Assembly: GCA_026709065.1 (NCBI GenBank)
Contig: JAPOTS010000043.1
Span: 1 to 64,000 of the forward strand
Source of the DNA: Bacteroidota bacterium
Lineage (GTDB): Bacteria; Bacteroidota; Rhodothermia; Rhodothermales; Bin80
DNA length: 64,000 nt
Reading direction: 5' to 3'
The notes under the pieces were generated by a model. It had not been told where the DNA came from. It worked only from the letters and a program-made list of their open reading frames with translations, and did no database searches. Below, piece by piece: positions 1 through 64,000 of this stretch (position 1 is the first letter of the stretch; each line of letters begins with the position of its first letter). The translations under genes and the position numbers were made by a program.

Positions 1-378
1 ATGTGCCGGATCATAGAATTTTGAGGTATGTTACGGTGCTCATGAATATTCTGGGATAAGAACTCTGTGAGAACGTATATAGAGTTTAGAGCAAGTAATT
101 AATGCAATTATAGTTCATTTCCGAAGATAGTATTGGGTAATCAGTGATAGTTTCTGAAACAGAGATTGGGTGAATCATATTCAGTATGCTATCTTCAAGA
201 TAACTGATGTTTAGGAAAGACATGATAATTTTATCATTTGACAATTGTAGAGTGTGAGTGACAAGATTTATGATGATCTTGATTTAACTCACGCAAGTTT
301 CAAAGCTTGACTGATGCTGTCGTAAATCCAGCACTAAATCAAAAATCATTATATTAGGCTATCGTTGACTTCCTATAC

Positions 379-3021
379 ATGAGTAATTCGTTACCTCTTT
401 TCAAAATTTTGATATCGTTCTTAGCAGTCTCTCTGGTCATCGTATCGCAGGTGATGGCTCAAGGTACAGCGACCTATGATCTTACCTTTACCGCAACTTG
501 GAGCGCTGAAACTCACCCGGATGGATTTCCATCAAATCCCCATTTCTCTGGTATGATCGGAGGTACACATAATGATCAAGTGAAGTTTTGGGCCACTGGC
601 GAAATCGCTAGTGATGGAATTAAATTAATGTCCGAACTCGGAGGTAAATCTACGCTACGAAGTGAGGTCATGAGCGCGATAGATGCCTCAAATGCCGATC
701 AGATAATTGATGGACGTGGCATCGGATCCTCTCCAGCAAGCGCAAAGACAGAATTCACAATTCGTCCTCCATGGAATCTCGTAACGGTAACATCCATGCT
801 AGCTCCCAGCCCAGACTGGTTTGTGGGAGTCCGTGATTTAAGTTTACTTGACGATGACAACAACTGGATTGACTCTCTTGAAGTAGAGTTATTCGTATAT
901 GATGCTGGCACCGATAGCGGTACTGATTATACTTCTGCTAATGATCCAACCATTCCTCGTGAAAATATTCAACGGATTGAAGAAGCGCCATTTGTAGTCA
1001 ATGGGAAACTGAAACCCGTCGGAACCTTTCGTTTTGAATTAAAATCGGTAGACCTTCCAAAGGATAAGTTTTACGCTGTCAAAGAAACCCAAATTGTTGA
1101 CCCAAATGGGACTCCAGTGGTGCTCAAAGGGATCGGACTCGGAGGATGGCTACTGCCAGAAGGATACATGCTACATATTTCAGTCAGAGATGGAACCGAT
1201 GGGCCCACGGGGATACGTAATCAAATGATAGACCTGATTGGTGAAACCAATACAGATCAATTCTTTAAAGTGTTCAGGGAAAAGTTTGTGCAGGAAAAAG
1301 ATATTGTCGCAATCAAGGAATGGGGATTTGATCATATCCGCCTTCCCTTTCATTATCAACTATTCTATAACTCAGAAACCGACTCTTGGGAAGAAGATGG
1401 GTTTGAGCTACTTGATACATTTTTAGAATGGTGCAGAAAGCATGAGTTGACTGTCCTATTAGACATGCACGCTGCCCCAGGAGCACAAAGCGAAGGAGGA
1501 ATAGCCGATAGTGATGGGGAGGCACGACTTTGGACTGAACCCGAAAAATACTGGCCCCAGACGATTAAGATTTGGCGCGAAATCGCTCGACGTTACAACG
1601 ATGATCCGATCATTCTTGGATATGATCTCATCAATGAACCTGTCGTGCCCGATGAAATAGTAGCTTCAGATTTAGCAAAACTGTATGGTCAAATTATCAA
1701 TGCAGTCCAACCGATCTCTCCCCGCCATATGTTCTTTCTTGAAGGCAATTATTTTGCGACATCATTTGATGAACACCTGCGCGAAATCCCTGAAAATAAA
1801 AGCAATATTGTTTACACCTTCCATCATTACTGGAAAGGAGCTGATCAGGGAGCAATCAACTATTTACTCAGCCTCAGGACTGAGGATAACGTTCCTCTCT
1901 ATTTAGGAGAAACTGGGGAAAACTCTAATTCATGGTTTTATGCACTCACTAAATTGACCGAAGAGCATAACATTGGAATTAACTGGTGGACACACAAGAA
2001 AATTGAGACGACCACCAGTCCACTCAGCTCACCATTTGCACCCGGTTATCAGGAGGTGATCGACTATTGGCGTGGTGTTGGACAGAAGCCTTCAGCTTCC
2101 GATGCGACAAATGCATTACTGGCTATGGCTAATAATTTAGAGTTGGATTCTGCTCGCGTCAATCATGGGCTTCTTGCCTCGATTTTTGATCCAGAGTTTG
2201 GAACGAAGCAAAAACCATTCAAGCGACACACAATTCCCGGGGCTATAAATGCAGCAGACTATGATCTGGGTAATCAAAACTTAGCCTATAGTGATACAGA
2301 CCATTGGGCTGTGAATAATGATCCAGGGGGTGGTAACAGTGGCAGGTCTTATCGCAATGATGGAGTTGACATTGAACCCTCGACTGATCCCAAAGGCTTT
2401 GAATATAATGTCGCATGGACTCAGCGGTTTGAGTGGATTGAATATACGGTTGATATTCTAGAAGATGGACAGTATACCATTGAGGTAAGAGGTGCAAGTA
2501 ATACTGGGGGACGGCGTAGTGGATCAGATGTAAGATTCAGGATGGGTGAACAAAATATAGGGGAAGTTGAAATCGGTAATACAGGTGGTTGGCAGGAGTG
2601 GGTCACCCGTCAGGTTCAGACTCCTGAATTAACCGCTGGCACTAATCAAATCCTACGTATCACATTTAGTGATATGGATGTCAACATCAACCGAATGACA
2701 TTCAAAAAAGCTTCATCAGTGAATGTAGACAATGACCAAGCCATCGTTGAATCTGCACTCCTGTCTACCTACCCTAACCCGTTTGTTGAGACTGTGAACA
2801 TTTCATTTTCTGCCATAGAGGCTGTCTCAGTATCGGTGATGCTATATGATGTGTTAGGGCGCCAAGTATATGAGATGCCAGATGCTTCTTACAGTGGGGG
2901 TATTCATGAGATCGCATTGACACCAGATCTCGCTCCTGGTGTGTATGTATTGCGACTTCAGTTGGAAGGATCACAGCAACCCCAAACCTTTACCCGCTCT
3001 CTTGTGATCGCTGGTCATTAA
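379..3021 (+). CDS. Secreted GH5-family glycoside hydrolase with N-terminal Spondin_N-like domain, CBM6-like module and T9SS type A C-terminal sorting domain
   Basis: Signal peptide; Spondin_N-like text (YDLTFTATWSAETHPDGFP...MLAPSPDWFVGVRDLSL...DAGTDSGTDY); GH5-like VVLKGIGLGGWLLPEG, HIRLPFHY, DMHAAPGAQ, YDLINEPV, LGETGE; CBM6-like C-terminal region; terminal YPNPF...DVLGRQVYE...APGVYVLRL tail. Confidence 0.9.
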   Translation: MSNSLPLFKILISFLAVSLVIVSQVMAQGTATYDLTFTATWSAETHPDGFPSNPHFSGMIGGTHNDQVKFWATGEIASDGIKLMSELGGKSTLRSEVMSAIDASNADQIIDGRGIGSSPASAKTEFTIRPPWNLVTVTSMLAPSPDWFVGVRDLSLLDDDNNWIDSLEVELFVYDAGTDSGTDYTSANDPTIPRENIQRIEEAPFVVNGKLKPVGTFRFELKSVDLPKDKFYAVKETQIVDPNGTPVVLKGIGLGGWLLPEGYMLHISVRDGTDGPTGIRNQMIDLIGETNTDQFFKVFREKFVQEKDIVAIKEWGFDHIRLPFHYQLFYNSETDSWEEDGFELLDTFLEWCRKHELTVLLDMHAAPGAQSEGGIADSDGEARLWTEPEKYWPQTIKIWREIARRYNDDPIILGYDLINEPVVPDEIVASDLAKLYGQIINAVQPISPRHMFFLEGNYFATSFDEHLREIPENKSNIVYTFHHYWKGADQGAINYLLSLRTEDNVPLYLGETGENSNSWFYALTKLTEEHNIGINWWTHKKIETTTSPLSSPFAPGYQEVIDYWRGVGQKPSASDATNALLAMANNLELDSARVNHGLLASIFDPEFGTKQKPFKRHTIPGAINAADYDLGNQNLAYSDTDHWAVNNDPGGGNSGRSYRNDGVDIEPSTDPKGFEYNVAWTQRFEWIEYTVDILEDGQYTIEVRGASNTGGRRSGSDVRFRMGEQNIGEVEIGNTGGWQEWVTRQVQTPELTAGTNQILRITFSDMDVNINRMTFKKASSVNVDNDQAIVESALLSTYPNPFVETVNISFSAIEAVSVSVMLYDVLGRQVYEMPDASYSGGIHEIALTPDLAPGVYVLRLQLEGSQQPQTFTRSLVIAGH

Positions 3022-3239
3022 CTTGAAGTGATTCCTTGAGATCATTGGACTGATACGCGTTCAAGTCTGCGACAAGATCGTAGCTATTTTCTTTCAACTA
3101 GTGTAGAAAATTTCGTTTCTCAGATAGCTTATGATTCTAACATTTTTCATAGCAGTTAAATAGAATCCATAGCCTTTGCCTGGTGTCAGAATTTTCTTAT
3201 CATTGAATTGGTTGGTTGACTTGAGAGTTCAAACGAAGT

Positions 3240-4880
3240 GTGATATTATGTTTGCGCTTGTGTAAGATGAATGACCTAAGTGAACTGTTAGCCTCTTCTC
3301 CTCAGTACGAGTTGCTTAAACAAGTAGCATCTGAAGCTCAAAAACAGGGTATTGAAACGTATGCCGTTGGAGGATTTGTTCGGGATACGATTTTGAATCG
3401 TTCAACTTCAGAGATAGATTTTCTGACAATTGGTTCAGGTTCTGGGATCCGGCTTGCTGAAGCCGTTGGGGATCGATTGGGAGGTTCAATTGCACATATC
3501 TACCCCAACTTTGGGACGGCGGCTGTGAGATTAGAAGAAGGTGTGATAGAGTTTGTAGCAGCAAGGAAAGAGAGCTACAGAAGAAATTCACGTAAGCCTG
3601 TCATAGAAGATGGGACACTTAATGAGGATCTACTTCGCAGAGATTTCACCGTCAATGCACTTGCTGTGAGTTTATTTGGCAAACAACCCTTTGGAGAGTT
3701 ATTGGATCCGATGGGGGGACTAAAGGATCTTGATGCTGGTAAGCTACGAACCCCAAGGCCACCAAGAGAGACATTTGCCGATGATCCATTAAGAATGATT
3801 CGCGGCGCACGCTTTGCCACTGAGTTGGAATTTGAAATAGATTCCGATGCCTACCATAGCATGCAACTAGAAGCGCACCGTCTCAAGATCGTCAGCCAAG
3901 AAAGGATTACCGATGAGCTCCACAAAATTATGGAATGTCAAATGCCTTCAATTGGGCTGAGGATTTTAGAGGAAGCTTCACTACTAAGAGAATTTTTTCC
4001 TGATTTGAGCGCACTTAGAGGGGTAGATACGGTTGCAGGTCAGCGCCATAAAGATAATTTTTATCATACTTTGCAGGTGTTAGATAATGTGGTAGCCGTT
4101 GCAGATTCTGATCAATACTGGTTACGTTGGGCGGCCCTTCTACACGATATTGGAAAGCCTCGCACGAAGCGCTTTGTCAAAGGGAGTGGCTGGACGTTTC
4201 ATGGTCATGAGGATATTGGAGCGAGGATGATTCCTAAAATATTTAAAAAATTGCGATTACCGACGGATCATCGTATGACCTATGTTCGAAAACTCATTGC
4301 CTTACATCATCGTCCGGTAGCCCTTGTAGATCACGAAGTCACGGATTCCGCTGTACGCCGATTGCTTTTTGATGCAGGTGAGGATATTGAAGATTTGATG
4401 ATGCTGGTTCGGGCAGATATTACTTCCCGCAATCCAAAGCGCGTTCGCCGTTACTTGGCAGCATTTGATTCAGTTGAAAGAAAATTTGAAGAGGTAGAAG
4501 AAAAAGATCACCTTCGAAATTTTCAACCCCCACTTAAAGGGCAAGAGATCATGGAAGTTGTGGGGATTGATGCGGGCATCGCCGTTGGAATCATTAAAGA
4601 TGTCGTCCGAGAAGCGATCTTAGATGGAGAGATTCCTAATGAACATTCGGCAGCGGTATCGCTGATGATGGAGATTAAAGACGAGGCGTTACATCGTGCC
4701 AATCTCTACGAAAAAGTTATTCTATCAATACCTGTCAGTAAGCGTCGTATCGCAAAAATTATGAAGCAGGAAATTCTCACCGGCGAAATCCCACATGATG
4801 AGCAGGCAGCGATTGACTACCTTGACTCCATGAAAGAACGCTTATTGGTCGGAGACAGTAGGTCGGATGTCCCAGAGTAA
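3240..4880 (+). CDS. CCA tRNA nucleotidyltransferase / poly(A) polymerase family protein with HD domain
   Basis: GGFVRDTILNRSTSEIDFL nucleotidyltransferase motif, RRDFTVNAL, DDPLRMIRGARFA, HDIGKP HD motif. Probable true start is the internal MNDLSELL. Confidence 0.9.
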   Translation: MILCLRLCKMNDLSELLASSPQYELLKQVASEAQKQGIETYAVGGFVRDTILNRSTSEIDFLTIGSGSGIRLAEAVGDRLGGSIAHIYPNFGTAAVRLEEGVIEFVAARKESYRRNSRKPVIEDGTLNEDLLRRDFTVNALAVSLFGKQPFGELLDPMGGLKDLDAGKLRTPRPPRETFADDPLRMIRGARFATELEFEIDSDAYHSMQLEAHRLKIVSQERITDELHKIMECQMPSIGLRILEEASLLREFFPDLSALRGVDTVAGQRHKDNFYHTLQVLDNVVAVADSDQYWLRWAALLHDIGKPRTKRFVKGSGWTFHGHEDIGARMIPKIFKKLRLPTDHRMTYVRKLIALHHRPVALVDHEVTDSAVRRLLFDAGEDIEDLMMLVRADITSRNPKRVRRYLAAFDSVERKFEEVEEKDHLRNFQPPLKGQEIMEVVGIDAGIAVGIIKDVVREAILDGEIPNEHSAAVSLMMEIKDEALHRANLYEKVILSIPVSKRRIAKIMKQEILTGEIPHDEQAAIDYLDSMKERLLVGDSRSDVPE

Positions 4881-5240
4881 CATCTGCTCAATTTTAGCAT
4901 AATCCTCCTCTCCATCGGTGTCAACAAAAGAATAATCTCCCCGGATTGCACGCGCCATTGAACTCAGTCGTTTCCAAAGAACGCCGTCCTGATCGGTGAA
5001 TTCATCAGGAAATGGGCTGGGGATTTCATAATTCGGGTGATAATCCTTGTATTTTTTATGTGCCTCATGAATTGCTGCACGGCGTGCTCCTGGTTCGGTA
5101 GCGCTTGATCCAGAGACCTCAAATGGAGAAACTGTAATCGTTGCCGTCACGGTGCCATCTTCAGCTTCTTCATATTCGGGCCGCATGACCTCAAAATCCA
5201 AAGGTTTTGGGTATGCGCTCCGTTCGTCAAGAATGTTCAT
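4842..5240 (-). CDS. Conserved-looking hypothetical protein, 132 aa
   Basis: Soluble-looking ORF in a gap; converges on and overlaps the 3' end of the CCA enzyme gene by 39 bp. Confidence 0.6.
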   Translation of the reverse strand: MNILDERSAYPKPLDFEVMRPEYEEAEDGTVTATITVSPFEVSGSSATEPGARRAAIHEAHKKYKDYHPNYEIPSPFPDEFTDQDGVLWKRLSSMARAIRGDYSFVDTDGEEDYAKIEQMLLWDIRPTVSDQ

Positions 5241-5597
5241 AGAGAAATATATTTAACTCTTTTTTACACAATACAATGGCAAGATGTTCATTATTTATTC
5301 ACAATACTTTGTGGGAATTGTGTGAGTCAGTGTGCGATTGTGTTGAAAGATCTTGTATTAATGACACTCAACGGATCGTATCGCGTGATTATTATGTATC
5401 AATACATGATTTTTACATGATAAAAATTTATTTCAATATGTGAATATGCGTGAATCAGACATGAAAAAAAATTAAATAATGTCAGTTATGTGTCATTTTA
5501 TCCAAAATTATTGTATATTTAGAACTTGATTGGGGATGTATCCCAAATAGGTATTTGTCAACTTAACTTACAAACTATATAAATCTCAACTCTTTCT

Positions 5598-8525
5598 ATG
5601 TCATCTTCTAAAACCCCAATAAAAAGCGGCCTTTCCGTAGAACGTATTTTTTCCATTGATGGTGAAAATCCGCTAGATTCCGTAACCTGGGAACGCCGGG
5701 ATGCGGTGATTAAAAATCCTGATGGGGAAGCTGTTTTTGAGCAGAAAGGAGTTGAATTTCCTGAGAGTTGGAGTGCTTTGGCATGCAATATTGTGACCTC
5801 AAAGTATTTCTATGGGGATCTCGCTAATGGCCACTTGGATCCTGACGAAGGTGGGCGTGAGTATTCTTTACGCCAGTTGATCCATCGTGTGACACGAACA
5901 ATTTCTGATTGGGGGTATGCACAGGACTATTTTGCGACCCGTGAGGATGCCGACCGCTTTTATGATGAGTTAACTTGGCTGTGTGTGAACCAGTATGGGG
6001 CCTTCAATTCCCCAGTCTGGTTCAATGTTGGCCTTTATGATCGTTATGGAATCACCGACTCTGGCGATCGGAAAATTTGGGGATGGGATACCGATCATCA
6101 GGATATCGTGGATGTTGATCCTTACGAATATCCGCAGGGATCTGCCTGTTTTATCATCTCTGTTGAAGACTCAATTGATGATATCTGGAATTTAATGGGT
6201 GAGAGTGCTCGACTCTTCAAGTTTGGGTCTGGGGTCGGAGCAGACTGGTCTACGCTACGCTCAAGTCAGGAAAAACTATCTGGTGGAGGTTCTCCAAGTG
6301 GGCCGGTGAGTTTTATGCGCGTCCAAGATGCGACGGGCGGTACGATCAAGAGTGGTGGGAAAACCCGTCGGGCTGCAATTATGCAGACCCTTAAGATTTG
6401 GCATCCAGATGTGTTAGAATTTATTGATGCAAAAAAGGACGAAGAAAAAAAGGCTTGGGCATTGATTGAACAGGGATATGATGGATCATTTAATGGTCCG
6501 GCTTATGGTTCGGTTGCATTTCAGAATGTTAATCAATCTGTGCGGGTCAATGACGAGTTTATGAAGGCGGTGGAAGCTAGCAAGCCATTTGGACTTCGTT
6601 CTGTCACCACAGGTGAGGTGATCAAGCAGATTGATGCGAATATGATTTTAGATCGGATTGCAGATGGAACCTATATCTGTGGAGACCCAGGTGTTCAGTA
6701 TGAGGACATCATCCAAAAATGGCATACATGTAGTACAACTGGTCCGATTAACTCAAGCAATCCGTGCTCTGAGTACATGTTCCTTGACAATTCCGCGTGT
6801 AACTTGGCGAGTTTGAACCTTAGAAAGTTTCAACTCAACGATGGAACGTTTGATGTGGAGCGCTTCAAAGCTGCGGCCAGAATTTATATCACCGCAATGG
6901 AAATCATTGTTGATAACGCAGGTTATCCCAGTGAAAGCATTGCCAGAAACAGTCATCTGTTCCGTCCATTGGGGCTTGGGTTTGCCAATTTGGGAGCGCT
7001 TCTGATGGCAATGGGACTTCCGTATGATAGTGATCAGGGGCGCGCTGTTGCAGGGGCCATCATGGCGATTGAACATGCAGAGGCATATGCCCGAAGTGCA
7101 GAGATTGCGGCGAATCCTAAGATTGGCCCCTTTGCTGGCTATGCAGACAATCAAGAGAGTATGCTCAATGTGATGCGCTTACATCAGCAGGCGGCGAATG
7201 AAATTGACGAAAGCTGCCCTGAGTATTTGCTGACAGCTGCCAAGGACTCTCTTAAGCGAATGGTAGACTTAGGAACAAAATATGGTTATCGCAACTCGCA
7301 GGTAACAGTTTTGGCTCCCACTGGAACGATCGCCTTTATGATGGATTGTGACACCACAGGCATTGAGCCAGATATAGCCCTCGTCAAATATAAGTTATTG
7401 GCAGGAAAGGGAGATGGAATGCTCAAAATCGTCAATCGCACAGTTCCTGAAGCATTGACCCAACTAGGCTATACCCAAAAGCAGATTGGTCAAATCCTAG
7501 AGTATATCAACGAGCATGATACCATTGAAGGTGCGCCAGACTTGAATGAAGAGGATTTAGCCGTCTTTGATTGCGCCTTTAAACCAATTCAGGGCACGCG
7601 CAGTGTTTCCTCTACGGGGCATATTCGTATGATGGCCGCCTGCCAACCATTTGTTTCCGGTGCTATTTCTAAGACGGTCAATATGCCAGAGGATGTCACC
7701 TCTGAGGAAATCAGTCAGGCTTACATTGAGGGGTGGAAATTAGGACTCAAGGCTTTGGCAATTTATCGTGAAAATTCCAAGCGTAGCCAACCTTTATCTA
7801 CCTCTAAGGGTGGAAATACCAAAGTTGCTACCTCTGGAGATGCATTGCCCGAGGAGGCAGATCGCATTAAGCCTGAGGTTGTCTATAGATCAAAGAGGAA
7901 TCGTCTACCAGATGATCGCATGGCCCGCACGCATAAATTTAGTATTAGTGGACATGAGGGGTATCTTCATGTAGGACTCTATCCCGACACTAATCTACCT
8001 GGTGAAATCTTTATTCGGATGGCGAAGGAGGGATCAACGATTTCTGGGTTAATGGATGCTTTTGCTACGAGTATTTCCATTGCGTTGCAGTATGGTGTGC
8101 CATTAGAGGATTTGTGTCACAAATTCAGTTACATGCGCTTTGAGCCAAGCGGCTACACAAATCACCCGAAGATCCGGAACGCTCATTCCATCATGGATTA
8201 CATCTTCAGGTACTTATCGCTCCAGTTTTTAGAGAAAGCCGTCATACCAGATGAGGCGGAGAAGGCTGTAGAAGACGCAAAGCGTGAAGAGTTGCAACGC
8301 GAGGATAAGGCGCAGGGCATGCCTGCTCCCGCTTCTGAGCCTCTGACTGTGGATGCGTTAATCACTGAGAGGATTGCAGATAACAAGGTCAAAACTTTGA
8401 CGAATGGGAGTACCTATCAGCATCAAGATGATGCTCCAATCTGCTCAACATGCGGCTCCATCACTGTCCGAAGTGGGGCCTGTTACATCTGCACCCAGTG
8501 TGGGAGTTCTACGGGATGTGGTTGA
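5598..8525 (+). CDS. nrdJ: Vitamin B12-dependent (class II) ribonucleoside-diphosphate reductase
   Basis: NSSNPCSEYMFLDNSACNLASLNL, ATGGTIKSGGKTRRAA, VTVLAPTGTIAFMMDCDTTGIEP; C-terminal Cys-rich CSTCGSITVRSGACYICTQCGSSTGCG typical of NrdJ. Confidence 0.95.
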   Translation: MSSSKTPIKSGLSVERIFSIDGENPLDSVTWERRDAVIKNPDGEAVFEQKGVEFPESWSALACNIVTSKYFYGDLANGHLDPDEGGREYSLRQLIHRVTRTISDWGYAQDYFATREDADRFYDELTWLCVNQYGAFNSPVWFNVGLYDRYGITDSGDRKIWGWDTDHQDIVDVDPYEYPQGSACFIISVEDSIDDIWNLMGESARLFKFGSGVGADWSTLRSSQEKLSGGGSPSGPVSFMRVQDATGGTIKSGGKTRRAAIMQTLKIWHPDVLEFIDAKKDEEKKAWALIEQGYDGSFNGPAYGSVAFQNVNQSVRVNDEFMKAVEASKPFGLRSVTTGEVIKQIDANMILDRIADGTYICGDPGVQYEDIIQKWHTCSTTGPINSSNPCSEYMFLDNSACNLASLNLRKFQLNDGTFDVERFKAAARIYITAMEIIVDNAGYPSESIARNSHLFRPLGLGFANLGALLMAMGLPYDSDQGRAVAGAIMAIEHAEAYARSAEIAANPKIGPFAGYADNQESMLNVMRLHQQAANEIDESCPEYLLTAAKDSLKRMVDLGTKYGYRNSQVTVLAPTGTIAFMMDCDTTGIEPDIALVKYKLLAGKGDGMLKIVNRTVPEALTQLGYTQKQIGQILEYINEHDTIEGAPDLNEEDLAVFDCAFKPIQGTRSVSSTGHIRMMAACQPFVSGAISKTVNMPEDVTSEEISQAYIEGWKLGLKALAIYRENSKRSQPLSTSKGGNTKVATSGDALPEEADRIKPEVVYRSKRNRLPDDRMARTHKFSISGHEGYLHVGLYPDTNLPGEIFIRMAKEGSTISGLMDAFATSISIALQYGVPLEDLCHKFSYMRFEPSGYTNHPKIRNAHSIMDYIFRYLSLQFLEKAVIPDEAEKAVEDAKREELQREDKAQGMPAPASEPLTVDALITERIADNKVKTLTNGSTYQHQDDAPICSTCGSITVRSGACYICTQCGSSTGCG

Positions 8526-9153
8526 GGAAGTAGTCAGAGATTCGTGATCGCCGCCTCGGAGTGGAAAACTCACAACGCAGTTCTTAAAATTGTTCGGTTG
8601 GGTTTTGGGACGAGGATACGTTTCTTGGCTGAGAGCTTCTGAGGCCATTTGTACTGATTGGCCAAGCTGTTCTGGAGCATTCCAGAGAGTCAATATTTCC
8701 TGCATTCCAGAGGCTCTATAAAATCCTTTGTATCTTGGCGATAGAATTGTGAATTCTTCAGAGGAAGTAGTTTTCACCTGTCGGCAGACTTGGTAACCCA
8801 GCGCGTTGAATTGCCTCCACTGGGGTTGATAGACTTACTGCTGTTAATGAGGCAAAGGGCCTACGACTCAAACACTCTCAGTGCAATAGATCAAGGTATT
8901 GAATATGCTGAGACATTTTCCTTAAAGATCGGTGTTGATATACAAAATAGATTGGTCAATATGATCATATTGTTTGCTAATCTTGATGTGAGTCAAAAAA
9001 TTATCATCAAGATCAGCAATGATGGGAATAGGAGAGCTTCTGTGCTCGACTGATGTTCTAAACAGGCAATCATCCGATCGTTACATTCACGGGGTGGATT
9101 GCGTCATCTGTATAATGGGAAATGATTGATTTCAACTATAATATTACATCATC

Positions 9154-9654
9154 ATGTGTAAACACTGGCGTATTAACTTCTCGTTTATTTTTCTTCTGCT
9201 GGTCATTCTGTGCGTGGCTCAACCATCGCAGGGTCAGCCTGGAATAGGGGTCGGATATGTTTACTCAACGCCCCAGTCTGGAGGACTAAGTCTACGCTAC
9301 AAATCATTTCAGGTGATTGTTGATGCTAGTTTTACCGCAAGGAGAGCCATAGATGGTTTTGCTCAAACAGAGTTTCATGTCCCCAGAGTCGCTCTGCGAT
9401 ATAACTATTCTGTGGGGAATGTTCAAAGAGTCAAATTCTATGTATATAGTCAGATCGGTCGACATAAATCTCCAATAATAGTTCTACCAACTAGGTTTCT
9501 CTTCACTGGGGGCGGGAGTGCAGAATTTCAAATTGGTAGAGCACCTTCCTCCAAAGGCTTCTTTTTATCGGTAGACGTCGGGTTAACGATTGATGATAAG
9601 GGAAACCTTAATCATAACCCCTCCAGAGGTTTATCGCTCCATTATGTGTTTTAA
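9154..9654 (+). CDS. Secreted/outer-membrane hypothetical protein, 166 aa
   Basis: Signal peptide (FIFLLLVILCVAQPSQGQ), beta-rich sequence ending in aromatic F (LHYVF); abuts the TonB receptor ORF. Confidence 0.6.
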   Translation: MCKHWRINFSFIFLLLVILCVAQPSQGQPGIGVGYVYSTPQSGGLSLRYKSFQVIVDASFTARRAIDGFAQTEFHVPRVALRYNYSVGNVQRVKFYVYSQIGRHKSPIIVLPTRFLFTGGGSAEFQIGRAPSSKGFFLSVDVGLTIDDKGNLNHNPSRGLSLHYVF

Positions 9655-9705
9655 TTGAAACGTCTCTCCGATACATTTACCACTATAAATTTGGGTGACT
9701 TTCAA

Positions 9706-12069
9706 ATGTGGGCAGAAAATTGGGTTAAATGCGGATTGCTACTCATTCTACTATTGCCCACTCAAATAGCCATGGTTGTTGCTCAGTCTGCTACGTTCAG
9801 TGGTTATTTAGAGGACACATCAAGCGGGGAGAGAATTATTGGCGCGAACATTTATATACCTACACTTGAACTAGGTACAACTACAAATCAATTTGGCTTT
9901 TTTAGTCTCACGATTCGTCTAGACTCTCTAAGCCTTTTAATCTCCCATGTTGGATATGAATCTAAGTGGTATCATCTTGACCTGCGTCAAGATACAACTT
10001 TGATTTTAGATCTAAATCCCAGAGTCATTAGGATGAATGATGTGGAGGTCGTTGCTAACATAGAAAGCGATCTCGGTGATGTGCAGATGAGTCAACATGA
10101 GTTAACCATAGAGGACATTGAAACTCTCCCAGTGATTCTTGGGGAAATTGATATCCAAAAAACACTTCAATTATTGCCAAGTGTTCAATCTGGAGTTGAA
10201 GGGAGTAGTGGTCTCTATGTGCGAGGAGGGCGGGCTGATCAGAATCTCATTCTTCTCGATGGTCTTCCTCTGTATAATCCAAATCATTTATTTGGATTTT
10301 TCAGTGTATTCAATGCCTCAGCCATCAAGCAAGTTACATTTATCAAAGGCGGTTTCCCTGCCCGTTACGGAGGGAGGCTTTCATCGGTGCTAAATTATAC
10401 AATGAAAGAAGGAAACTTGAAGGAGTTCAGTGGAGAGGGAGCGATAGGAATTATTTCCTCACGTTTGATGTTTGAAGGGCCAATTGTCAGAGACCAGTCT
10501 TCTTTTATAGTCGCAGCACGACGCACATATATTGACCAGTTGGTTCGCCCTTTTCAGCGTAATCTGACTCGTTATGGTGCTGCTTTTTACGATTTGAATT
10601 TTAAGGTAAATTACATCCCCTCTGATAAGGATCGCATTTATTTCAGCGCTTATATTGGAGGTGACAATTTCAAGTATGACAAAAGGTACGTTCCACCTAA
10701 TACAGGGGTTAATGATCAATTAAAATTTGATTTGGGTTGGGGGAATCGGTTAGCCTCTCTAAGATGGAATCGAATAGCCTCTCTAAGATGGAATCGAATG
10801 TTGGGAGATCAATTATTTATCAATACATTGATGGGCGTGATGAAATACAAATTTTCATCACGAACGGTTTCCTTTGAGGATGCTGACGATACCACGACAG
10901 AATATGAAGGTCTATGGTATTCTCAAATTATTGATTGGACTGCAAAAATTGATTTTGAGTTTATCCCCAACCCCAAGCACTATATTCGTTTTGGAGCAGA
11001 GGGGATATTGCATCGCTTCGGTCCTGGTACAACTCAAAGAATTTTAGAAGAGACAGGTAGACCCCCCGTAAATATTCTTGAGACTCCTTCAGGGGAGATT
11101 AATTCCCGGCAGATTGCTTTGTATGTTGAAGATGTCATGCAATTACATTCTGCGATTAAATTATCAGCGGGGCTCCGTTTTTCAAGATATGTCGCTCAGG
11201 GTTCACGTTTACAGTCCCTTGAACCTCGTTTGGGAATTAATCTTAAAGTTTCTGAAACGAGCGCGATCAAGGCCTCTTATGCAAGGTCAAAGCAGTATAT
11301 CCATTTATTGACGGGTGGCGGTACAACGTTTCCAACTGATTTATGGGTTCCTGCAATGGATGGGATCCCCCCTCAGGTTGGATATCAGGTAGGGTTGGGA
11401 TTTCTTAATAGTTTTCGCCAAGGGTCTTATCTGTTAACGGTTGAGAGTTATATAAAGCGAATGACTGGCCACCTTGAATATAAGACTGGGGGCGATCACT
11501 ATCGGTCTGCGTTTTTGAACTGGCCAGAGTTAATTGAAATTGGCGAAGGTGCATCTCGTGGAATAGAATTTTTTCTTCAAATGAAACGGGGATACCTCAC
11601 TGGATGGGTTGGGTATACCCTGTCAAAAAGTGACAGACAATTTGAAACGCTTAATAGAGGTCATTCTTTTCCCGATGGATATGATCGACGTCATGATATT
11701 TCAGCTACCGTTCAGTACCAACTCTCCGAGACGAGACACTTATCATTTGTATGGGTATATGGAAGTGGTTATCCTGTTTGGGTTCCTGTAGGCCGATACA
11801 TCAGTGGAGTTAAAAACCTGTTGGATACTGGTCCAATTAATTCTGCCCGTGCGCCTGATTACCACCGTCTAGATATTAGTATTCATTTCAAGAGGGAAAC
11901 ATCTTGGGGAGAGAGGGTGCTTACTGTTGGTGTGTACAATGCTTACAATCGAAAAAATCCAATGTATATATACCCCATAGAAGATCCATCTGCCAGATTT
12001 CTGATTTCCTATCGGCAGCTGAGTTTTTTGCAACTGATCCCTGCCATATCATGGCAATTGAAATATTAA
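9706..12069 (+). CDS. TonB-dependent receptor with N-terminal carboxypeptidase-D-like regulatory domain
   Basis: ATFSGYLEDTSSGERIIGANIYIPTLELGTTTNQFGFFSL; plug domain LYVRGGRADQNLILLDGLPLYNPNHLFGFFSVFN; beta-barrel tail. Start taken at the internal ATG (MWAENWVKCGLLLILLLP) rather than the TTG at 9655. Confidence 0.85.
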   Translation: MWAENWVKCGLLLILLLPTQIAMVVAQSATFSGYLEDTSSGERIIGANIYIPTLELGTTTNQFGFFSLTIRLDSLSLLISHVGYESKWYHLDLRQDTTLILDLNPRVIRMNDVEVVANIESDLGDVQMSQHELTIEDIETLPVILGEIDIQKTLQLLPSVQSGVEGSSGLYVRGGRADQNLILLDGLPLYNPNHLFGFFSVFNASAIKQVTFIKGGFPARYGGRLSSVLNYTMKEGNLKEFSGEGAIGIISSRLMFEGPIVRDQSSFIVAARRTYIDQLVRPFQRNLTRYGAAFYDLNFKVNYIPSDKDRIYFSAYIGGDNFKYDKRYVPPNTGVNDQLKFDLGWGNRLASLRWNRIASLRWNRMLGDQLFINTLMGVMKYKFSSRTVSFEDADDTTTEYEGLWYSQIIDWTAKIDFEFIPNPKHYIRFGAEGILHRFGPGTTQRILEETGRPPVNILETPSGEINSRQIALYVEDVMQLHSAIKLSAGLRFSRYVAQGSRLQSLEPRLGINLKVSETSAIKASYARSKQYIHLLTGGGTTFPTDLWVPAMDGIPPQVGYQVGLGFLNSFRQGSYLLTVESYIKRMTGHLEYKTGGDHYRSAFLNWPELIEIGEGASRGIEFFLQMKRGYLTGWVGYTLSKSDRQFETLNRGHSFPDGYDRRHDISATVQYQLSETRHLSFVWVYGSGYPVWVPVGRYISGVKNLLDTGPINSARAPDYHRLDISIHFKRETSWGERVLTVGVYNAYNRKNPMYIYPIEDPSARFLISYRQLSFLQLIPAISWQLKY

Positions 12070-12070
12070 A

Positions 12071-13087
12071 ATGCCTGTGAGGATTCGGATTTTATTAATT
12101 GCTTTATTAATTGGATGTGAGACAATTGTCGACGTAGAAATCCCAGGAGGTTACGAATCCAAGCTTATAGTCACATCGCATTTTTCCTCGGATAGCTTGT
12201 GGACTATTGAAGTGAGCAAGAGCATCCCACTCCGAGATGATGCAACTCCAAGTGATTTAAAGCTCTCAGATGCTCAAATTATCATCAGTGGAGAGGGCTC
12301 TTTTCGTGATTCTCTGCATCAAATTGATCTTGGATTGTATCAAACGAATCTGAATCATTACCCAGTTAAAGGTGTGACTTACAAGGTTGATGTAACTGTG
12401 GATGGGTTTCCAAGTGCAAGTGCAACTTCTCGAGTTCCCAGCTTAGCAAGCGAGCTTCTCAGCGTGGATCGCATTCAGACAGAAGGTGCATCAGAACCAG
12501 AGCGATACACACTTCGTGTCAGATTAGTTGATCTGCCAGAAAATAATTACTACAAACTCAATGTATATCAGGCAGTCCCTATCTGTAGGGATAGCACTGG
12601 AGGACTAGCCTTTGAAGACAACCCTAACTACTCACTTGCTTACGATTTTCTCACCTTTGAGAGTAAAGCGCCATCATTTCATGAGTATATTGAGGCGGTG
12701 GATGATCCTACGATTCCTGACATAGAAGATGAATTTATAACTGCTTACTTTTCAGATGAACTCTTTGAGTCCACAACAAGAGATTTTGAGATCATATTTG
12801 AGCCAATGACTCTCAAATCAGTCAACCCTTATTTTATGCTAAAGTTGACAGCATTCAGCGATGAGTCATTTGCGTACGAAAGATCGGTTGAATTGCATGA
12901 GCTATTCCTTGAAATCCCGAACCTACTTCAAACCAGCAACCGATTAACAGTCTATACTAACATAGAGAATGGGCTGGGTATATTTGCAGGTTCTACAAGC
13001 GATAAGTACTGGTTTGATGCCAATGGCAATACATGGATGGAAGATATCCGAGGCATCGGTCAGGGAGAAATTCAACCTTGCTTATGA
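12071..13087 (+). CDS. DUF4249-family lipoprotein, partner of the upstream TonB receptor
   Basis: Lipobox LLIGC; N-terminal CETIVDVEIPGGYESKLIVTSHFSSDSLWTIEVSKSIPL resembles DUF4249; 1 bp after the receptor stop. Confidence 0.75.
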   Translation: MPVRIRILLIALLIGCETIVDVEIPGGYESKLIVTSHFSSDSLWTIEVSKSIPLRDDATPSDLKLSDAQIIISGEGSFRDSLHQIDLGLYQTNLNHYPVKGVTYKVDVTVDGFPSASATSRVPSLASELLSVDRIQTEGASEPERYTLRVRLVDLPENNYYKLNVYQAVPICRDSTGGLAFEDNPNYSLAYDFLTFESKAPSFHEYIEAVDDPTIPDIEDEFITAYFSDELFESTTRDFEIIFEPMTLKSVNPYFMLKLTAFSDESFAYERSVELHELFLEIPNLLQTSNRLTVYTNIENGLGIFAGSTSDKYWFDANGNTWMEDIRGIGQGEIQPCL

Positions 13088-13762
13088 GTGTAAATTTGAA
13101 TATAAGGTGAGTATTTCATCAGATCTACTGAATTTTACTCGTGGAATTTCACAACGAATGGCAGATGATGTATCGCGATTTATTCAATTTTCACAAATAC
13201 CATAGCTATGCCTGCAGGAAAGGTTTCGGTGAGTATACAGTAATTCCCAATAAGATAATAGTACTCATAAAGTAGGGGTTTTGCTCTCCAATCACAAAGA
13301 AAAATCACCAGTTTAACATTCTTTTGAAACAACTCTTAGGAGTTAGTGGAATGGCTATTATTATCTTCTTTTCTCAATCATGATGTATGAATGATTGATC
13401 TTTGTTTGCAGGCACTTCGGGATATTTGATCTCCAATTTACGATTCCCATGATCATGTTTAGTTTCTTGTGTGAATTTTAGTTCTGGCATTTATGAAAAA
13501 TGTGAGTTAATGATTCGCTAAAAAAGTTGAGCCTTCACGGGTAATCCATGAATTAGTTTAAAGCATCGAAGTAAACGTTACAGGTCTTCTGTCGTTATAT
13601 TTTCTTATGATGGTATTTAACATTCACATATCACCAGCATAGTTGATCTGCCTGTCTTAATGAACATAAACCATAGGGCGTGTTCTTGGTCAATTTAAAA
13701 TTATAGAAGTCCAATAGATAATCCTGAGAGTCAAATTTAGCTGTTTTGATCAGAATTACTCC

Positions 13763-15154
13763 ATGAAAATACTTATTGAAAATTTAGGTGTACTGAGAAA
13801 GGCACAGTTTGAACTGAGTGATTTGACCATCATTTGTGGTCATAATAATACGGGTAAGACCTATGCTACATATGCAGTGTTTGGCTTCCTATCAAATTGG
13901 CATAGATTAATGAGAGCAGAAGTATCCGATACAGAAATTTCACAGCTTATCAGTGATGGCGTAATTCGGATTGATATCACAAGCTATATAATGAATTCAC
14001 AAAATATTCTATCTGAAGGATGCCGCAGATATTCTGAGCAATTGCATACGATTTTTGCCTCGAGTTCAAAATCCTTTACCAATACTAATTTTCAGGTAGA
14101 ATTAGAATCTGATTTGAGTTCTGCTTTCGCAGCATCATTTGAGCGAAAATTAAGATCTCAACAGAGTGAATTACTCATGTTGAGCAAATCGGAGGGGAGT
14201 GATGTTCTTGAGGTATCTCTTTCCACAGAAGGAGAAAAAATTAAATTACCGTCTAGCATCATTGAGGATGTAATTTCTGAAGCCATTATTGAGATAATTT
14301 TTGGAAATTATTTCCCATCTCCATTTATTGCTAGTGCAGAGCGCACTGGTGTTTCAATATTTATCAAAGAATTAGACTTTGCCAGAAATCGCTTAGTTCA
14401 TGAAATTGGTAGAGCCGAAAAAGAAATAGATAATCAAGATATGTTTTTGGATTCATACAGTGACTATGCTTTACCAGTAAGGGCAAATCTAGACTTTACT
14501 CGCAGATTGGGAGAGATAGCCAAAGAAGAGAGTTTCATAGCTCAAAAGCATCCTCATATTCTTGATAAATTCGCTGATATTATTGGTGGTGAATTTCTTT
14601 CTGGAACCAATAAATCTATTTATTTTAAGCCCAGAGATAATGGAATAACGTTAACTATGGGGGAAAGCTCTGGGGTAGTTAGGTCAATGCTTGATGTCGG
14701 GTTTTATCTCCGTCATATTGCAAAGCCAGGAGATTTGCTCATGGTTGATGAACCTGAATTGAGTCTTCATCCTGAAAATCAATGTAAAGTGGCACGTCTG
14801 TTTGCATGGTTGGTCAATCTTGGAATTCAAGTATTTATAACCACACACAGTGACTATATCATTAGGGAATTCAACACACTGATCATGCTTTATCAGGAGG
14901 AACCCTTTCTTAAACAAATTGCTACAAGGGAGGGCTATTCTTGTGAAGAATTAATTGATAAGAAGCTTGTCAAAGCCTATGTTGCTGAACGAGATAAGAG
15001 GCAACCTAAACATCATACAACAAGGAATATTAATCACACACTCATAGCTGCCGACATAAGCTATGAACAAGGAATTGATGCTCGTAGCTTTGATAAGACA
15101 ATAGTCAGGATGAACGAGATTCAGGAAGCCATTCTCTGGAGAGATGGAGAATGA
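13763..15154 (+). CDS. AAA/ABC-type ATPase (AAA_15/OLD-like), candidate conflict-system ATPase
   Basis: Walker A ICGHNNTGKT, signature-like GESSG, Walker B LLMVDEPELSLHPENQ, H-loop FITTHSDYIIREFN; long helical insertion between Walker A and Walker B. Confidence 0.85.
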   Translation: MKILIENLGVLRKAQFELSDLTIICGHNNTGKTYATYAVFGFLSNWHRLMRAEVSDTEISQLISDGVIRIDITSYIMNSQNILSEGCRRYSEQLHTIFASSSKSFTNTNFQVELESDLSSAFAASFERKLRSQQSELLMLSKSEGSDVLEVSLSTEGEKIKLPSSIIEDVISEAIIEIIFGNYFPSPFIASAERTGVSIFIKELDFARNRLVHEIGRAEKEIDNQDMFLDSYSDYALPVRANLDFTRRLGEIAKEESFIAQKHPHILDKFADIIGGEFLSGTNKSIYFKPRDNGITLTMGESSGVVRSMLDVGFYLRHIAKPGDLLMVDEPELSLHPENQCKVARLFAWLVNLGIQVFITTHSDYIIREFNTLIMLYQEEPFLKQIATREGYSCEELIDKKLVKAYVAERDKRQPKHHTTRNINHTLIAADISYEQGIDARSFDKTIVRMNEIQEAILWRDGE

Positions 15155-15726
15155 GTTCTGATTTTTATATTCTACGTAAACTGATCAGTGATGATGGATT
15201 GATCTTTGTCAAGAAGAACGATTATGGGGAGTTTTTTCTTGAATTGAGTGAGCCGGGGATCGGAGGAACTGGATATAAAATTCAATTACTTAATCCACCT
15301 ACGGATACAATCGCCATCAAATCGGATCTGTTTCCTCCTCCCCGCAGGATCTTTAAAAACACCAAGGGTGAATGTAGGAGAGCAGATTTTGTGATCCTTT
15401 CAATGGATAATAAAACCAACTCGATGGTTTATATTGAATTGAAACTCGGTAACTCAGAATCTGAGTCGAAAATCATACAACAGCTTCAAGGATCCAAATG
15501 TTTTATGGACTACTGTCGTGCAATCGGTCAAACCTTTTGGAAGGATCCGAAATTTCTTGAGAAAAATAATTACAAAGAGCGTTTCGTTACCGTAAAAAAT
15601 ATTGGTGCAAATAAAAAAACCTTAAAACATAGGCGAAAACCTGTTTTGCATGACACCCCTGAAAATATGCTCAAAATAAGTACTCCACCAAGTCAACGCC
15701 TACAGTTTAAAGAGTTATTGGCCTAG
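15151..15726 (+). CDS. Putative PD-(D/E)XK nuclease-like partner of the upstream ATPase
   Basis: Start codon overlaps ATPase stop (ATGA). RRADFVILSMDNKTNSMVYIELKLG fits the D...(10-20 aa)...ExK nuclease core; family not certain. Confidence 0.6.
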   Translation: MSSDFYILRKLISDDGLIFVKKNDYGEFFLELSEPGIGGTGYKIQLLNPPTDTIAIKSDLFPPPRRIFKNTKGECRRADFVILSMDNKTNSMVYIELKLGNSESESKIIQQLQGSKCFMDYCRAIGQTFWKDPKFLEKNNYKERFVTVKNIGANKKTLKHRRKPVLHDTPENMLKISTPPSQRLQFKELLA

Positions 15727-15966
15727 TAAGTAATTGGTTTGAAATCATTAGCTGTGAAGCAAATTTTCAAGAGAAAGCGGTTTAATCAAGATTGAGAATC
15801 ATTAGCATGCTCCATACAACTCCTTTTTGGAGATCGTATGATTGAAGAACCTTAGAAAGTAGCCTCTCATTTATGTAACATTCTGAGGTCACAATCAAAA
15901 ATCCAGACATTAATGGATATGACTCATGAATTTTAATTTGAAATATATTTTTCTATACATTTAGGA

Positions 15967-17427
15967 TTAAATCCCTTTGAAAAGCTTCTCCTTCCAAATT
16001 GCGAGACCAAAATAGCAGACCCCACTGACGACGAGTGCTCCAGTGGTATACCACTTATCTCCAAACCATAATCCTATTATGATAAGTACTAATCCTGGGA
16101 GAGAAAGAATTAAAAAATCTCTATAGGGAGCCAGCAACTCGTTCCACGAAACATGCGCTAAACGCAAGATCACAACTAATTGGATCGCACGGATCACGGC
16201 ACCTACAATACCCCCAGCAATCAGCATCTTATCCACACTGCCTGTTAGCCCCCCTAAGGTTAACGCGACTGATAAGCAAACAAGCAGAAGTAATGCCATC
16301 AGAAAATCAAGGCGCTGGCGCTCCTTTACATCATAAACCCGCGTCAAGGGTGAGGCAATTGAGCCCAAGACGATCCATGGAGCAATATAGGCTGCGTAAA
16401 TTCCTGTCTGACGATGAGGCCCACCAAGCCATAATTCAAAAAAATCTGGACCGGCTAACATAACCGCAAGGACGGGAAAGAATCCGACCATTAACAATCG
16501 GCGATGGACAATCGAAGCAATAGGAGCAAGATTCCCCTCAATCTGAGCCTCGGCTGCACTCACAAAAAAGGGATGGGCCACAGAGCGAGCTATAAATGAC
16601 ATTGGAATTCCAATGGCCGCAAACGCAATTCCGTAAAACCCTAAGGATTCCTCTGCAACTGCAGTTGCAAAAAAAAATGGAATCAATAGGACAACCAAGT
16701 GACCCATGAAGGCGCCAATCATTGATGACGGAGTTGAGAATATCGCGAACCGCCGATAACGGACCGCGGCATCCAAAATTCGCCGCCAACTAAATGCTGC
16801 GCGAATTACTGAACCACTGCGCCTTAAAGCGATCCAAATAAATATGCAACTTGAAACGAAATTCCCGAAAATAAATCCCCCAATATGCCCAGCTTCATTA
16901 GCATTGATAGGGGGCACACCTGCACTAATTCGACCAGTGACCATGGATGCTGTAAGACTGACATGCCCTGCAGTGATATGCCGGAATGCACGCTTTCGTA
17001 CAAGCCAAAATTCAGCAATCTTTCCAGATCGCATACATAAAAGAGTCAGCGGAAGAAGAGGCAAATAAGGAGCGATAGCCGGAAAATCAAGGAACGCAGC
17101 GATCTCACGGTTCCAGATCATCAGAATACTTAACAGCGTAATACTCAATCCCATCACAACAGTAGATAACCAGATAAGTACCGCCGCATCCTTATCTTCC
17201 TTTGGAAGCATTAATGCATCCTCGTACCTTAGGGAAACAACTGATCCAACAAGACCAATCAAAGTGACAAAGTATTTACCAATTCCTAATTCAGAGGGCA
17301 GATACAGTCGAGTGATGACACCCAAAGCCAGATATCCAATGATCATGACGAGACCCGCACCAGAGAGTAAAGTCAACGTCGGACCTCGGAGTCCTTCTGT
17401 AGAAAATAATCTGTTGATCCAACTCAT
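15967..17427 (-). CDS. Polysaccharide biosynthesis flippase-like multi-spanning membrane protein (Wzx/MATE-like)
   Basis: About 12-14 hydrophobic segments; LYLPSELGIGKYFVTLIGLVGSVVSLRYEDALMLP is typical of O-antigen flippase relatives. Confidence 0.75.
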   Translation of the reverse strand: MSWINRLFSTEGLRGPTLTLLSGAGLVMIIGYLALGVITRLYLPSELGIGKYFVTLIGLVGSVVSLRYEDALMLPKEDKDAAVLIWLSTVVMGLSITLLSILMIWNREIAAFLDFPAIAPYLPLLPLTLLCMRSGKIAEFWLVRKRAFRHITAGHVSLTASMVTGRISAGVPPINANEAGHIGGFIFGNFVSSCIFIWIALRRSGSVIRAAFSWRRILDAAVRYRRFAIFSTPSSMIGAFMGHLVVLLIPFFFATAVAEESLGFYGIAFAAIGIPMSFIARSVAHPFFVSAAEAQIEGNLAPIASIVHRRLLMVGFFPVLAVMLAGPDFFELWLGGPHRQTGIYAAYIAPWIVLGSIASPLTRVYDVKERQRLDFLMALLLLVCLSVALTLGGLTGSVDKMLIAGGIVGAVIRAIQLVVILRLAHVSWNELLAPYRDFLILSLPGLVLIIIGLWFGDKWYTTGALVVSGVCYFGLAIWKEKLFKGI

Positions 17428-19001
17428 GGCTTAGGATTGATCCGCAAAACTGTCCAGGGGCTTACACGATAGATGGTTTCAAAGTCATCAACAGGCGAAG
17501 AATCATGTCTTACAATGTATTCAAATCCATACTTGCTTGAGAGGGTTTGTATCTGTTGGCTTGTAAGAGAAAAATAGGCACTATCTAAATTGGAGATTAT
17601 AGGACCTCCACCGCGGTATGGGGGATCAATCGGGGCCATATCTAATAACCTTGTATACCACTGGGTCATATACGGTTCATGGAATGGAACGGCCTTAAAA
17701 TTCACCACAATTGCTCGCTGTGCCTGAGATCTGAAATGGCCCCACCCAGGAGGAATTGCAAAAATAGAATGAATTGAAGTAGAATCGCGAGCCCATTCAG
17801 CAATCTTTTCCTTAGGTACCGAAGTCTCAGAAGGGCGAATGCCTAAGGCATCAGGTGAAAGTAATGCGAGAGTCCCTACAATTACGAGTGTAAACCCTAA
17901 TACATAATTGCTATGTGCAATAAAGGCATTAACTAGGCGGCGATGAAATTGAAGAATCAACTTCGCTATAGCATTAGACACACAGATCACACAAAAGACC
18001 TTGACTAATACGGTGAGTTTGAAGAGTTGCAACTTAGTGATAAAATCACTCTCCCAAACCTCTGCACCTAAGAATGCTAACACACAAAATATCGTAATAA
18101 TCATCAGTGCGCGCAGAACTAACTTACGATGAGCATTATCAAGAAGTCGAATAGTCGCAAGTCCAAATCCAACTAGACATGCAAACCTAATGACTGACTG
18201 CAAATCAAAAGAAGTCGGAATATAGTGGTGAGGAGCCCTGAATTCAAATAATATATAAAAATATGACAAAAGGCTTTCTTGACTCGGTTGCATCAATTGA
18301 TACCAGATCAGTGGGCCTAAAGCAGGCAGAGCAAATATCACAAACAAACCTAAAAATGTGTAAAGCCGCTTGGAAAACAATCCGTCCTTCCACACGAGCA
18401 CCAACATGCAGATCATTAGCACCTGAAGCCCCACAAGTGCTTGTATCCAAACACTTATCCCCAAGAACAATGCAGATCGTACGACTTGACCACGCACAAA
18501 GAAAACCAACCCCCATAAACTCAGTGACCATGCAGGAATACTTGGTGTTAGAATCCATGTCACAAGATCATTGCTCCCCAAGGTAAATTTGGGAGTCAAC
18601 AACAACGCAATAATCACACAAAGTGTGGCGGCTAAACGTTCACGAGTGAGTTGCAACCCTAACGAATACAAGGCTTGAGCAGTTGCAACCCAACTTGCGA
18701 CATAAATACAATAAATAGTAACGTAGGAACCAAGTAATTTAGCAGGGAGCCATGTAATGTGCACGAAGAGCGTTCTAGGTCCAAACGTTTCCAATTGGGC
18801 ATTCACAAACCAATCAAATTGAAAAAGGCTAGCATCCAAAAGGTGGAAAAGGTAGGGTAATACTTCGTCTTGATCACTGATTGCATAATCATAGCCGCGC
18901 CAGAAGAGATAGATGGAAAGCGTGAGTAAAGGTAAGTATACTGGTGGACCAATGCTCGATGACATGAGCTGTCTAAACCGCCAACCAGAATGCAACTGCA
19001 T
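17424..19001 (-). CDS. Multi-spanning integral membrane protein, function unknown
   Basis: Many TM segments; soluble C-terminal segment (FAIPPGWGHFRSQAQRAIVVNFKAVPF); 4-bp overlap with the flippase gene. Confidence 0.7.
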   Translation of the reverse strand: MQLHSGWRFRQLMSSSIGPPVYLPLLTLSIYLFWRGYDYAISDQDEVLPYLFHLLDASLFQFDWFVNAQLETFGPRTLFVHITWLPAKLLGSYVTIYCIYVASWVATAQALYSLGLQLTRERLAATLCVIIALLLTPKFTLGSNDLVTWILTPSIPAWSLSLWGLVFFVRGQVVRSALFLGISVWIQALVGLQVLMICMLVLVWKDGLFSKRLYTFLGLFVIFALPALGPLIWYQLMQPSQESLLSYFYILFEFRAPHHYIPTSFDLQSVIRFACLVGFGLATIRLLDNAHRKLVLRALMIITIFCVLAFLGAEVWESDFITKLQLFKLTVLVKVFCVICVSNAIAKLILQFHRRLVNAFIAHSNYVLGFTLVIVGTLALLSPDALGIRPSETSVPKEKIAEWARDSTSIHSIFAIPPGWGHFRSQAQRAIVVNFKAVPFHEPYMTQWYTRLLDMAPIDPPYRGGGPIISNLDSAYFSLTSQQIQTLSSKYGFEYIVRHDSSPVDDFETIYRVSPWTVLRINPKP

Positions 19002-19003
19002 AA

Positions 19004-19912
19004 TTAACGCCCAATGTTAAATCGCGAACGCCTCTGCAGATGATAGTATTGAGTCAGCACCGGATTAAAAGAACGCTTAAATTCCGCAATTGAAGGCGTG
19101 TTAGCCCCAACGAAATCAAACACCGATAACTTAGAGGATGCTAATCTCTGTAGCATCTCGCCAATCAAAACTGTCATCGCATCTCCTGGAATGCTTCCTG
19201 CGACCCAGTAATGTGCGGTATGATCGTCATGGAGAATGATCACACCCGCTTCAACAACGCCGTCCCGCTTGGCAACAAAAACACGCGCTGATTCTCCCAT
19301 ATACATACATATGGACTCTAAGGCCTTTGGTGCTGCGGGAAGAGAGCGTCCATGTCGCTCATAACTCATCCTACAGAGGTCAATGACCTCTGAGGCATAA
19401 CTAGGGCTTTCGTTTATGTCGTACTTGTCTCGATTGGATCGCCAAGTTCTTCGGGCAGTAGATGACCAATTTTCAATTTTACTGGGCAGATGTATGAGAT
19501 ACGTAAATAGGGGCCTCACATTCCAATTACGCCATTGAGCAGTACGCGGATCATCTATTGTAAATAGCAAATCTGCTCTGTTACTGGTCCGTTCAACACA
19601 TTCTAGTAGTTGATCTATAGGGCTTTTTTGCCTATGGATTAGATGGGTTTGTGGTTGGTGGAGTAGAAGAAGTGCAGAATACTGTGTACAAGGGGGCACG
19701 ACAATGCGCTGTAACAATCCTGCAGCTTTTACATGAGCAAGGAGGGCTGCCTGATCATTGGCAAACCAAAATTTCGGTTTCAAGCCAAAGGCAGAAGCCG
19801 TCGCCTTTGCATAGCTCAAAGATGCAAAAATCCCTCCCGTTTGCTCCCAAAGTGACTGATAACGCGCACACGCTCCAGTGTCTTCCAAATTGTATGCGAA
19901 GGTGATCGCCAA
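19004..19912 (-). CDS. GNAT/FemAB-like acetyltransferase domain protein
   Basis: FVAKRDGVVEAGVIILHDDHTAHYWVAGS...VFDFVGANTPSIAEFKRSFNP is typical of the GNAT_6/FemAB-like group in polysaccharide loci. Confidence 0.7.
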   Translation of the reverse strand: MAITFAYNLEDTGACARYQSLWEQTGGIFASLSYAKATASAFGLKPKFWFANDQAALLAHVKAAGLLQRIVVPPCTQYSALLLLHQPQTHLIHRQKSPIDQLLECVERTSNRADLLFTIDDPRTAQWRNWNVRPLFTYLIHLPSKIENWSSTARRTWRSNRDKYDINESPSYASEVIDLCRMSYERHGRSLPAAPKALESICMYMGESARVFVAKRDGVVEAGVIILHDDHTAHYWVAGSIPGDAMTVLIGEMLQRLASSKLSVFDFVGANTPSIAEFKRSFNPVLTQYYHLQRRSRFNIGR

Positions 19913-19919
19913 AGCACGG

Positions 19920-21287
19920 TCAAAGAATATATTGGCTTAAGTCTCGATTGCGTGCTATAGAATCCAGTCGAGCATCAACTTCATCCGCATCTAACTGAAT
20001 GTGCAAGGGGTTAGTCCCGTCTGATTCAAACAAGAGATCCTCTAATAGCGTCGTCATAATCGTATGGAGCCTTCGGGCCCCGATGTTCTCAACTTCGTCA
20101 TTTACTTTGGCAGCAGTATGGGCAATCCTCCGAACTGCGTCATCTGTGAACTCAAGTTCAACATTTTCGGCTTGTAATAAGGCATGGTATTGTTTGAGGA
20201 GTGCATTTTTTGGTTGAGTAAGGATCAAGTAGAATTCCTCTTCAGTCAGACTGTGCATCTCCACACGAATGGGAAACCGCCCTTGCATTTCAGGGATCAG
20301 ATCGCTAGGTTTGGCAACATGAAAGGCTCCACTGGCAATAAATAGAATATGATCCGTACGTACCATTCCATGTTTTGTATTCACGGTAGCACCTTCAACA
20401 AGTGGGAGAAGATCTCGCTGAACACCTTCACGAGAGACATCGGGCCCGCCTCCGCTTTTTACGGTACGGCTAGCCACTTTATCTATCTCGTCAATGAAAA
20501 CGATCCCAGAATTCTCTACGCGTTTGAGTGCTTCTTGGGTAACACTCTCCATATCAATGAGCTTGGAGGCTTCTTCCTTGGCGAGAAGTTCTTGGGCCTC
20601 GGAGATTTTGACGCGCCGTTTTTTACGTTGTTTTCCACCAATTCCCCCGATCATTTCCTGAATATTCATGCCCATTTCTTCCATCCCTAACGGGCCAAAG
20701 ACTTGAAGCATGGAGTTGGAGTTATCTTTGTTGACTTCAATTTCAACTTCACGGTCAGACATTCGTCCATCTTCAAGGCGTTTACGAAATTTTGAACGTG
20801 TGGAGGATTCTTCCATCTGATCATCCTCCGGCTGGCCATTATTGGTTGAATCAGAGGGTTTGACGGTTTTAGGTGTCAACATAACATCAAGAAGGCGTTC
20901 ACGCGCCAATTCATGGGCGCGTTCCTGTACCAGTTGTTCGTGTTCTTGACGAACCATGCGAACCGCACGATCAGCCAACTCACGAATCATGCTCTCTACA
21001 TCACGGCCTACATATCCGACCTCTGTAAATTTTGTGGCTTCAACCTTGATGAATGGGGCATCAACTAGCTTTGCCAACCTGCGGGCAATTTCTGTTTTTC
21101 CCACACCTGTAGGTCCCATCATGATAATATTGCTTGGCAAGATTTCATCTTGAAGGTCACCAGTTACTTGTTGGCGGCGCCAGCGGTTACGCAGAGCAAT
21201 AGCTACAGTCCGTTTTGCCTCAGGTTGACCAATGATATAGCTATCAAGTGCTTCCACGATTTCTCGTGGTGTCAGATTAGAATTCAT
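19920..21287 (-). CDS. hslU: ATP-dependent protease ATPase subunit HslU
   Basis: LTPREIVEALDSYIIGQPEAKRTVAIALRNRWRRQQ, MMGPTGVGKTEIARRLAKL, VGYVGRDVESMIREL, FIDEIDKVA, C-terminal RDLSQYIL. Confidence 0.97.
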   Translation of the reverse strand: MNSNLTPREIVEALDSYIIGQPEAKRTVAIALRNRWRRQQVTGDLQDEILPSNIIMMGPTGVGKTEIARRLAKLVDAPFIKVEATKFTEVGYVGRDVESMIRELADRAVRMVRQEHEQLVQERAHELARERLLDVMLTPKTVKPSDSTNNGQPEDDQMEESSTRSKFRKRLEDGRMSDREVEIEVNKDNSNSMLQVFGPLGMEEMGMNIQEMIGGIGGKQRKKRRVKISEAQELLAKEEASKLIDMESVTQEALKRVENSGIVFIDEIDKVASRTVKSGGGPDVSREGVQRDLLPLVEGATVNTKHGMVRTDHILFIASGAFHVAKPSDLIPEMQGRFPIRVEMHSLTEEEFYLILTQPKNALLKQYHALLQAENVELEFTDDAVRRIAHTAAKVNDEVENIGARRLHTIMTTLLEDLLFESDGTNPLHIQLDADEVDARLDSIARNRDLSQYIL

Positions 21288-21305
21288 AGTGTTTTCTTAG
21301 GATCC

Positions 21306-22280
21306 TTAGTCAGCTCTGTACGGTTCTTCTTCAAGGTGATGTAGTTCTCTGCTAGTTTCTCTCAGATGAAGGTAAGCCTCCTCTTCTACATGCTGAGATT
21401 TTTCAATAGAATTCTGGGTTTCTATGACATTGGGATGCTGATAATTGATTAGAAGAACGGTATAATTATATGGGAATCCAGGGCGCTTCTCTAACCAAAT
21501 TGCCCCAGTATTCTTTAATTGATTAATTAAGGGTTTTGGATCGTCATGGTCTGGGAGTAACTCAGACAGTTTGCGCAGTAGGGGGGTAAGATAAATATCT
21601 TCATATTGCCGAAAGAAATAAACAATAACATGGAGTGCAGCAAGGAGATGATTATCAGTAATTTGAATCGCTTCACTGGGTTGGGCCATCAGATCCTTAT
21701 TTTGAGGTGCAGGTTGTGCAGAGGGCAGCACTTCAGAGTAGGGCTGATTCGTAATCAAAGTGTGAGCCGAAATAAAACACTCTGGGTTATGATCCATAGT
21801 TGAAAGATCAGGAGAAGTAAACGAGATCAAGGAGCTATGGATGTTTTTTTGTTGAATGTGATTAATCAGTGGAAGGTAGAGTCTATCCCCACTCACAATA
21901 AGAACGGCTGAGGGGTCTTGGTGATGGTTGAGTATTTCTAATAAATCGATACATATTTGAATTTCTGAAGCATTAGATTGTAATGAAGCGGGAACAAATC
22001 GGGGTTCCATTCCAGCGAGGTATAGGTTTTGCTGGATCTGAGGTCCCGCAGAATCAATCATAGTAAAATCTGCATATGCTACAGAAGAGGTTAGTTGTAA
22101 TTGGAGTTCATTTTTCACATAATAGACGCAGGCATTCAGCAATGAATTAATGACACTATTTGTGTCTACGTATTCATCACGGTTCTCATCCACATAGTCA
22201 TGTAGATTATCATAATCGACAAACATAAAGGCTTGGTGGTGTTTTCCATTTTGAGTGTGTGAATAATTTAGAGATTTCAT
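21306..22280 (-). CDS. NYN-domain (PIN-like) putative RNase with C-terminal winged-helix/OST-HTH-like region
   Basis: AFMFVDYDNLHDY, VAYADFTMID, LVSGDRLYLPLINHIQQKNI; C-terminal HTH-like segment. Lies between hslV and hslU on the same strand. Confidence 0.75.
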   Translation of the reverse strand: MKSLNYSHTQNGKHHQAFMFVDYDNLHDYVDENRDEYVDTNSVINSLLNACVYYVKNELQLQLTSSVAYADFTMIDSAGPQIQQNLYLAGMEPRFVPASLQSNASEIQICIDLLEILNHHQDPSAVLIVSGDRLYLPLINHIQQKNIHSSLISFTSPDLSTMDHNPECFISAHTLITNQPYSEVLPSAQPAPQNKDLMAQPSEAIQITDNHLLAALHVIVYFFRQYEDIYLTPLLRKLSELLPDHDDPKPLINQLKNTGAIWLEKRPGFPYNYTVLLINYQHPNVIETQNSIEKSQHVEEEAYLHLRETSRELHHLEEEPYRAD

Positions 22281-22292
22281 AGACTTTATGGA

Positions 22293-22862
22293 TTAATTAT
22301 TATGAGTATTGCCCGTCGATTCTATTTCTAAAACAGTTAAGGAATGATTTGTATATACGCAGATATCGGCAGCGACATTTAAGGAATCCTTAACGATTTC
22401 TTTTGCCGTGAGTTCTGGAGCATGCTTTATCATAGCACGAGCGGCAGCAAGTGCGAATGAGCCGCCGCTCCCGATTGCCACGATATCATCATCGGGTTCA
22501 ATGATATCACCACTACCGCTTAATAACAAAAGTCGGTCCACGGTGGCCACCGCTAACAGTGCTTCCAGCCGACGCAGGTAGCGGTCAGTCCTCCAATCTT
22601 TGGCAAGTTCCACGGATGCTCGTGTCAAGTTTCCGCCATATTGTTTAAGTTTATCTTCAAAACGTTCAAATAGTGTAAAGGCATCAGCGGTGGATCCAGC
22701 GAATCCAGCTAAAACTTTCCCATCATAAAGTAGTCGGACTTTTTGAGCATTGTGTTTCATGACCGTTGTTCCCAGTGTTGCTTGCCCGTCGGATCCAAGA
22801 GCAACTTTATCATGTCGACGAACACCAATTACAGTTGTACTATGTAACGATGATTTATTCAT
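22293..22862 (-). CDS. hslV: ATP-dependent protease peptidase subunit HslV
   Basis: [69 protein letters not shown]. Confidence 0.97.
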
Positions 22863-23410
22863 AAATTAAAATTTCTTTATCTATACTCATATTTACCCAA
22901 TCATACGATGATTTTGATAAGATGTTTATTCATGGAGTAGGTTTATCGTTACCCTGCCCGAAATTTGAAAAAGAAAGAATATCGGCTTTTGATATCGTGA
23001 AATATCATCTCAGGATATACTAATTGGTCAGTCATCGCTGTCAAAGACAATCTCCGTTGAGATTACCGATCCACTGATTGAAGATGTTAATCCAAACGAT
23101 TGCCGTCAAGTTAGCAGGGGGGGATGCAGGTGCCTATGTTAGACGGCAATCCGTTCCAATGGCTGGAAATCAATTTTGAATGGATGCATCATGATACAAA
23201 TTTAGGTTATCACTCTGCGATGATTCGGGTGGAATTGTCGCTCAATCAAAAGTATCATAGGTAAAGAAAGAGTTCAACTTTATTAGCTCACAACTGCCCA
23301 ACCTATCAATCCAATGAAGTTTTTCAGGAAATGGAGGTTATCTCAGTCGTCCCAATTTTAAGGTAATAAAAATGTACAAGAAAGATGAAGAAGACTAACT
23401 GCTGACGGAT

Positions 23411-24412
23411 TTATTCCTTAATAACTTGTTGGCTATTGCTGTATGATGATGTCAAGAGAATCAGACCTCCTATAGATAGATAGAGGATTAATTGGGCCCC
23501 ATGAACAAAGACGGCATAGGCGGTGGCGCCGGATTGATCAATTCCATAGAGTGCGGTTAATGTCAAAATTGTCAGAAAATGAAAGGAGCCCGCACCACCT
23601 GGTGTGGGAACAACAATCCCAAGCGTACCAATGAACATGATGGCCATGGCATCCCAGTATGATAATGCTCCAACGCCTTCTAACTCAAACATGACGAGAG
23701 GAATGTAGGCCATCAGAGCATAGAATAACCACATCAATACTGTTGTCCAGATCAGTCGACTGCGGAACCGAGTCTGATAAATCGTTTTGAGACCATCTGT
23801 AAATTTTCTCAACCATACAATGAGACGAATTTTCATGCGAGAGGATGGATTCAAACGAAACCATCCACTAACCATAACGATGATCACTAAGGACCCAATG
23901 GCAATCCATAACCATGGTACATCGGGTATTAACATTACATCAGAAATTACGTCAAAACGTTCACGAAGAATATATACAGTGACAATGAGTCCTATGCTGA
24001 GTACAAAAAGATCAATTATTCGCTCAACAGCCACAGTGCCCAAAAGAGATGAAAACGAGGTTTTGTGTTTCGCTGATACATACGTACATCTTGCAATCTC
24101 GCCTGCGCGAGGCAAGACATAATTAGCCATATAGCCCACCATTAAGGAAGCAAATAGATGGGATATAGGAATGTGAGAAGAAGCTTTGTCATTAATGGCA
24201 GTGACCAAAGCATGCCATCTGATGGCTCGAATCAAATGACTGATTAATGTGAATGCCAAAAGAAGAGGAATCCATAAATAGTTACCTGTGCGTATAGAGT
24301 CCCAAAATTCGTCGAAATTAATTCCACGCAAAGATAACCAAATCAATAGCACAGCCAGAGCAATAGAGGCAGTGCGAAAAATAAGCTTTCGTGTACCTGT
24401 AGAAATAGTCAC
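23411..24412 (-). CDS. Lysylphosphatidylglycerol synthase TM region / UPF0104 family membrane protein
   Basis: LLIWLSLRGINFDEFWDSIRTGNYLWI, NYVLPRAGEIARCTYVS, PTPGGAGSFHFL. Confidence 0.85.
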   Translation of the reverse strand: MTISTGTRKLIFRTASIALAVLLIWLSLRGINFDEFWDSIRTGNYLWIPLLLAFTLISHLIRAIRWHALVTAINDKASSHIPISHLFASLMVGYMANYVLPRAGEIARCTYVSAKHKTSFSSLLGTVAVERIIDLFVLSIGLIVTVYILRERFDVISDVMLIPDVPWLWIAIGSLVIIVMVSGWFRLNPSSRMKIRLIVWLRKFTDGLKTIYQTRFRSRLIWTTVLMWLFYALMAYIPLVMFELEGVGALSYWDAMAIMFIGTLGIVVPTPGGAGSFHFLTILTLTALYGIDQSGATAYAVFVHGAQLILYLSIGGLILLTSSYSNSQQVIKE

Positions 24413-25056
24413 GATCGTAAGTCAATGACTTCTACTCCCTCGGGTGGAGAGAATTCAAAAGTTTCTGGTGGGAGAGCGATACCAACAAGAATATTACTAA
24501 GTGTGATTTCGGTACGGGTTGAACTCTGATTCATTGTCACCATTTTAGTAATCATCCTGTCGCTTTCACGGATCCATAACGTGAGGGTAGAAATTGAAAA
24601 ATCTGTTTGTGTAGGATACAGCTCAAGACGAAAGTGAGGAATTCCATTTAGGATTTCATAATCTGATGTGCGGGCATCAAAAAATTCTTCATAAGAGCGC
24701 AGTAATGTGCCTGGTGAATAGGCTAAACCCTCAGCGTCAATCGTCGTAATCAGAACTTGATTCTCCTGAGGTCGATAGATCCACGCTTCATTATCAATTC
24801 CAGTAATGATTTCTGTCAATGTTTCAATTCGGTATTGATTTTGATGGAGTTGGATGGATCCAGTGACAGATTGCGATCCCTCCCAATATTCAGATGTGGA
24901 TGTATGCACAAATGAAGCGACAATCGGGTCTTGATATCGACTAGTCACCTGCTGCAACAGTGATGATGGAGAAGGTACCTGAGCAAAGGCAGTTAAGGGG
25001 ATAATACTCCCGATGAATAAGAAATTACAGATCAAAAGAGCTATCTGCAGATTCAT
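24409..25056 (-). CDS. lolA: LolA-like outer-membrane lipoprotein carrier protein
   Basis: Signal peptide; LLQQVTSRYQDPIVASFVHTSTS...GSIQLHQNQYRIET...WIYRPQENQVLI; 4-bp overlap with UPF0104 gene. Confidence 0.75.
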   Translation of the reverse strand: MNLQIALLICNFLFIGSIIPLTAFAQVPSPSSLLQQVTSRYQDPIVASFVHTSTSEYWEGSQSVTGSIQLHQNQYRIETLTEIITGIDNEAWIYRPQENQVLITTIDAEGLAYSPGTLLRSYEEFFDARTSDYEILNGIPHFRLELYPTQTDFSISTLTLWIRESDRMITKMVTMNQSSTRTEITLSNILVGIALPPETFEFSPPEGVEVIDLRS

Positions 25057-25685
25057 TCTGGTATTATAGTTTGATTATGAATGTTATCGTAAATCAGCGC
25101 GCTTTTCTATTGGTATAAAATGAATCATTGAATTACCTTAATGGAAACTGCCAATGATTATGACGGGAGGAAAATATGACATTGATATTAGGCTGATTCT
25201 TCTCCTATACATCCAACAAATTGAAGCTTAATAATGTAAGGAACTTGAGCGGTTACTCTCCCGAAGGGAGATTTATCATTCAACTCTGGGGAAACGCCAT
25301 AAAGAGATAGTCCCTGGTAAATAAAGATACGTTGGAGTATTTGTGGAATCATATTTCTTAGTAACTGATCGTGTTTATGACATAGCGCTTCATCGCGAAA
25401 AACTGTTAAGCATTCTGAGGAGGTGCTTTATCTTAAATTTTAAGTAGATTGAATCAAGAGTTTGGTTTGGTCTGATCAGCAGAAGACACTATAGACTCCT
25501 CTCATTCTTTAGGATCCTAACAATATGATTCTCGCCATTCGGATTAACCTTGATCAAATGGTCTGATCCAATATGCTTTTAAGTAACTTATGTGAAAGAT
25601 AGTATACCTATGAACGAATTATGATCAATATTGATCATAAAGAATCAACACATTATATATTGCAGGATCGTAGCCACCACATGCT

Positions 25686-26225
25686 GTGAAACGATTTATA
25701 GATCAAATTGTTATTTGTCCAGCGAAGTCTATTAACAGTTCAGTGCTAATTTCTAACTTAACGATTGTATGTGGAGGCCAAACGGGGGTTGATCGCGCAT
25801 CGCTTGATTCTGCAATCAAATGGGGTATCTCTTATCGTGGATGGTGTCCAGCAGGTCGCTGGGCCGAAGATGGCTTGATTGATGAGCGATATGAACTACG
25901 GATGACTCCATCGGAGGATCCTGCACAGCGAACTGTGTGGAATGTCCGTGAAAGTAATGGGGTATTGATTATTGGGTCAATGTATCTGTCAGCGGGAACA
26001 AATCTCGCTCATAAGACAGCCAAGGATCTTGATATTCCTGTCATTCATGCTCAATTGGATCATGAAGTTCCATTGGTGATCAAATGGTTGAAGACCTTGG
26101 ATGCTCCTATCGTGAATATTGCAGGCCCCCGTGAAAGTGAGGATCCTGGGATCTACTTTAAATCATTACTCTTTTTAGATGAGTTGATCCCTACAATCAA
26201 GAATGACGATCTTCCATCACATTAG
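25686..26225 (+). CDS. Putative molybdenum-carrier/SLOG (Rossmann) family protein
   Basis: IVCGGQTGVDRASLDSAIKWGISYRGWCPAGRWAEDGLIDERYEL...TVWNVRESNGVLII signature. Confidence 0.85.
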   Translation: MKRFIDQIVICPAKSINSSVLISNLTIVCGGQTGVDRASLDSAIKWGISYRGWCPAGRWAEDGLIDERYELRMTPSEDPAQRTVWNVRESNGVLIIGSMYLSAGTNLAHKTAKDLDIPVIHAQLDHEVPLVIKWLKTLDAPIVNIAGPRESEDPGIYFKSLLFLDELIPTIKNDDLPSH

Positions 26226-26884
26226 TAACGCTTCCTTGATCATCCGTTTCTGTTGATGGGAGATCATCAATTCCGCTATAAAACCGTATAAGTGGGCTTC
26301 GGTGGTTGTAGATGCTGGATGCACGGTTCAGCTAGAATGCCATTGGCAGACTACTCAATCAAGTATCGGTGATGGCCAGGCACCATTGATTGACGGAATG
26401 TCTAAGATAGTGCGATGTTCATGGTTCAGTTGCGTAGTTATAAAGCATGTGATGGAATGAGTTTAGAGGGGTTTGGAGTGTCGGTCGTTGCACTGGCAAC
26501 GGTAGGGGCTATACCCATTCCTGCTGTGTTGATTAACTGACTCAATAATAGCGAATGGTACAGCGACGGATCAATAAATCTTAGATCGTTGATGAATATT
26601 CAGGGAAAAAGAAAATATCCATATGATTATCCCAGACTATATGTATCATTTCAAATCAATAAAATTCCCACCCTACGGCTGCCCTGTAGTCATGAAGACG
26701 CAAAACGTACTCCACCAAATCCGAATATTCGGGATTCATCGCCACATTCCAGACGGGGTCTCCTTCAGAAATATTTAGTACTTCCAGATGATGCTTGATC
26801 CTAGGCATCTGCTGCTGAATTTTGTGCCGGTCAATGTCCGCATGCTTGGCAACTCCACGCTGGAATGGCGTCATTTTTTTTGAA

Positions 26885-27780
26885 TCATAGGCGTTTGCGC
26901 CTAAAATCTCTTCTGTTCTTCTTCTGATTCCGCTTCCACTTATTGATCTTCCGCTTGGTACGTTTGAACCGTCCAGATCCTTTCTGTTGGCGGGCCAACT
27001 TTCGTTGCCATCTAAGAATCTTGATCTCTTTATCCGTTAAGTTAGGTAAGGATAGAATCTCCTGCTTTTCATCAGTACAGGAATAAGAAATGTTATAGGC
27101 GTTCAAGTCAACACCAATTTCTTTGCCGTCATCTATCTTTTCTGGTAAATCAAAGACTTTATAGAGAACGGAGATCTTCCAGTATTGACCATCTTTCCTT
27201 ACAGTAACTTCAATGGGCTCTCCGTTTGGATAAGGATTGCATCTTTTCTAAGTATCTTCTTCCAGCCAACCTTTTGGATGTAGATACTGTCGTTAACCAT
27301 CTTGAACGTCCCTGTTGGAGCCGTAAACGATTTATGATTATACTGGGCCTTTTGCGAAACCTCCCAGTCAACACTAAAAAATACGTCACAGGTGCTTCAG
27401 AGCAATATTTCTACGAAAACTCTGATGTTTTGCAAAAGCCTCCTTATTGTGGAATGTGGGGTGATCACGTAATCCTTTGAAGAAAGCATGCCATGCCTCT
27501 GCCTGCCCTTTTAAGGTGTAACGAACAATGTTAGTAGAGTACTTAGACAACCAATCCGTTTCTTTACGCAGAGGCGGATATCGTTTAATTAACCAGTAAA
27601 AAGATAGCGAAGGATTTTCAGTATCACATTCCAGACAAACAGACATGCTCTAACCAATCCATGCAATAACATGGCTTATATTGGGTACCAGAACCTAAAC
27701 GATACTCTATTCCACGATAAGCAGTGGAACAGGATGTACCAGATGAATTACAAGCCTTTTTAACAGGCATGATATCATGT
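26885..27780 (-). pseudogene. Decayed, 3'-truncated TnpB (OrfB, IS200/IS605-type) gene
   Basis: Frame-broken peptides FYWLIKRYPPLRKETDWLSKYSTNIVRYTLKGQAEAWHAFFKG; YIQKVGWKKILRK / NPYPNGEPIEVTVRKDGQYWKISVLYKV; KEIGVDLNAYNISYSCTDEKQ (RuvC-I-like) and RWQRKLARQQKGSGRFKRTKRKINKWKRNQKKNRRDF. The C-terminal RuvC-II/III and zinc finger are missing. The 5' limit is approximate. Confidence 0.8.
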
Positions 27781-27954
27781 GCAAGTTGATGTTATGGTAA
27801 ATAATAGGGTAGATATGCAGTCTATCCTATTGTGTCTGTTATTTTGCTCCCCCAAATAGATGGTTCCATCATTTGTTACTTTCGGATATAATTTTCTTTA
27901 ATATCTTCTGACCGTGAAAGATGTGACGTGTGATCTGACTGGAAAAAAGTGCTA

Positions 27955-28760
27955 TATGATCCAGTAGAGCGAGATGCCCTGTCTGGCTTTCTGAATCTTA
28001 TCCAACCTGCCCCGAACGTCCGAAGACACATACTGTCCGTTCAAGCGGGCCTTGATCTCCTGCTCCTTTTCGGGAGAACTTAAACCTTTTTCCAGTATCT
28101 CGTGGAGAAATTTCTGTTGCCTCCATTCAGGGACTCCAAGTGCCGGTGCATGGCGAACACAGGTTTTAATTCAACAAGCGGTCGCTTTCAGAGTAACCAC
28201 AGATCGGTAGGGTACTCTACATGGGTCGCGACACCATGCTGTCCATATGACATTTGGCCGATCGCCATTTTTGTGACCGACCACTTGATGCCCCACCTTA
28301 ATCATCAACTGATCGAGGTGCTGTAATAAGGTTATGCTCACAGAGGAGATTTTGTCTGGAAGGGGTTGGCTTTAATAATCCTTCTGTTCTTGGACCATGT
28401 CAATCATCAGACGCAGACACTTACTTCATTCGCCCATGTAACTAACCGAAGGTAGGTGCAATTCAACTTCCTCCTGTTTGATGGCCGCCAATAGGATCAC
28501 AACCCAAAATTTCATGCTAGTCGTCCATGTTTTTTCCTGACCTTCGGATTGTGGGTTTTCAATAGTGCATCCAACTTTTTGCTTACTTCAGGATGAAGCA
28601 AGAGCAACTGGATAGCATACAGGAACACATCAAAGGGTTCGCGCTTCCCAGATCCAGTTCAATGTCCTCAATGGGGGCACTGTTCAGCGATAACTGGTGT
28701 GTGAAGATTTGTCACATGAGTTGAAGAAGTTTCAAAAGTCTGAAGATGCGTGCTTTAACA
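27955..28760 (-). pseudogene. Decayed transposase remnant, possibly ISNCY/ISDol1-like
   Basis: Reverse-strand reading gives broken peptides LDQLMIKVGHQVVGHKNGD / ATHVEYPTDLWLL / LGVPEWRQQKFLHEILEKGLSSPEKEQEIKARLNGQYVSSDVRGRLDKIQKARQG; the V..(H)YPTDxxLL and WRQ pattern recalls ISNCY-type transposases. Limits approximate. Confidence 0.5.
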
Positions 28761-29161
28761 TGTCAGACATCCTGCGAATTGAGACGAATAAAAATATTTT
28801 TGATCGAAACATGCGTCTCAATGGCTTCTGAGCAAATGATGACCAAGTGGAGAAAGATGGAAATCCAACGATCCACAAAGGCCAGAAAAAAAACTTCGCG
28901 AAAAAATAGAGACTCAAATGAGACAAAAAAACACCCATAGAGGCTGGAAGGCACTTTATTTTGAATACTGGGTGTTATCGTATAGGCACTATATAACGGG
29001 AGTTTCCAGTAATAATTGCAAACTTGCGGAGAATCTGAACCTTTCCAGAGACTACAGGTTCAAAGCGGGTTTTTTGGGGTTTGTTTGAACATCAACTAAT
29101 TTCGGACAACCCTGGCTTTTTCGTAATAACTTATCAACAAACCATTATTTCCCGATGAAAC

Positions 29162-30451
29162 ATGTTTTTAGGTATTACCCCCTCCCCCCCATTTTTTCTT
29201 TTCTTGATCGTGATTCTCTTATCCAGCTGCGATACTGGAATTACGGAACCGGATACTCAAAACTCAAGTGTTGAGGATGTCGAAGATGAGATCCCTCTGG
29301 ACGCGCTGGGCAAAACCGGTTCTAGTAATAGAGAATGTCGACGAAAGAAAAAATTAACTTCCGCCATTCAGTGTATGCGAGACTTGCATGCCAAAGGAAA
29401 AGAAGAGCGCAAACTTTGGACACGGGCTTTGCGTGCAGTACGTTGTAATCCTACTGCAATGACTGCATCTGAAGCATGGGATAATCGCAACAACAATAGA
29501 AACAAAGTGTTGTGGGGTCGCATTACCAGAGCGATTGAGTCATGCGATACCCCAAGCGATGTCCAATTTGACGTTGGCTTCTCTGACCTTATTGACCCAT
29601 CCAACAACGGCGAAGCAGTGTTAGGCAAGATATCCACTGACGGCGATGTAAGGTTCATTGATGGCCAAACATTTTCCGCAAGTGAAGGTGTATCCTTTGA
29701 AAATGCGATGCGTGTAGAGATCATAATTGAGGTGGAGGCGAGCACTAACGTGACAAATTTCCGCGTAGGATTACATGGAGTGACTGATTTTAACAGTCTT
29801 GGAGTCTATATCAAACCAGCGGATGGAGAACGAAACGTTCCCAGTGGAGACGCATACCCGACCTGCAAAGCTTCCAATAATTGTTTTGAGATAGTAGCAA
29901 CTGAGTTAGGGGTAACGGAATCCCTTTTGAGAGATACTCCACCTCCATCACCTGTAAACAGAGGTCGTAGAACCTTTAATTTTTATGGGGATACCATAGA
30001 TGACAACATTGTGGGGCCGGATGCACATCATAAGGCAATAATTAGAATCCAGAGTGTTAATGGTTCTGGATCAATTCCTAGCGGAGGCGAATTAAACTTC
30101 ATTGTTGAAGAGGATGACATTAGTTGGGTAGATGTATGGCACGAGCCAATTTCAGGTGGAAGCCGAATCTTAGCTAGGGAAAGTCGGCAAGTGTTAGATG
30201 AGATTAATCTGCGTGGGGATCTTGAAGGGCCAGGATGGCGTGGTACTGGAAACTTATTCTGGCTGTTACCTCTTCCCTCAAGCCCCCTCAACGATATCCA
30301 TCATGTTGACCTCACTTTATATGCTGACTGTTCTATGGGCAGAGCAGTCATTAAACCATTGGCATCTCCAAGGCTTTCGGGTGCAAATACTGTTGACCGT
30401 GAGCACGTCAAAATCAGATGGGACAAAGAGGAGATTGTTGTTTGCAACTAA
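29162..30451 (+). CDS. Lipoprotein of unknown function, 429 aa
   Basis: N-terminal hydrophobic segment with lipobox LLSSC; long uninterrupted ORF between two transposon-derived regions. Confidence 0.7.
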   Translation: MFLGITPSPPFFLFLIVILLSSCDTGITEPDTQNSSVEDVEDEIPLDALGKTGSSNRECRRKKKLTSAIQCMRDLHAKGKEERKLWTRALRAVRCNPTAMTASEAWDNRNNNRNKVLWGRITRAIESCDTPSDVQFDVGFSDLIDPSNNGEAVLGKISTDGDVRFIDGQTFSASEGVSFENAMRVEIIIEVEASTNVTNFRVGLHGVTDFNSLGVYIKPADGERNVPSGDAYPTCKASNNCFEIVATELGVTESLLRDTPPPSPVNRGRRTFNFYGDTIDDNIVGPDAHHKAIIRIQSVNGSGSIPSGGELNFIVEEDDISWVDVWHEPISGGSRILARESRQVLDEINLRGDLEGPGWRGTGNLFWLLPLPSSPLNDIHHVDLTLYADCSMGRAVIKPLASPRLSGANTVDREHVKIRWDKEEIVVCN

Positions 30452-30780
30452 CAAAAATCATTTACTTAATGTGGGTCATATCATCGGTGGATTGATAGAC
30501 CCTTGGGTGAGGGTAGGTGTGTTTAGTAGGAAGATAAAAACCAGCTCTTCGGTTGTTTGTTTTTGAACTTTGGATGTAGTAGGTTCTGTTGAACTATTGC
30601 TGATTGTTCCAAAATGGCCGAAGAGCTGGTTTATTAGATTTATCTTGAAGTTATTCAGGATAATTGACGTATCTGGATGCGAATTATTAAGACCAGTGTC
30701 ATTCAACATGCCAATCTCTTTTTGAGAGTCCTGCGTTGGTAGGCTCCTCTATCGTCTTATGGGGCCATGAAGGCCAGAGA

Positions 30781-32554
30781 GCTAACCCTGCCCTGTAGTC
30801 ATGAATACGCTTTACTATTGGATTTAGACCAGTTTTCACAGCTAAAGAATCTATCCGATTTTCATTTCTCCAATTCATGTCTACTGTGAGCAACTCATGA
30901 AGATCAAGTGATTTGATGTCTCAACACCTCCCAAAATCGATCTTATTTGTAACGTATTTTTAGGATGCTATGGATGGTAATGATGTACGCTCTACCAAGT
31001 CATAGATGCCCTTTAATTCCTCATATGTGATTGCACGCATCTGTAATTTTGCATATCCTCTCCACATGATCTCGTGCCCGGGTGGGGGATCATTCTTGCG
31101 ATCCATGTACCCGCCCATCATTGCCACCAATAGGATAGCACTCTTCAAATCGGTGTGAGCTGGAACCTTGTAGATCTGGGCATACACATCCATCATCTTA
31201 AATTCTGACTCGGTAAAAAACACCTCCGCAGACAAGTCTACCGTTTCTCTTCCCAGTAAGGTCATCAACATGATTCGCCATGCTGAGACCATGTACAAAG
31301 TAATCACCCGATGTAACGACTCCGCATCTTGTAGCCGTAAGTTTTCCACTTTACACCCCGTTTTAAGAACACGAAAGTGATCTTCAATCCGCCAGCGAAG
31401 TTTATAGGTATTCACCGTGTCTTCGGTCTGCTCCACAGAGGTGATCTCTTGGGTTGTGAGCAGATACCATTCTATGGGATCGTTGTCTGCAGGAGGAGAT
31501 TCTTTGCGCATGTGGATTCCCCAAACTGGCATCGGATCCTGCGTGGTATCTTTGGTTGGAGGGAGCAGATACCTTCCGTACCGAATTTCCATACGTGCAT
31601 GGCGTGGTTCACGGCCGTTACTGGTCACCCGACCCGATTTTTCTCGGCGACTCAATCGGGGTACTGAAAGCTCTATGATACCCGCGACCGACTCTTAACG
31701 CATGGCTAAAAATAACCTCTGTTGCTTTTCGTCATTGAGATGCCGGTTGTGTTTGGCGCGCACCAAGAGATGCGCCCGCTTTAAGGTGCGTTGCAATGCA
31801 AGAATTTCAAAGGCATCCGCTTCGCGGTCCATCACACAGATTACCTTCGTCTTGCGCGGCAGGGTGGTCGCCATCTCATCGGCATCCTGCAATCCATCCA
31901 TCCAACTACGGATTTTGGGAGACACCTGTCCATAGGCACAGCGCAGAACCCCCAACGGAAGACCCTTCTGATTTAACGCAATCGTTGCATGCAAGTGAAT
32001 ACCACGCGCTTTTGCTGAAGTCTGATTCTGCCCAATCACATCCAGACCCGGTGTCTTCGGTCGGGTTGAATAGGACATTTTCATCGCATCCATCACACAG
32101 ATTACCCTGTCTTGGGTGCGAGCACGCTCTGTCGTCCGACTACGATGGGGATCCAAGATTTTCTCCACCGTGACACCGAATTGATCCGCTTTCCCCCAGA
32201 AACGCCAGAAGGCCTGGGAATCACAGTATCCAGACACCGAGGTCCACGGACGGGAGACTCCGATTTCTTCTCAGGAAGGGTAAAATGTCCCTCACCTTCT
32301 AATGTCCGTAAAGCTTTCATGCAACTGGGAAGACGTAACTTCCCATTCGCGTTTACAAAGTTGAACTGTTTACAGACTGCCCAGCCAAGATCACTTCAAC
32401 TGTGACCCTTATGGGAGGCAACCGTCGCTGATACAGCAGATAAAGAACCCCGAAGGGCAGCAAGAATGGGAGATGTTGTTTCCATGAATCAAGAAAGATA
32501 CGAAACATAATCTCCATTGCTAAATTGAGTTCATAACTACAGGGCAGGGTTAGC
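30781..32554 (-). mobile_element. IS4-like insertion sequence with terminal inverted repeats; inactive
   Basis: Left end GCTAACCCTGCCCTGTAGTCATGAA (30781-30805) and right end, reverse complement, GCTAACCCTGCCCTGTAGTTATGAA (32530-32554): 24/25 identical. Encloses a transposase broken by frameshifts and an in-frame stop. Confidence 0.85.
30960..32512 (-). pseudogene. IS4-family (IS50/Tn5-like) transposase, split into several fragments
   Basis: Fragments 30960-31655 (YKLRWRIEDHFRVLKTGCKVENLRLQDAESL, Y-(2)-R-x-x-I-E motif), 31695-32237 (KVICVMDREADAFEIL DDE motif), 32102-32320 and 32353-32512. In-frame TAA at 31695-31697; frameshifts near 32240 and 32350. Confidence 0.85.
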
Positions 32555-32800
32555 TTGTTTTTGGACGGTTTAAAGACGAGTTTGGAGTTCAATACATACA
32601 GTAAGTTTGCAATTGTAAGAGATTATCAATTACGGTGTAAAACCCTATAAGTGCATACCGAAAACCTGCTATAACAGAACATCAACTCATACAGTCATTT
32701 CATATGAAACTGAAACTACGCAAGTGCCCAGTATGGATATATTTGATAACTTATTGGTATAACATTCTTCTGAAAAACTAATAAAGCGTGACTGGTAACC

Positions 32801-34840
32801 ATGAAATTAGAAACAAATCTTCAAGGTCGTTTAAGAAATACGAAACTACCCCAATCTAAAGGGTTGTTTCCCTTATTTGAAGCGATCATCAACTCAATCC
32901 ACAGTTTAGAAGCTGCAGGGATTGGTCCAGAGGATGGGCTAATTAAAGTGATCATTCAACGGGAAGGTGCTCCTCTCTTTGATCAGCCAAAAGATGCTAC
33001 TACGACAAGTAGTTCTGAGCCTATTGTCGGTTTCAAAGTGATTGACAATGGTATCGGATTTAATGAGGAAAATTTTAAATCTTTCATTACGCTTGATACT
33101 CCATATGAGATTGACAAGGGAGGTAGAGGTATTGGTCGACTACTCTGGCTTAAAGCATTTGAGAAGGTTGATGTGGTGAGCCATTTTTTAAATGATCAGC
33201 ATGGATGCCAGCAGCGGAGTTTTCAATTTAGCCCCAAAGGAATCCTAAAATATTCCATTAAAGATGCTGATGATCAAGAAAACAGGAATACTATCATTCA
33301 TCTCCGAGGTTTTTATAAAAACTTCCGTTCCAATGTCCCTAGGACAGCCTCCCCGATCGCAAGTGCTATTGTTGAGTATTGTCTGTGGTATTTCGTACGA
33401 CCGGGTGGTGCACCAAGAATCATGGTTATAGATCAAAACGAAGGCATTTCACTTAATGATCTGTATGAGAGCCTCATGCATACTTCCGCATCCATTGACC
33501 ACATTCATATCAAAGGTATCCAATTTGACCTTCTCCATGTTAAACTTAGATCAACTACTTCATCTAATCACTCCATCGGATATTGTGCTGACGATCGCCT
33601 CGTTCAAAAGGAGAAGTTGAACAAATTCATTTCAGGTCTCCATGGCAAGATCACTAATGGGGAGGAATTCGTTTACATGTGCTATGTGAGTTCTAGTGTA
33701 CTCAATGATAGAGTGGATCCTGTGCGAAATACATTTGACATTTCATCTGATTCTGGGGGACTATTTGACGAGACCGAAATTACTTGGAGTGAAATCAATC
33801 AAGGAGTTGCCTCAAAAATATCTGGGCATCTTCAAGAATATATTGATCAGATTAATCAACGCGTGCAGGATCGAGTCCATGAATTTGTATCAAAAAAGTC
33901 CCCTCGCTATCGTCCAATTCTTCGTCATATTAATCTGAATGACTTAAATATTGACCCCAAAAGCTCTGATCGAGACCTTGAACTGATACTCCATCGCCAA
34001 TATGCAGAGATAGAGAGCCAGCTTCTTGCAGAAGGTCATGATCTGATGAAACCACAGAACGGGGAGTCTCTTCAAGATTATCAAGATCGCATAAGCTCTT
34101 ATTTGCGTAAGGTTGAAGATGTGAAAAAATCTGATCTTGCCAACTATGTGACCCATCGTCGAGTGGTCATAGACTTATTGAAGAACGCGATTAATAGTAG
34201 GTCGGATGGATCATACGCTCATGAAGAGCTTATCCATAAGCTTATGATGCCAATGCAAATTGAATCATCGGAAGTTCTGCAAGATTATTGCAACCTATGG
34301 TTGATTGATGAAAGATTGGCGTTTCATGAGTATCTGGCATCCGATCAAACATTATCAACAATGCCGATCACTGGGTCAAAATCTACAAAGGAGCCTGATC
34401 TATTAGCATTGAATGTTTTCGATAATCCGATTCTAGTTTCTGATAACTCTACTCCTCCCTTGGCTTCAATTGTTATCGTTGAATTCAAGCGTCCTATGCG
34501 AAACGATGCAACTCAGGGAAGAGAAAAGGATCCAATTGAGCAGGTCCTCGACTATCTGGATGAGACTCGAAAAGGGGGTGTACGAACGATACAGGGGCGT
34601 CAAATTCCAGCTTCTAATACGATTCCTGGGTTTTGTTATGTGATCTGTGATTTAACTCCTACCATTACTAAGCGTTGTTATAGGCATGATTTGTCAATAA
34701 CGAGTGATGGGATGGGCTACTTTGGCTACAACAAGCACTATAAAGCATATATTGAAGTCATTTCTTTTGACAGACTGGTGAATATGGCAATGAAGCGTAA
34801 TCGTGCATTTTTTGATAAACTTGGACTTCCCTCTGAGTAG
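32801..34840 (+). CDS. GHKL (Hsp90/MORC-like) ATPase with C-terminal PD-(D/E)XK-like region
   Basis: FPLFEAIINSIHSLE (N box), VIDNGIGFNEENF (G1), DKGGRGIGRLLWLKAF (G2); C-terminal EPDLLALNVFDNPILVSDNSTPPLASIVIVEFKRPMR fits D...ExK. Confidence 0.75.
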   Translation: MKLETNLQGRLRNTKLPQSKGLFPLFEAIINSIHSLEAAGIGPEDGLIKVIIQREGAPLFDQPKDATTTSSSEPIVGFKVIDNGIGFNEENFKSFITLDTPYEIDKGGRGIGRLLWLKAFEKVDVVSHFLNDQHGCQQRSFQFSPKGILKYSIKDADDQENRNTIIHLRGFYKNFRSNVPRTASPIASAIVEYCLWYFVRPGGAPRIMVIDQNEGISLNDLYESLMHTSASIDHIHIKGIQFDLLHVKLRSTTSSNHSIGYCADDRLVQKEKLNKFISGLHGKITNGEEFVYMCYVSSSVLNDRVDPVRNTFDISSDSGGLFDETEITWSEINQGVASKISGHLQEYIDQINQRVQDRVHEFVSKKSPRYRPILRHINLNDLNIDPKSSDRDLELILHRQYAEIESQLLAEGHDLMKPQNGESLQDYQDRISSYLRKVEDVKKSDLANYVTHRRVVIDLLKNAINSRSDGSYAHEELIHKLMMPMQIESSEVLQDYCNLWLIDERLAFHEYLASDQTLSTMPITGSKSTKEPDLLALNVFDNPILVSDNSTPPLASIVIVEFKRPMRNDATQGREKDPIEQVLDYLDETRKGGVRTIQGRQIPASNTIPGFCYVICDLTPTITKRCYRHDLSITSDGMGYFGYNKHYKAYIEVISFDRLVNMAMKRNRAFFDKLGLPSE

Positions 34841-35271
34841 CCAGATTATTTTTACTTTGGTACCTTGACTATTGCATCAGATCAATCATTCAAGTTTGGA
34901 TGTTTACGCTTTTTGGATCAATACTTGTGGAATGGGATCACTTTTCATCTTCATGGGAGTTAAATCAATAGCAATTTTTCAAAAAAAAGAGTATACATGA
35001 AATTTTCAGAAAATTGTAATTTCAAGTAAATTCGCCCGAAAATCCACTGATATTCAACGGAGGTTTGAAAAGGTTCGTCCGTCAATAAAGTGTATACATA
35101 CACCGATCCTTGTTAGCAATCGCAGTATATCTTGTACGCTCGTAAATCAATATTAGGAAGCTGAATTTCAAAATTCAAACTGTGTTTTACATCACAATCT
35201 TTACCATAGAAAACAACAATGATTGTAACAATTTAGTAGAATATTAAGGACGAAATTAAAATGAACAATCA

Positions 35272-36036
35272 CTAAATTCGTCTCACTGTGATTCCAGAAT
35301 CATGGAGAAATTGCTTGACCTCCGATAGTGTTACCTGTTTGAAATGAAACATGGAGGCAGCAAGGACCGCGTGAGCGCGCCCAACCATCAAAGCATCCCG
35401 GAAATGCTCAACCGTTCCTGCTCCGCCTGATGCAATGACTGGCAACTGCACACGACGGTCAATTTCTTGGAGAAGTTCTATGTCATAGCCAATCTGTGTC
35501 CCATCTCGATCCATCGAGGTCACCAACAATTCACCAGCCCCTCTAGTTTCGACTTCTATGGCCCATTGAAGTCCATCAATCCCTGTCGGGCGGCGACCGC
35601 CATGGGTATAAACCTCCCAGCCGCCCTGCCTTCGTCGCTTTACATCAATGGCAACAACCACGCATTGCGCACCAAAGGCCCGGCCACACTCGGTAATGAG
35701 ATCGGGGGTTTTGATTGCAGCCGAGTTGATGGCCACTTTGTCTGCTCCAGCATGAAGCATGTCACGCATATCTTCCATTGTTCGGATGCCACCTCCAACG
35801 GTGAGCGGGATAAAGACTTGTTCAGCGGTACGTCGAACAATCTCATGGATAATACCTCGGCCTTCATGGGTGGCTGTAATATCTAGAAAGACAAGCTCAT
35901 CTGCCCCCTCGCGATTATAGACCTGTGCCTGCTCCACAGGATCACCTGCATCAACGAGGTCAACAAATTGAATGCCTTTGACCACTCGTCCCTGATCTAC
36001 ATCTAAGCAGGGAATGATTCGCTTGGCTAAGGGCAT
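35272..36036 (-). CDS. hisF: Imidazole glycerol phosphate synthase subunit HisF
   Basis: [37 protein letters not shown]; start taken at this internal Met rather than 36057. Confidence 0.96.
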
Positions 36037-36773
36037 GTGGACAAATTTTGATTCCACAGTTGGTAGCCGGAAAATTTCTTTTCATAGAGTGCTCGCCCAA
36101 TAATGACCGAATCTACGCCAAACGGTACTAATTCATTGAGTGTATCCAAATCTTCTGGCCCCGAGACCCCTCCACTGGCCATGAGGCGCGCCGTTGTGAG
36201 TTGAGTCCCCATTGTCTGGTAAGCATTTAGGTTGGGGCCTAGCATCGTTCCATCCCGCCCTATATCAGTATAGATGATTCGTCGGACTCCACAGCGCTCC
36301 ATGTCTTGGGCAAATTCCACAGCAGACAATCCCGTCCCATCAATCCATCCACTGACGCGAACCTCTCCTTGCTTGGCATCAATCCCAACCGCTACATGTT
36401 GATCCCCGTATTTCAAAACCATATCGCGAACAAGTTCACGATCTTTAACTGCTGCAGTGCCAATAATAACACGATGGATTCCCTGATCAAGAAGACGAAT
36501 CACATCTTCTTTTGAACGAATACCACCGCCGGTTTGGATGGGAATAGAAAGATGTTTTGCGATGTGTGTAATGGTATCTGAGTTATTCACACTCCCTCCT
36601 GAACGTGCTGCGTCAAGATCAACGATGTGAACCATTGGGGCTCCTTGATCTTCCCACATCTGAGCGACCTGCAATGGATTCGCATGGTAATGTGTGACTT
36701 GATCATAAGCCCCCTGCAGAAGCCTAACGCAATTGCCTTCAAGAAGGTCAATTGCAGGTACAGGAATGATCAT
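36027..36773 (-). CDS. hisA: HisA, 1-(5-phosphoribosyl)-5-[(5-phosphoribosylamino)methylideneamino] imidazole-4-carboxamide isomerase
   Basis: [53 protein letters not shown]. Confidence 0.96.
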
Positions 36774-37381
36774 GCTAATGTCGCAAAATTTGATAGAATG
36801 CGTAGTCCAATGTTATGGCTTTTTTCGGGATGAAACTGTACCCCATAGACATGATCGCTAGCGAATGCCACAGGAAGCTCTTCCCCATATTCTGTGGAAG
36901 CAATTACATCATTCGGGTCATTCTCTGTCGCATAAAACGAGTGGGCAAAATAGCAATATGCATGATCTGGAATCCCGTCAAATAAAACATTTTGGCAAAG
37001 TGGTTTAACGATATTCCATCCCATATGCGGCACTTTCAATGCGCTATCAGGAGGTGATAACTCTCTGATATGCCCTTTCATTAGGCCTAAACCTGCATGG
37101 ATCCCTAACTCTGAACTAGTTTCAAAAAGCATCTGCATACCCACACACACACCTAAAAAAGGAATCTTTCGTGCAACAGCATCCAAAATAGGTTGCTCCA
37201 ATTGACGTTTTCTAACTTCCTCTATACAGGCCCCAAAGGCACCCACTCCTGGGAGGATCAGTCTTTGGGCTTGGAGGATGGTTTCGGGGTTATCAGTTCT
37301 TACAACATGATCAGAAACATGCTGCAGTGCTCGTTCAATTGAGCGGAGGTTACCGATTCCGTAATCAATGATCGCAATCAT
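36770..37381 (-). CDS. hisH: Imidazole glycerol phosphate synthase glutaminase subunit HisH
   Basis: IAIIDYGIGNLRSIERAL, LPGVGAFGACIEEV, LGVCVGMQMLFE, GVQFHPEKS. Confidence 0.96.
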   Translation of the reverse strand: MIAIIDYGIGNLRSIERALQHVSDHVVRTDNPETILQAQRLILPGVGAFGACIEEVRKRQLEQPILDAVARKIPFLGVCVGMQMLFETSSELGIHAGLGLMKGHIRELSPPDSALKVPHMGWNIVKPLCQNVLFDGIPDHAYCYFAHSFYATENDPNDVIASTEYGEELPVAFASDHVYGVQFHPEKSHNIGLRILSNFATLA

Positions 37382-38214
37382 TATTTGTCATCATCTTTAC
37401 CACTGAGCTCGCGTGAACGTTCGGTTGCAGTACCCACTGCATTGATAAACATAGTGCGTAGACCGTATTGTTCAAGTTCCGCAATTGCAGCAATGGTGGT
37501 TCCACCCGGAGTCGTGACTTGATCCCGTAGAATGGCTGGATGCTCACCCGAATGGTCGGCTAATTGCGCAGCTCCGAGTAGAGTCTTTTTTGAAAGGCTA
37601 AATGCAATAGGTCGGGGCAATCCTTGTTTAACTCCAGCATCAGTGAGTGCCTCAATGAGCATGAAGACATAGGCTGGCCCACTTCCACTTAAACCAGTCA
37701 CAGCATCCATAAGGTATTCCTGAACCTGCTCAACACTACCGACGGCTTCAAACATTTCTCGGACTATAGCGAGATGCTCCTCAGATGCAGATTCGCCTGC
37801 ACAAATTGCAGTCGCTGCTTGCCCAACAATCATTGGAGTATTTGGCATAGTACGGACGACCGGTTGATGATCTGAAAATTCCTTTGCAATTCTGGACGTT
37901 GTCAGCCCCGCCAAGACGGAGACGATCAAGGTTTTTGGATTTACATGATCACGAATATCATTGGTCACCGCCAACCAATTAGCAGGCTTAACTGCTATGA
38001 CAATGATTGACGCACCCTTAACGGCTTTTTTGTTATCTGTCCCAGCAGTAACTCCTGGAAGCATCTCGCGTAGTGCTTTCAATGCATGAGGATTTCGCCG
38101 TGTTACACATACTCTAGATGGGTTCACATGACCTCCACTGATCAGACCGCCGACAAGTGCCCGCCCGATATTACCCGCCCCTATGACGGTAATGGTTTGA
38201 TTAGAAAGGGACAT
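37381..38214 (-). CDS. proC: Pyrroline-5-carboxylate reductase
   Basis: ITVIGAGNIGRALVGGLISGG; VVRTMPNTPMIVGQAATAI; GSGPAYVFMLIEALTDAGVKQGLPR; TTPGGTTIAAI. Confidence 0.95.
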   Translation of the reverse strand: MSLSNQTITVIGAGNIGRALVGGLISGGHVNPSRVCVTRRNPHALKALREMLPGVTAGTDNKKAVKGASIIVIAVKPANWLAVTNDIRDHVNPKTLIVSVLAGLTTSRIAKEFSDHQPVVRTMPNTPMIVGQAATAICAGESASEEHLAIVREMFEAVGSVEQVQEYLMDAVTGLSGSGPAYVFMLIEALTDAGVKQGLPRPIAFSLSKKTLLGAAQLADHSGEHPAILRDQVTTPGGTTIAAIAELEQYGLRTMFINAVGTATERSRELSGKDDDK

Positions 38215-38822
38215 TAGATGATTCCTTTGGTGGATGGCATGGCTGGATTGGAATGGCTTCGCTGAATTGCAATCTTTAAAGCTTGAGCGACAGATTTGAA
38301 AATCGCTTCAATCTTATGATGTGTATTGATGCCATATATCACACTAATGTGTAATGTACACTGAGCATGTTCAGCAAAACTGTACCAGAAATGCTGTACG
38401 AGTTCGGTGGGAAGATCTCCGACTATTGGGCGTTCAAACTCTCCTTCAAAGAAGAGTGTAAATCGACCAGAAAGATCAACCACTGCTCGCGCGAGAGATT
38501 CGTCCATCGGAACATATGCATTCCCATAACGGGTGATATGTGATTTATCTCCTAACGCTTGTCTAAATGCTTGGCCGAGACAAATGCCAATGTCTTCAAC
38601 TGTATGGTGTTCGTCAACCTCCAGATCTCCATTACAAGTTACTTGAAGATCAAATTGACCATGCTTTGCAAACAGATCAAGCATGTGATCTAAAAAGCCA
38701 ATCCCAGTTTGATTGATGTATTGACCAGACCCGTCAAGTGTAATCTGCAAAGAGATGTCTGTTTCTTTAGTGATCCGGTTAACAGAACCACTTCGGGAAG
38801 CCTGATTAGGTTTGCTCATCAA
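38214..38822 (-). CDS. hisB: Imidazoleglycerol-phosphate dehydratase
   Basis: GIGFLDHMLDLFAKHGQFDLQVTCNGDLEVDEHHTVEDIGICLGQA; HHKIEAIFKSVAQALKIAI. Confidence 0.96.
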   Translation of the reverse strand: MMSKPNQASRSGSVNRITKETDISLQITLDGSGQYINQTGIGFLDHMLDLFAKHGQFDLQVTCNGDLEVDEHHTVEDIGICLGQAFRQALGDKSHITRYGNAYVPMDESLARAVVDLSGRFTLFFEGEFERPIVGDLPTELVQHFWYSFAEHAQCTLHISVIYGINTHHKIEAIFKSVAQALKIAIQRSHSNPAMPSTKGII

Positions 38823-39215
38823 TATTGCTAAGGTAAAAGCAGATTTTTAATACCTTCATCGGTTATAGGTTTCCTTGCTTCAACATAAAAATTAACACTA
38901 AGAAAAACGCTTGGAAGTATCAAATAGACCTTTAAATTCATTTAATGATTGATCCGATTCAGTCTATACCAGATTACCTGTGAAAAGCTCTTCTCTAGAT
39001 CTGAATGTTGAAAACAATCAAGTGTCGCTCTCAAATCAAAATGTAACATAGATAGAAACAAGAGTTTGGCTTACCAGCATTTCTATTAATTTAATCCTTA
39101 TGGATCATAAACAATACGATACTTATACGCATAAGTTTATAGTAAGGTGTGCAATGATATAGAAACGGATCCATAAGATTGTTTTTTTGTTGAATCCTTT
39201 TAGCTGAAGAGGTCA

Positions 39216-41306
39216 ATGTCAAAAAAAGAGTTTAGTCGTACACTGGTGACATCTGCGTTACCGTACACCAATGGTCCGATTCATATTGGACATTTAGCGG
39301 GGGCCTACCTTCCTGCCGATATGTATGTGCGCTATCTGCGATTGAATCAGCAGGATGTTGTCTACGTGTGTGGCTCTGACGAATTTGGTGTTGCCATAGT
39401 TATGCAGGCTATGGAGCAGAAGATCAGACCTCAAGATGTGATTGATCGTTATCATCCGATGATCAAACAAAGCTTTGAGGCATTTGGAATGAGCTTTGAT
39501 CACTATGGTCGGACATCCAACAAACTTCATACTCAAACTAGTCAGGCGTTTTTCCAGTGTTTGGCCGACAAAAATGAATTTGTACTCCGGCGGGAAGAAC
39601 AACTATTTGATCCTGTTGCCAAGGTTTTCCTTGCAGATCGGTTTGTAAGTGGCACATGTCCTAAATGTAGTTATGAGCATGCATTTGGGGATCAATGTGA
39701 GAAGTGTGGGGCAACCCTTAGTCCAACAGAAATTGTGAACCCTCGTAGCACGCTGACAGATGCAGTTCCAGAATTACGAGCTACAACACATTGGTACTTA
39801 CCTCTTGGTAAATGGCAAAGCCGCTTGGAAGAGTACGTTGCAAACCATCCCGAATGGAAGCCCAATGTGTTAGGTCAGATTGGATCTTGGCTTTCCGATG
39901 GACTGCGTGATAGAGCCATCACACGAGATGTCCAATGGGGCGTAACTGTCCCTGAGGAAGCGGCTAAGGCAGCCGGGGTAGATGTGAAAGGTAAGGTCAT
40001 ATATGTATGGTTTGATGCCCCTATTGGTTATATTTCTTCAACGCGTGAATGGGCGATCAAGAAGGGTGAACCAAATTTATGGAAGCTGTATTGGCAAAAC
40101 GATACAACACGACTAATTCATTTCATTGGTAAAGATAACATCGTTTTTCATACACTAATGTTTCCAGCAATGTTGATGGCGCATGAAGGGTATATCATTC
40201 CAGATCAAGTGCCTGCAAATGAGTTTCTCAATATTGAAGGGAGTAAACTCTCAACAAGCCGGGGATGGGCTGTATGGTTGCATGAATATTTAGAGGATTT
40301 TCCACCAGACTTACTCCGATATGTTTTGGCCACAATTCTCCCAGAATCAAAAGATTCTGATTTTAATTGGCATGAGTTTCAGACGAGGGTCAACAGTGAG
40401 TTAGCCGATATATTAGGTAATTTTGTCAATCGCTCGTTAACATTTGCAGAGCGTGAATTTGATAACACTGTGCCGAGCTTATCAGAGCTCTCAGAATCTG
40501 ATCAACATACACTACAAGAATTAAAGACACTTCCACAAAAGATCGGAGAGGCTTACACGCAATTTAGATTCCGAGAGGCCGTACGGTTGACGATGAATCT
40601 CGCACGGCTTGGCAATAAGTATTTTAATGATCAAGTGCCTTGGGTCACTCGGAAGAGCAATCGTTCTCAGTGTGCAAATACGATTCATATTTCTTTGCAG
40701 ATCTGTGCTGCTTTATCCATCGTCATGGATCCAGTACTTCCGTTTTCAGCACATAAACTACGTGAGATGCTTAGATTAGACGGGGTTATATCGAGTATGC
40801 CTGAGCCGGATTCTTCACATTCATTGGTCTGGAATGATGCAGGGGCTTGTCCTCTGACTGCCGGTCATAAATTAGGAGAAAAATCAATCCTCTTTCAAAA
40901 AATCACAGACGACCAAATTCAAAAACAGATGGGTAAATTAAAGGCTACAAATTCTAAGTTACCAAGTTCTAGTATTGAAATCAAGCCAGAGATTCAGTAT
41001 GATGATTTTGCCAAAATGGATTTACGTACAGGAATTATTCGTACGGCGGAGCCAGTTCCTAAGTCCAAGAAATTGTTAAAATTACAAGTGGATATAGGTG
41101 ATGAAACCCGGCAGATCCTTGCAGGGGTTGCAGAACATTTTCAGACTGAGGACATCATTGGTCAATCGGTGGTGATTGTTGCTAATCTTGCACCAAGGAA
41201 GATGATGGGGTTAGAAAGTCAGGGGATGGTATTGATGGCAGAAGATAAAGAAGGTAGGTTATCATTGGTGTCAGCCGACACGGCCCCAGGCTCCATTGTT
41301 TCCTGA
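39216..41306 (+). CDS. metG: Methionine--tRNA ligase with C-terminal tRNA-binding domain
   Basis: TSALPYTNGPIHIGHLAGAYLPADMYVRYLRL; CPKCSYEHAFGDQCEKCG; KLSTSRGWAVW (KMSKS-like); C-terminal DFAKMDLRTGIIRTAEPVPKSKKLLKLQVDIG. Confidence 0.97.
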   Translation: MSKKEFSRTLVTSALPYTNGPIHIGHLAGAYLPADMYVRYLRLNQQDVVYVCGSDEFGVAIVMQAMEQKIRPQDVIDRYHPMIKQSFEAFGMSFDHYGRTSNKLHTQTSQAFFQCLADKNEFVLRREEQLFDPVAKVFLADRFVSGTCPKCSYEHAFGDQCEKCGATLSPTEIVNPRSTLTDAVPELRATTHWYLPLGKWQSRLEEYVANHPEWKPNVLGQIGSWLSDGLRDRAITRDVQWGVTVPEEAAKAAGVDVKGKVIYVWFDAPIGYISSTREWAIKKGEPNLWKLYWQNDTTRLIHFIGKDNIVFHTLMFPAMLMAHEGYIIPDQVPANEFLNIEGSKLSTSRGWAVWLHEYLEDFPPDLLRYVLATILPESKDSDFNWHEFQTRVNSELADILGNFVNRSLTFAEREFDNTVPSLSELSESDQHTLQELKTLPQKIGEAYTQFRFREAVRLTMNLARLGNKYFNDQVPWVTRKSNRSQCANTIHISLQICAALSIVMDPVLPFSAHKLREMLRLDGVISSMPEPDSSHSLVWNDAGACPLTAGHKLGEKSILFQKITDDQIQKQMGKLKATNSKLPSSSIEIKPEIQYDDFAKMDLRTGIIRTAEPVPKSKKLLKLQVDIGDETRQILAGVAEHFQTEDIIGQSVVIVANLAPRKMMGLESQGMVLMAEDKEGRLSLVSADTAPGSIVS

Positions 41307-41582
41307 GAATTACCTCATTGATTATAGCCTTGATTAAATTCATCATGCCAGGTGATGCCTGTCAAGGGCTATAAACATTCAACAATCCATTATACAAAAA
41401 GTGATGCATTCATCTGTCACTATAATGCAGAATACCTTGATGTATCTCGATTTAAGCCCCCAAAGAAGCGGATATGACTATGTAAAGCTCAAGAATTAAT
41501 CAATTGTACTCTGGGATATAAATACTTTGAATACCCTTATGCATAGTAAAGAACCGAAGCATTGAAATATCATTTGACGATG

Positions 41583-42479
41583 TTAATCATCATTTGACCC
41601 ACTCCATAATGGAATGTTATTCTCGTAAAGTATAGTTCCTTCAGGAGATATAGTGCGGCCAGCTAACAAACTGGCATTTTCTGCGTGATCCATGACTGAG
41701 GCACCTATCTGATATTGATCCGTTCGCTTGCTCTGATCCTTGGAATTTGATCCATCAACATACAAAATCTCATGTGTCAGAGCAGTTGCTATTTTTCCGA
41801 CATATCCTTTATCACCAGTGTCTTTAGGTGTGCGAGGGCTTTGAGGAGTCACCAGGACCAAGTTGTTATTTCGGATTGCACGGCGAATGGGTTTTTTTAG
41901 TCGCTGTTTAAGATGTCCTTCAAATAAAACCCAGATCATTTTTCGCTTATGTGTGAGCGTGGTTTTGACAATTTCGTTAGCCATTTTGAATCGCCCTCCA
42001 ACGATGACCGTCTTCTTTTCGCTATGAAAACGGTCTGCAATCTCGCAGGATTGTTTGATCCTTGAATTAGGAATGGAGTCTGGCCCAAGAATCGCGCTCC
42101 CACCACATGACAATAGCTCATGATCACCCGATCCAAATAGTAAAGGAGGCGCAAGATTCCCCAAAGCCTTACGAATCATTTCTGGGTAGTCGGGATCACT
42201 GCGGGCGAAGAGCCAAATGCCATTAGCTATCCACTCATTTAATTGGAATGCAAGATTTATCTTGCGATCAAATAACCAGTCAATCCTATCCTTACTGATG
42301 TTTGCATCTTCGGATATATCTAAATCAGGCCATTGCGTCAGTAAATCCTTTGGGCGTAGATCTAAACGGTGTAGTACTGTAGCCACGCGATTATACTCTG
42401 AAACATTTAATGGATGATATCGGCTTTCTCCTCCTTGATATGCGCATAATAGTAGTATGGCTTGAGTATCTTGGGTCAT
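41583..42479 (-). CDS. DprA/Smf-related (SLOG-like) protein, second copy (short)
   Basis: Paralogous to the adjacent 42526-43656 ORF: LLLCAYQGGESRYHPLNVSEYNRVATVLHRLDLRPKDLL; APPLLFGSGDHELLSCGGSAILGP; KTVIVGGRFKMANEI. Confidence 0.75.
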   Translation of the reverse strand: MTQDTQAILLLCAYQGGESRYHPLNVSEYNRVATVLHRLDLRPKDLLTQWPDLDISEDANISKDRIDWLFDRKINLAFQLNEWIANGIWLFARSDPDYPEMIRKALGNLAPPLLFGSGDHELLSCGGSAILGPDSIPNSRIKQSCEIADRFHSEKKTVIVGGRFKMANEIVKTTLTHKRKMIWVLFEGHLKQRLKKPIRRAIRNNNLVLVTPQSPRTPKDTGDKGYVGKIATALTHEILYVDGSNSKDQSKRTDQYQIGASVMDHAENASLLAGRTISPEGTILYENNIPLWSGSNDD

Positions 42480-42525
42480 AGAAATGAAGTGGTCATTAAG
42501 TTGATTTAGTGCACTTCAAATTTAC

Positions 42526-43656
42526 CTAATCAAATAATTCTCCTTGAACGCCATTTTGAGATATCGACTCAGTGGTAGAAAGTTTCGTAGCGGGTTCTGA
42601 TGAATCTATTGAGTGATGATCATCATGGATGTGGCCGCTTAGATCTTCAGCGGAAGGGGGTGAACTTTTCGTATTGGTTCCTGTATGGTCAGTGGTCTCA
42701 ATCAGTGGCTCATTCTGTTTAATCTGTCTCTGTAAGGAGCCATTAAACAGACCAGCATCAATGGCAATTTCTTCATCAATCCAGGGGTGAGCTCCATTGC
42801 TAAGTAAAGATTCAGCCAGCGATGATACAGGATCGTGGCGATAAACAAAACATTTTTTTTTGGGCAAAGATCGTAAGATTGCCTCTCCCGAGTTAAAGTC
42901 ATCCATACTTAATTCATTACTATCAATATAGATTGCATGATCACACATAGCAACAAGTAGTGAACCGATTTCAGGTTCCTCTGAAAATGTGCGAATGTCG
43001 GCAGGACTCCGACTAGAAAGTAAGGTAATATTTCCAGATGCCTTGGCATCTCTACACGGCCTATCAAGGGGTTGACCCAATAGTTTTCCAGGGCGTAGCC
43101 AAATAAATGAGTTGCCTAACTCAATCCCCGATTTAATCAATTGTGTTGAGATTGGATGTTGCCCAGCGATAATCAACGGGCTATGATGCTGTATACACAG
43201 TTCAGTCACCGTATGAATGAAGCGATTCAATTGAGCTGTCTCCATAGAAGGTCCTATCACCGCAGTTCCGCCTATCCCTAATAGCGAGGGTTCGCCGCTC
43301 CCAAAAAGGATTGGTGGAGACTGTGATTTTAAGTGTTGATGGATTCGTAACGGATAGCCATCATCGCTACGACTGATGATCCACATGCTTCGTCGTTTCC
43401 AGTCTTCTAGATAAAACCCAAGAGATATTCTACGATTCAATAAACCCGTTAAGCGCTCTAAATTTAACCCAGTTGCTACACTTGCCTCTTCAATATAGGA
43501 CAGATCTTTAAGATCTCTTGGTCGCAGATCGTGTTGATAAAGCCATGATGCAAGTAAGTTGTACTCTTGAAGTCCTAAGGGCACATATTCTCGCTCTCCT
43601 GCAAACCAAGCACAGAGTAACACAACTTCATTGGTATCTTCCGAAAGGGGCCACAT
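42526..43656 (-). CDS. DprA/Smf-related (SLOG-like) protein, RqlI-like
   Basis: VLLCAWFAGEREYVPLGLQEYNLLASWLYQHDLRPRDLK; SPPILFGSGEPSLLGIGGTAVIGP; 4 bp after the RecQ-like stop. Confidence 0.75.
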   Translation of the reverse strand: MWPLSEDTNEVVLLCAWFAGEREYVPLGLQEYNLLASWLYQHDLRPRDLKDLSYIEEASVATGLNLERLTGLLNRRISLGFYLEDWKRRSMWIISRSDDGYPLRIHQHLKSQSPPILFGSGEPSLLGIGGTAVIGPSMETAQLNRFIHTVTELCIQHHSPLIIAGQHPISTQLIKSGIELGNSFIWLRPGKLLGQPLDRPCRDAKASGNITLLSSRSPADIRTFSEEPEIGSLLVAMCDHAIYIDSNELSMDDFNSGEAILRSLPKKKCFVYRHDPVSSLAESLLSNGAHPWIDEEIAIDAGLFNGSLQRQIKQNEPLIETTDHTGTNTKSSPPSAEDLSGHIHDDHHSIDSSEPATKLSTTESISQNGVQGELFD

Positions 43657-43660
43657 TTTG

Positions 43661-45763
43661 TTAATCTGACAAGGTGTGTATCATTAAAGCTGCCGGAATC
43701 ACTTTAGGACAATCGTCATATCGTAGCAAAGCTGCAACCGTTGCAAATGTCCAGCCACTCGTTGTGATGTCATCAATCAAAAGCGTTGGCGCTCTGCATG
43801 GCTGATCAATCACAAAAGCATTGGCAACATTTCGGGCACGCAGAATAGGATTTTTCATGTCACTTTGACGGCTACCGTTCGGAGTTCTGGAAACGGCATG
43901 GATCAGAGATAAGCCAAGATGATCTGCAACCTTCTGTGCAAGAAATTGAATCTGCCTCTGGCGTGATATCGAAGGGATATAGGTCACATACGAAGGCATT
44001 ATTTTTCGATTTTTTAATAAAGTTGCGAATGCTTCTATCACACCATCTGAATAGTTCTGGCCAGAGGTGCGTTCTCTCATAATTTGATGTCCGAGGTCAC
44101 TGTCAAACATTCTACACAAGGCGAATCCCCATGATGCTTGATACTTCTCAATAATTTTGGTCGTAGCGTGAATCGGGTGGTCGGATAGATCGGCAATGGG
44201 CCATTTTTTATGGACAAAAATCTGATTGAGTTTTTTGCCGAGAAACTGCTGGGCTTCATTGATCTTTTCAGCCTTTGGAAGATAATTCATGTCTCGTCGA
44301 TCAATACAATTCCTACATCGACCACAGGATTCAGCTGATGGATCATCAAGTGCATGTTGCAAAAACGACATGAGGCATCCATCATGGTTCATGTATTGTC
44401 GCATTTGTGCTTTCTCATCCGAGCGAATTTTCCGAAGCCTTTCAATCCGTTCTGGTGGGATTTGAAAGCCATCAGTTTCACCAGTTGCATACCAGATTCC
44501 TCGTTCATTGATGACGGGTGCAGGGGATTCCAGTGATGCGAGGGAGAGAACTTTTTCAATGCGACTTTTTTTCAGATTGACCTGAAACATGATTTCTTTG
44601 AGCTTTAGGCCACTATCGGCTTCCTCGAGTGCATTCATCACTAAATCAATTTCAGTCTGAGAAGGAAAAGCATTATCCAAGAAGTAGTCTGCAATTCGCT
44701 CATCCTCTTCGCCCCACATTAAAAATCCGTAAGCATCAGTGATTCCACGCCCAGCGCGACCTACCTGTTGATAATAGTGGACGACCGAACTCGGTCTCTG
44801 ATAATGAATGATAAAGGATAAGTCTGGCTTATCAAATCCCATTCCAAGAGCTATAGTCGCAACCAGCACTTTGATATTATTGTTTTGGAGTTCTTTTTCC
44901 AGATGTTCCCGTTCTTCGGTTCCCCCATAATAGGCGTGTGCATCAATTTTTTTATACTGAAGCCATTTCGTCACAAGGTCTGCATCTTTACGAGTCAGGA
45001 CATACACGATTCCACTGCCCGGCAAGTGTTCAGGGATTGCCCATGCCATCCAAGCCAATCGTGTACTGGGTTCGGGCATTTTAAAGTTATGTAATTGCAA
45101 ACTGCGTCGAATGAGGCTCCCTCGTGTGACTTGTATATTGTCTCCAAGTTGGTGTTTTATATCTTCTACAACTCGATTATTTGCTGTTGCTGTGGTTGCC
45201 ACAACCGATGATCCCTGAGGAATCATTTGTTGGATTCTGCGGATTCTTAGATAATCGGGGCGAAAGTCATGCCCCCAATCTGAGATGCAATGCGCTTCGT
45301 CAATAATCAACATCCCTATACCGCTAGCAATGATCGGTAAGGTCTTGGTAAGAAACATGTTGGATCCTAAGCGCTCAGGGGTGATCATCAGTATATCTAC
45401 CTTGTCGTCTTGGAGTTCTTCATGGATTTTTTTCCACTCGCCATGATTATCTCCTGTCATGCGTCTGGCATTCAATCCAAGTGCGAATGCCGCATCCTCT
45501 TGATTACGCATCAGCGCAAGTAAGGGTGAAATCATCAGAGACGGCCCCGCGCCTTGTTCTCGACGCAGCTTAGTAGAAATGGTATAGACCATCGTCTTCC
45601 CCCAACCTGTACGCTGCACGACCAGCACACGATTGCCCATCACGGCTTGATAAATGCTTTCCCATTGCCCGTCGCGAAAATCTGCATCTCCACTACCTAC
45701 GGCAGCCCTAAGATGTAGCAAAGCAATTTGTTTAAGCGATTCTCGATGTTTCAATGATGGCAT
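43661..45763 (-). CDS. RecQ-like DNA helicase with C-terminal phosphoribosyltransferase domain (RqlH-like)
   Basis: VQRTGWGKTMVYTIS, MLIIDEAHCISDWGHDFRPDYLRI, ALGMGFDKPDLSFIIHYQRPSSVVHYYQQVGRAGR, CLMSFLQHALDDPSAESCGRCRNC; C-terminal PRTase motif APTLLIDDITTSGWTFATVAALLR. Confidence 0.9.
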   Translation of the reverse strand: MPSLKHRESLKQIALLHLRAAVGSGDADFRDGQWESIYQAVMGNRVLVVQRTGWGKTMVYTISTKLRREQGAGPSLMISPLLALMRNQEDAAFALGLNARRMTGDNHGEWKKIHEELQDDKVDILMITPERLGSNMFLTKTLPIIASGIGMLIIDEAHCISDWGHDFRPDYLRIRRIQQMIPQGSSVVATTATANNRVVEDIKHQLGDNIQVTRGSLIRRSLQLHNFKMPEPSTRLAWMAWAIPEHLPGSGIVYVLTRKDADLVTKWLQYKKIDAHAYYGGTEEREHLEKELQNNNIKVLVATIALGMGFDKPDLSFIIHYQRPSSVVHYYQQVGRAGRGITDAYGFLMWGEEDERIADYFLDNAFPSQTEIDLVMNALEEADSGLKLKEIMFQVNLKKSRIEKVLSLASLESPAPVINERGIWYATGETDGFQIPPERIERLRKIRSDEKAQMRQYMNHDGCLMSFLQHALDDPSAESCGRCRNCIDRRDMNYLPKAEKINEAQQFLGKKLNQIFVHKKWPIADLSDHPIHATTKIIEKYQASWGFALCRMFDSDLGHQIMRERTSGQNYSDGVIEAFATLLKNRKIMPSYVTYIPSISRQRQIQFLAQKVADHLGLSLIHAVSRTPNGSRQSDMKNPILRARNVANAFVIDQPCRAPTLLIDDITTSGWTFATVAALLRYDDCPKVIPAALMIHTLSD

Positions 45764-46088
45764 TGATAAGATGGATGGCCAGTATACTAGTCCAATGATG
45801 ACAGATGTTTGTCCAAATCATCGCTGACAGATAACCTCCATGAGGAAAACTTAAACAACGTCATATTCTGCAATAGGGAGTTACTGGTATAATCATTATT
45901 CAATTGCAAAGATATTAAGGGTTGAAAATCAAACCCTAACCGAACGTTTCGCTCAATTCATACAAAATAGGATAAATTATTCCAATCTACATATTTTTCT
46001 CTGCTATCGTTCACAATTTGGAGGGTCTATCGTCAGTGGCTAAATCAATTTGGTTCGGGCATAAGCCATCTCACCAATTTAGAATCCA

Positions 46089-46124
46089 CAAAAAAGCGCC
46101 CCGACAATAAAGCTTAGGGGCGCT
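46089..46124 (-). terminator. Rho-independent terminator for the metalloprotease gene
   Basis: Stem AGCGCCCC/GGGGCGCT (46095-46102 / 46117-46124), followed on the minus strand by a T run. Confidence 0.85.
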
Positions 46125-46205
46125 ATGATAATTACTGAATTCCTACTGAATACCCTATTTCACTAGCATCATTGTAATTCCCACAAATTACAACAATGCA
46201 GAAAC

Positions 46206-48749
46206 TTAGTGGCTGCACCATTCTATGGATGTTGCATGTAAAAACTGATGGTGAAACTCCCTGCGTTCACTTGAACCGATTGGAGAGCCAGGAGGGATTG
46301 AGGAGTGTTCTCTGTGCTCGTCTGCCTGATAGTCTCTACCTAAATAACGGTCAATTTCGCTGAGTACCATTTGCCGATGATAACGCGTTGCTTGATCGCT
46401 TTGAGGAGCCTGCGCTTGGGGTATCCACTGTGAGAATTCGCGAAGCCGTTCCAGAACGAATGATTTCACCGCGGGGGCTACATCTGAGCGATTTGCCAAT
46501 GCGATGAGTTCATCAATCCAGACCAATTGCACAATACGCTGTAATTCTGCTTCATAAGCATTGTCGGCAATCTCAACTCCCCAAACTGCATCACTGACGA
46601 TTTCTAAAACGTTATGAAAATCGATCAACGTCTCATCAAGATCATTCTGGTAGGTCAAGCGAGCAGCGCGCTCAGGATTGAGAATCTGGGAAAATACCAT
46701 CGTGGCTACCGCAGCAGCTGGCGTGTAAGGATCAAATGTGACTCCTGAATGCCGGTGAAATAACTCTCGGTGGGTGGGGTAACCAGGCGGGCGTGGGGGT
46801 AGCGTAGTTCGGACGGTTTCTGGAACTCTGAGCTGTCTCGCCGTTACAGCCACTAATAATGCATCAAGAGCGTCTTGCTGAACCTGAGCTTCAACAGGTT
46901 CCACTTTGGCTTGCTCATCACCACGAAGGGCATAGCTATAGGTGACTCCCCCAAGTAACTTAGCAGTGGCTTCTATCTGATAGCGATGGCGCAAGTACAG
47001 TGGAACTAATGTCTCCTCCATCGTTGCTAAGGGTTGACCAATGCGGATGACTTCCTCATTAAATCGACTGAGTGCAAGGTCACGGACTTCCATTTCGTGA
47101 TAGAGTGCACGAACCATGTCATCTCCATTATCCCAGAGGTTAGAGAGAGGATGTGCAGCACCTGTGGGGCGGGCATCCGCGTCAGTGATATAGAGTAATC
47201 CTTTATCCCACGCTCTCTGTAAGATCGCATCTAATAAAGCTTGTTCATCTTCCTCTGGAAGCGGTTGAGCATAGCCATAGGCAATCGCAACTTTATCCCA
47301 TTCTCCTACCCCAGAAGCATAAGCACTAGTGAGATCAATCTCGTTGTTTTCATTAATGACAGCAAAGGGTGCTGGATAGTCCATGACCGATGACCGGCGA
47401 TTGATGGAGGATGCAAAATTGTGGCTAAGTCCTAAGGTATGACCTACTTCATGTGCAGAGAGTTGTCGAATGCGAGCCAGTGACATCAATAGCATTGGAT
47501 CATTGTCCAGAGGAGAGTCGCGATAGGGTGCAAGTAAACCTTCTGCAATGAGATAATCTTGTCTCACTCGGAGTGATCCAAGAGAAACATGCCCCTTGAT
47601 AATTTCACCTGTTCGAGGATCAATGACACTTGCTCCATAACTCCAGCCGCGAGTCGCTCTGTGGATCCATTGAATGGTATTATATCGTACATCCATAGGA
47701 TCTGCACCGTCTGGAAGCATTTCAATTCGAAACGCATTAGAAAATCCAGCAGCTTCAAAGGCCTCCGACCACCACTGCGCCCCTTCTAAGAGAGCACCTC
47801 GTACAGGTTCAGGTGTTCCAGAATCAAGATAGTATATGATTGGGGAGACAGGATCGCTGATCACTGAATCGGGGAACTGTTTAATCAAACGGTGGCGACG
47901 GATGAAATGCTTCATCATGTTTTCACCGATTGGAACCGCATAATCTTTATAGCTGATGGCTCCGTATCCAGCCCCTGGGTGAAAAACTCTGGGGGTATAA
48001 CCATCATCAGGAAGCATGATGAGCGAATGTCGAACGCTTAATGTAACCGAATGAGGGTCGGCTGCTACATCGCGGACGAAATTTCCAGGATTGGATGATG
48101 TAAACGTGATTCGGGCCTCAAGTTCTGTATTTCTGGGAAATGCTTTGAGCATCAATGGAATCACAGCACTACGACTTTTGTCAAGTGAAAAATTTCCCTG
48201 ATCCGCTTGACGTAATCGGCCCACAACATCATTAGCATCTCGTATCACAAAATCCGTTGCATTCACGAGAATTCTGCCATTCTGTTGGGCTTCAATTTTG
48301 AATCCCCAAATGATTGCTTCGGCAAATGCCTCTCGCACCGATGTACGCTCGGCGGGTGATTCTGAATCGGCACGATAACGAAGATTAGGCATGACCATGA
48401 GTATCTTTTGACCACTGCGTTCAAACCGGACTAAACGCGTACGACCGAGTTGACTGCGGTCTAGCCCAATATCATTGGAACCAAGTCCAGATGGCATAGA
48501 AGTTAGATATATGAAATCTTGATTTAAGGTAGGAATTTCAAGATAAATCGAGCCAGTAATTGCATCCCAATATATTGGAAAAAACCCATCTGATTTTTCC
48601 ATTCCATCGGTTTTTTTGGCAATCGTGGGAAGCGATTGCCCATAGACAGGCACGATGATTATTAGCCAAAGCAGGAGGGGCAAAGAAATTCGAGCTAGTA
48701 GTGTCATCATAAAAGATGTGTTGTAAGTTTTGTAAATGAATATTTTCAT
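46206..48749 (-). CDS. Secreted zinc-dependent metalloprotease (DUF5117/DUF4953-like)
   Basis: Signal peptide; LSAHEVGHTLGLSHNFASSINRRSSVMDYPAPF (HExxHxxGxxH metzincin-like motif). Confidence 0.85.
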   Translation of the reverse strand: MKIFIYKTYNTSFMMTLLARISLPLLLWLIIIVPVYGQSLPTIAKKTDGMEKSDGFFPIYWDAITGSIYLEIPTLNQDFIYLTSMPSGLGSNDIGLDRSQLGRTRLVRFERSGQKILMVMPNLRYRADSESPAERTSVREAFAEAIIWGFKIEAQQNGRILVNATDFVIRDANDVVGRLRQADQGNFSLDKSRSAVIPLMLKAFPRNTELEARITFTSSNPGNFVRDVAADPHSVTLSVRHSLIMLPDDGYTPRVFHPGAGYGAISYKDYAVPIGENMMKHFIRRHRLIKQFPDSVISDPVSPIIYYLDSGTPEPVRGALLEGAQWWSEAFEAAGFSNAFRIEMLPDGADPMDVRYNTIQWIHRATRGWSYGASVIDPRTGEIIKGHVSLGSLRVRQDYLIAEGLLAPYRDSPLDNDPMLLMSLARIRQLSAHEVGHTLGLSHNFASSINRRSSVMDYPAPFAVINENNEIDLTSAYASGVGEWDKVAIAYGYAQPLPEEDEQALLDAILQRAWDKGLLYITDADARPTGAAHPLSNLWDNGDDMVRALYHEMEVRDLALSRFNEEVIRIGQPLATMEETLVPLYLRHRYQIEATAKLLGGVTYSYALRGDEQAKVEPVEAQVQQDALDALLVAVTARQLRVPETVRTTLPPRPPGYPTHRELFHRHSGVTFDPYTPAAAVATMVFSQILNPERAARLTYQNDLDETLIDFHNVLEIVSDAVWGVEIADNAYEAELQRIVQLVWIDELIALANRSDVAPAVKSFVLERLREFSQWIPQAQAPQSDQATRYHRQMVLSEIDRYLGRDYQADEHREHSSIPPGSPIGSSERREFHHQFLHATSIEWCSH

Positions 48750-49070
48750 GAAATAAGCTCGTCAGCAGTCAATAAAATCAGTTGATTCATTCTGAAACGT
48801 TAGCACAGACCATGGTCATTTAAATAAAAATCATGGATGCAATATTGAAATCGTTTCAAAATTTAAGAAAATTCAATGATTAGAATTTTATTTAGAAAAA
48901 AGTGAAGCCATTTTGATTGATCATCGTTAAACGGCATCCTAAGTTAAGAATCTTATAGCTGTTTTTTTAACCCAACTCTGAAAAATAATTTAGGTGGCCT
49001 TGCACGTACGTCTTACTGATGTCACTTAATGATCGGTTGAAATGACTAATAAACCTCTCGTCCCATTTAA

Positions 49071-50572
<1,502 letters not shown>

Positions 50573-50573
<1 letters not shown>

Positions 50574-50992
50574 TGAGTGACGGCCAGCGATTGCTTCGGG
50601 TTGACATTGTAGCCCCTGATAAACGGGTATTTCAGGGGGATGCAGTTGGAATTCGTGCGCCAGGGATTGACGGTAGCTTTCAGATTCTCTACAACCATGC
50701 CCCAATGATTGCATATCTCAGTGTTGGTCCGTTGGTCGTGACGCTTTCAAATGCCGAGAAAACAGTATTTGCAACAAGCGGGGGGTTTATTGAAGTCATT
50801 GGTAATGTCGTGACCGTTCTGGCTGAAACAGCAGAGTCTGCATCTGAAATTGACACCGAGCGTGCAAAAAAAGCTGAACAACGTGCCTTAGAACGGATTA
50901 AGACTGCCTCAACCGATCAGGATCGTATCCGTGCTGAGCAATCCCTTGATCGAGCGCGTAATCGCTTACGAATTCAGCTGTCAAACGCGTAA
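50573..50992 (+). CDS. atpC: F0F1 ATP synthase subunit epsilon
   Basis: LRVDIVAPDKRVFQGDAVGIRAPGIDGSFQILYNHAPMIAYLSVGPL; overlaps atpD stop. Confidence 0.93.
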
Positions 50993-51078
50993 TGGCGCTT
51001 GAGGCAGTCTAGATTTTTCTCATAGATTGATGTTAATTCAGCGGACAACCAAACAATTGCATCATTCACATCAGAGAA

Positions 51079-51957
51079 ATGGCATTTTCCATTGGTAAGT
51101 TGCAGCGTGCCTCCCAATGGCTTTCAGTCTTCATCATTTGCATTGGATTTGCCATGACAACTGTAGCCCAATCTGACTCTACTTGGAGCACAGAGGTTTA
51201 TGGGACAGTGTCGGTTTCGCAAGTTGGGTTTTGGCGTTGGTATGAGGGGGGCATTAGTTCGCTCGCACTTGGGACAAATCTTAGTGGCAAGGCGACAAAA
51301 ACATCAAGAGACGTTCAACAAGAGTATGAAGCCCGCCTCACGTTTGGAGTCGTTAAACAAGATGGAATTGAGTTACGCAAATCAGATGACCTAATTCAAC
51401 TCCAAGGTGCATTCAAATTTTCGGAGATCTCTGTCTTTGGCGAACTAAACCCCGCTCTGTCTGTGGATATTCGGTCTCAATTTGCAAAAGGGTATCAGTA
51501 CGATGAAAAAGATCTCACCAAAAAAGGCATACGGATTTCAGGATTTTTATCACCTGCAATTGTAACGCAGACAATTGCCCTGAATTATCCAGCAAAGAGT
51601 TGGCTTAATATACGCTTAGGGATGGCAGCGAAACAGACGATTGTGACAATTAAGGATCTGCGTAGTCGCTACAAGGTCTCTCAGGATCAAATTATTCGTT
51701 GGCAGGTCGGATCCGCTGGGCATATCAACTTTGAGCGGACAATTTTTACCAATGTTCATTTGAAATCAATCTTGACTCTCTTTCTTGCTTTTAATCAGCA
51801 ATCACCCGATTCAATCTGGGAAACATTCTTAACTATGAAAGTGAATTCATGGCTTCAGGTCAACGCAGAGTATACTGCCCTATATGATAGAGATTTGGCC
51901 ACCTATGTTCAACAAAAACAACTGTTAACATTAGGTGTTTCATTCAAGGTTCTTTAG
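51079..51957 (+). CDS. Outer-membrane/secreted protein of unknown function (DUF3078-like appearance)
   Basis: Signal peptide ending VAQ; WSTEVYGTVSVSQVGFWRWYEGGISSLALGTNLSGKATKT; beta-barrel-like repeats. Confidence 0.65.
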   Translation: MAFSIGKLQRASQWLSVFIICIGFAMTTVAQSDSTWSTEVYGTVSVSQVGFWRWYEGGISSLALGTNLSGKATKTSRDVQQEYEARLTFGVVKQDGIELRKSDDLIQLQGAFKFSEISVFGELNPALSVDIRSQFAKGYQYDEKDLTKKGIRISGFLSPAIVTQTIALNYPAKSWLNIRLGMAAKQTIVTIKDLRSRYKVSQDQIIRWQVGSAGHINFERTIFTNVHLKSILTLFLAFNQQSPDSIWETFLTMKVNSWLQVNAEYTALYDRDLATYVQQKQLLTLGVSFKVL

Positions 51958-53251
51958 GTTCAGGGAGTAGTTTCCAGACGCATCCTGCCATTAGGATAAT
52001 GGCGATGGCACTTGCTATCACATTCAATTCAAAACCCGATGTTTCATAAATCCACCCAGAAATAGCAATGGAAATCCCCAACCCGCATTGCCCGCCTGCA
52101 ATTACTAATCCCATTAATGAACCGCGCTGAGCATCTGAAGTGAGCGTCGTTAACAACGCCATGATCGGACCCGTGCGCAGCGACCCCAATAGCAGTATTA
52201 CAGCGGTGATCATGGTAGCACTCATCAGCCCCTTTGCCCAATAGATGAGCAAGGGAAATACGGACACCATTGCAATTGATGCAATGATGATGATCGGTTT
52301 ACGGGCGGAGCGATCCGAAATCATTCCGCCAGAGATCGTTCCAGTAACGATTCCAATTCCACTAATGACAAACAAAAATGCGAGTTGTTGCACGGAAATT
52401 CCTAAATCTTCCTCTAACCATTTTGGAAAAAAGAATATAAAAAAGCCAATGCTTGCGAATAGAAGAAAATACACAAGAATTCCAGCCAATGGATGAGATT
52501 TCTTCAATAACTCACGATAAGTCATCAATGCTTTGGGAATTGATAGCAGAGTTTGATTTGAAGGCTTTCTCGTCTCAGGTAAAAATCTCCACGCCATAAA
52601 GCATGCAACGGCCATCAGCCCCCCAAAAATGATAAATGGAGATTGAAATCCAAATGTGTCTGCGATTAATATTCCGCCGGGTGTCCCAATAATCAATCCG
52701 CATGCAACTCCAGTCATGATTAAACCAGTTGCTCTCCCACGTTGATTATAGGGGAAATAATCTCCAACGAACGCAATCATGCTTCCACTGTAAGCCCCAG
52801 CAGCTATGCCTGTCAGAGAACGGACAATGAGTAAGGATTCATAATAATAGACTGCTCCATGAAGTAACAGTACAAATGCAATCAGGGCTGTGCCTGCGAT
52901 AAGGACTTTACGTCTCCCAATTCGGTCAGAAATCGGGCCAACGATCAAGGTAGAGATTGCCAGTGAGATGGAATAAGCCGTTCCCAATAAACCCAGTGCA
53001 AAATCTGACGGATCATTTTGATTGAGTAATTCATTCTGAATGAGGGGTAACAAAGGGGCAACAATAAACAGTTGACAACTTACGATAAATGCGGTCAACC
53101 ATAGGGGGGCAATAATAAAAAATGCATGTCGATGGTTCACCTGAGAGGATGTTACAGACAACAATTCTTCTTTAATGGTTTGAGATTTTACAAGAGAATT
53201 TAAATAAAACTGTGACAAGGTGCTTGGGTTTATCTGAATTGATTGATTCAA
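51944..53251 (-). CDS. MFS transporter
   Basis: Twelve-helix pattern; GPISDRIGRRKVLIAGTALIA between TM2 and TM3; GGMISDRSARKPIIII. Confidence 0.9.
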   Translation of the reverse strand: MNQSIQINPSTLSQFYLNSLVKSQTIKEELLSVTSSQVNHRHAFFIIAPLWLTAFIVSCQLFIVAPLLPLIQNELLNQNDPSDFALGLLGTAYSISLAISTLIVGPISDRIGRRKVLIAGTALIAFVLLLHGAVYYYESLLIVRSLTGIAAGAYSGSMIAFVGDYFPYNQRGRATGLIMTGVACGLIIGTPGGILIADTFGFQSPFIIFGGLMAVACFMAWRFLPETRKPSNQTLLSIPKALMTYRELLKKSHPLAGILVYFLLFASIGFFIFFFPKWLEEDLGISVQQLAFLFVISGIGIVTGTISGGMISDRSARKPIIIIASIAMVSVFPLLIYWAKGLMSATMITAVILLLGSLRTGPIMALLTTLTSDAQRGSLMGLVIAGGQCGLGISIAISGWIYETSGFELNVIASAIAIILMAGCVWKLLPEPKEP

Positions 53252-53509
53252 TAGGAAGTGATCTTCAGCATATTTCCCACTATTGAGTGCAGGATACGTT
53301 ACCTTCAGCCGAAGTTCTTCTGATCATTCAGCATCTGCGCAATACCGATTTGCCCTTCGGAGGGTTTGATCTCTTGGTTGAGTCGAACATGTTTAGGCAA
53401 TGCTTGATCATGAACCCAACACAATTGATTAAAGATCTATTGGGTCCTTTATGGAGTCTATGGAATTGATGAATACGGGATACATCATTGAATGAGCTAA
53501 CAAAAAAAA

Positions 53510-53540
53510 CCTCACCCCACGATAGGCGCGAGGCGAGGTT
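53510..53540 (-). terminator. Intrinsic terminator without an obvious upstream coding gene
   Basis: Minus strand AACCTCGCCTCGCGCCTATCGTGGGGTGAGGTT followed by TTTTTTT. Confidence 0.65.
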
Positions 53541-54219
53541 AACCAAACCCTCGAAAATGAAAACAGTTAGTTAATTCAATGCTAAACCAATTGTTCCAAT
53601 TCAAAGAATTTTTGCACCGAACGCAAGTGGGTAGATCAGGTGAGATGGGAAATACTGGGGATTTATTCTTTAATAATGGATTGTGTTTGATGAAATTTAT
53701 ATCTACCATCTATCTTTGATGCAGGATAATTGAGAAAATTTACTAAGAATTTGTTAAGATTAGAATTATGGTTAAATTTCGCTCGGTTATGCCTATATCT
53801 GTAGTGCTTCGTTACCAAATATACACCGGAGCGAGACTTTGACCGTATGGACTAAGAACGAATTCATGATTCAGTCACTTTAATAACATGCTCAGGAGCC
53901 ACTGTGAATTGCTTCGCAAGTCCCAGGGTCTTGAAGTTTCTCTATGTACATTTCTCAACATGCACCAATGGATTTGGGTTCTATAGTTGGTAAGCAAGGT
54001 TCACATGGCAGGACAGATCAATGTTCTCCAGTTATGGGATTTCACTGTGGAATCAGTTGAGTCTGATCTAAGAATTACTGCGATATTGACAAATCATTAT
54101 CTGATTCTCGTTCATGGATTTTACCATTTTTCAGCGGAGTAAACCACAAGGTGATCATAACGAAAACCGCTCCGCTTTCATCATCCCACTGATGTAGGGG
54201 GGCAGAGATACATATTAGA

Positions 54220-55956
54220 ATGGAATGGAAAGAGCGTACGATTCACGATCCAACAATCATAGAATCACTCAGCAATGAGTTGAACTCACTTCCTGAGTCT
54301 CTCACTCGGGTCTTGATACTTCGTGGAATCAATTCGTTTGAAACCGCTCGTAAGTACTTTCGTGAAACCGCACAAGAGTTACTTGATCCCCACATGTTGG
54401 CGGATATTGATCTAGCCGCACAACGAATTGTACAGGCGATTAACGAAAGGGAGCGGGTGCTAGTCTACGGTGATTTTGATGCTGATGGTGTGACATCTAC
54501 AGCGATACTATTGAAATTTTTGCAATCTCACGGAGTTGAAACCGAATATTATATTCCTCATCGTCAGGAAGAAAATCATGGGTTTCATGAAAGCGGGGTC
54601 AATCATGCCCAAGCAACAAAATGCTCACTAATTATTGTTGTAGACTGTGGGACTAATGATGAGCAAACGGCTGAATTAGTCAAGCAATTAGGAATCAATC
54701 TAATTATCTGTGACCATCATGAAAATGATGGTTCGGAGCCAGTGTGTCATGCTCATGTCAATCCAAATCAGGCGCGATGCGCCTATCCGAATAAAGAAAT
54801 CTCTGCATGTGCATTGGCGTTCAAAATCATCCAAGTGACCTTAGAAACCTTGGGAAAACCCATTGAAATCGCTGATCAATATCTTGATTTAGTCGCCATT
54901 TCTACGGTTTGTGACATTATGCCACTCGTGGGAGAAAACAGGATTTTAGTCCGTGAGGGACTCCAGGTGCTCTCTTCATCCAATCATCCCGCCATAAAAG
55001 CATTAATTGCGTGCTCAAAAAACTTGAATCAAAAGTGCATTAAGGCATCTGATATCGGTATGCAGCTTGGCCCAAGACTCAATGCAGCAGGTCGGATGTC
55101 GCATGCTCAAGAAGCCTTACATCTATTAATGGCCGACATTGATGCAGACGCACATGATCTCGCTCAGCGGCTTGATGCGCTTAATAATGCACGAAGGGCA
55201 GAAGGAGCAAAATTGCGCCCGAAAGCCAAAAAACTTGCTACAGTTCAACTCTCGGGTCAGTATACTAACGCACTCGTACTTCATCATCCTGAGTGGCATC
55301 CAGGGATTCTTGGTATGGCCGCGTCTAAAATTGTTGAGGAATTTCGGGTTCCAACTGTCATCTTAACCGATGTTCCAAATTCTGACGGATCTCAAATTTT
55401 CGGTAGTGCTCGCACATTTGGTGAAATTCATATACTCAACGCCCTTACGTCCTGTCAGGATGTACTCATTCGCTTTGGCGGGCATGCAAAAGCGGCTGGA
55501 CTTACCTTAAATAAAGAAGACCTTCCATTATTTAAGGAGTCTCTGAATGCAGAAGTTTCCAAACAATCAGGAGATCAAACAATTGCCCCCCTGCTTGAGT
55601 ATGATGCAGAACTGAAACTGGCAGACATTCCAGGGAAATTTCAACGTGTCCTCAACTTATGCGAACCATTTGGCAAGTCTAATGAATCTCCCCTGTTTAT
55701 GATTGAAAATTTGCTCCCTACTTCGGTTAAATTATTATCCTCTGGTCAGCACCTCAAAATGGATGTTCAGAGCACTGATAATACAATCAAGATCAATGCG
55801 ATTGGTTTTGGGATGGCAAGCCACTATCAAACTGTTGAAGATGCTCGTATCCAAAAAACAACTGTGGACATTCTGTGTCATGTGGAAGAGAATTATTGGA
55901 AAGGAAAAACAAATACACAACTCCGCTTTATTGCATTACGCGCGCATCCAAACTAA
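54220..55956 (+). CDS. recJ: Single-stranded-DNA-specific exonuclease RecJ
   Basis: RVLVYGDFDADGVTSTAILLKFL, VDCGTNDEQ, ICDHHEN, GPRLNAAGRMSHA, DHA1-like RFGGHAKAAGLTL. Confidence 0.95.
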   Translation: MEWKERTIHDPTIIESLSNELNSLPESLTRVLILRGINSFETARKYFRETAQELLDPHMLADIDLAAQRIVQAINERERVLVYGDFDADGVTSTAILLKFLQSHGVETEYYIPHRQEENHGFHESGVNHAQATKCSLIIVVDCGTNDEQTAELVKQLGINLIICDHHENDGSEPVCHAHVNPNQARCAYPNKEISACALAFKIIQVTLETLGKPIEIADQYLDLVAISTVCDIMPLVGENRILVREGLQVLSSSNHPAIKALIACSKNLNQKCIKASDIGMQLGPRLNAAGRMSHAQEALHLLMADIDADAHDLAQRLDALNNARRAEGAKLRPKAKKLATVQLSGQYTNALVLHHPEWHPGILGMAASKIVEEFRVPTVILTDVPNSDGSQIFGSARTFGEIHILNALTSCQDVLIRFGGHAKAAGLTLNKEDLPLFKESLNAEVSKQSGDQTIAPLLEYDAELKLADIPGKFQRVLNLCEPFGKSNESPLFMIENLLPTSVKLLSSGQHLKMDVQSTDNTIKINAIGFGMASHYQTVEDARIQKTTVDILCHVEENYWKGKTNTQLRFIALRAHPN

Positions 55957-58475
55957 TGACTCAATTTCTAATTTCGCTATTTCTGTCCGTGTTGGTGGCC
56001 TATTCTGCTTCGGCTCAACTTTTGAGTCCAGCAGAATTTTTAGGCTATGAGCTAGGCGAACAATTTACGCCTCATCACCGCGTCAATGACTACGCACTGC
56101 ATGTCGCTGAGTCATCCTCAAATGTAATGCGTGTGGAATATGGTCATACGTATCAAGGGAGAGTGTTACAATATTTAATCATCTCTTCTGATGAAAACAT
56201 GTCTAGACTTGAAGAAATTCGCACTGCAAACCTGCATCGCGCCCAGTTAGCAGATGGTTCAGCGAGTGACGATCCTCCAGTTGCCATTGTATGGCTGAGC
56301 TACAACGTTCATGGAAATGAGTCCGTTGGGACTGAGGTTGCATTAAAGGTTCTTTATACTTTGGCATCTGAAAAAAACCAGCAAATTTCTGAATGGCTTG
56401 CCAATACAGTCGTGATTATTGACCCATGCCTCAATCCTGACGGCCGAGATCGATATATTAATTTTTATCGTCAGACTCGCGGTCGAAAACAAAACGTTCT
56501 TCCAGAAGCCCGCGAACATTCGGAGCCTTGGCCGGGGGGCAGAACCAACCATTACTACTTTGATCTTAATAGAGATTGGGCATGGGGGACTCAAATTGAG
56601 ACGCGTCAGCGGTTGCCACATTATAACCGTTGGATGCCCCATATTCATGTGGATTTTCATGAACAAGGAGTCAACAGCCCATATTTTTTCCCTCCTGCTG
56701 CGATCCCATTCCATAAATATATCACATCTTGGCAACGTGACCTTCAGAAATTGATTGGTACTAACCATGCAAAATATTTTGATGCTGAGGGATGGCTATT
56801 TTTTACCAGACAGGTTTTTGATCTCTTTTACCCTGGATATGGAGATACTTGGCCCATGTTTAATGGGGCTCTTGGAATGACCTATGAACAGGGTGGATCT
56901 GGGCGCGCAGGATTAGGGATATTGACGGCCGAAGGGGACACATTGACCCTGAAAGATCGAATTGATCATCACTATACCACTAGCTTATCTACAATTGAAG
57001 TTGCTCACATACATAAAGATCAGATTATCAGTGAGTTCACGAAGTTTTTTCAAGATGCATCCGAGGTCCCCACTGGGAATCATACAACTTATATGGTCAG
57101 ATATCACGGGCAGCACGATCAAGTGAAGATACTTTCAGAGCATCTTGATTTACTTGGAATTCAATATGGATATGCTATAGAACCATCAACACAAACTGGA
57201 TTTTCTTATCAGACTCGTCGTCGTCAGCCCATAGAGGTTTTTCAAGGTGATCTCATCATCCCTGCCGCTCAACCCAAAGGGGTACTCGCCAGTGTTCTTT
57301 TTGAACCTGAGCCCGAGTTAGAGGACTCCTTGACCTATGACATTACTGCGTGGGCACTCCCTTATGTCTATGGTGTAGATTCCTATGCGTTTGATTCTCA
57401 GATTGACTGGGGACAAAAGATACCGACGAAGCAAGGGTTTGATCAAGTCAATAACCCCGTGGCATTCATTGCGGAGTGGAAAAGTTTTGAAGATGCACGT
57501 TTTCTTGCTGACTTGTTACGTTCAGGAGTCAAAGCCCGTTACACGGAAATTCCAATCAAGATAAATGATCGGTCATACAATGAGGGCGCATTGATAATGA
57601 CACGCGAACAAAGGGGTGCTGATTTTGACTCGCTTGTCTTTCAGAGTGCTCGCCGTACTCGTCAGCAAGTTGATGCTCTCTCCACAACGTTTGTCACTGA
57701 AGGCGTAGACTTTGGATCTGGTGATGTCGTCTATATTCATCCTCCGCGTATTGCCATTGTATCAGGGCCATCAATCAATTCAAATGCTCTTGGACAGTTA
57801 TGGCATTTTTTTGATGAACAGCTTGAATATCCTGCAACCCTGATAGACCAAGATGACTTTAAAAATCTCCACCTTTATCGCTTTGATGTCATCATTTTGC
57901 CCTCTGGTAATTATGAGGATATACTGTCTCAGAGCAGACTTGATGATATTCAGGATTGGATCCGAGAGGGTGGACGATTGATAGCTATTGAACGAGCTAC
58001 TGCTTTTCTTGCAGGCAAAGATGGCTTTAAATTGGATGCCAAATCCAAATCCGATGAAAAGTCAGATTCATTGGAGACTGAGACGATCTTTTACGCCCAA
58101 CGTGCCCGTCATGCGATTTCAGAGGATATTCCAGGAGCAATCTTTCGTGTAATAATTGATACTACTCATCCGCTTGCTTTTGGGTATCAAGACAGTTATT
58201 ATGCATTGAAAGTGAGATCACAATCATTTGAGATGCTCAAAGATGGTTGGAATGTGGGGGTTTTAACCAACGCAGAGCCAGTCGCTGGTTTTGCAGGTGC
58301 TGAAACCCTTGCATCTTTGGAGAACTCGTTAGTCTTTGGGGTGGAGTCAATGGGTCAAGGTGAGGTGATTTATTTCATGGATAACCCCGTATACAGAGGT
58401 TTTTATTACCAGGGTAGACTATTGCTATCCAATGCTGTCTTTTTTGCTGGACAACGTAGCGTAGCAAGCTATTAG
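55956..58475 (+). CDS. Secreted M14-family zinc carboxypeptidase
   Basis: Signal peptide from MTQFLISLFLSVLVAYSASAQ (start overlaps recJ stop); WLSYNVHGNESVGTEVALKVLY, NPDGRDRYINFYRQTRG, HVDFHEQG. Confidence 0.85.
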   Translation: MTQFLISLFLSVLVAYSASAQLLSPAEFLGYELGEQFTPHHRVNDYALHVAESSSNVMRVEYGHTYQGRVLQYLIISSDENMSRLEEIRTANLHRAQLADGSASDDPPVAIVWLSYNVHGNESVGTEVALKVLYTLASEKNQQISEWLANTVVIIDPCLNPDGRDRYINFYRQTRGRKQNVLPEAREHSEPWPGGRTNHYYFDLNRDWAWGTQIETRQRLPHYNRWMPHIHVDFHEQGVNSPYFFPPAAIPFHKYITSWQRDLQKLIGTNHAKYFDAEGWLFFTRQVFDLFYPGYGDTWPMFNGALGMTYEQGGSGRAGLGILTAEGDTLTLKDRIDHHYTTSLSTIEVAHIHKDQIISEFTKFFQDASEVPTGNHTTYMVRYHGQHDQVKILSEHLDLLGIQYGYAIEPSTQTGFSYQTRRRQPIEVFQGDLIIPAAQPKGVLASVLFEPEPELEDSLTYDITAWALPYVYGVDSYAFDSQIDWGQKIPTKQGFDQVNNPVAFIAEWKSFEDARFLADLLRSGVKARYTEIPIKINDRSYNEGALIMTREQRGADFDSLVFQSARRTRQQVDALSTTFVTEGVDFGSGDVVYIHPPRIAIVSGPSINSNALGQLWHFFDEQLEYPATLIDQDDFKNLHLYRFDVIILPSGNYEDILSQSRLDDIQDWIREGGRLIAIERATAFLAGKDGFKLDAKSKSDEKSDSLETETIFYAQRARHAISEDIPGAIFRVIIDTTHPLAFGYQDSYYALKVRSQSFEMLKDGWNVGVLTNAEPVAGFAGAETLASLENSLVFGVESMGQGEVIYFMDNPVYRGFYYQGRLLLSNAVFFAGQRSVASY

Positions 58476-58479
58476 TTAG

Positions 58480-60078
58480 ATGCTTCGCGGATGTGCCATT
58501 CTGTGTATTGGAGTGCTTATTTGTTCATGCATTCAGGGTGCACAGGGTCAGAAAACACCGCTCAGGGGTGTGGTATGGGATGCTTCAGATCCTCCTACGG
58601 TTGAGGATCTAATTGACATTCGCGAAGCTGGAGTGGAAGCACTCCAATTACCCATCTTAGAGGACATCTCTATCGTTCAAGCGGCAGATACGATGGGGAT
58701 CACATTATTTCAGGATTTGCCGGTTCTTCTATTACCGACTAGCCCTCTACTTGATACGCTTGAATATGCTAAGCGCCAACTCAGTCAAGCACAGTGGATG
58801 CATCTTTTATATCCATCTGCACATTATTATGGCGTTTCATCAAAGAGTGATACGAGCAACCCATTATCGTGTGAATACTTTGAGGCGTTAGCACAGTCTG
58901 CTCCCGATCTCACACTCTATTACACATCTGCATTTGTTGCAGAAGACAAGTGCTCTTCGCATGTGGACTTGGTTTTGATTGATACGCGCAGAACAACAGT
59001 TCCGACCGAGATCATTGATGAATGGCAAAGTTCTACGCCAATTGGATTTACGAGGTTTGGAAAAAAAGTTAATCCGGAATCTTATGGTTTATTTAATGAA
59101 TTTTCCCCTGAATCTCAGGGACGTTTTTTGGAAGATCATCTTCCAGACTTATTAGAGAGTGACTTAGAGGTCATTTTTATTTACAGATGGAAAGATGACT
59201 TAGAAGCTTCAATCCAATGGGGACTCATTGATCCGTCTGGACAGAAGCGCCCTGCCTATGAGGTTCTAAGGGGCATTTACACTGAAAGTCAGAATGTATT
59301 CACCTTTAATTTTGGAGAGCCTCCAGAGCAGAGTGTGCCATGGCCTTTACTGATGGGATGGATGTCAATATTTCTGACTCTATTAGTCTGTATTTGGTAT
59401 CGCAGATTTCCCGAAGTAATGATGAATTATGTGTTGAATAAGTACCCCCACCGAGAAACTCTCTATCGTGAGAGCGCTATTCTGGGAGGTGCTTCATTTG
59501 GATATGTGATTGCACAGGGTGTCTTAATTTCGGCAGTTGTTTTAATACTCATTGAGGCATTCAGAGACTTAGGAATGATTGAAGCCATCGCTATTCTATT
59601 GAGTCCTCAAATTATTGATCGTAGTGTCAGTTTGACCTCAAATCCATTTGTTCCAACCCTTGTTGTTAGTGCAATCTATTTTACGATGATTTTAGTATCC
59701 TCTATCTTAGGGGCATGGGGGGCACGTCAACCAGGCACTAGGGTTCCGGTTGAGCATTTTTTTGTGATTAATGTGATGAATAATACTCCCCTTGGATTGA
59801 TGCTTCCACTGGTATTAGTCTCGCCAGATCTCAATGATCAGCAAATGGATATCATGGGAGTTACGCTTGCATGTTCTTGGTTTCTGATTAGCATCTACTG
59901 CAATTTTCAAAGCACGCGGAATTTTGCATCTCTTGCGCGCAGCAGTCTTGCCAAAAGTGCAACGCTTGGCTTGTTTATTCTTCCGCTCCTTTTAATTCTA
60001 AGTGTGATCATACTATTGTGGGTCCCTTATACCAGAGAATATCTTGTATTCTGGTGGCACCTCAGTTTCAAATCTTAA
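58480..60078 (+). CDS. Membrane protein with extracellular glycosidase-like N-terminal domain and C-terminal TM region
   Basis: Signal peptide with lipobox-like ICSC; TIM-barrel-like text (GVVWDASDPPTVEDLIDIREAGVEALQLPI); several TM helices from about residue 285. Confidence 0.65.
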   Translation: MLRGCAILCIGVLICSCIQGAQGQKTPLRGVVWDASDPPTVEDLIDIREAGVEALQLPILEDISIVQAADTMGITLFQDLPVLLLPTSPLLDTLEYAKRQLSQAQWMHLLYPSAHYYGVSSKSDTSNPLSCEYFEALAQSAPDLTLYYTSAFVAEDKCSSHVDLVLIDTRRTTVPTEIIDEWQSSTPIGFTRFGKKVNPESYGLFNEFSPESQGRFLEDHLPDLLESDLEVIFIYRWKDDLEASIQWGLIDPSGQKRPAYEVLRGIYTESQNVFTFNFGEPPEQSVPWPLLMGWMSIFLTLLVCIWYRRFPEVMMNYVLNKYPHRETLYRESAILGGASFGYVIAQGVLISAVVLILIEAFRDLGMIEAIAILLSPQIIDRSVSLTSNPFVPTLVVSAIYFTMILVSSILGAWGARQPGTRVPVEHFFVINVMNNTPLGLMLPLVLVSPDLNDQQMDIMGVTLACSWFLISIYCNFQSTRNFASLARSSLAKSATLGLFILPLLLILSVIILLWVPYTREYLVFWWHLSFKS

Positions 60079-60631
60079 ATGTGAGGGTTCTACCACGAAT
60101 CGTGTGGGTAGAGGTCCAGACTATCACAGAAGAAGAGGATAACAACTCTGAAATTTTCAAATTTATTGTATCCTCTCCCAATAGTTTTGATCTCTTTGAT
60201 TTTTCCGTCATTTTCTCCGCTTTTTCCATTGGACTGTGGATAAATAATGCATTGTAGACTCGATACATAAACATCTACTGGATGTAGCCTTATATCTATT
60301 TCCACCACATTGAAATATAGCCAGCGAGATCCTAATGTAGTGAGTGAAGCAACAAGGATTCTATAAATGTATCGCGTATGAAAAAATAAATGTGGTGGAA
60401 CCAAAATCAATCGTTTCCTCACAAAACGTGATAGAACCAAACAAAGGAGAAGACACGCGAAAAGTTAAAGGCGAGTTTTCAATGGAAAGATAATCAATCA
60501 TAGGTCATGGAGCCCCAGAGAATCATGCAATTTCTGATGGTTTTCAAAGTTCATATCATTACATATTGGAACTTAGAAAATTCTTTATTGTACTAACGAT
60601 TTCGTTATTATAATACTCATTCGCCGACGGT

Positions 60632-60817
60632 ATGATAGAGAAACCACTCTCAGAATACTCAGCGAAGGATTTGAACATTGCCTTACAATGGGCGAAAGAG
60701 GGAGCAGATTTTGACCACATCATAGATGATGTACCCGAAGCTGCGCAGGGATGGGCATGTGAACGGATTGAACTTGTGCGAGATATGTTTAAGGAACAGT
60801 GTGAGGTCTCTTATTAA
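60632..60817 (+). CDS. Small hypothetical protein, 61 aa
   Basis: ATG ORF with balanced acidic soluble composition (MIEKPLSEYSAKDLNIALQWAKEGADFDHII); no homology known to me. Confidence 0.35.
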   Translation: MIEKPLSEYSAKDLNIALQWAKEGADFDHIIDDVPEAAQGWACERIELVRDMFKEQCEVSY

Positions 60818-61179
60818 TGGTTGGAGTATGGGTTTCCGTGAGCCTCGTCAATATCGCATGCAAAAACATACTAAAGACCCACTGATAGCACAGAGGGGAA
60901 TCCACCCGAGCGGTGAAATAAAGTCTATAAAGAATCGGATGTTATGTATTTCAACAACAAATGCTGCGAGATATCAATATAAAAATTTATAGTAAATTGG
61001 ATCATAGTATCCTTGAGACTTGATGACTATTGATATCCAAATTCCCAACTTGAAAGCCATCGAACAAGCGGTTTTTTCATTTCCCATTCTATAGGATCAT
61101 GTCTTGAGAACTTTCACGGGTGCTACGAACATCTGACTAAAGTCTATGTTCAAGTCAATTGAATTAACATCACCTATTT

Positions 61180-61791
61180 ATGGCTAATGGATTATCTCAG
61201 CTTCCTGCTGAGCTAATGGTTGGAACGGAACGCTTCAAGGGAGATGGGGCTTCTAATGGTTTAACACTGCTGGACTACTGGAGATGGCGAAGTTCAGTAC
61301 TCCTTGATAATACTGAGCGCGGGATATTGGCAGAATTTTTAATCGCTTCAGCATTAGATCTTCACTCTACTCCAAGAAGAGAGTGGGGGGATGCTGATAT
61401 TACATTGGACTCTGGTGTTAAGATTGAGATTAAAAGTGCTGCATATGTTCAGTCATGGAGTCAGAATGTCTATTCTGATATACGGTTTGGAATTGCCCCT
61501 CATACCGGATGGGATGCTTCCACGGGTGAGTATAGCGATGTTAAAAAGCGTTGGGCACATATTTATGTTTTTTGCGTCTACACCAGAAAAGAGCCCCCGT
61601 TTGATCCAATGAATGTGGACGAATGGGACTTTTATGTGATCTCTACCAAGATTCTTGATGCGGAAATTCCCACTCAGATAACGATTGGTCTACGTCCTCT
61701 GGAACGTCTTCCTGTGCACAAGTGCAGATATGAAAATCTGAGATTGATTATATTAGAGATGTCAAAAGAGATTATCGTAGAATCTAAATGA
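61180..61791 (+). CDS. PD-(D/E)XK restriction-endonuclease-like protein, solitary
   Basis: NTERGILAEFLIASALDL...REWGDADITLDSGVKIEIKSAAYVQSW: E / D / ExK spacing of the restriction-endonuclease fold. Confidence 0.7.
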   Translation: MANGLSQLPAELMVGTERFKGDGASNGLTLLDYWRWRSSVLLDNTERGILAEFLIASALDLHSTPRREWGDADITLDSGVKIEIKSAAYVQSWSQNVYSDIRFGIAPHTGWDASTGEYSDVKKRWAHIYVFCVYTRKEPPFDPMNVDEWDFYVISTKILDAEIPTQITIGLRPLERLPVHKCRYENLRLIILEMSKEIIVESK

Positions 61792-61800
61792 GAAACTGGA

Positions 61801-61830
61801 GAGTCGGTTTAGTAGAACCGCTCTTTGTTA
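61801..61830 (+). terminator. Probable intrinsic terminator of the REase-like gene
   Basis: GAGTCGGTTTAGTAGAACCGCTC stem with one bulged T, followed by TTTGTTA. Confidence 0.5.
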
Positions 61831-61842
61831 GATAATCTACGG

Positions 61843-62062
61843 CTAAACAGATCCCTGATTCGTGAGTTGCCCGCAAGCTGCAGCAATGTCAGATCCGCGG
61901 CTTCGTTGTACAGTAACCCCAGAATATTCAAGAGTACGGCAACATTCCTCAAAATTCCATGATCTGCCACAATTTTTTGAGATGTACCTCAAAAAAGGTA
62001 TCCATCCGATGAAAAACGAGACTAGGAAGAACTTTAATTGGATAAGTTATTTTTTCGCGAGC
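61843..62062 (-). pseudogene. C-terminal fragment of a 23S rRNA/tRNA methyltransferase RlmN gene
   Basis: Minus-strand reading ...NFEECCRTLEYSGVTVQRSRGSDIAAACGQLTNQGSV* matches the RlmN C-terminal VTVRxSRGxDIxAACGQL signature; no intact upstream radical-SAM part. Confidence 0.65.
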
Positions 62063-62250
62063 CCTTAACAGTTCAACAACCCTTGAACAAGTAGAATTGA
62101 TCAATGATTTAAGGCAGTTCTCAAGTAGCTCAATGCTTAAGAATTAAAATGGCTTCACGATGACTCTGAGGTCAAACGTCGGACATAACTGGCAAAAGGA
62201 TTGATTGAATCACCTTAATTCCCCGTCTCTGAACAAGGGGAAGGTAACCA

Positions 62251-62850
62251 TCAGTTTTGCAATTTAGCAAGCCTCTTATGGAGGCTCTCCATAAACGCCT
62301 CAAATCCACGCTTACGTACATAGGACTGAAACGAAACAGAATAACCTTCAACCGTTCCAACATCGTCAATCACGAAATCATAAAGCCACCAAGTATCTTC
62401 GTTTCGATGAATATGATAAATGACATTCAAGTTGGAATTATTAATTTCAACTATTGTATTGACAGATGCTTCATCACCATTTACTGAAACCGATTCAATG
62501 ATAATTGGTGATTTATATACCGACAGGTCATTGAGAGACTGAGCACGCACGATTTGACTAAACACATCAATAAACTCCTCTTGATTCTCGGTTGAAACTT
62601 CCTTATAGAATCGTCCGAGAGAACGCATTCCCATCTCTTTAAAGTCAATTTGATCATTGATCAGAGAGCGGGCTTTTTCTCGCAGAGACGGATCCTCTTC
62701 CATCCCCAGAACCGCCTCTTTAATCTCTTGATCCCGAGATATGATGAAGGCAAGGACTTCAGCTACAACTTCGTCTTCGGATACCTGCGCGAAGACAAAC
62801 GATGGAAAAAGGAATAAGATAGTAAGTGATAAGTAACTATTTAGTTTCAT
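62251..62850 (-). CDS. mlaC: MlaC/Ttg2D-family phospholipid-binding ABC transporter auxiliary protein
   Basis: Signal peptide; INDQIDFKEMGMRSLGRFYKEVSTENQEEFIDVFSQIV; WWLYDFVIDDVGTVEGYSVSFQSYVRKRGFEAFMESLHKRL. Confidence 0.85.
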   Translation of the reverse strand: MKLNSYLSLTILFLFPSFVFAQVSEDEVVAEVLAFIISRDQEIKEAVLGMEEDPSLREKARSLINDQIDFKEMGMRSLGRFYKEVSTENQEEFIDVFSQIVRAQSLNDLSVYKSPIIIESVSVNGDEASVNTIVEINNSNLNVIYHIHRNEDTWWLYDFVIDDVGTVEGYSVSFQSYVRKRGFEAFMESLHKRLAKLQN

Positions 62851-64000
62851 TGGGTTTCGGTAAATGAGTCCATTTCTTGAGTAAGTATCCCTGCACTGGC
62901 GAGTAGCTCAATGAGTGCCATGTTGTAACGACGAACCGCCTCATAGTAAGCAGCCTCTATCTTGAGGTTTGACTGCACAGCATCAATAAGATTTTCAGTA
63001 TCACCTAAGTCAAGATCAAAATTGATCTGCTCAACTCTGAGCCATTCTTTGCTTATGGCCAAAGAGCTGTCCTGAGCGGCTAACGCTTCTTTTTCAATTG
63101 CCACCTGTCTCCACGATTGTTCAATTTCAGCAAGAACCTGTTGTTCTAAGCCAATGGATAGATGTTTAACTGAACTGTGTTGTGCCTCTGCCTGAGCAAC
63201 GCGGGCACGCGTCTGACCAAAGTTGAGTTTTTGAACGAATCCAATTCCCGCACGGGTACTGAATCGTGAAAAACTATCATTAATATAAGGATTACGTTGG
63301 CGGAAACGATTTGAAGCACCGCTAGCACCAAACATAATCCCAACGGCGCTTTGAGGATAAAAATCTGCTTTTGCTACCCGTACCAGTGCATTTGTGGCGG
63401 TGACTCCAGCGCGCGCTTGAAGAATATCTGGTCGATACATCATCGCTTTATTTTGATAGTAGGCTAAATCTTCTAGTTCAAAATTAAGCGGCGTTAAAGA
63501 GTTATGAATAGGGATAACTTGGATAGAATCGTTTAACATGAGTTGTCTTCGCAGAGCAACATGAGCGGTCTTACTTTTTTGCTGAATCTCAACAATCTGA
63601 CGCTCATTCTCTTGTTGTAAAATCAGCACCTGATAGCGATCGGCATCGTCCATATCAGGGCTTCCTTCATCAAGAAGTCGGGAAATTTCATTGAGAGCCA
63701 TTTTCACGAAATTACTTCCCTTGGATGCTAAGAGGGTAAGTTCATTAGTCAATAGAACATTATAATAGAATTCAGCTGCGCGTACCGATGCCTGAATTAT
63801 TGTTTCTTGGGCCCGGGCATTTTCCAAGTCTGCCCCCGCAGAGGCAGCCTTAATTGAGCCGCTCAGAGCACCCCATGTATAGATAGGCTGGAGCATCGAA
63901 ATTTCAGCTTCTGCATAAGGACTAAAGTTGCTGTAATCATTACGAACGGCAGGGTCAAGATAGAGCTCTTCATTCGGAATATTATTAGGATTATTAATTC
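62847..64000 (-). CDS. TolC-family outer membrane efflux protein, 5' end beyond window
   Basis: TolC-like coiled-coil repeats (AEAQHSSVKHLSIGLEQQVLAEIEQSWRQVAIEKEALAAQDSSLAISKEWLRVEQINFDLDLGDTENLIDAVQSNLKIEAAYYEAVRRYNMALIEL); frame stays open to the window edge. Confidence 0.85.
   Translation of the reverse strand, partial: INNPNNIPNEELYLDPAVRNDYSNFSPYAEAEISMLQPIYTWGALSGSIKAASAGADLENARAQETIIQASVRAAEFYYNVLLTNELTLLASKGSNFVKMALNEISRLLDEGSPDMDDADRYQVLILQQENERQIVEIQQKSKTAHVALRRQLMLNDSIQVIPIHNSLTPLNFELEDLAYYQNKAMMYRPDILQARAGVTATNALVRVAKADFYPQSAVGIMFGASGASNRFRQRNPYINDSFSRFSTRAGIGFVQKLNFGQTRARVAQAEAQHSSVKHLSIGLEQQVLAEIEQSWRQVAIEKEALAAQDSSLAISKEWLRVEQINFDLDLGDTENLIDAVQSNLKIEAAYYEAVRRYNMALIELLASAGILTQEMDSFTETQ

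Follow-up and report, generated by a model that had tools for sequence, protein, structure and literature searches.

An OLD/ABC-type ATPase and its putative PD-(D/E)xK partner in a Rhodothermales genome match the catalogued candidate defence system PDC-M47

WonAB, from the WASA-1 prophage of Vibrio cholerae, is the best-studied system of the ATPase plus PD-(D/E)xK plan. It is a two-gene operon encoding an OLD-ABC ATPase (WonA) and a PD-(D/E)xK variant (WonB), with accessions AWB73975.1 and AWB73976.1; protection needs both genes, is abolished by ATPase mutants and by the WonB K71A mutation, and takes the form of an infection aborted after phage DNA replication begins (PMC12137116). Overproduction of WonB is toxic only with active WonA, DNA remaining intact and translation stopping, and an rRNA or tRNA target has been proposed by its authors (PMC12137116). 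PD-T4-4 of Escherichia coli is one of the systems of Vassallo et al. (2022), each of which lowered plating of its selection phage (PMC9519451); its proteins have accessions RCO57999.1 and RCO57988.1, and a review places it among the PD(D/E)XK systems (PMC10952713).

Here we analyse a gene pair in a stretch of 64,000 nucleotides (hereafter the window) from a Rhodothermales genome (GCA_026709065.1, contig JAPOTS010000043.1). The pair had been read from the letters alone as a two-gene operon of an ATPase and a putative nuclease (hereafter the original prediction). ORF calling recovers both reading frames at the positions and lengths then given (Table 1), and the claimed Walker A, Walker B and H-loop motifs and ATGA overlap were all located in the sequence. 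This overlap probably couples the translation of ATPase and partner, and among 58 homologous pairs counted, 49 overlap by 1 or 4 bases. The flanks, described as long, AT-rich and non-coding, are indeed AT-rich (33.9% and 30.8% GC), but their length had been overstated, the downstream one spanning only 240 bp compared with 675 bp upstream. No Rfam match or regulator gene is present in the upstream stretch, and promoter-like sites are no more frequent there than in shuffles.

Table 1. Features of the gene pair and its intergenic flanks (window coordinates).
Feature	Position	Strand	Description	Basis
ATPase gene (A)	13763..15154	+	463 aa, OLD/ABC-type	ORF calling
Partner gene (B)	15151..15726	+	191 aa, 22.0 kDa, pI 9.5, predicted PD-(D/E)xK nuclease	ORF, PADLOC, conservation, AlphaFold2
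ATGA stop/start overlap	15151..15154	+	ATPase stop with partner start	Sequence
Upstream intergenic stretch	13088..13762	.	AT-rich, 675 bp, GC 33.9%	
Downstream intergenic stretch	15727..15966	.	AT-rich, 240 bp, GC 30.8%; from the pair to a convergent polysaccharide biosynthesis (flippase-like) gene	

The ATPase carries Walker A (GHNNTGKT, residues 26-33), Walker B (VDEPELSLHP, residues 328-337; core 328-331, including E330) and an H-loop (THSDYI, residues 361-366) with histidine H362. The sequence SAERTG (residues 191-196) is conserved, ESSGVVRS (residues 301-308) is signature-like, and F443-D444 in the C-terminal extension is invariant by column conservation. In Pfam the protein matches AAA_15 (5.5e-26) and AAA_21, and its model retrieves PtuA, Rad50 and related chains in Foldseek (best E 1.8e-9, prob 1.00). 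Among PADLOC-DB models, the match to PDC-M47A spans nearly the entire protein (9.9e-196; protein 1-460 on model 1-459 of 461), as does that to PD-T4-4_A (1.2e-150; protein 1-459 on model 1-456 of 460); AriA (2e-26) and the weaker PtuA and GajA are all far behind PDC-M47A. The partner matches PDC-M47B at 3e-53 (protein 3-190 on model 2-183 of 186) and, weakly and over residues 76-190 only, PD-T4-4_B (2.4e-5).

The window pair is thus near certain to be a member of PDC-M47, a candidate listed in PADLOC-DB, where PDC is taken by us to denote a phage-defence candidate. Both proteins lie nearly full length on PDC-M47A/B, the genes are adjacent and on the same strand, and no difference from the catalogued type was found. 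The original prediction had considered the pair possibly an undescribed subtype, and this has to be given up: PADLOC-DB models exist for both proteins, an E. coli relative, PD-T4-4, has been validated (PMC9519451), and the mechanism of WonAB, a system of the same plan, has been studied (PMC12137116). The alternative raised at the time, that the pair had already been catalogued under another name, is what the PADLOC search found. No paper naming or testing PDC-M47 was found in the searchable literature.

The partner carries RRADFVILSMDNKTNSMVYIELKLG, within which the putative catalytic residues stand out: D79 (65/65), E96 (65/65), K98 (64/65) and Q111 (65/65) are identical in the partner sequences. 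Structure prediction of the 191-aa protein, which had been proposed as a check, yielded an AlphaFold2 model (57 sequences) of mean pLDDT 90.6, in which D79 starts strand 80-85, E96 and K98 end strand 90-98, and Q111 lies in helix 105-129. A beta(D)-beta(ExK)-alpha order is expected of the PD-(D/E)xK core, and conservation and model together put D and (D/E)xK on neighbouring strands with a helix after them, which fits this core. By sequence, the partner itself has no match in Pfam, NCBIfam or PHROGs and no useful match in the PDB; members of its family match HSDR_N, VRR_NUC and PDDEXK_9 of Pfam weakly. Against PDB chains, Foldseek gave no match to the partner model at E <= 0.001. FokI was among the entries (E 0.12, prob 0.51), and a search of a viral structure library returned a PD-(D/E)XK protein with prob 0.92 but E 0.015. 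Metallo-beta-lactamases, the top Foldseek entries, were discarded as noise (TM about 0.16, rmsd 7-10). Since Foldseek provided no significant PDB match, what speaks for a nuclease is the motif, the topology and the family links, and on these the partner is likely a PD-(D/E)xK nuclease. The general character assigned to the pair was borne out: a sensor ATPase combined, in the manner of a defence system, with a PD-(D/E)xK-type effector belonging to neither the Toprim nor the HNH kind.

We used the partner alignment to query 85,462 species genomes and obtained 63 further loci, whereas a single-protein scan of genome contigs with the partner alone returned nothing. This search also addressed the co-occurrence of the ATPase family with the partner: in 62 of the 63 further loci the ATPase gene immediately precedes that of the partner on the same strand, the exception (L108) being a partner fragment alone. 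Conservation of the partner motif and linkage to the ATPase are far more than chance, given the near-invariance of D79, E96 and K98 and this pairing. Distances in A and B correlate (Mantel r 0.87, a value reached by 0 of 5000 permutations), although shared host ancestry may contribute to this. The records among the loci comprise cyanobacteria, gammaproteobacteria, Desulfobacterota-type MAGs, Latescibacterota, Gemmatimonadota, a planctomycete and Rhodothermales. Within the window's own order, the partner occurs in 5 of 114 genomes, all of one genus. Some BREX, Pycsar, type IIG RM and Fic genes lie near the 63 loci (E <= 1e-10), counts that lack a proper background control and for which we claim no enrichment.

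Viral contigs contained no relative, and phage records none for the partner itself. More distantly (30% in A), Vibrio phage 1.202.O, a P2-like phage, carries a PD-T4-4-like pair between a CI repressor and a DNA breaking-rejoining gene (L153, 2501-4532), and in E. coli and Klebsiella plasmids of 4.3-4.8 kb (L045, L046) such a pair is nearly the sole cargo. Placement in a phage or on tiny plasmids is typical of defence cargo.

Several loci differ from the intact two-gene layout. A second intact PDC-M47A ATPase, 57% identical, is encoded in the window's own genome (L008/L152, G000:C132:11381-12763), and neither a partner gene nor a recognisable trace of one adjoins it; this ATPase might act in trans with the window partner or be a decayed copy. 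In L111 (3702-3896, G007:C128) the partner is cut to 64 residues, ending before the catalytic motifs, and the ATPase is intact, while in L049 and L065 the ATPase frame is split in two pieces and the partner is open, reflecting either real decay or assembly error. L042 (G008:C11, 57-1743) holds another ATPase, distantly PD-T4-4_A-like (9.8e-27), with an overlapping ORF that carries NADFLFASEDDGGWILVIELKKG, a related D...ExK motif. A single sample series, jk18x, also yields related pairs, in MAGs of Rhodothermales and Latescibacterota (L051, L052, L054, L111). One Latescibacterota copy (48%) resembles the window pair as closely as does one copy from the window's own genus (46%), which suggests transfer.

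In the window, the pair is flanked by a TonB-receptor/DUF4249 unit and by the convergent polysaccharide-biosynthesis gene (Polysacc_synt_3), the latter being present in all ten searched genomes of the genus, among them that of the window. In genome G009, ribonucleotide-reductase-like and polysaccharide-biosynthesis genes (names by inspection) flank a different, subtilisin-like gene instead, so the interval is variable. No exact empty site was found. The pair has a GC content of 37.1% against 42.9% for the window (z = -2.4) and unusual tetranucleotide use (rank 11 of 311), both consistent with acquisition. No insertion repeats were found around it, the repeats present being weak two-copy matches, and Rfam returned nothing across the whole window. 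The PADLOC search revealed no other clear defence gene around the pair in the window; matches of other window genes to DpdF, PsyrA/T and similar models, judged collectively, look to us like cross-matches of core helicases or phosphoribosyltransferases.

The pair is real and well conserved, and its system type is already catalogued, with relatives shown to stop phage. Our preferred reading is a member of the PDC-M47 branch of a PD-T4-4/WonAB-like anti-phage group, and we consider it reasonably probable that it is an ATPase-gated nuclease serving as an abortive-infection device. The analysis shows which genes these are, that they are paired, that the motifs are conserved, and what the fold topology and family links are; complex formation, trigger, target and abortive outcome we infer as follows. 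The ATPase would most likely dimerise on ATP and bind the small nuclease via its C-terminal extension; a product of phage infection would act as the trigger; and the nuclease would then cut nucleic acid, arresting growth of the infected cell ahead of phage release. The target favoured by analogy with WonAB would be RNA (tRNA or rRNA), leading to translation arrest. We put an abortive, RNA-directed mode of action slightly ahead of even.

The main rival is direct immunity, in which the nuclease cuts phage DNA in a restriction-like manner and the cell survives. PD-(D/E)xK enzymes are mostly DNases, which counts for this rival, as do the weak HSDR_N, VRR_NUC and PDDEXK_9 matches of the family. It also has precedent, in that direct immunity is reported for 7 of 11 Vassallo systems whose components are DNA-binding/cleavage-like (PMC9519451). 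However, there is no methylase or self-marking gene beside the pair, and WonAB leaves genomic DNA intact and halts translation (PMC12137116); we regard direct immunity as unlikely, if a serious competitor. A toxin-antitoxin pair, with an ATPase that merely neutralises the nuclease, would suit the tight overlapping operon and the small basic effector. We find it very improbable in view of the large, motif-complete ATPase, the partnerless ATPase that persists intact in the same genome, and the toxicity of WonB, which depends on the presence of an ATPase-active WonA (PMC12137116). Least credible of all is a DNA-repair or housekeeping pair without a defence role: ABC-ATPase/nuclease pairs such as Rad50-Mre11 exist, Rad50 is among the ATPase Foldseek matches and most of the surrounding window has a housekeeping character, but the spread is patchy (few genomes of the order yet many phyla), relatives reside on small plasmids and in a phage, and frameshifted or truncated copies occur.

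If active, the pair would show how common this growth-arresting design is beyond the proteobacteria examined to date. The analysis also places a listed candidate system, apparently untested, in a genome of Rhodothermales type and in many other phyla, and ties PDC-M47, PD-T4-4 and WonAB into one ATPase-nuclease group.

PARIS, Septu and Gabija share the ATPase superfamily with the window pair, as seen in the AriA, PtuA and GajA matches and in the Foldseek hits to PtuA chains, but their effectors are Toprim or HNH proteins, and the window partner is neither by any family search. In PADLOC-DB it matches only the PDC-M47B and PD-T4-4_B models, and not AriB, the Toprim partner of PARIS; family searches found no HNH match such as PtuB of Septu would give. 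Of Gabija, neither the GajA ATPase-Toprim fusion (the 463-aa ATPase has no Toprim match) nor the UvrD-like GajB (the 191-aa partner has no helicase match) is represented.

PD-T4-4 is closer. Its ATPase model is matched over its full length (1.2e-150), the partner has the same motif order, and the profile of the partner aligns with that of PD-T4-4_B-type partners at an hhalign probability of 97.2, an alignment in which D and [E/D]xK line up. The HMMs of the two groups cross-match. Where the ATPase is more distant, as on plasmids and in genome G260, its partner is matched by PD-T4-4_B models and weakly by those of PDC-M47B, and has D, [D/E]xK, Q and Y in the same order (1 of 5 rows reads DQK). 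The cross-matching models, the kept motif order and the profile alignment indicate that PDC-M47 and PD-T4-4 are branches of one group. They differ in that the window partner, homologous to PD-T4-4_B yet diverged from it, matches those models only weakly (2.4e-5), in that the window branch has a strict E-x-K where PD-T4-4_B-type partners have D/E-x-K, and in the GECKRAD motif and conserved cysteines that mark the window branch. C75, C117, C122 and H167 of the partner are near-invariant in the PDC-M47 branch and were not seen in PD-T4-4_B-type partners; they are a possible metal or redox site. It is doubtful, though conceivable, that the branch has an effector chemistry or target distinct from PD-T4-4 and WonAB, with GECKRAD and these four residues forming a metal/redox site that gates cutting.

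With WonAB, the window pair shares its plan, a two-gene operon that combines an OLD-ABC ATPase with a PD-(D/E)xK variant, and the Walker A lysine, Walker B glutamate and H-loop histidine occupy similar positions (K34/E300/H333 in WonA, K32/E330/H362 here). By contrast, the Walker A to Walker B distance is 32 residues longer in the window ATPase, and WonB, compared by its published description, is 16.1 kDa against 22.0 kDa for the window partner. The tie between PDC-M47 and PD-T4-4 is one of sequence, conserved residues and gene order, whereas that to WonAB is drawn from the published description only.
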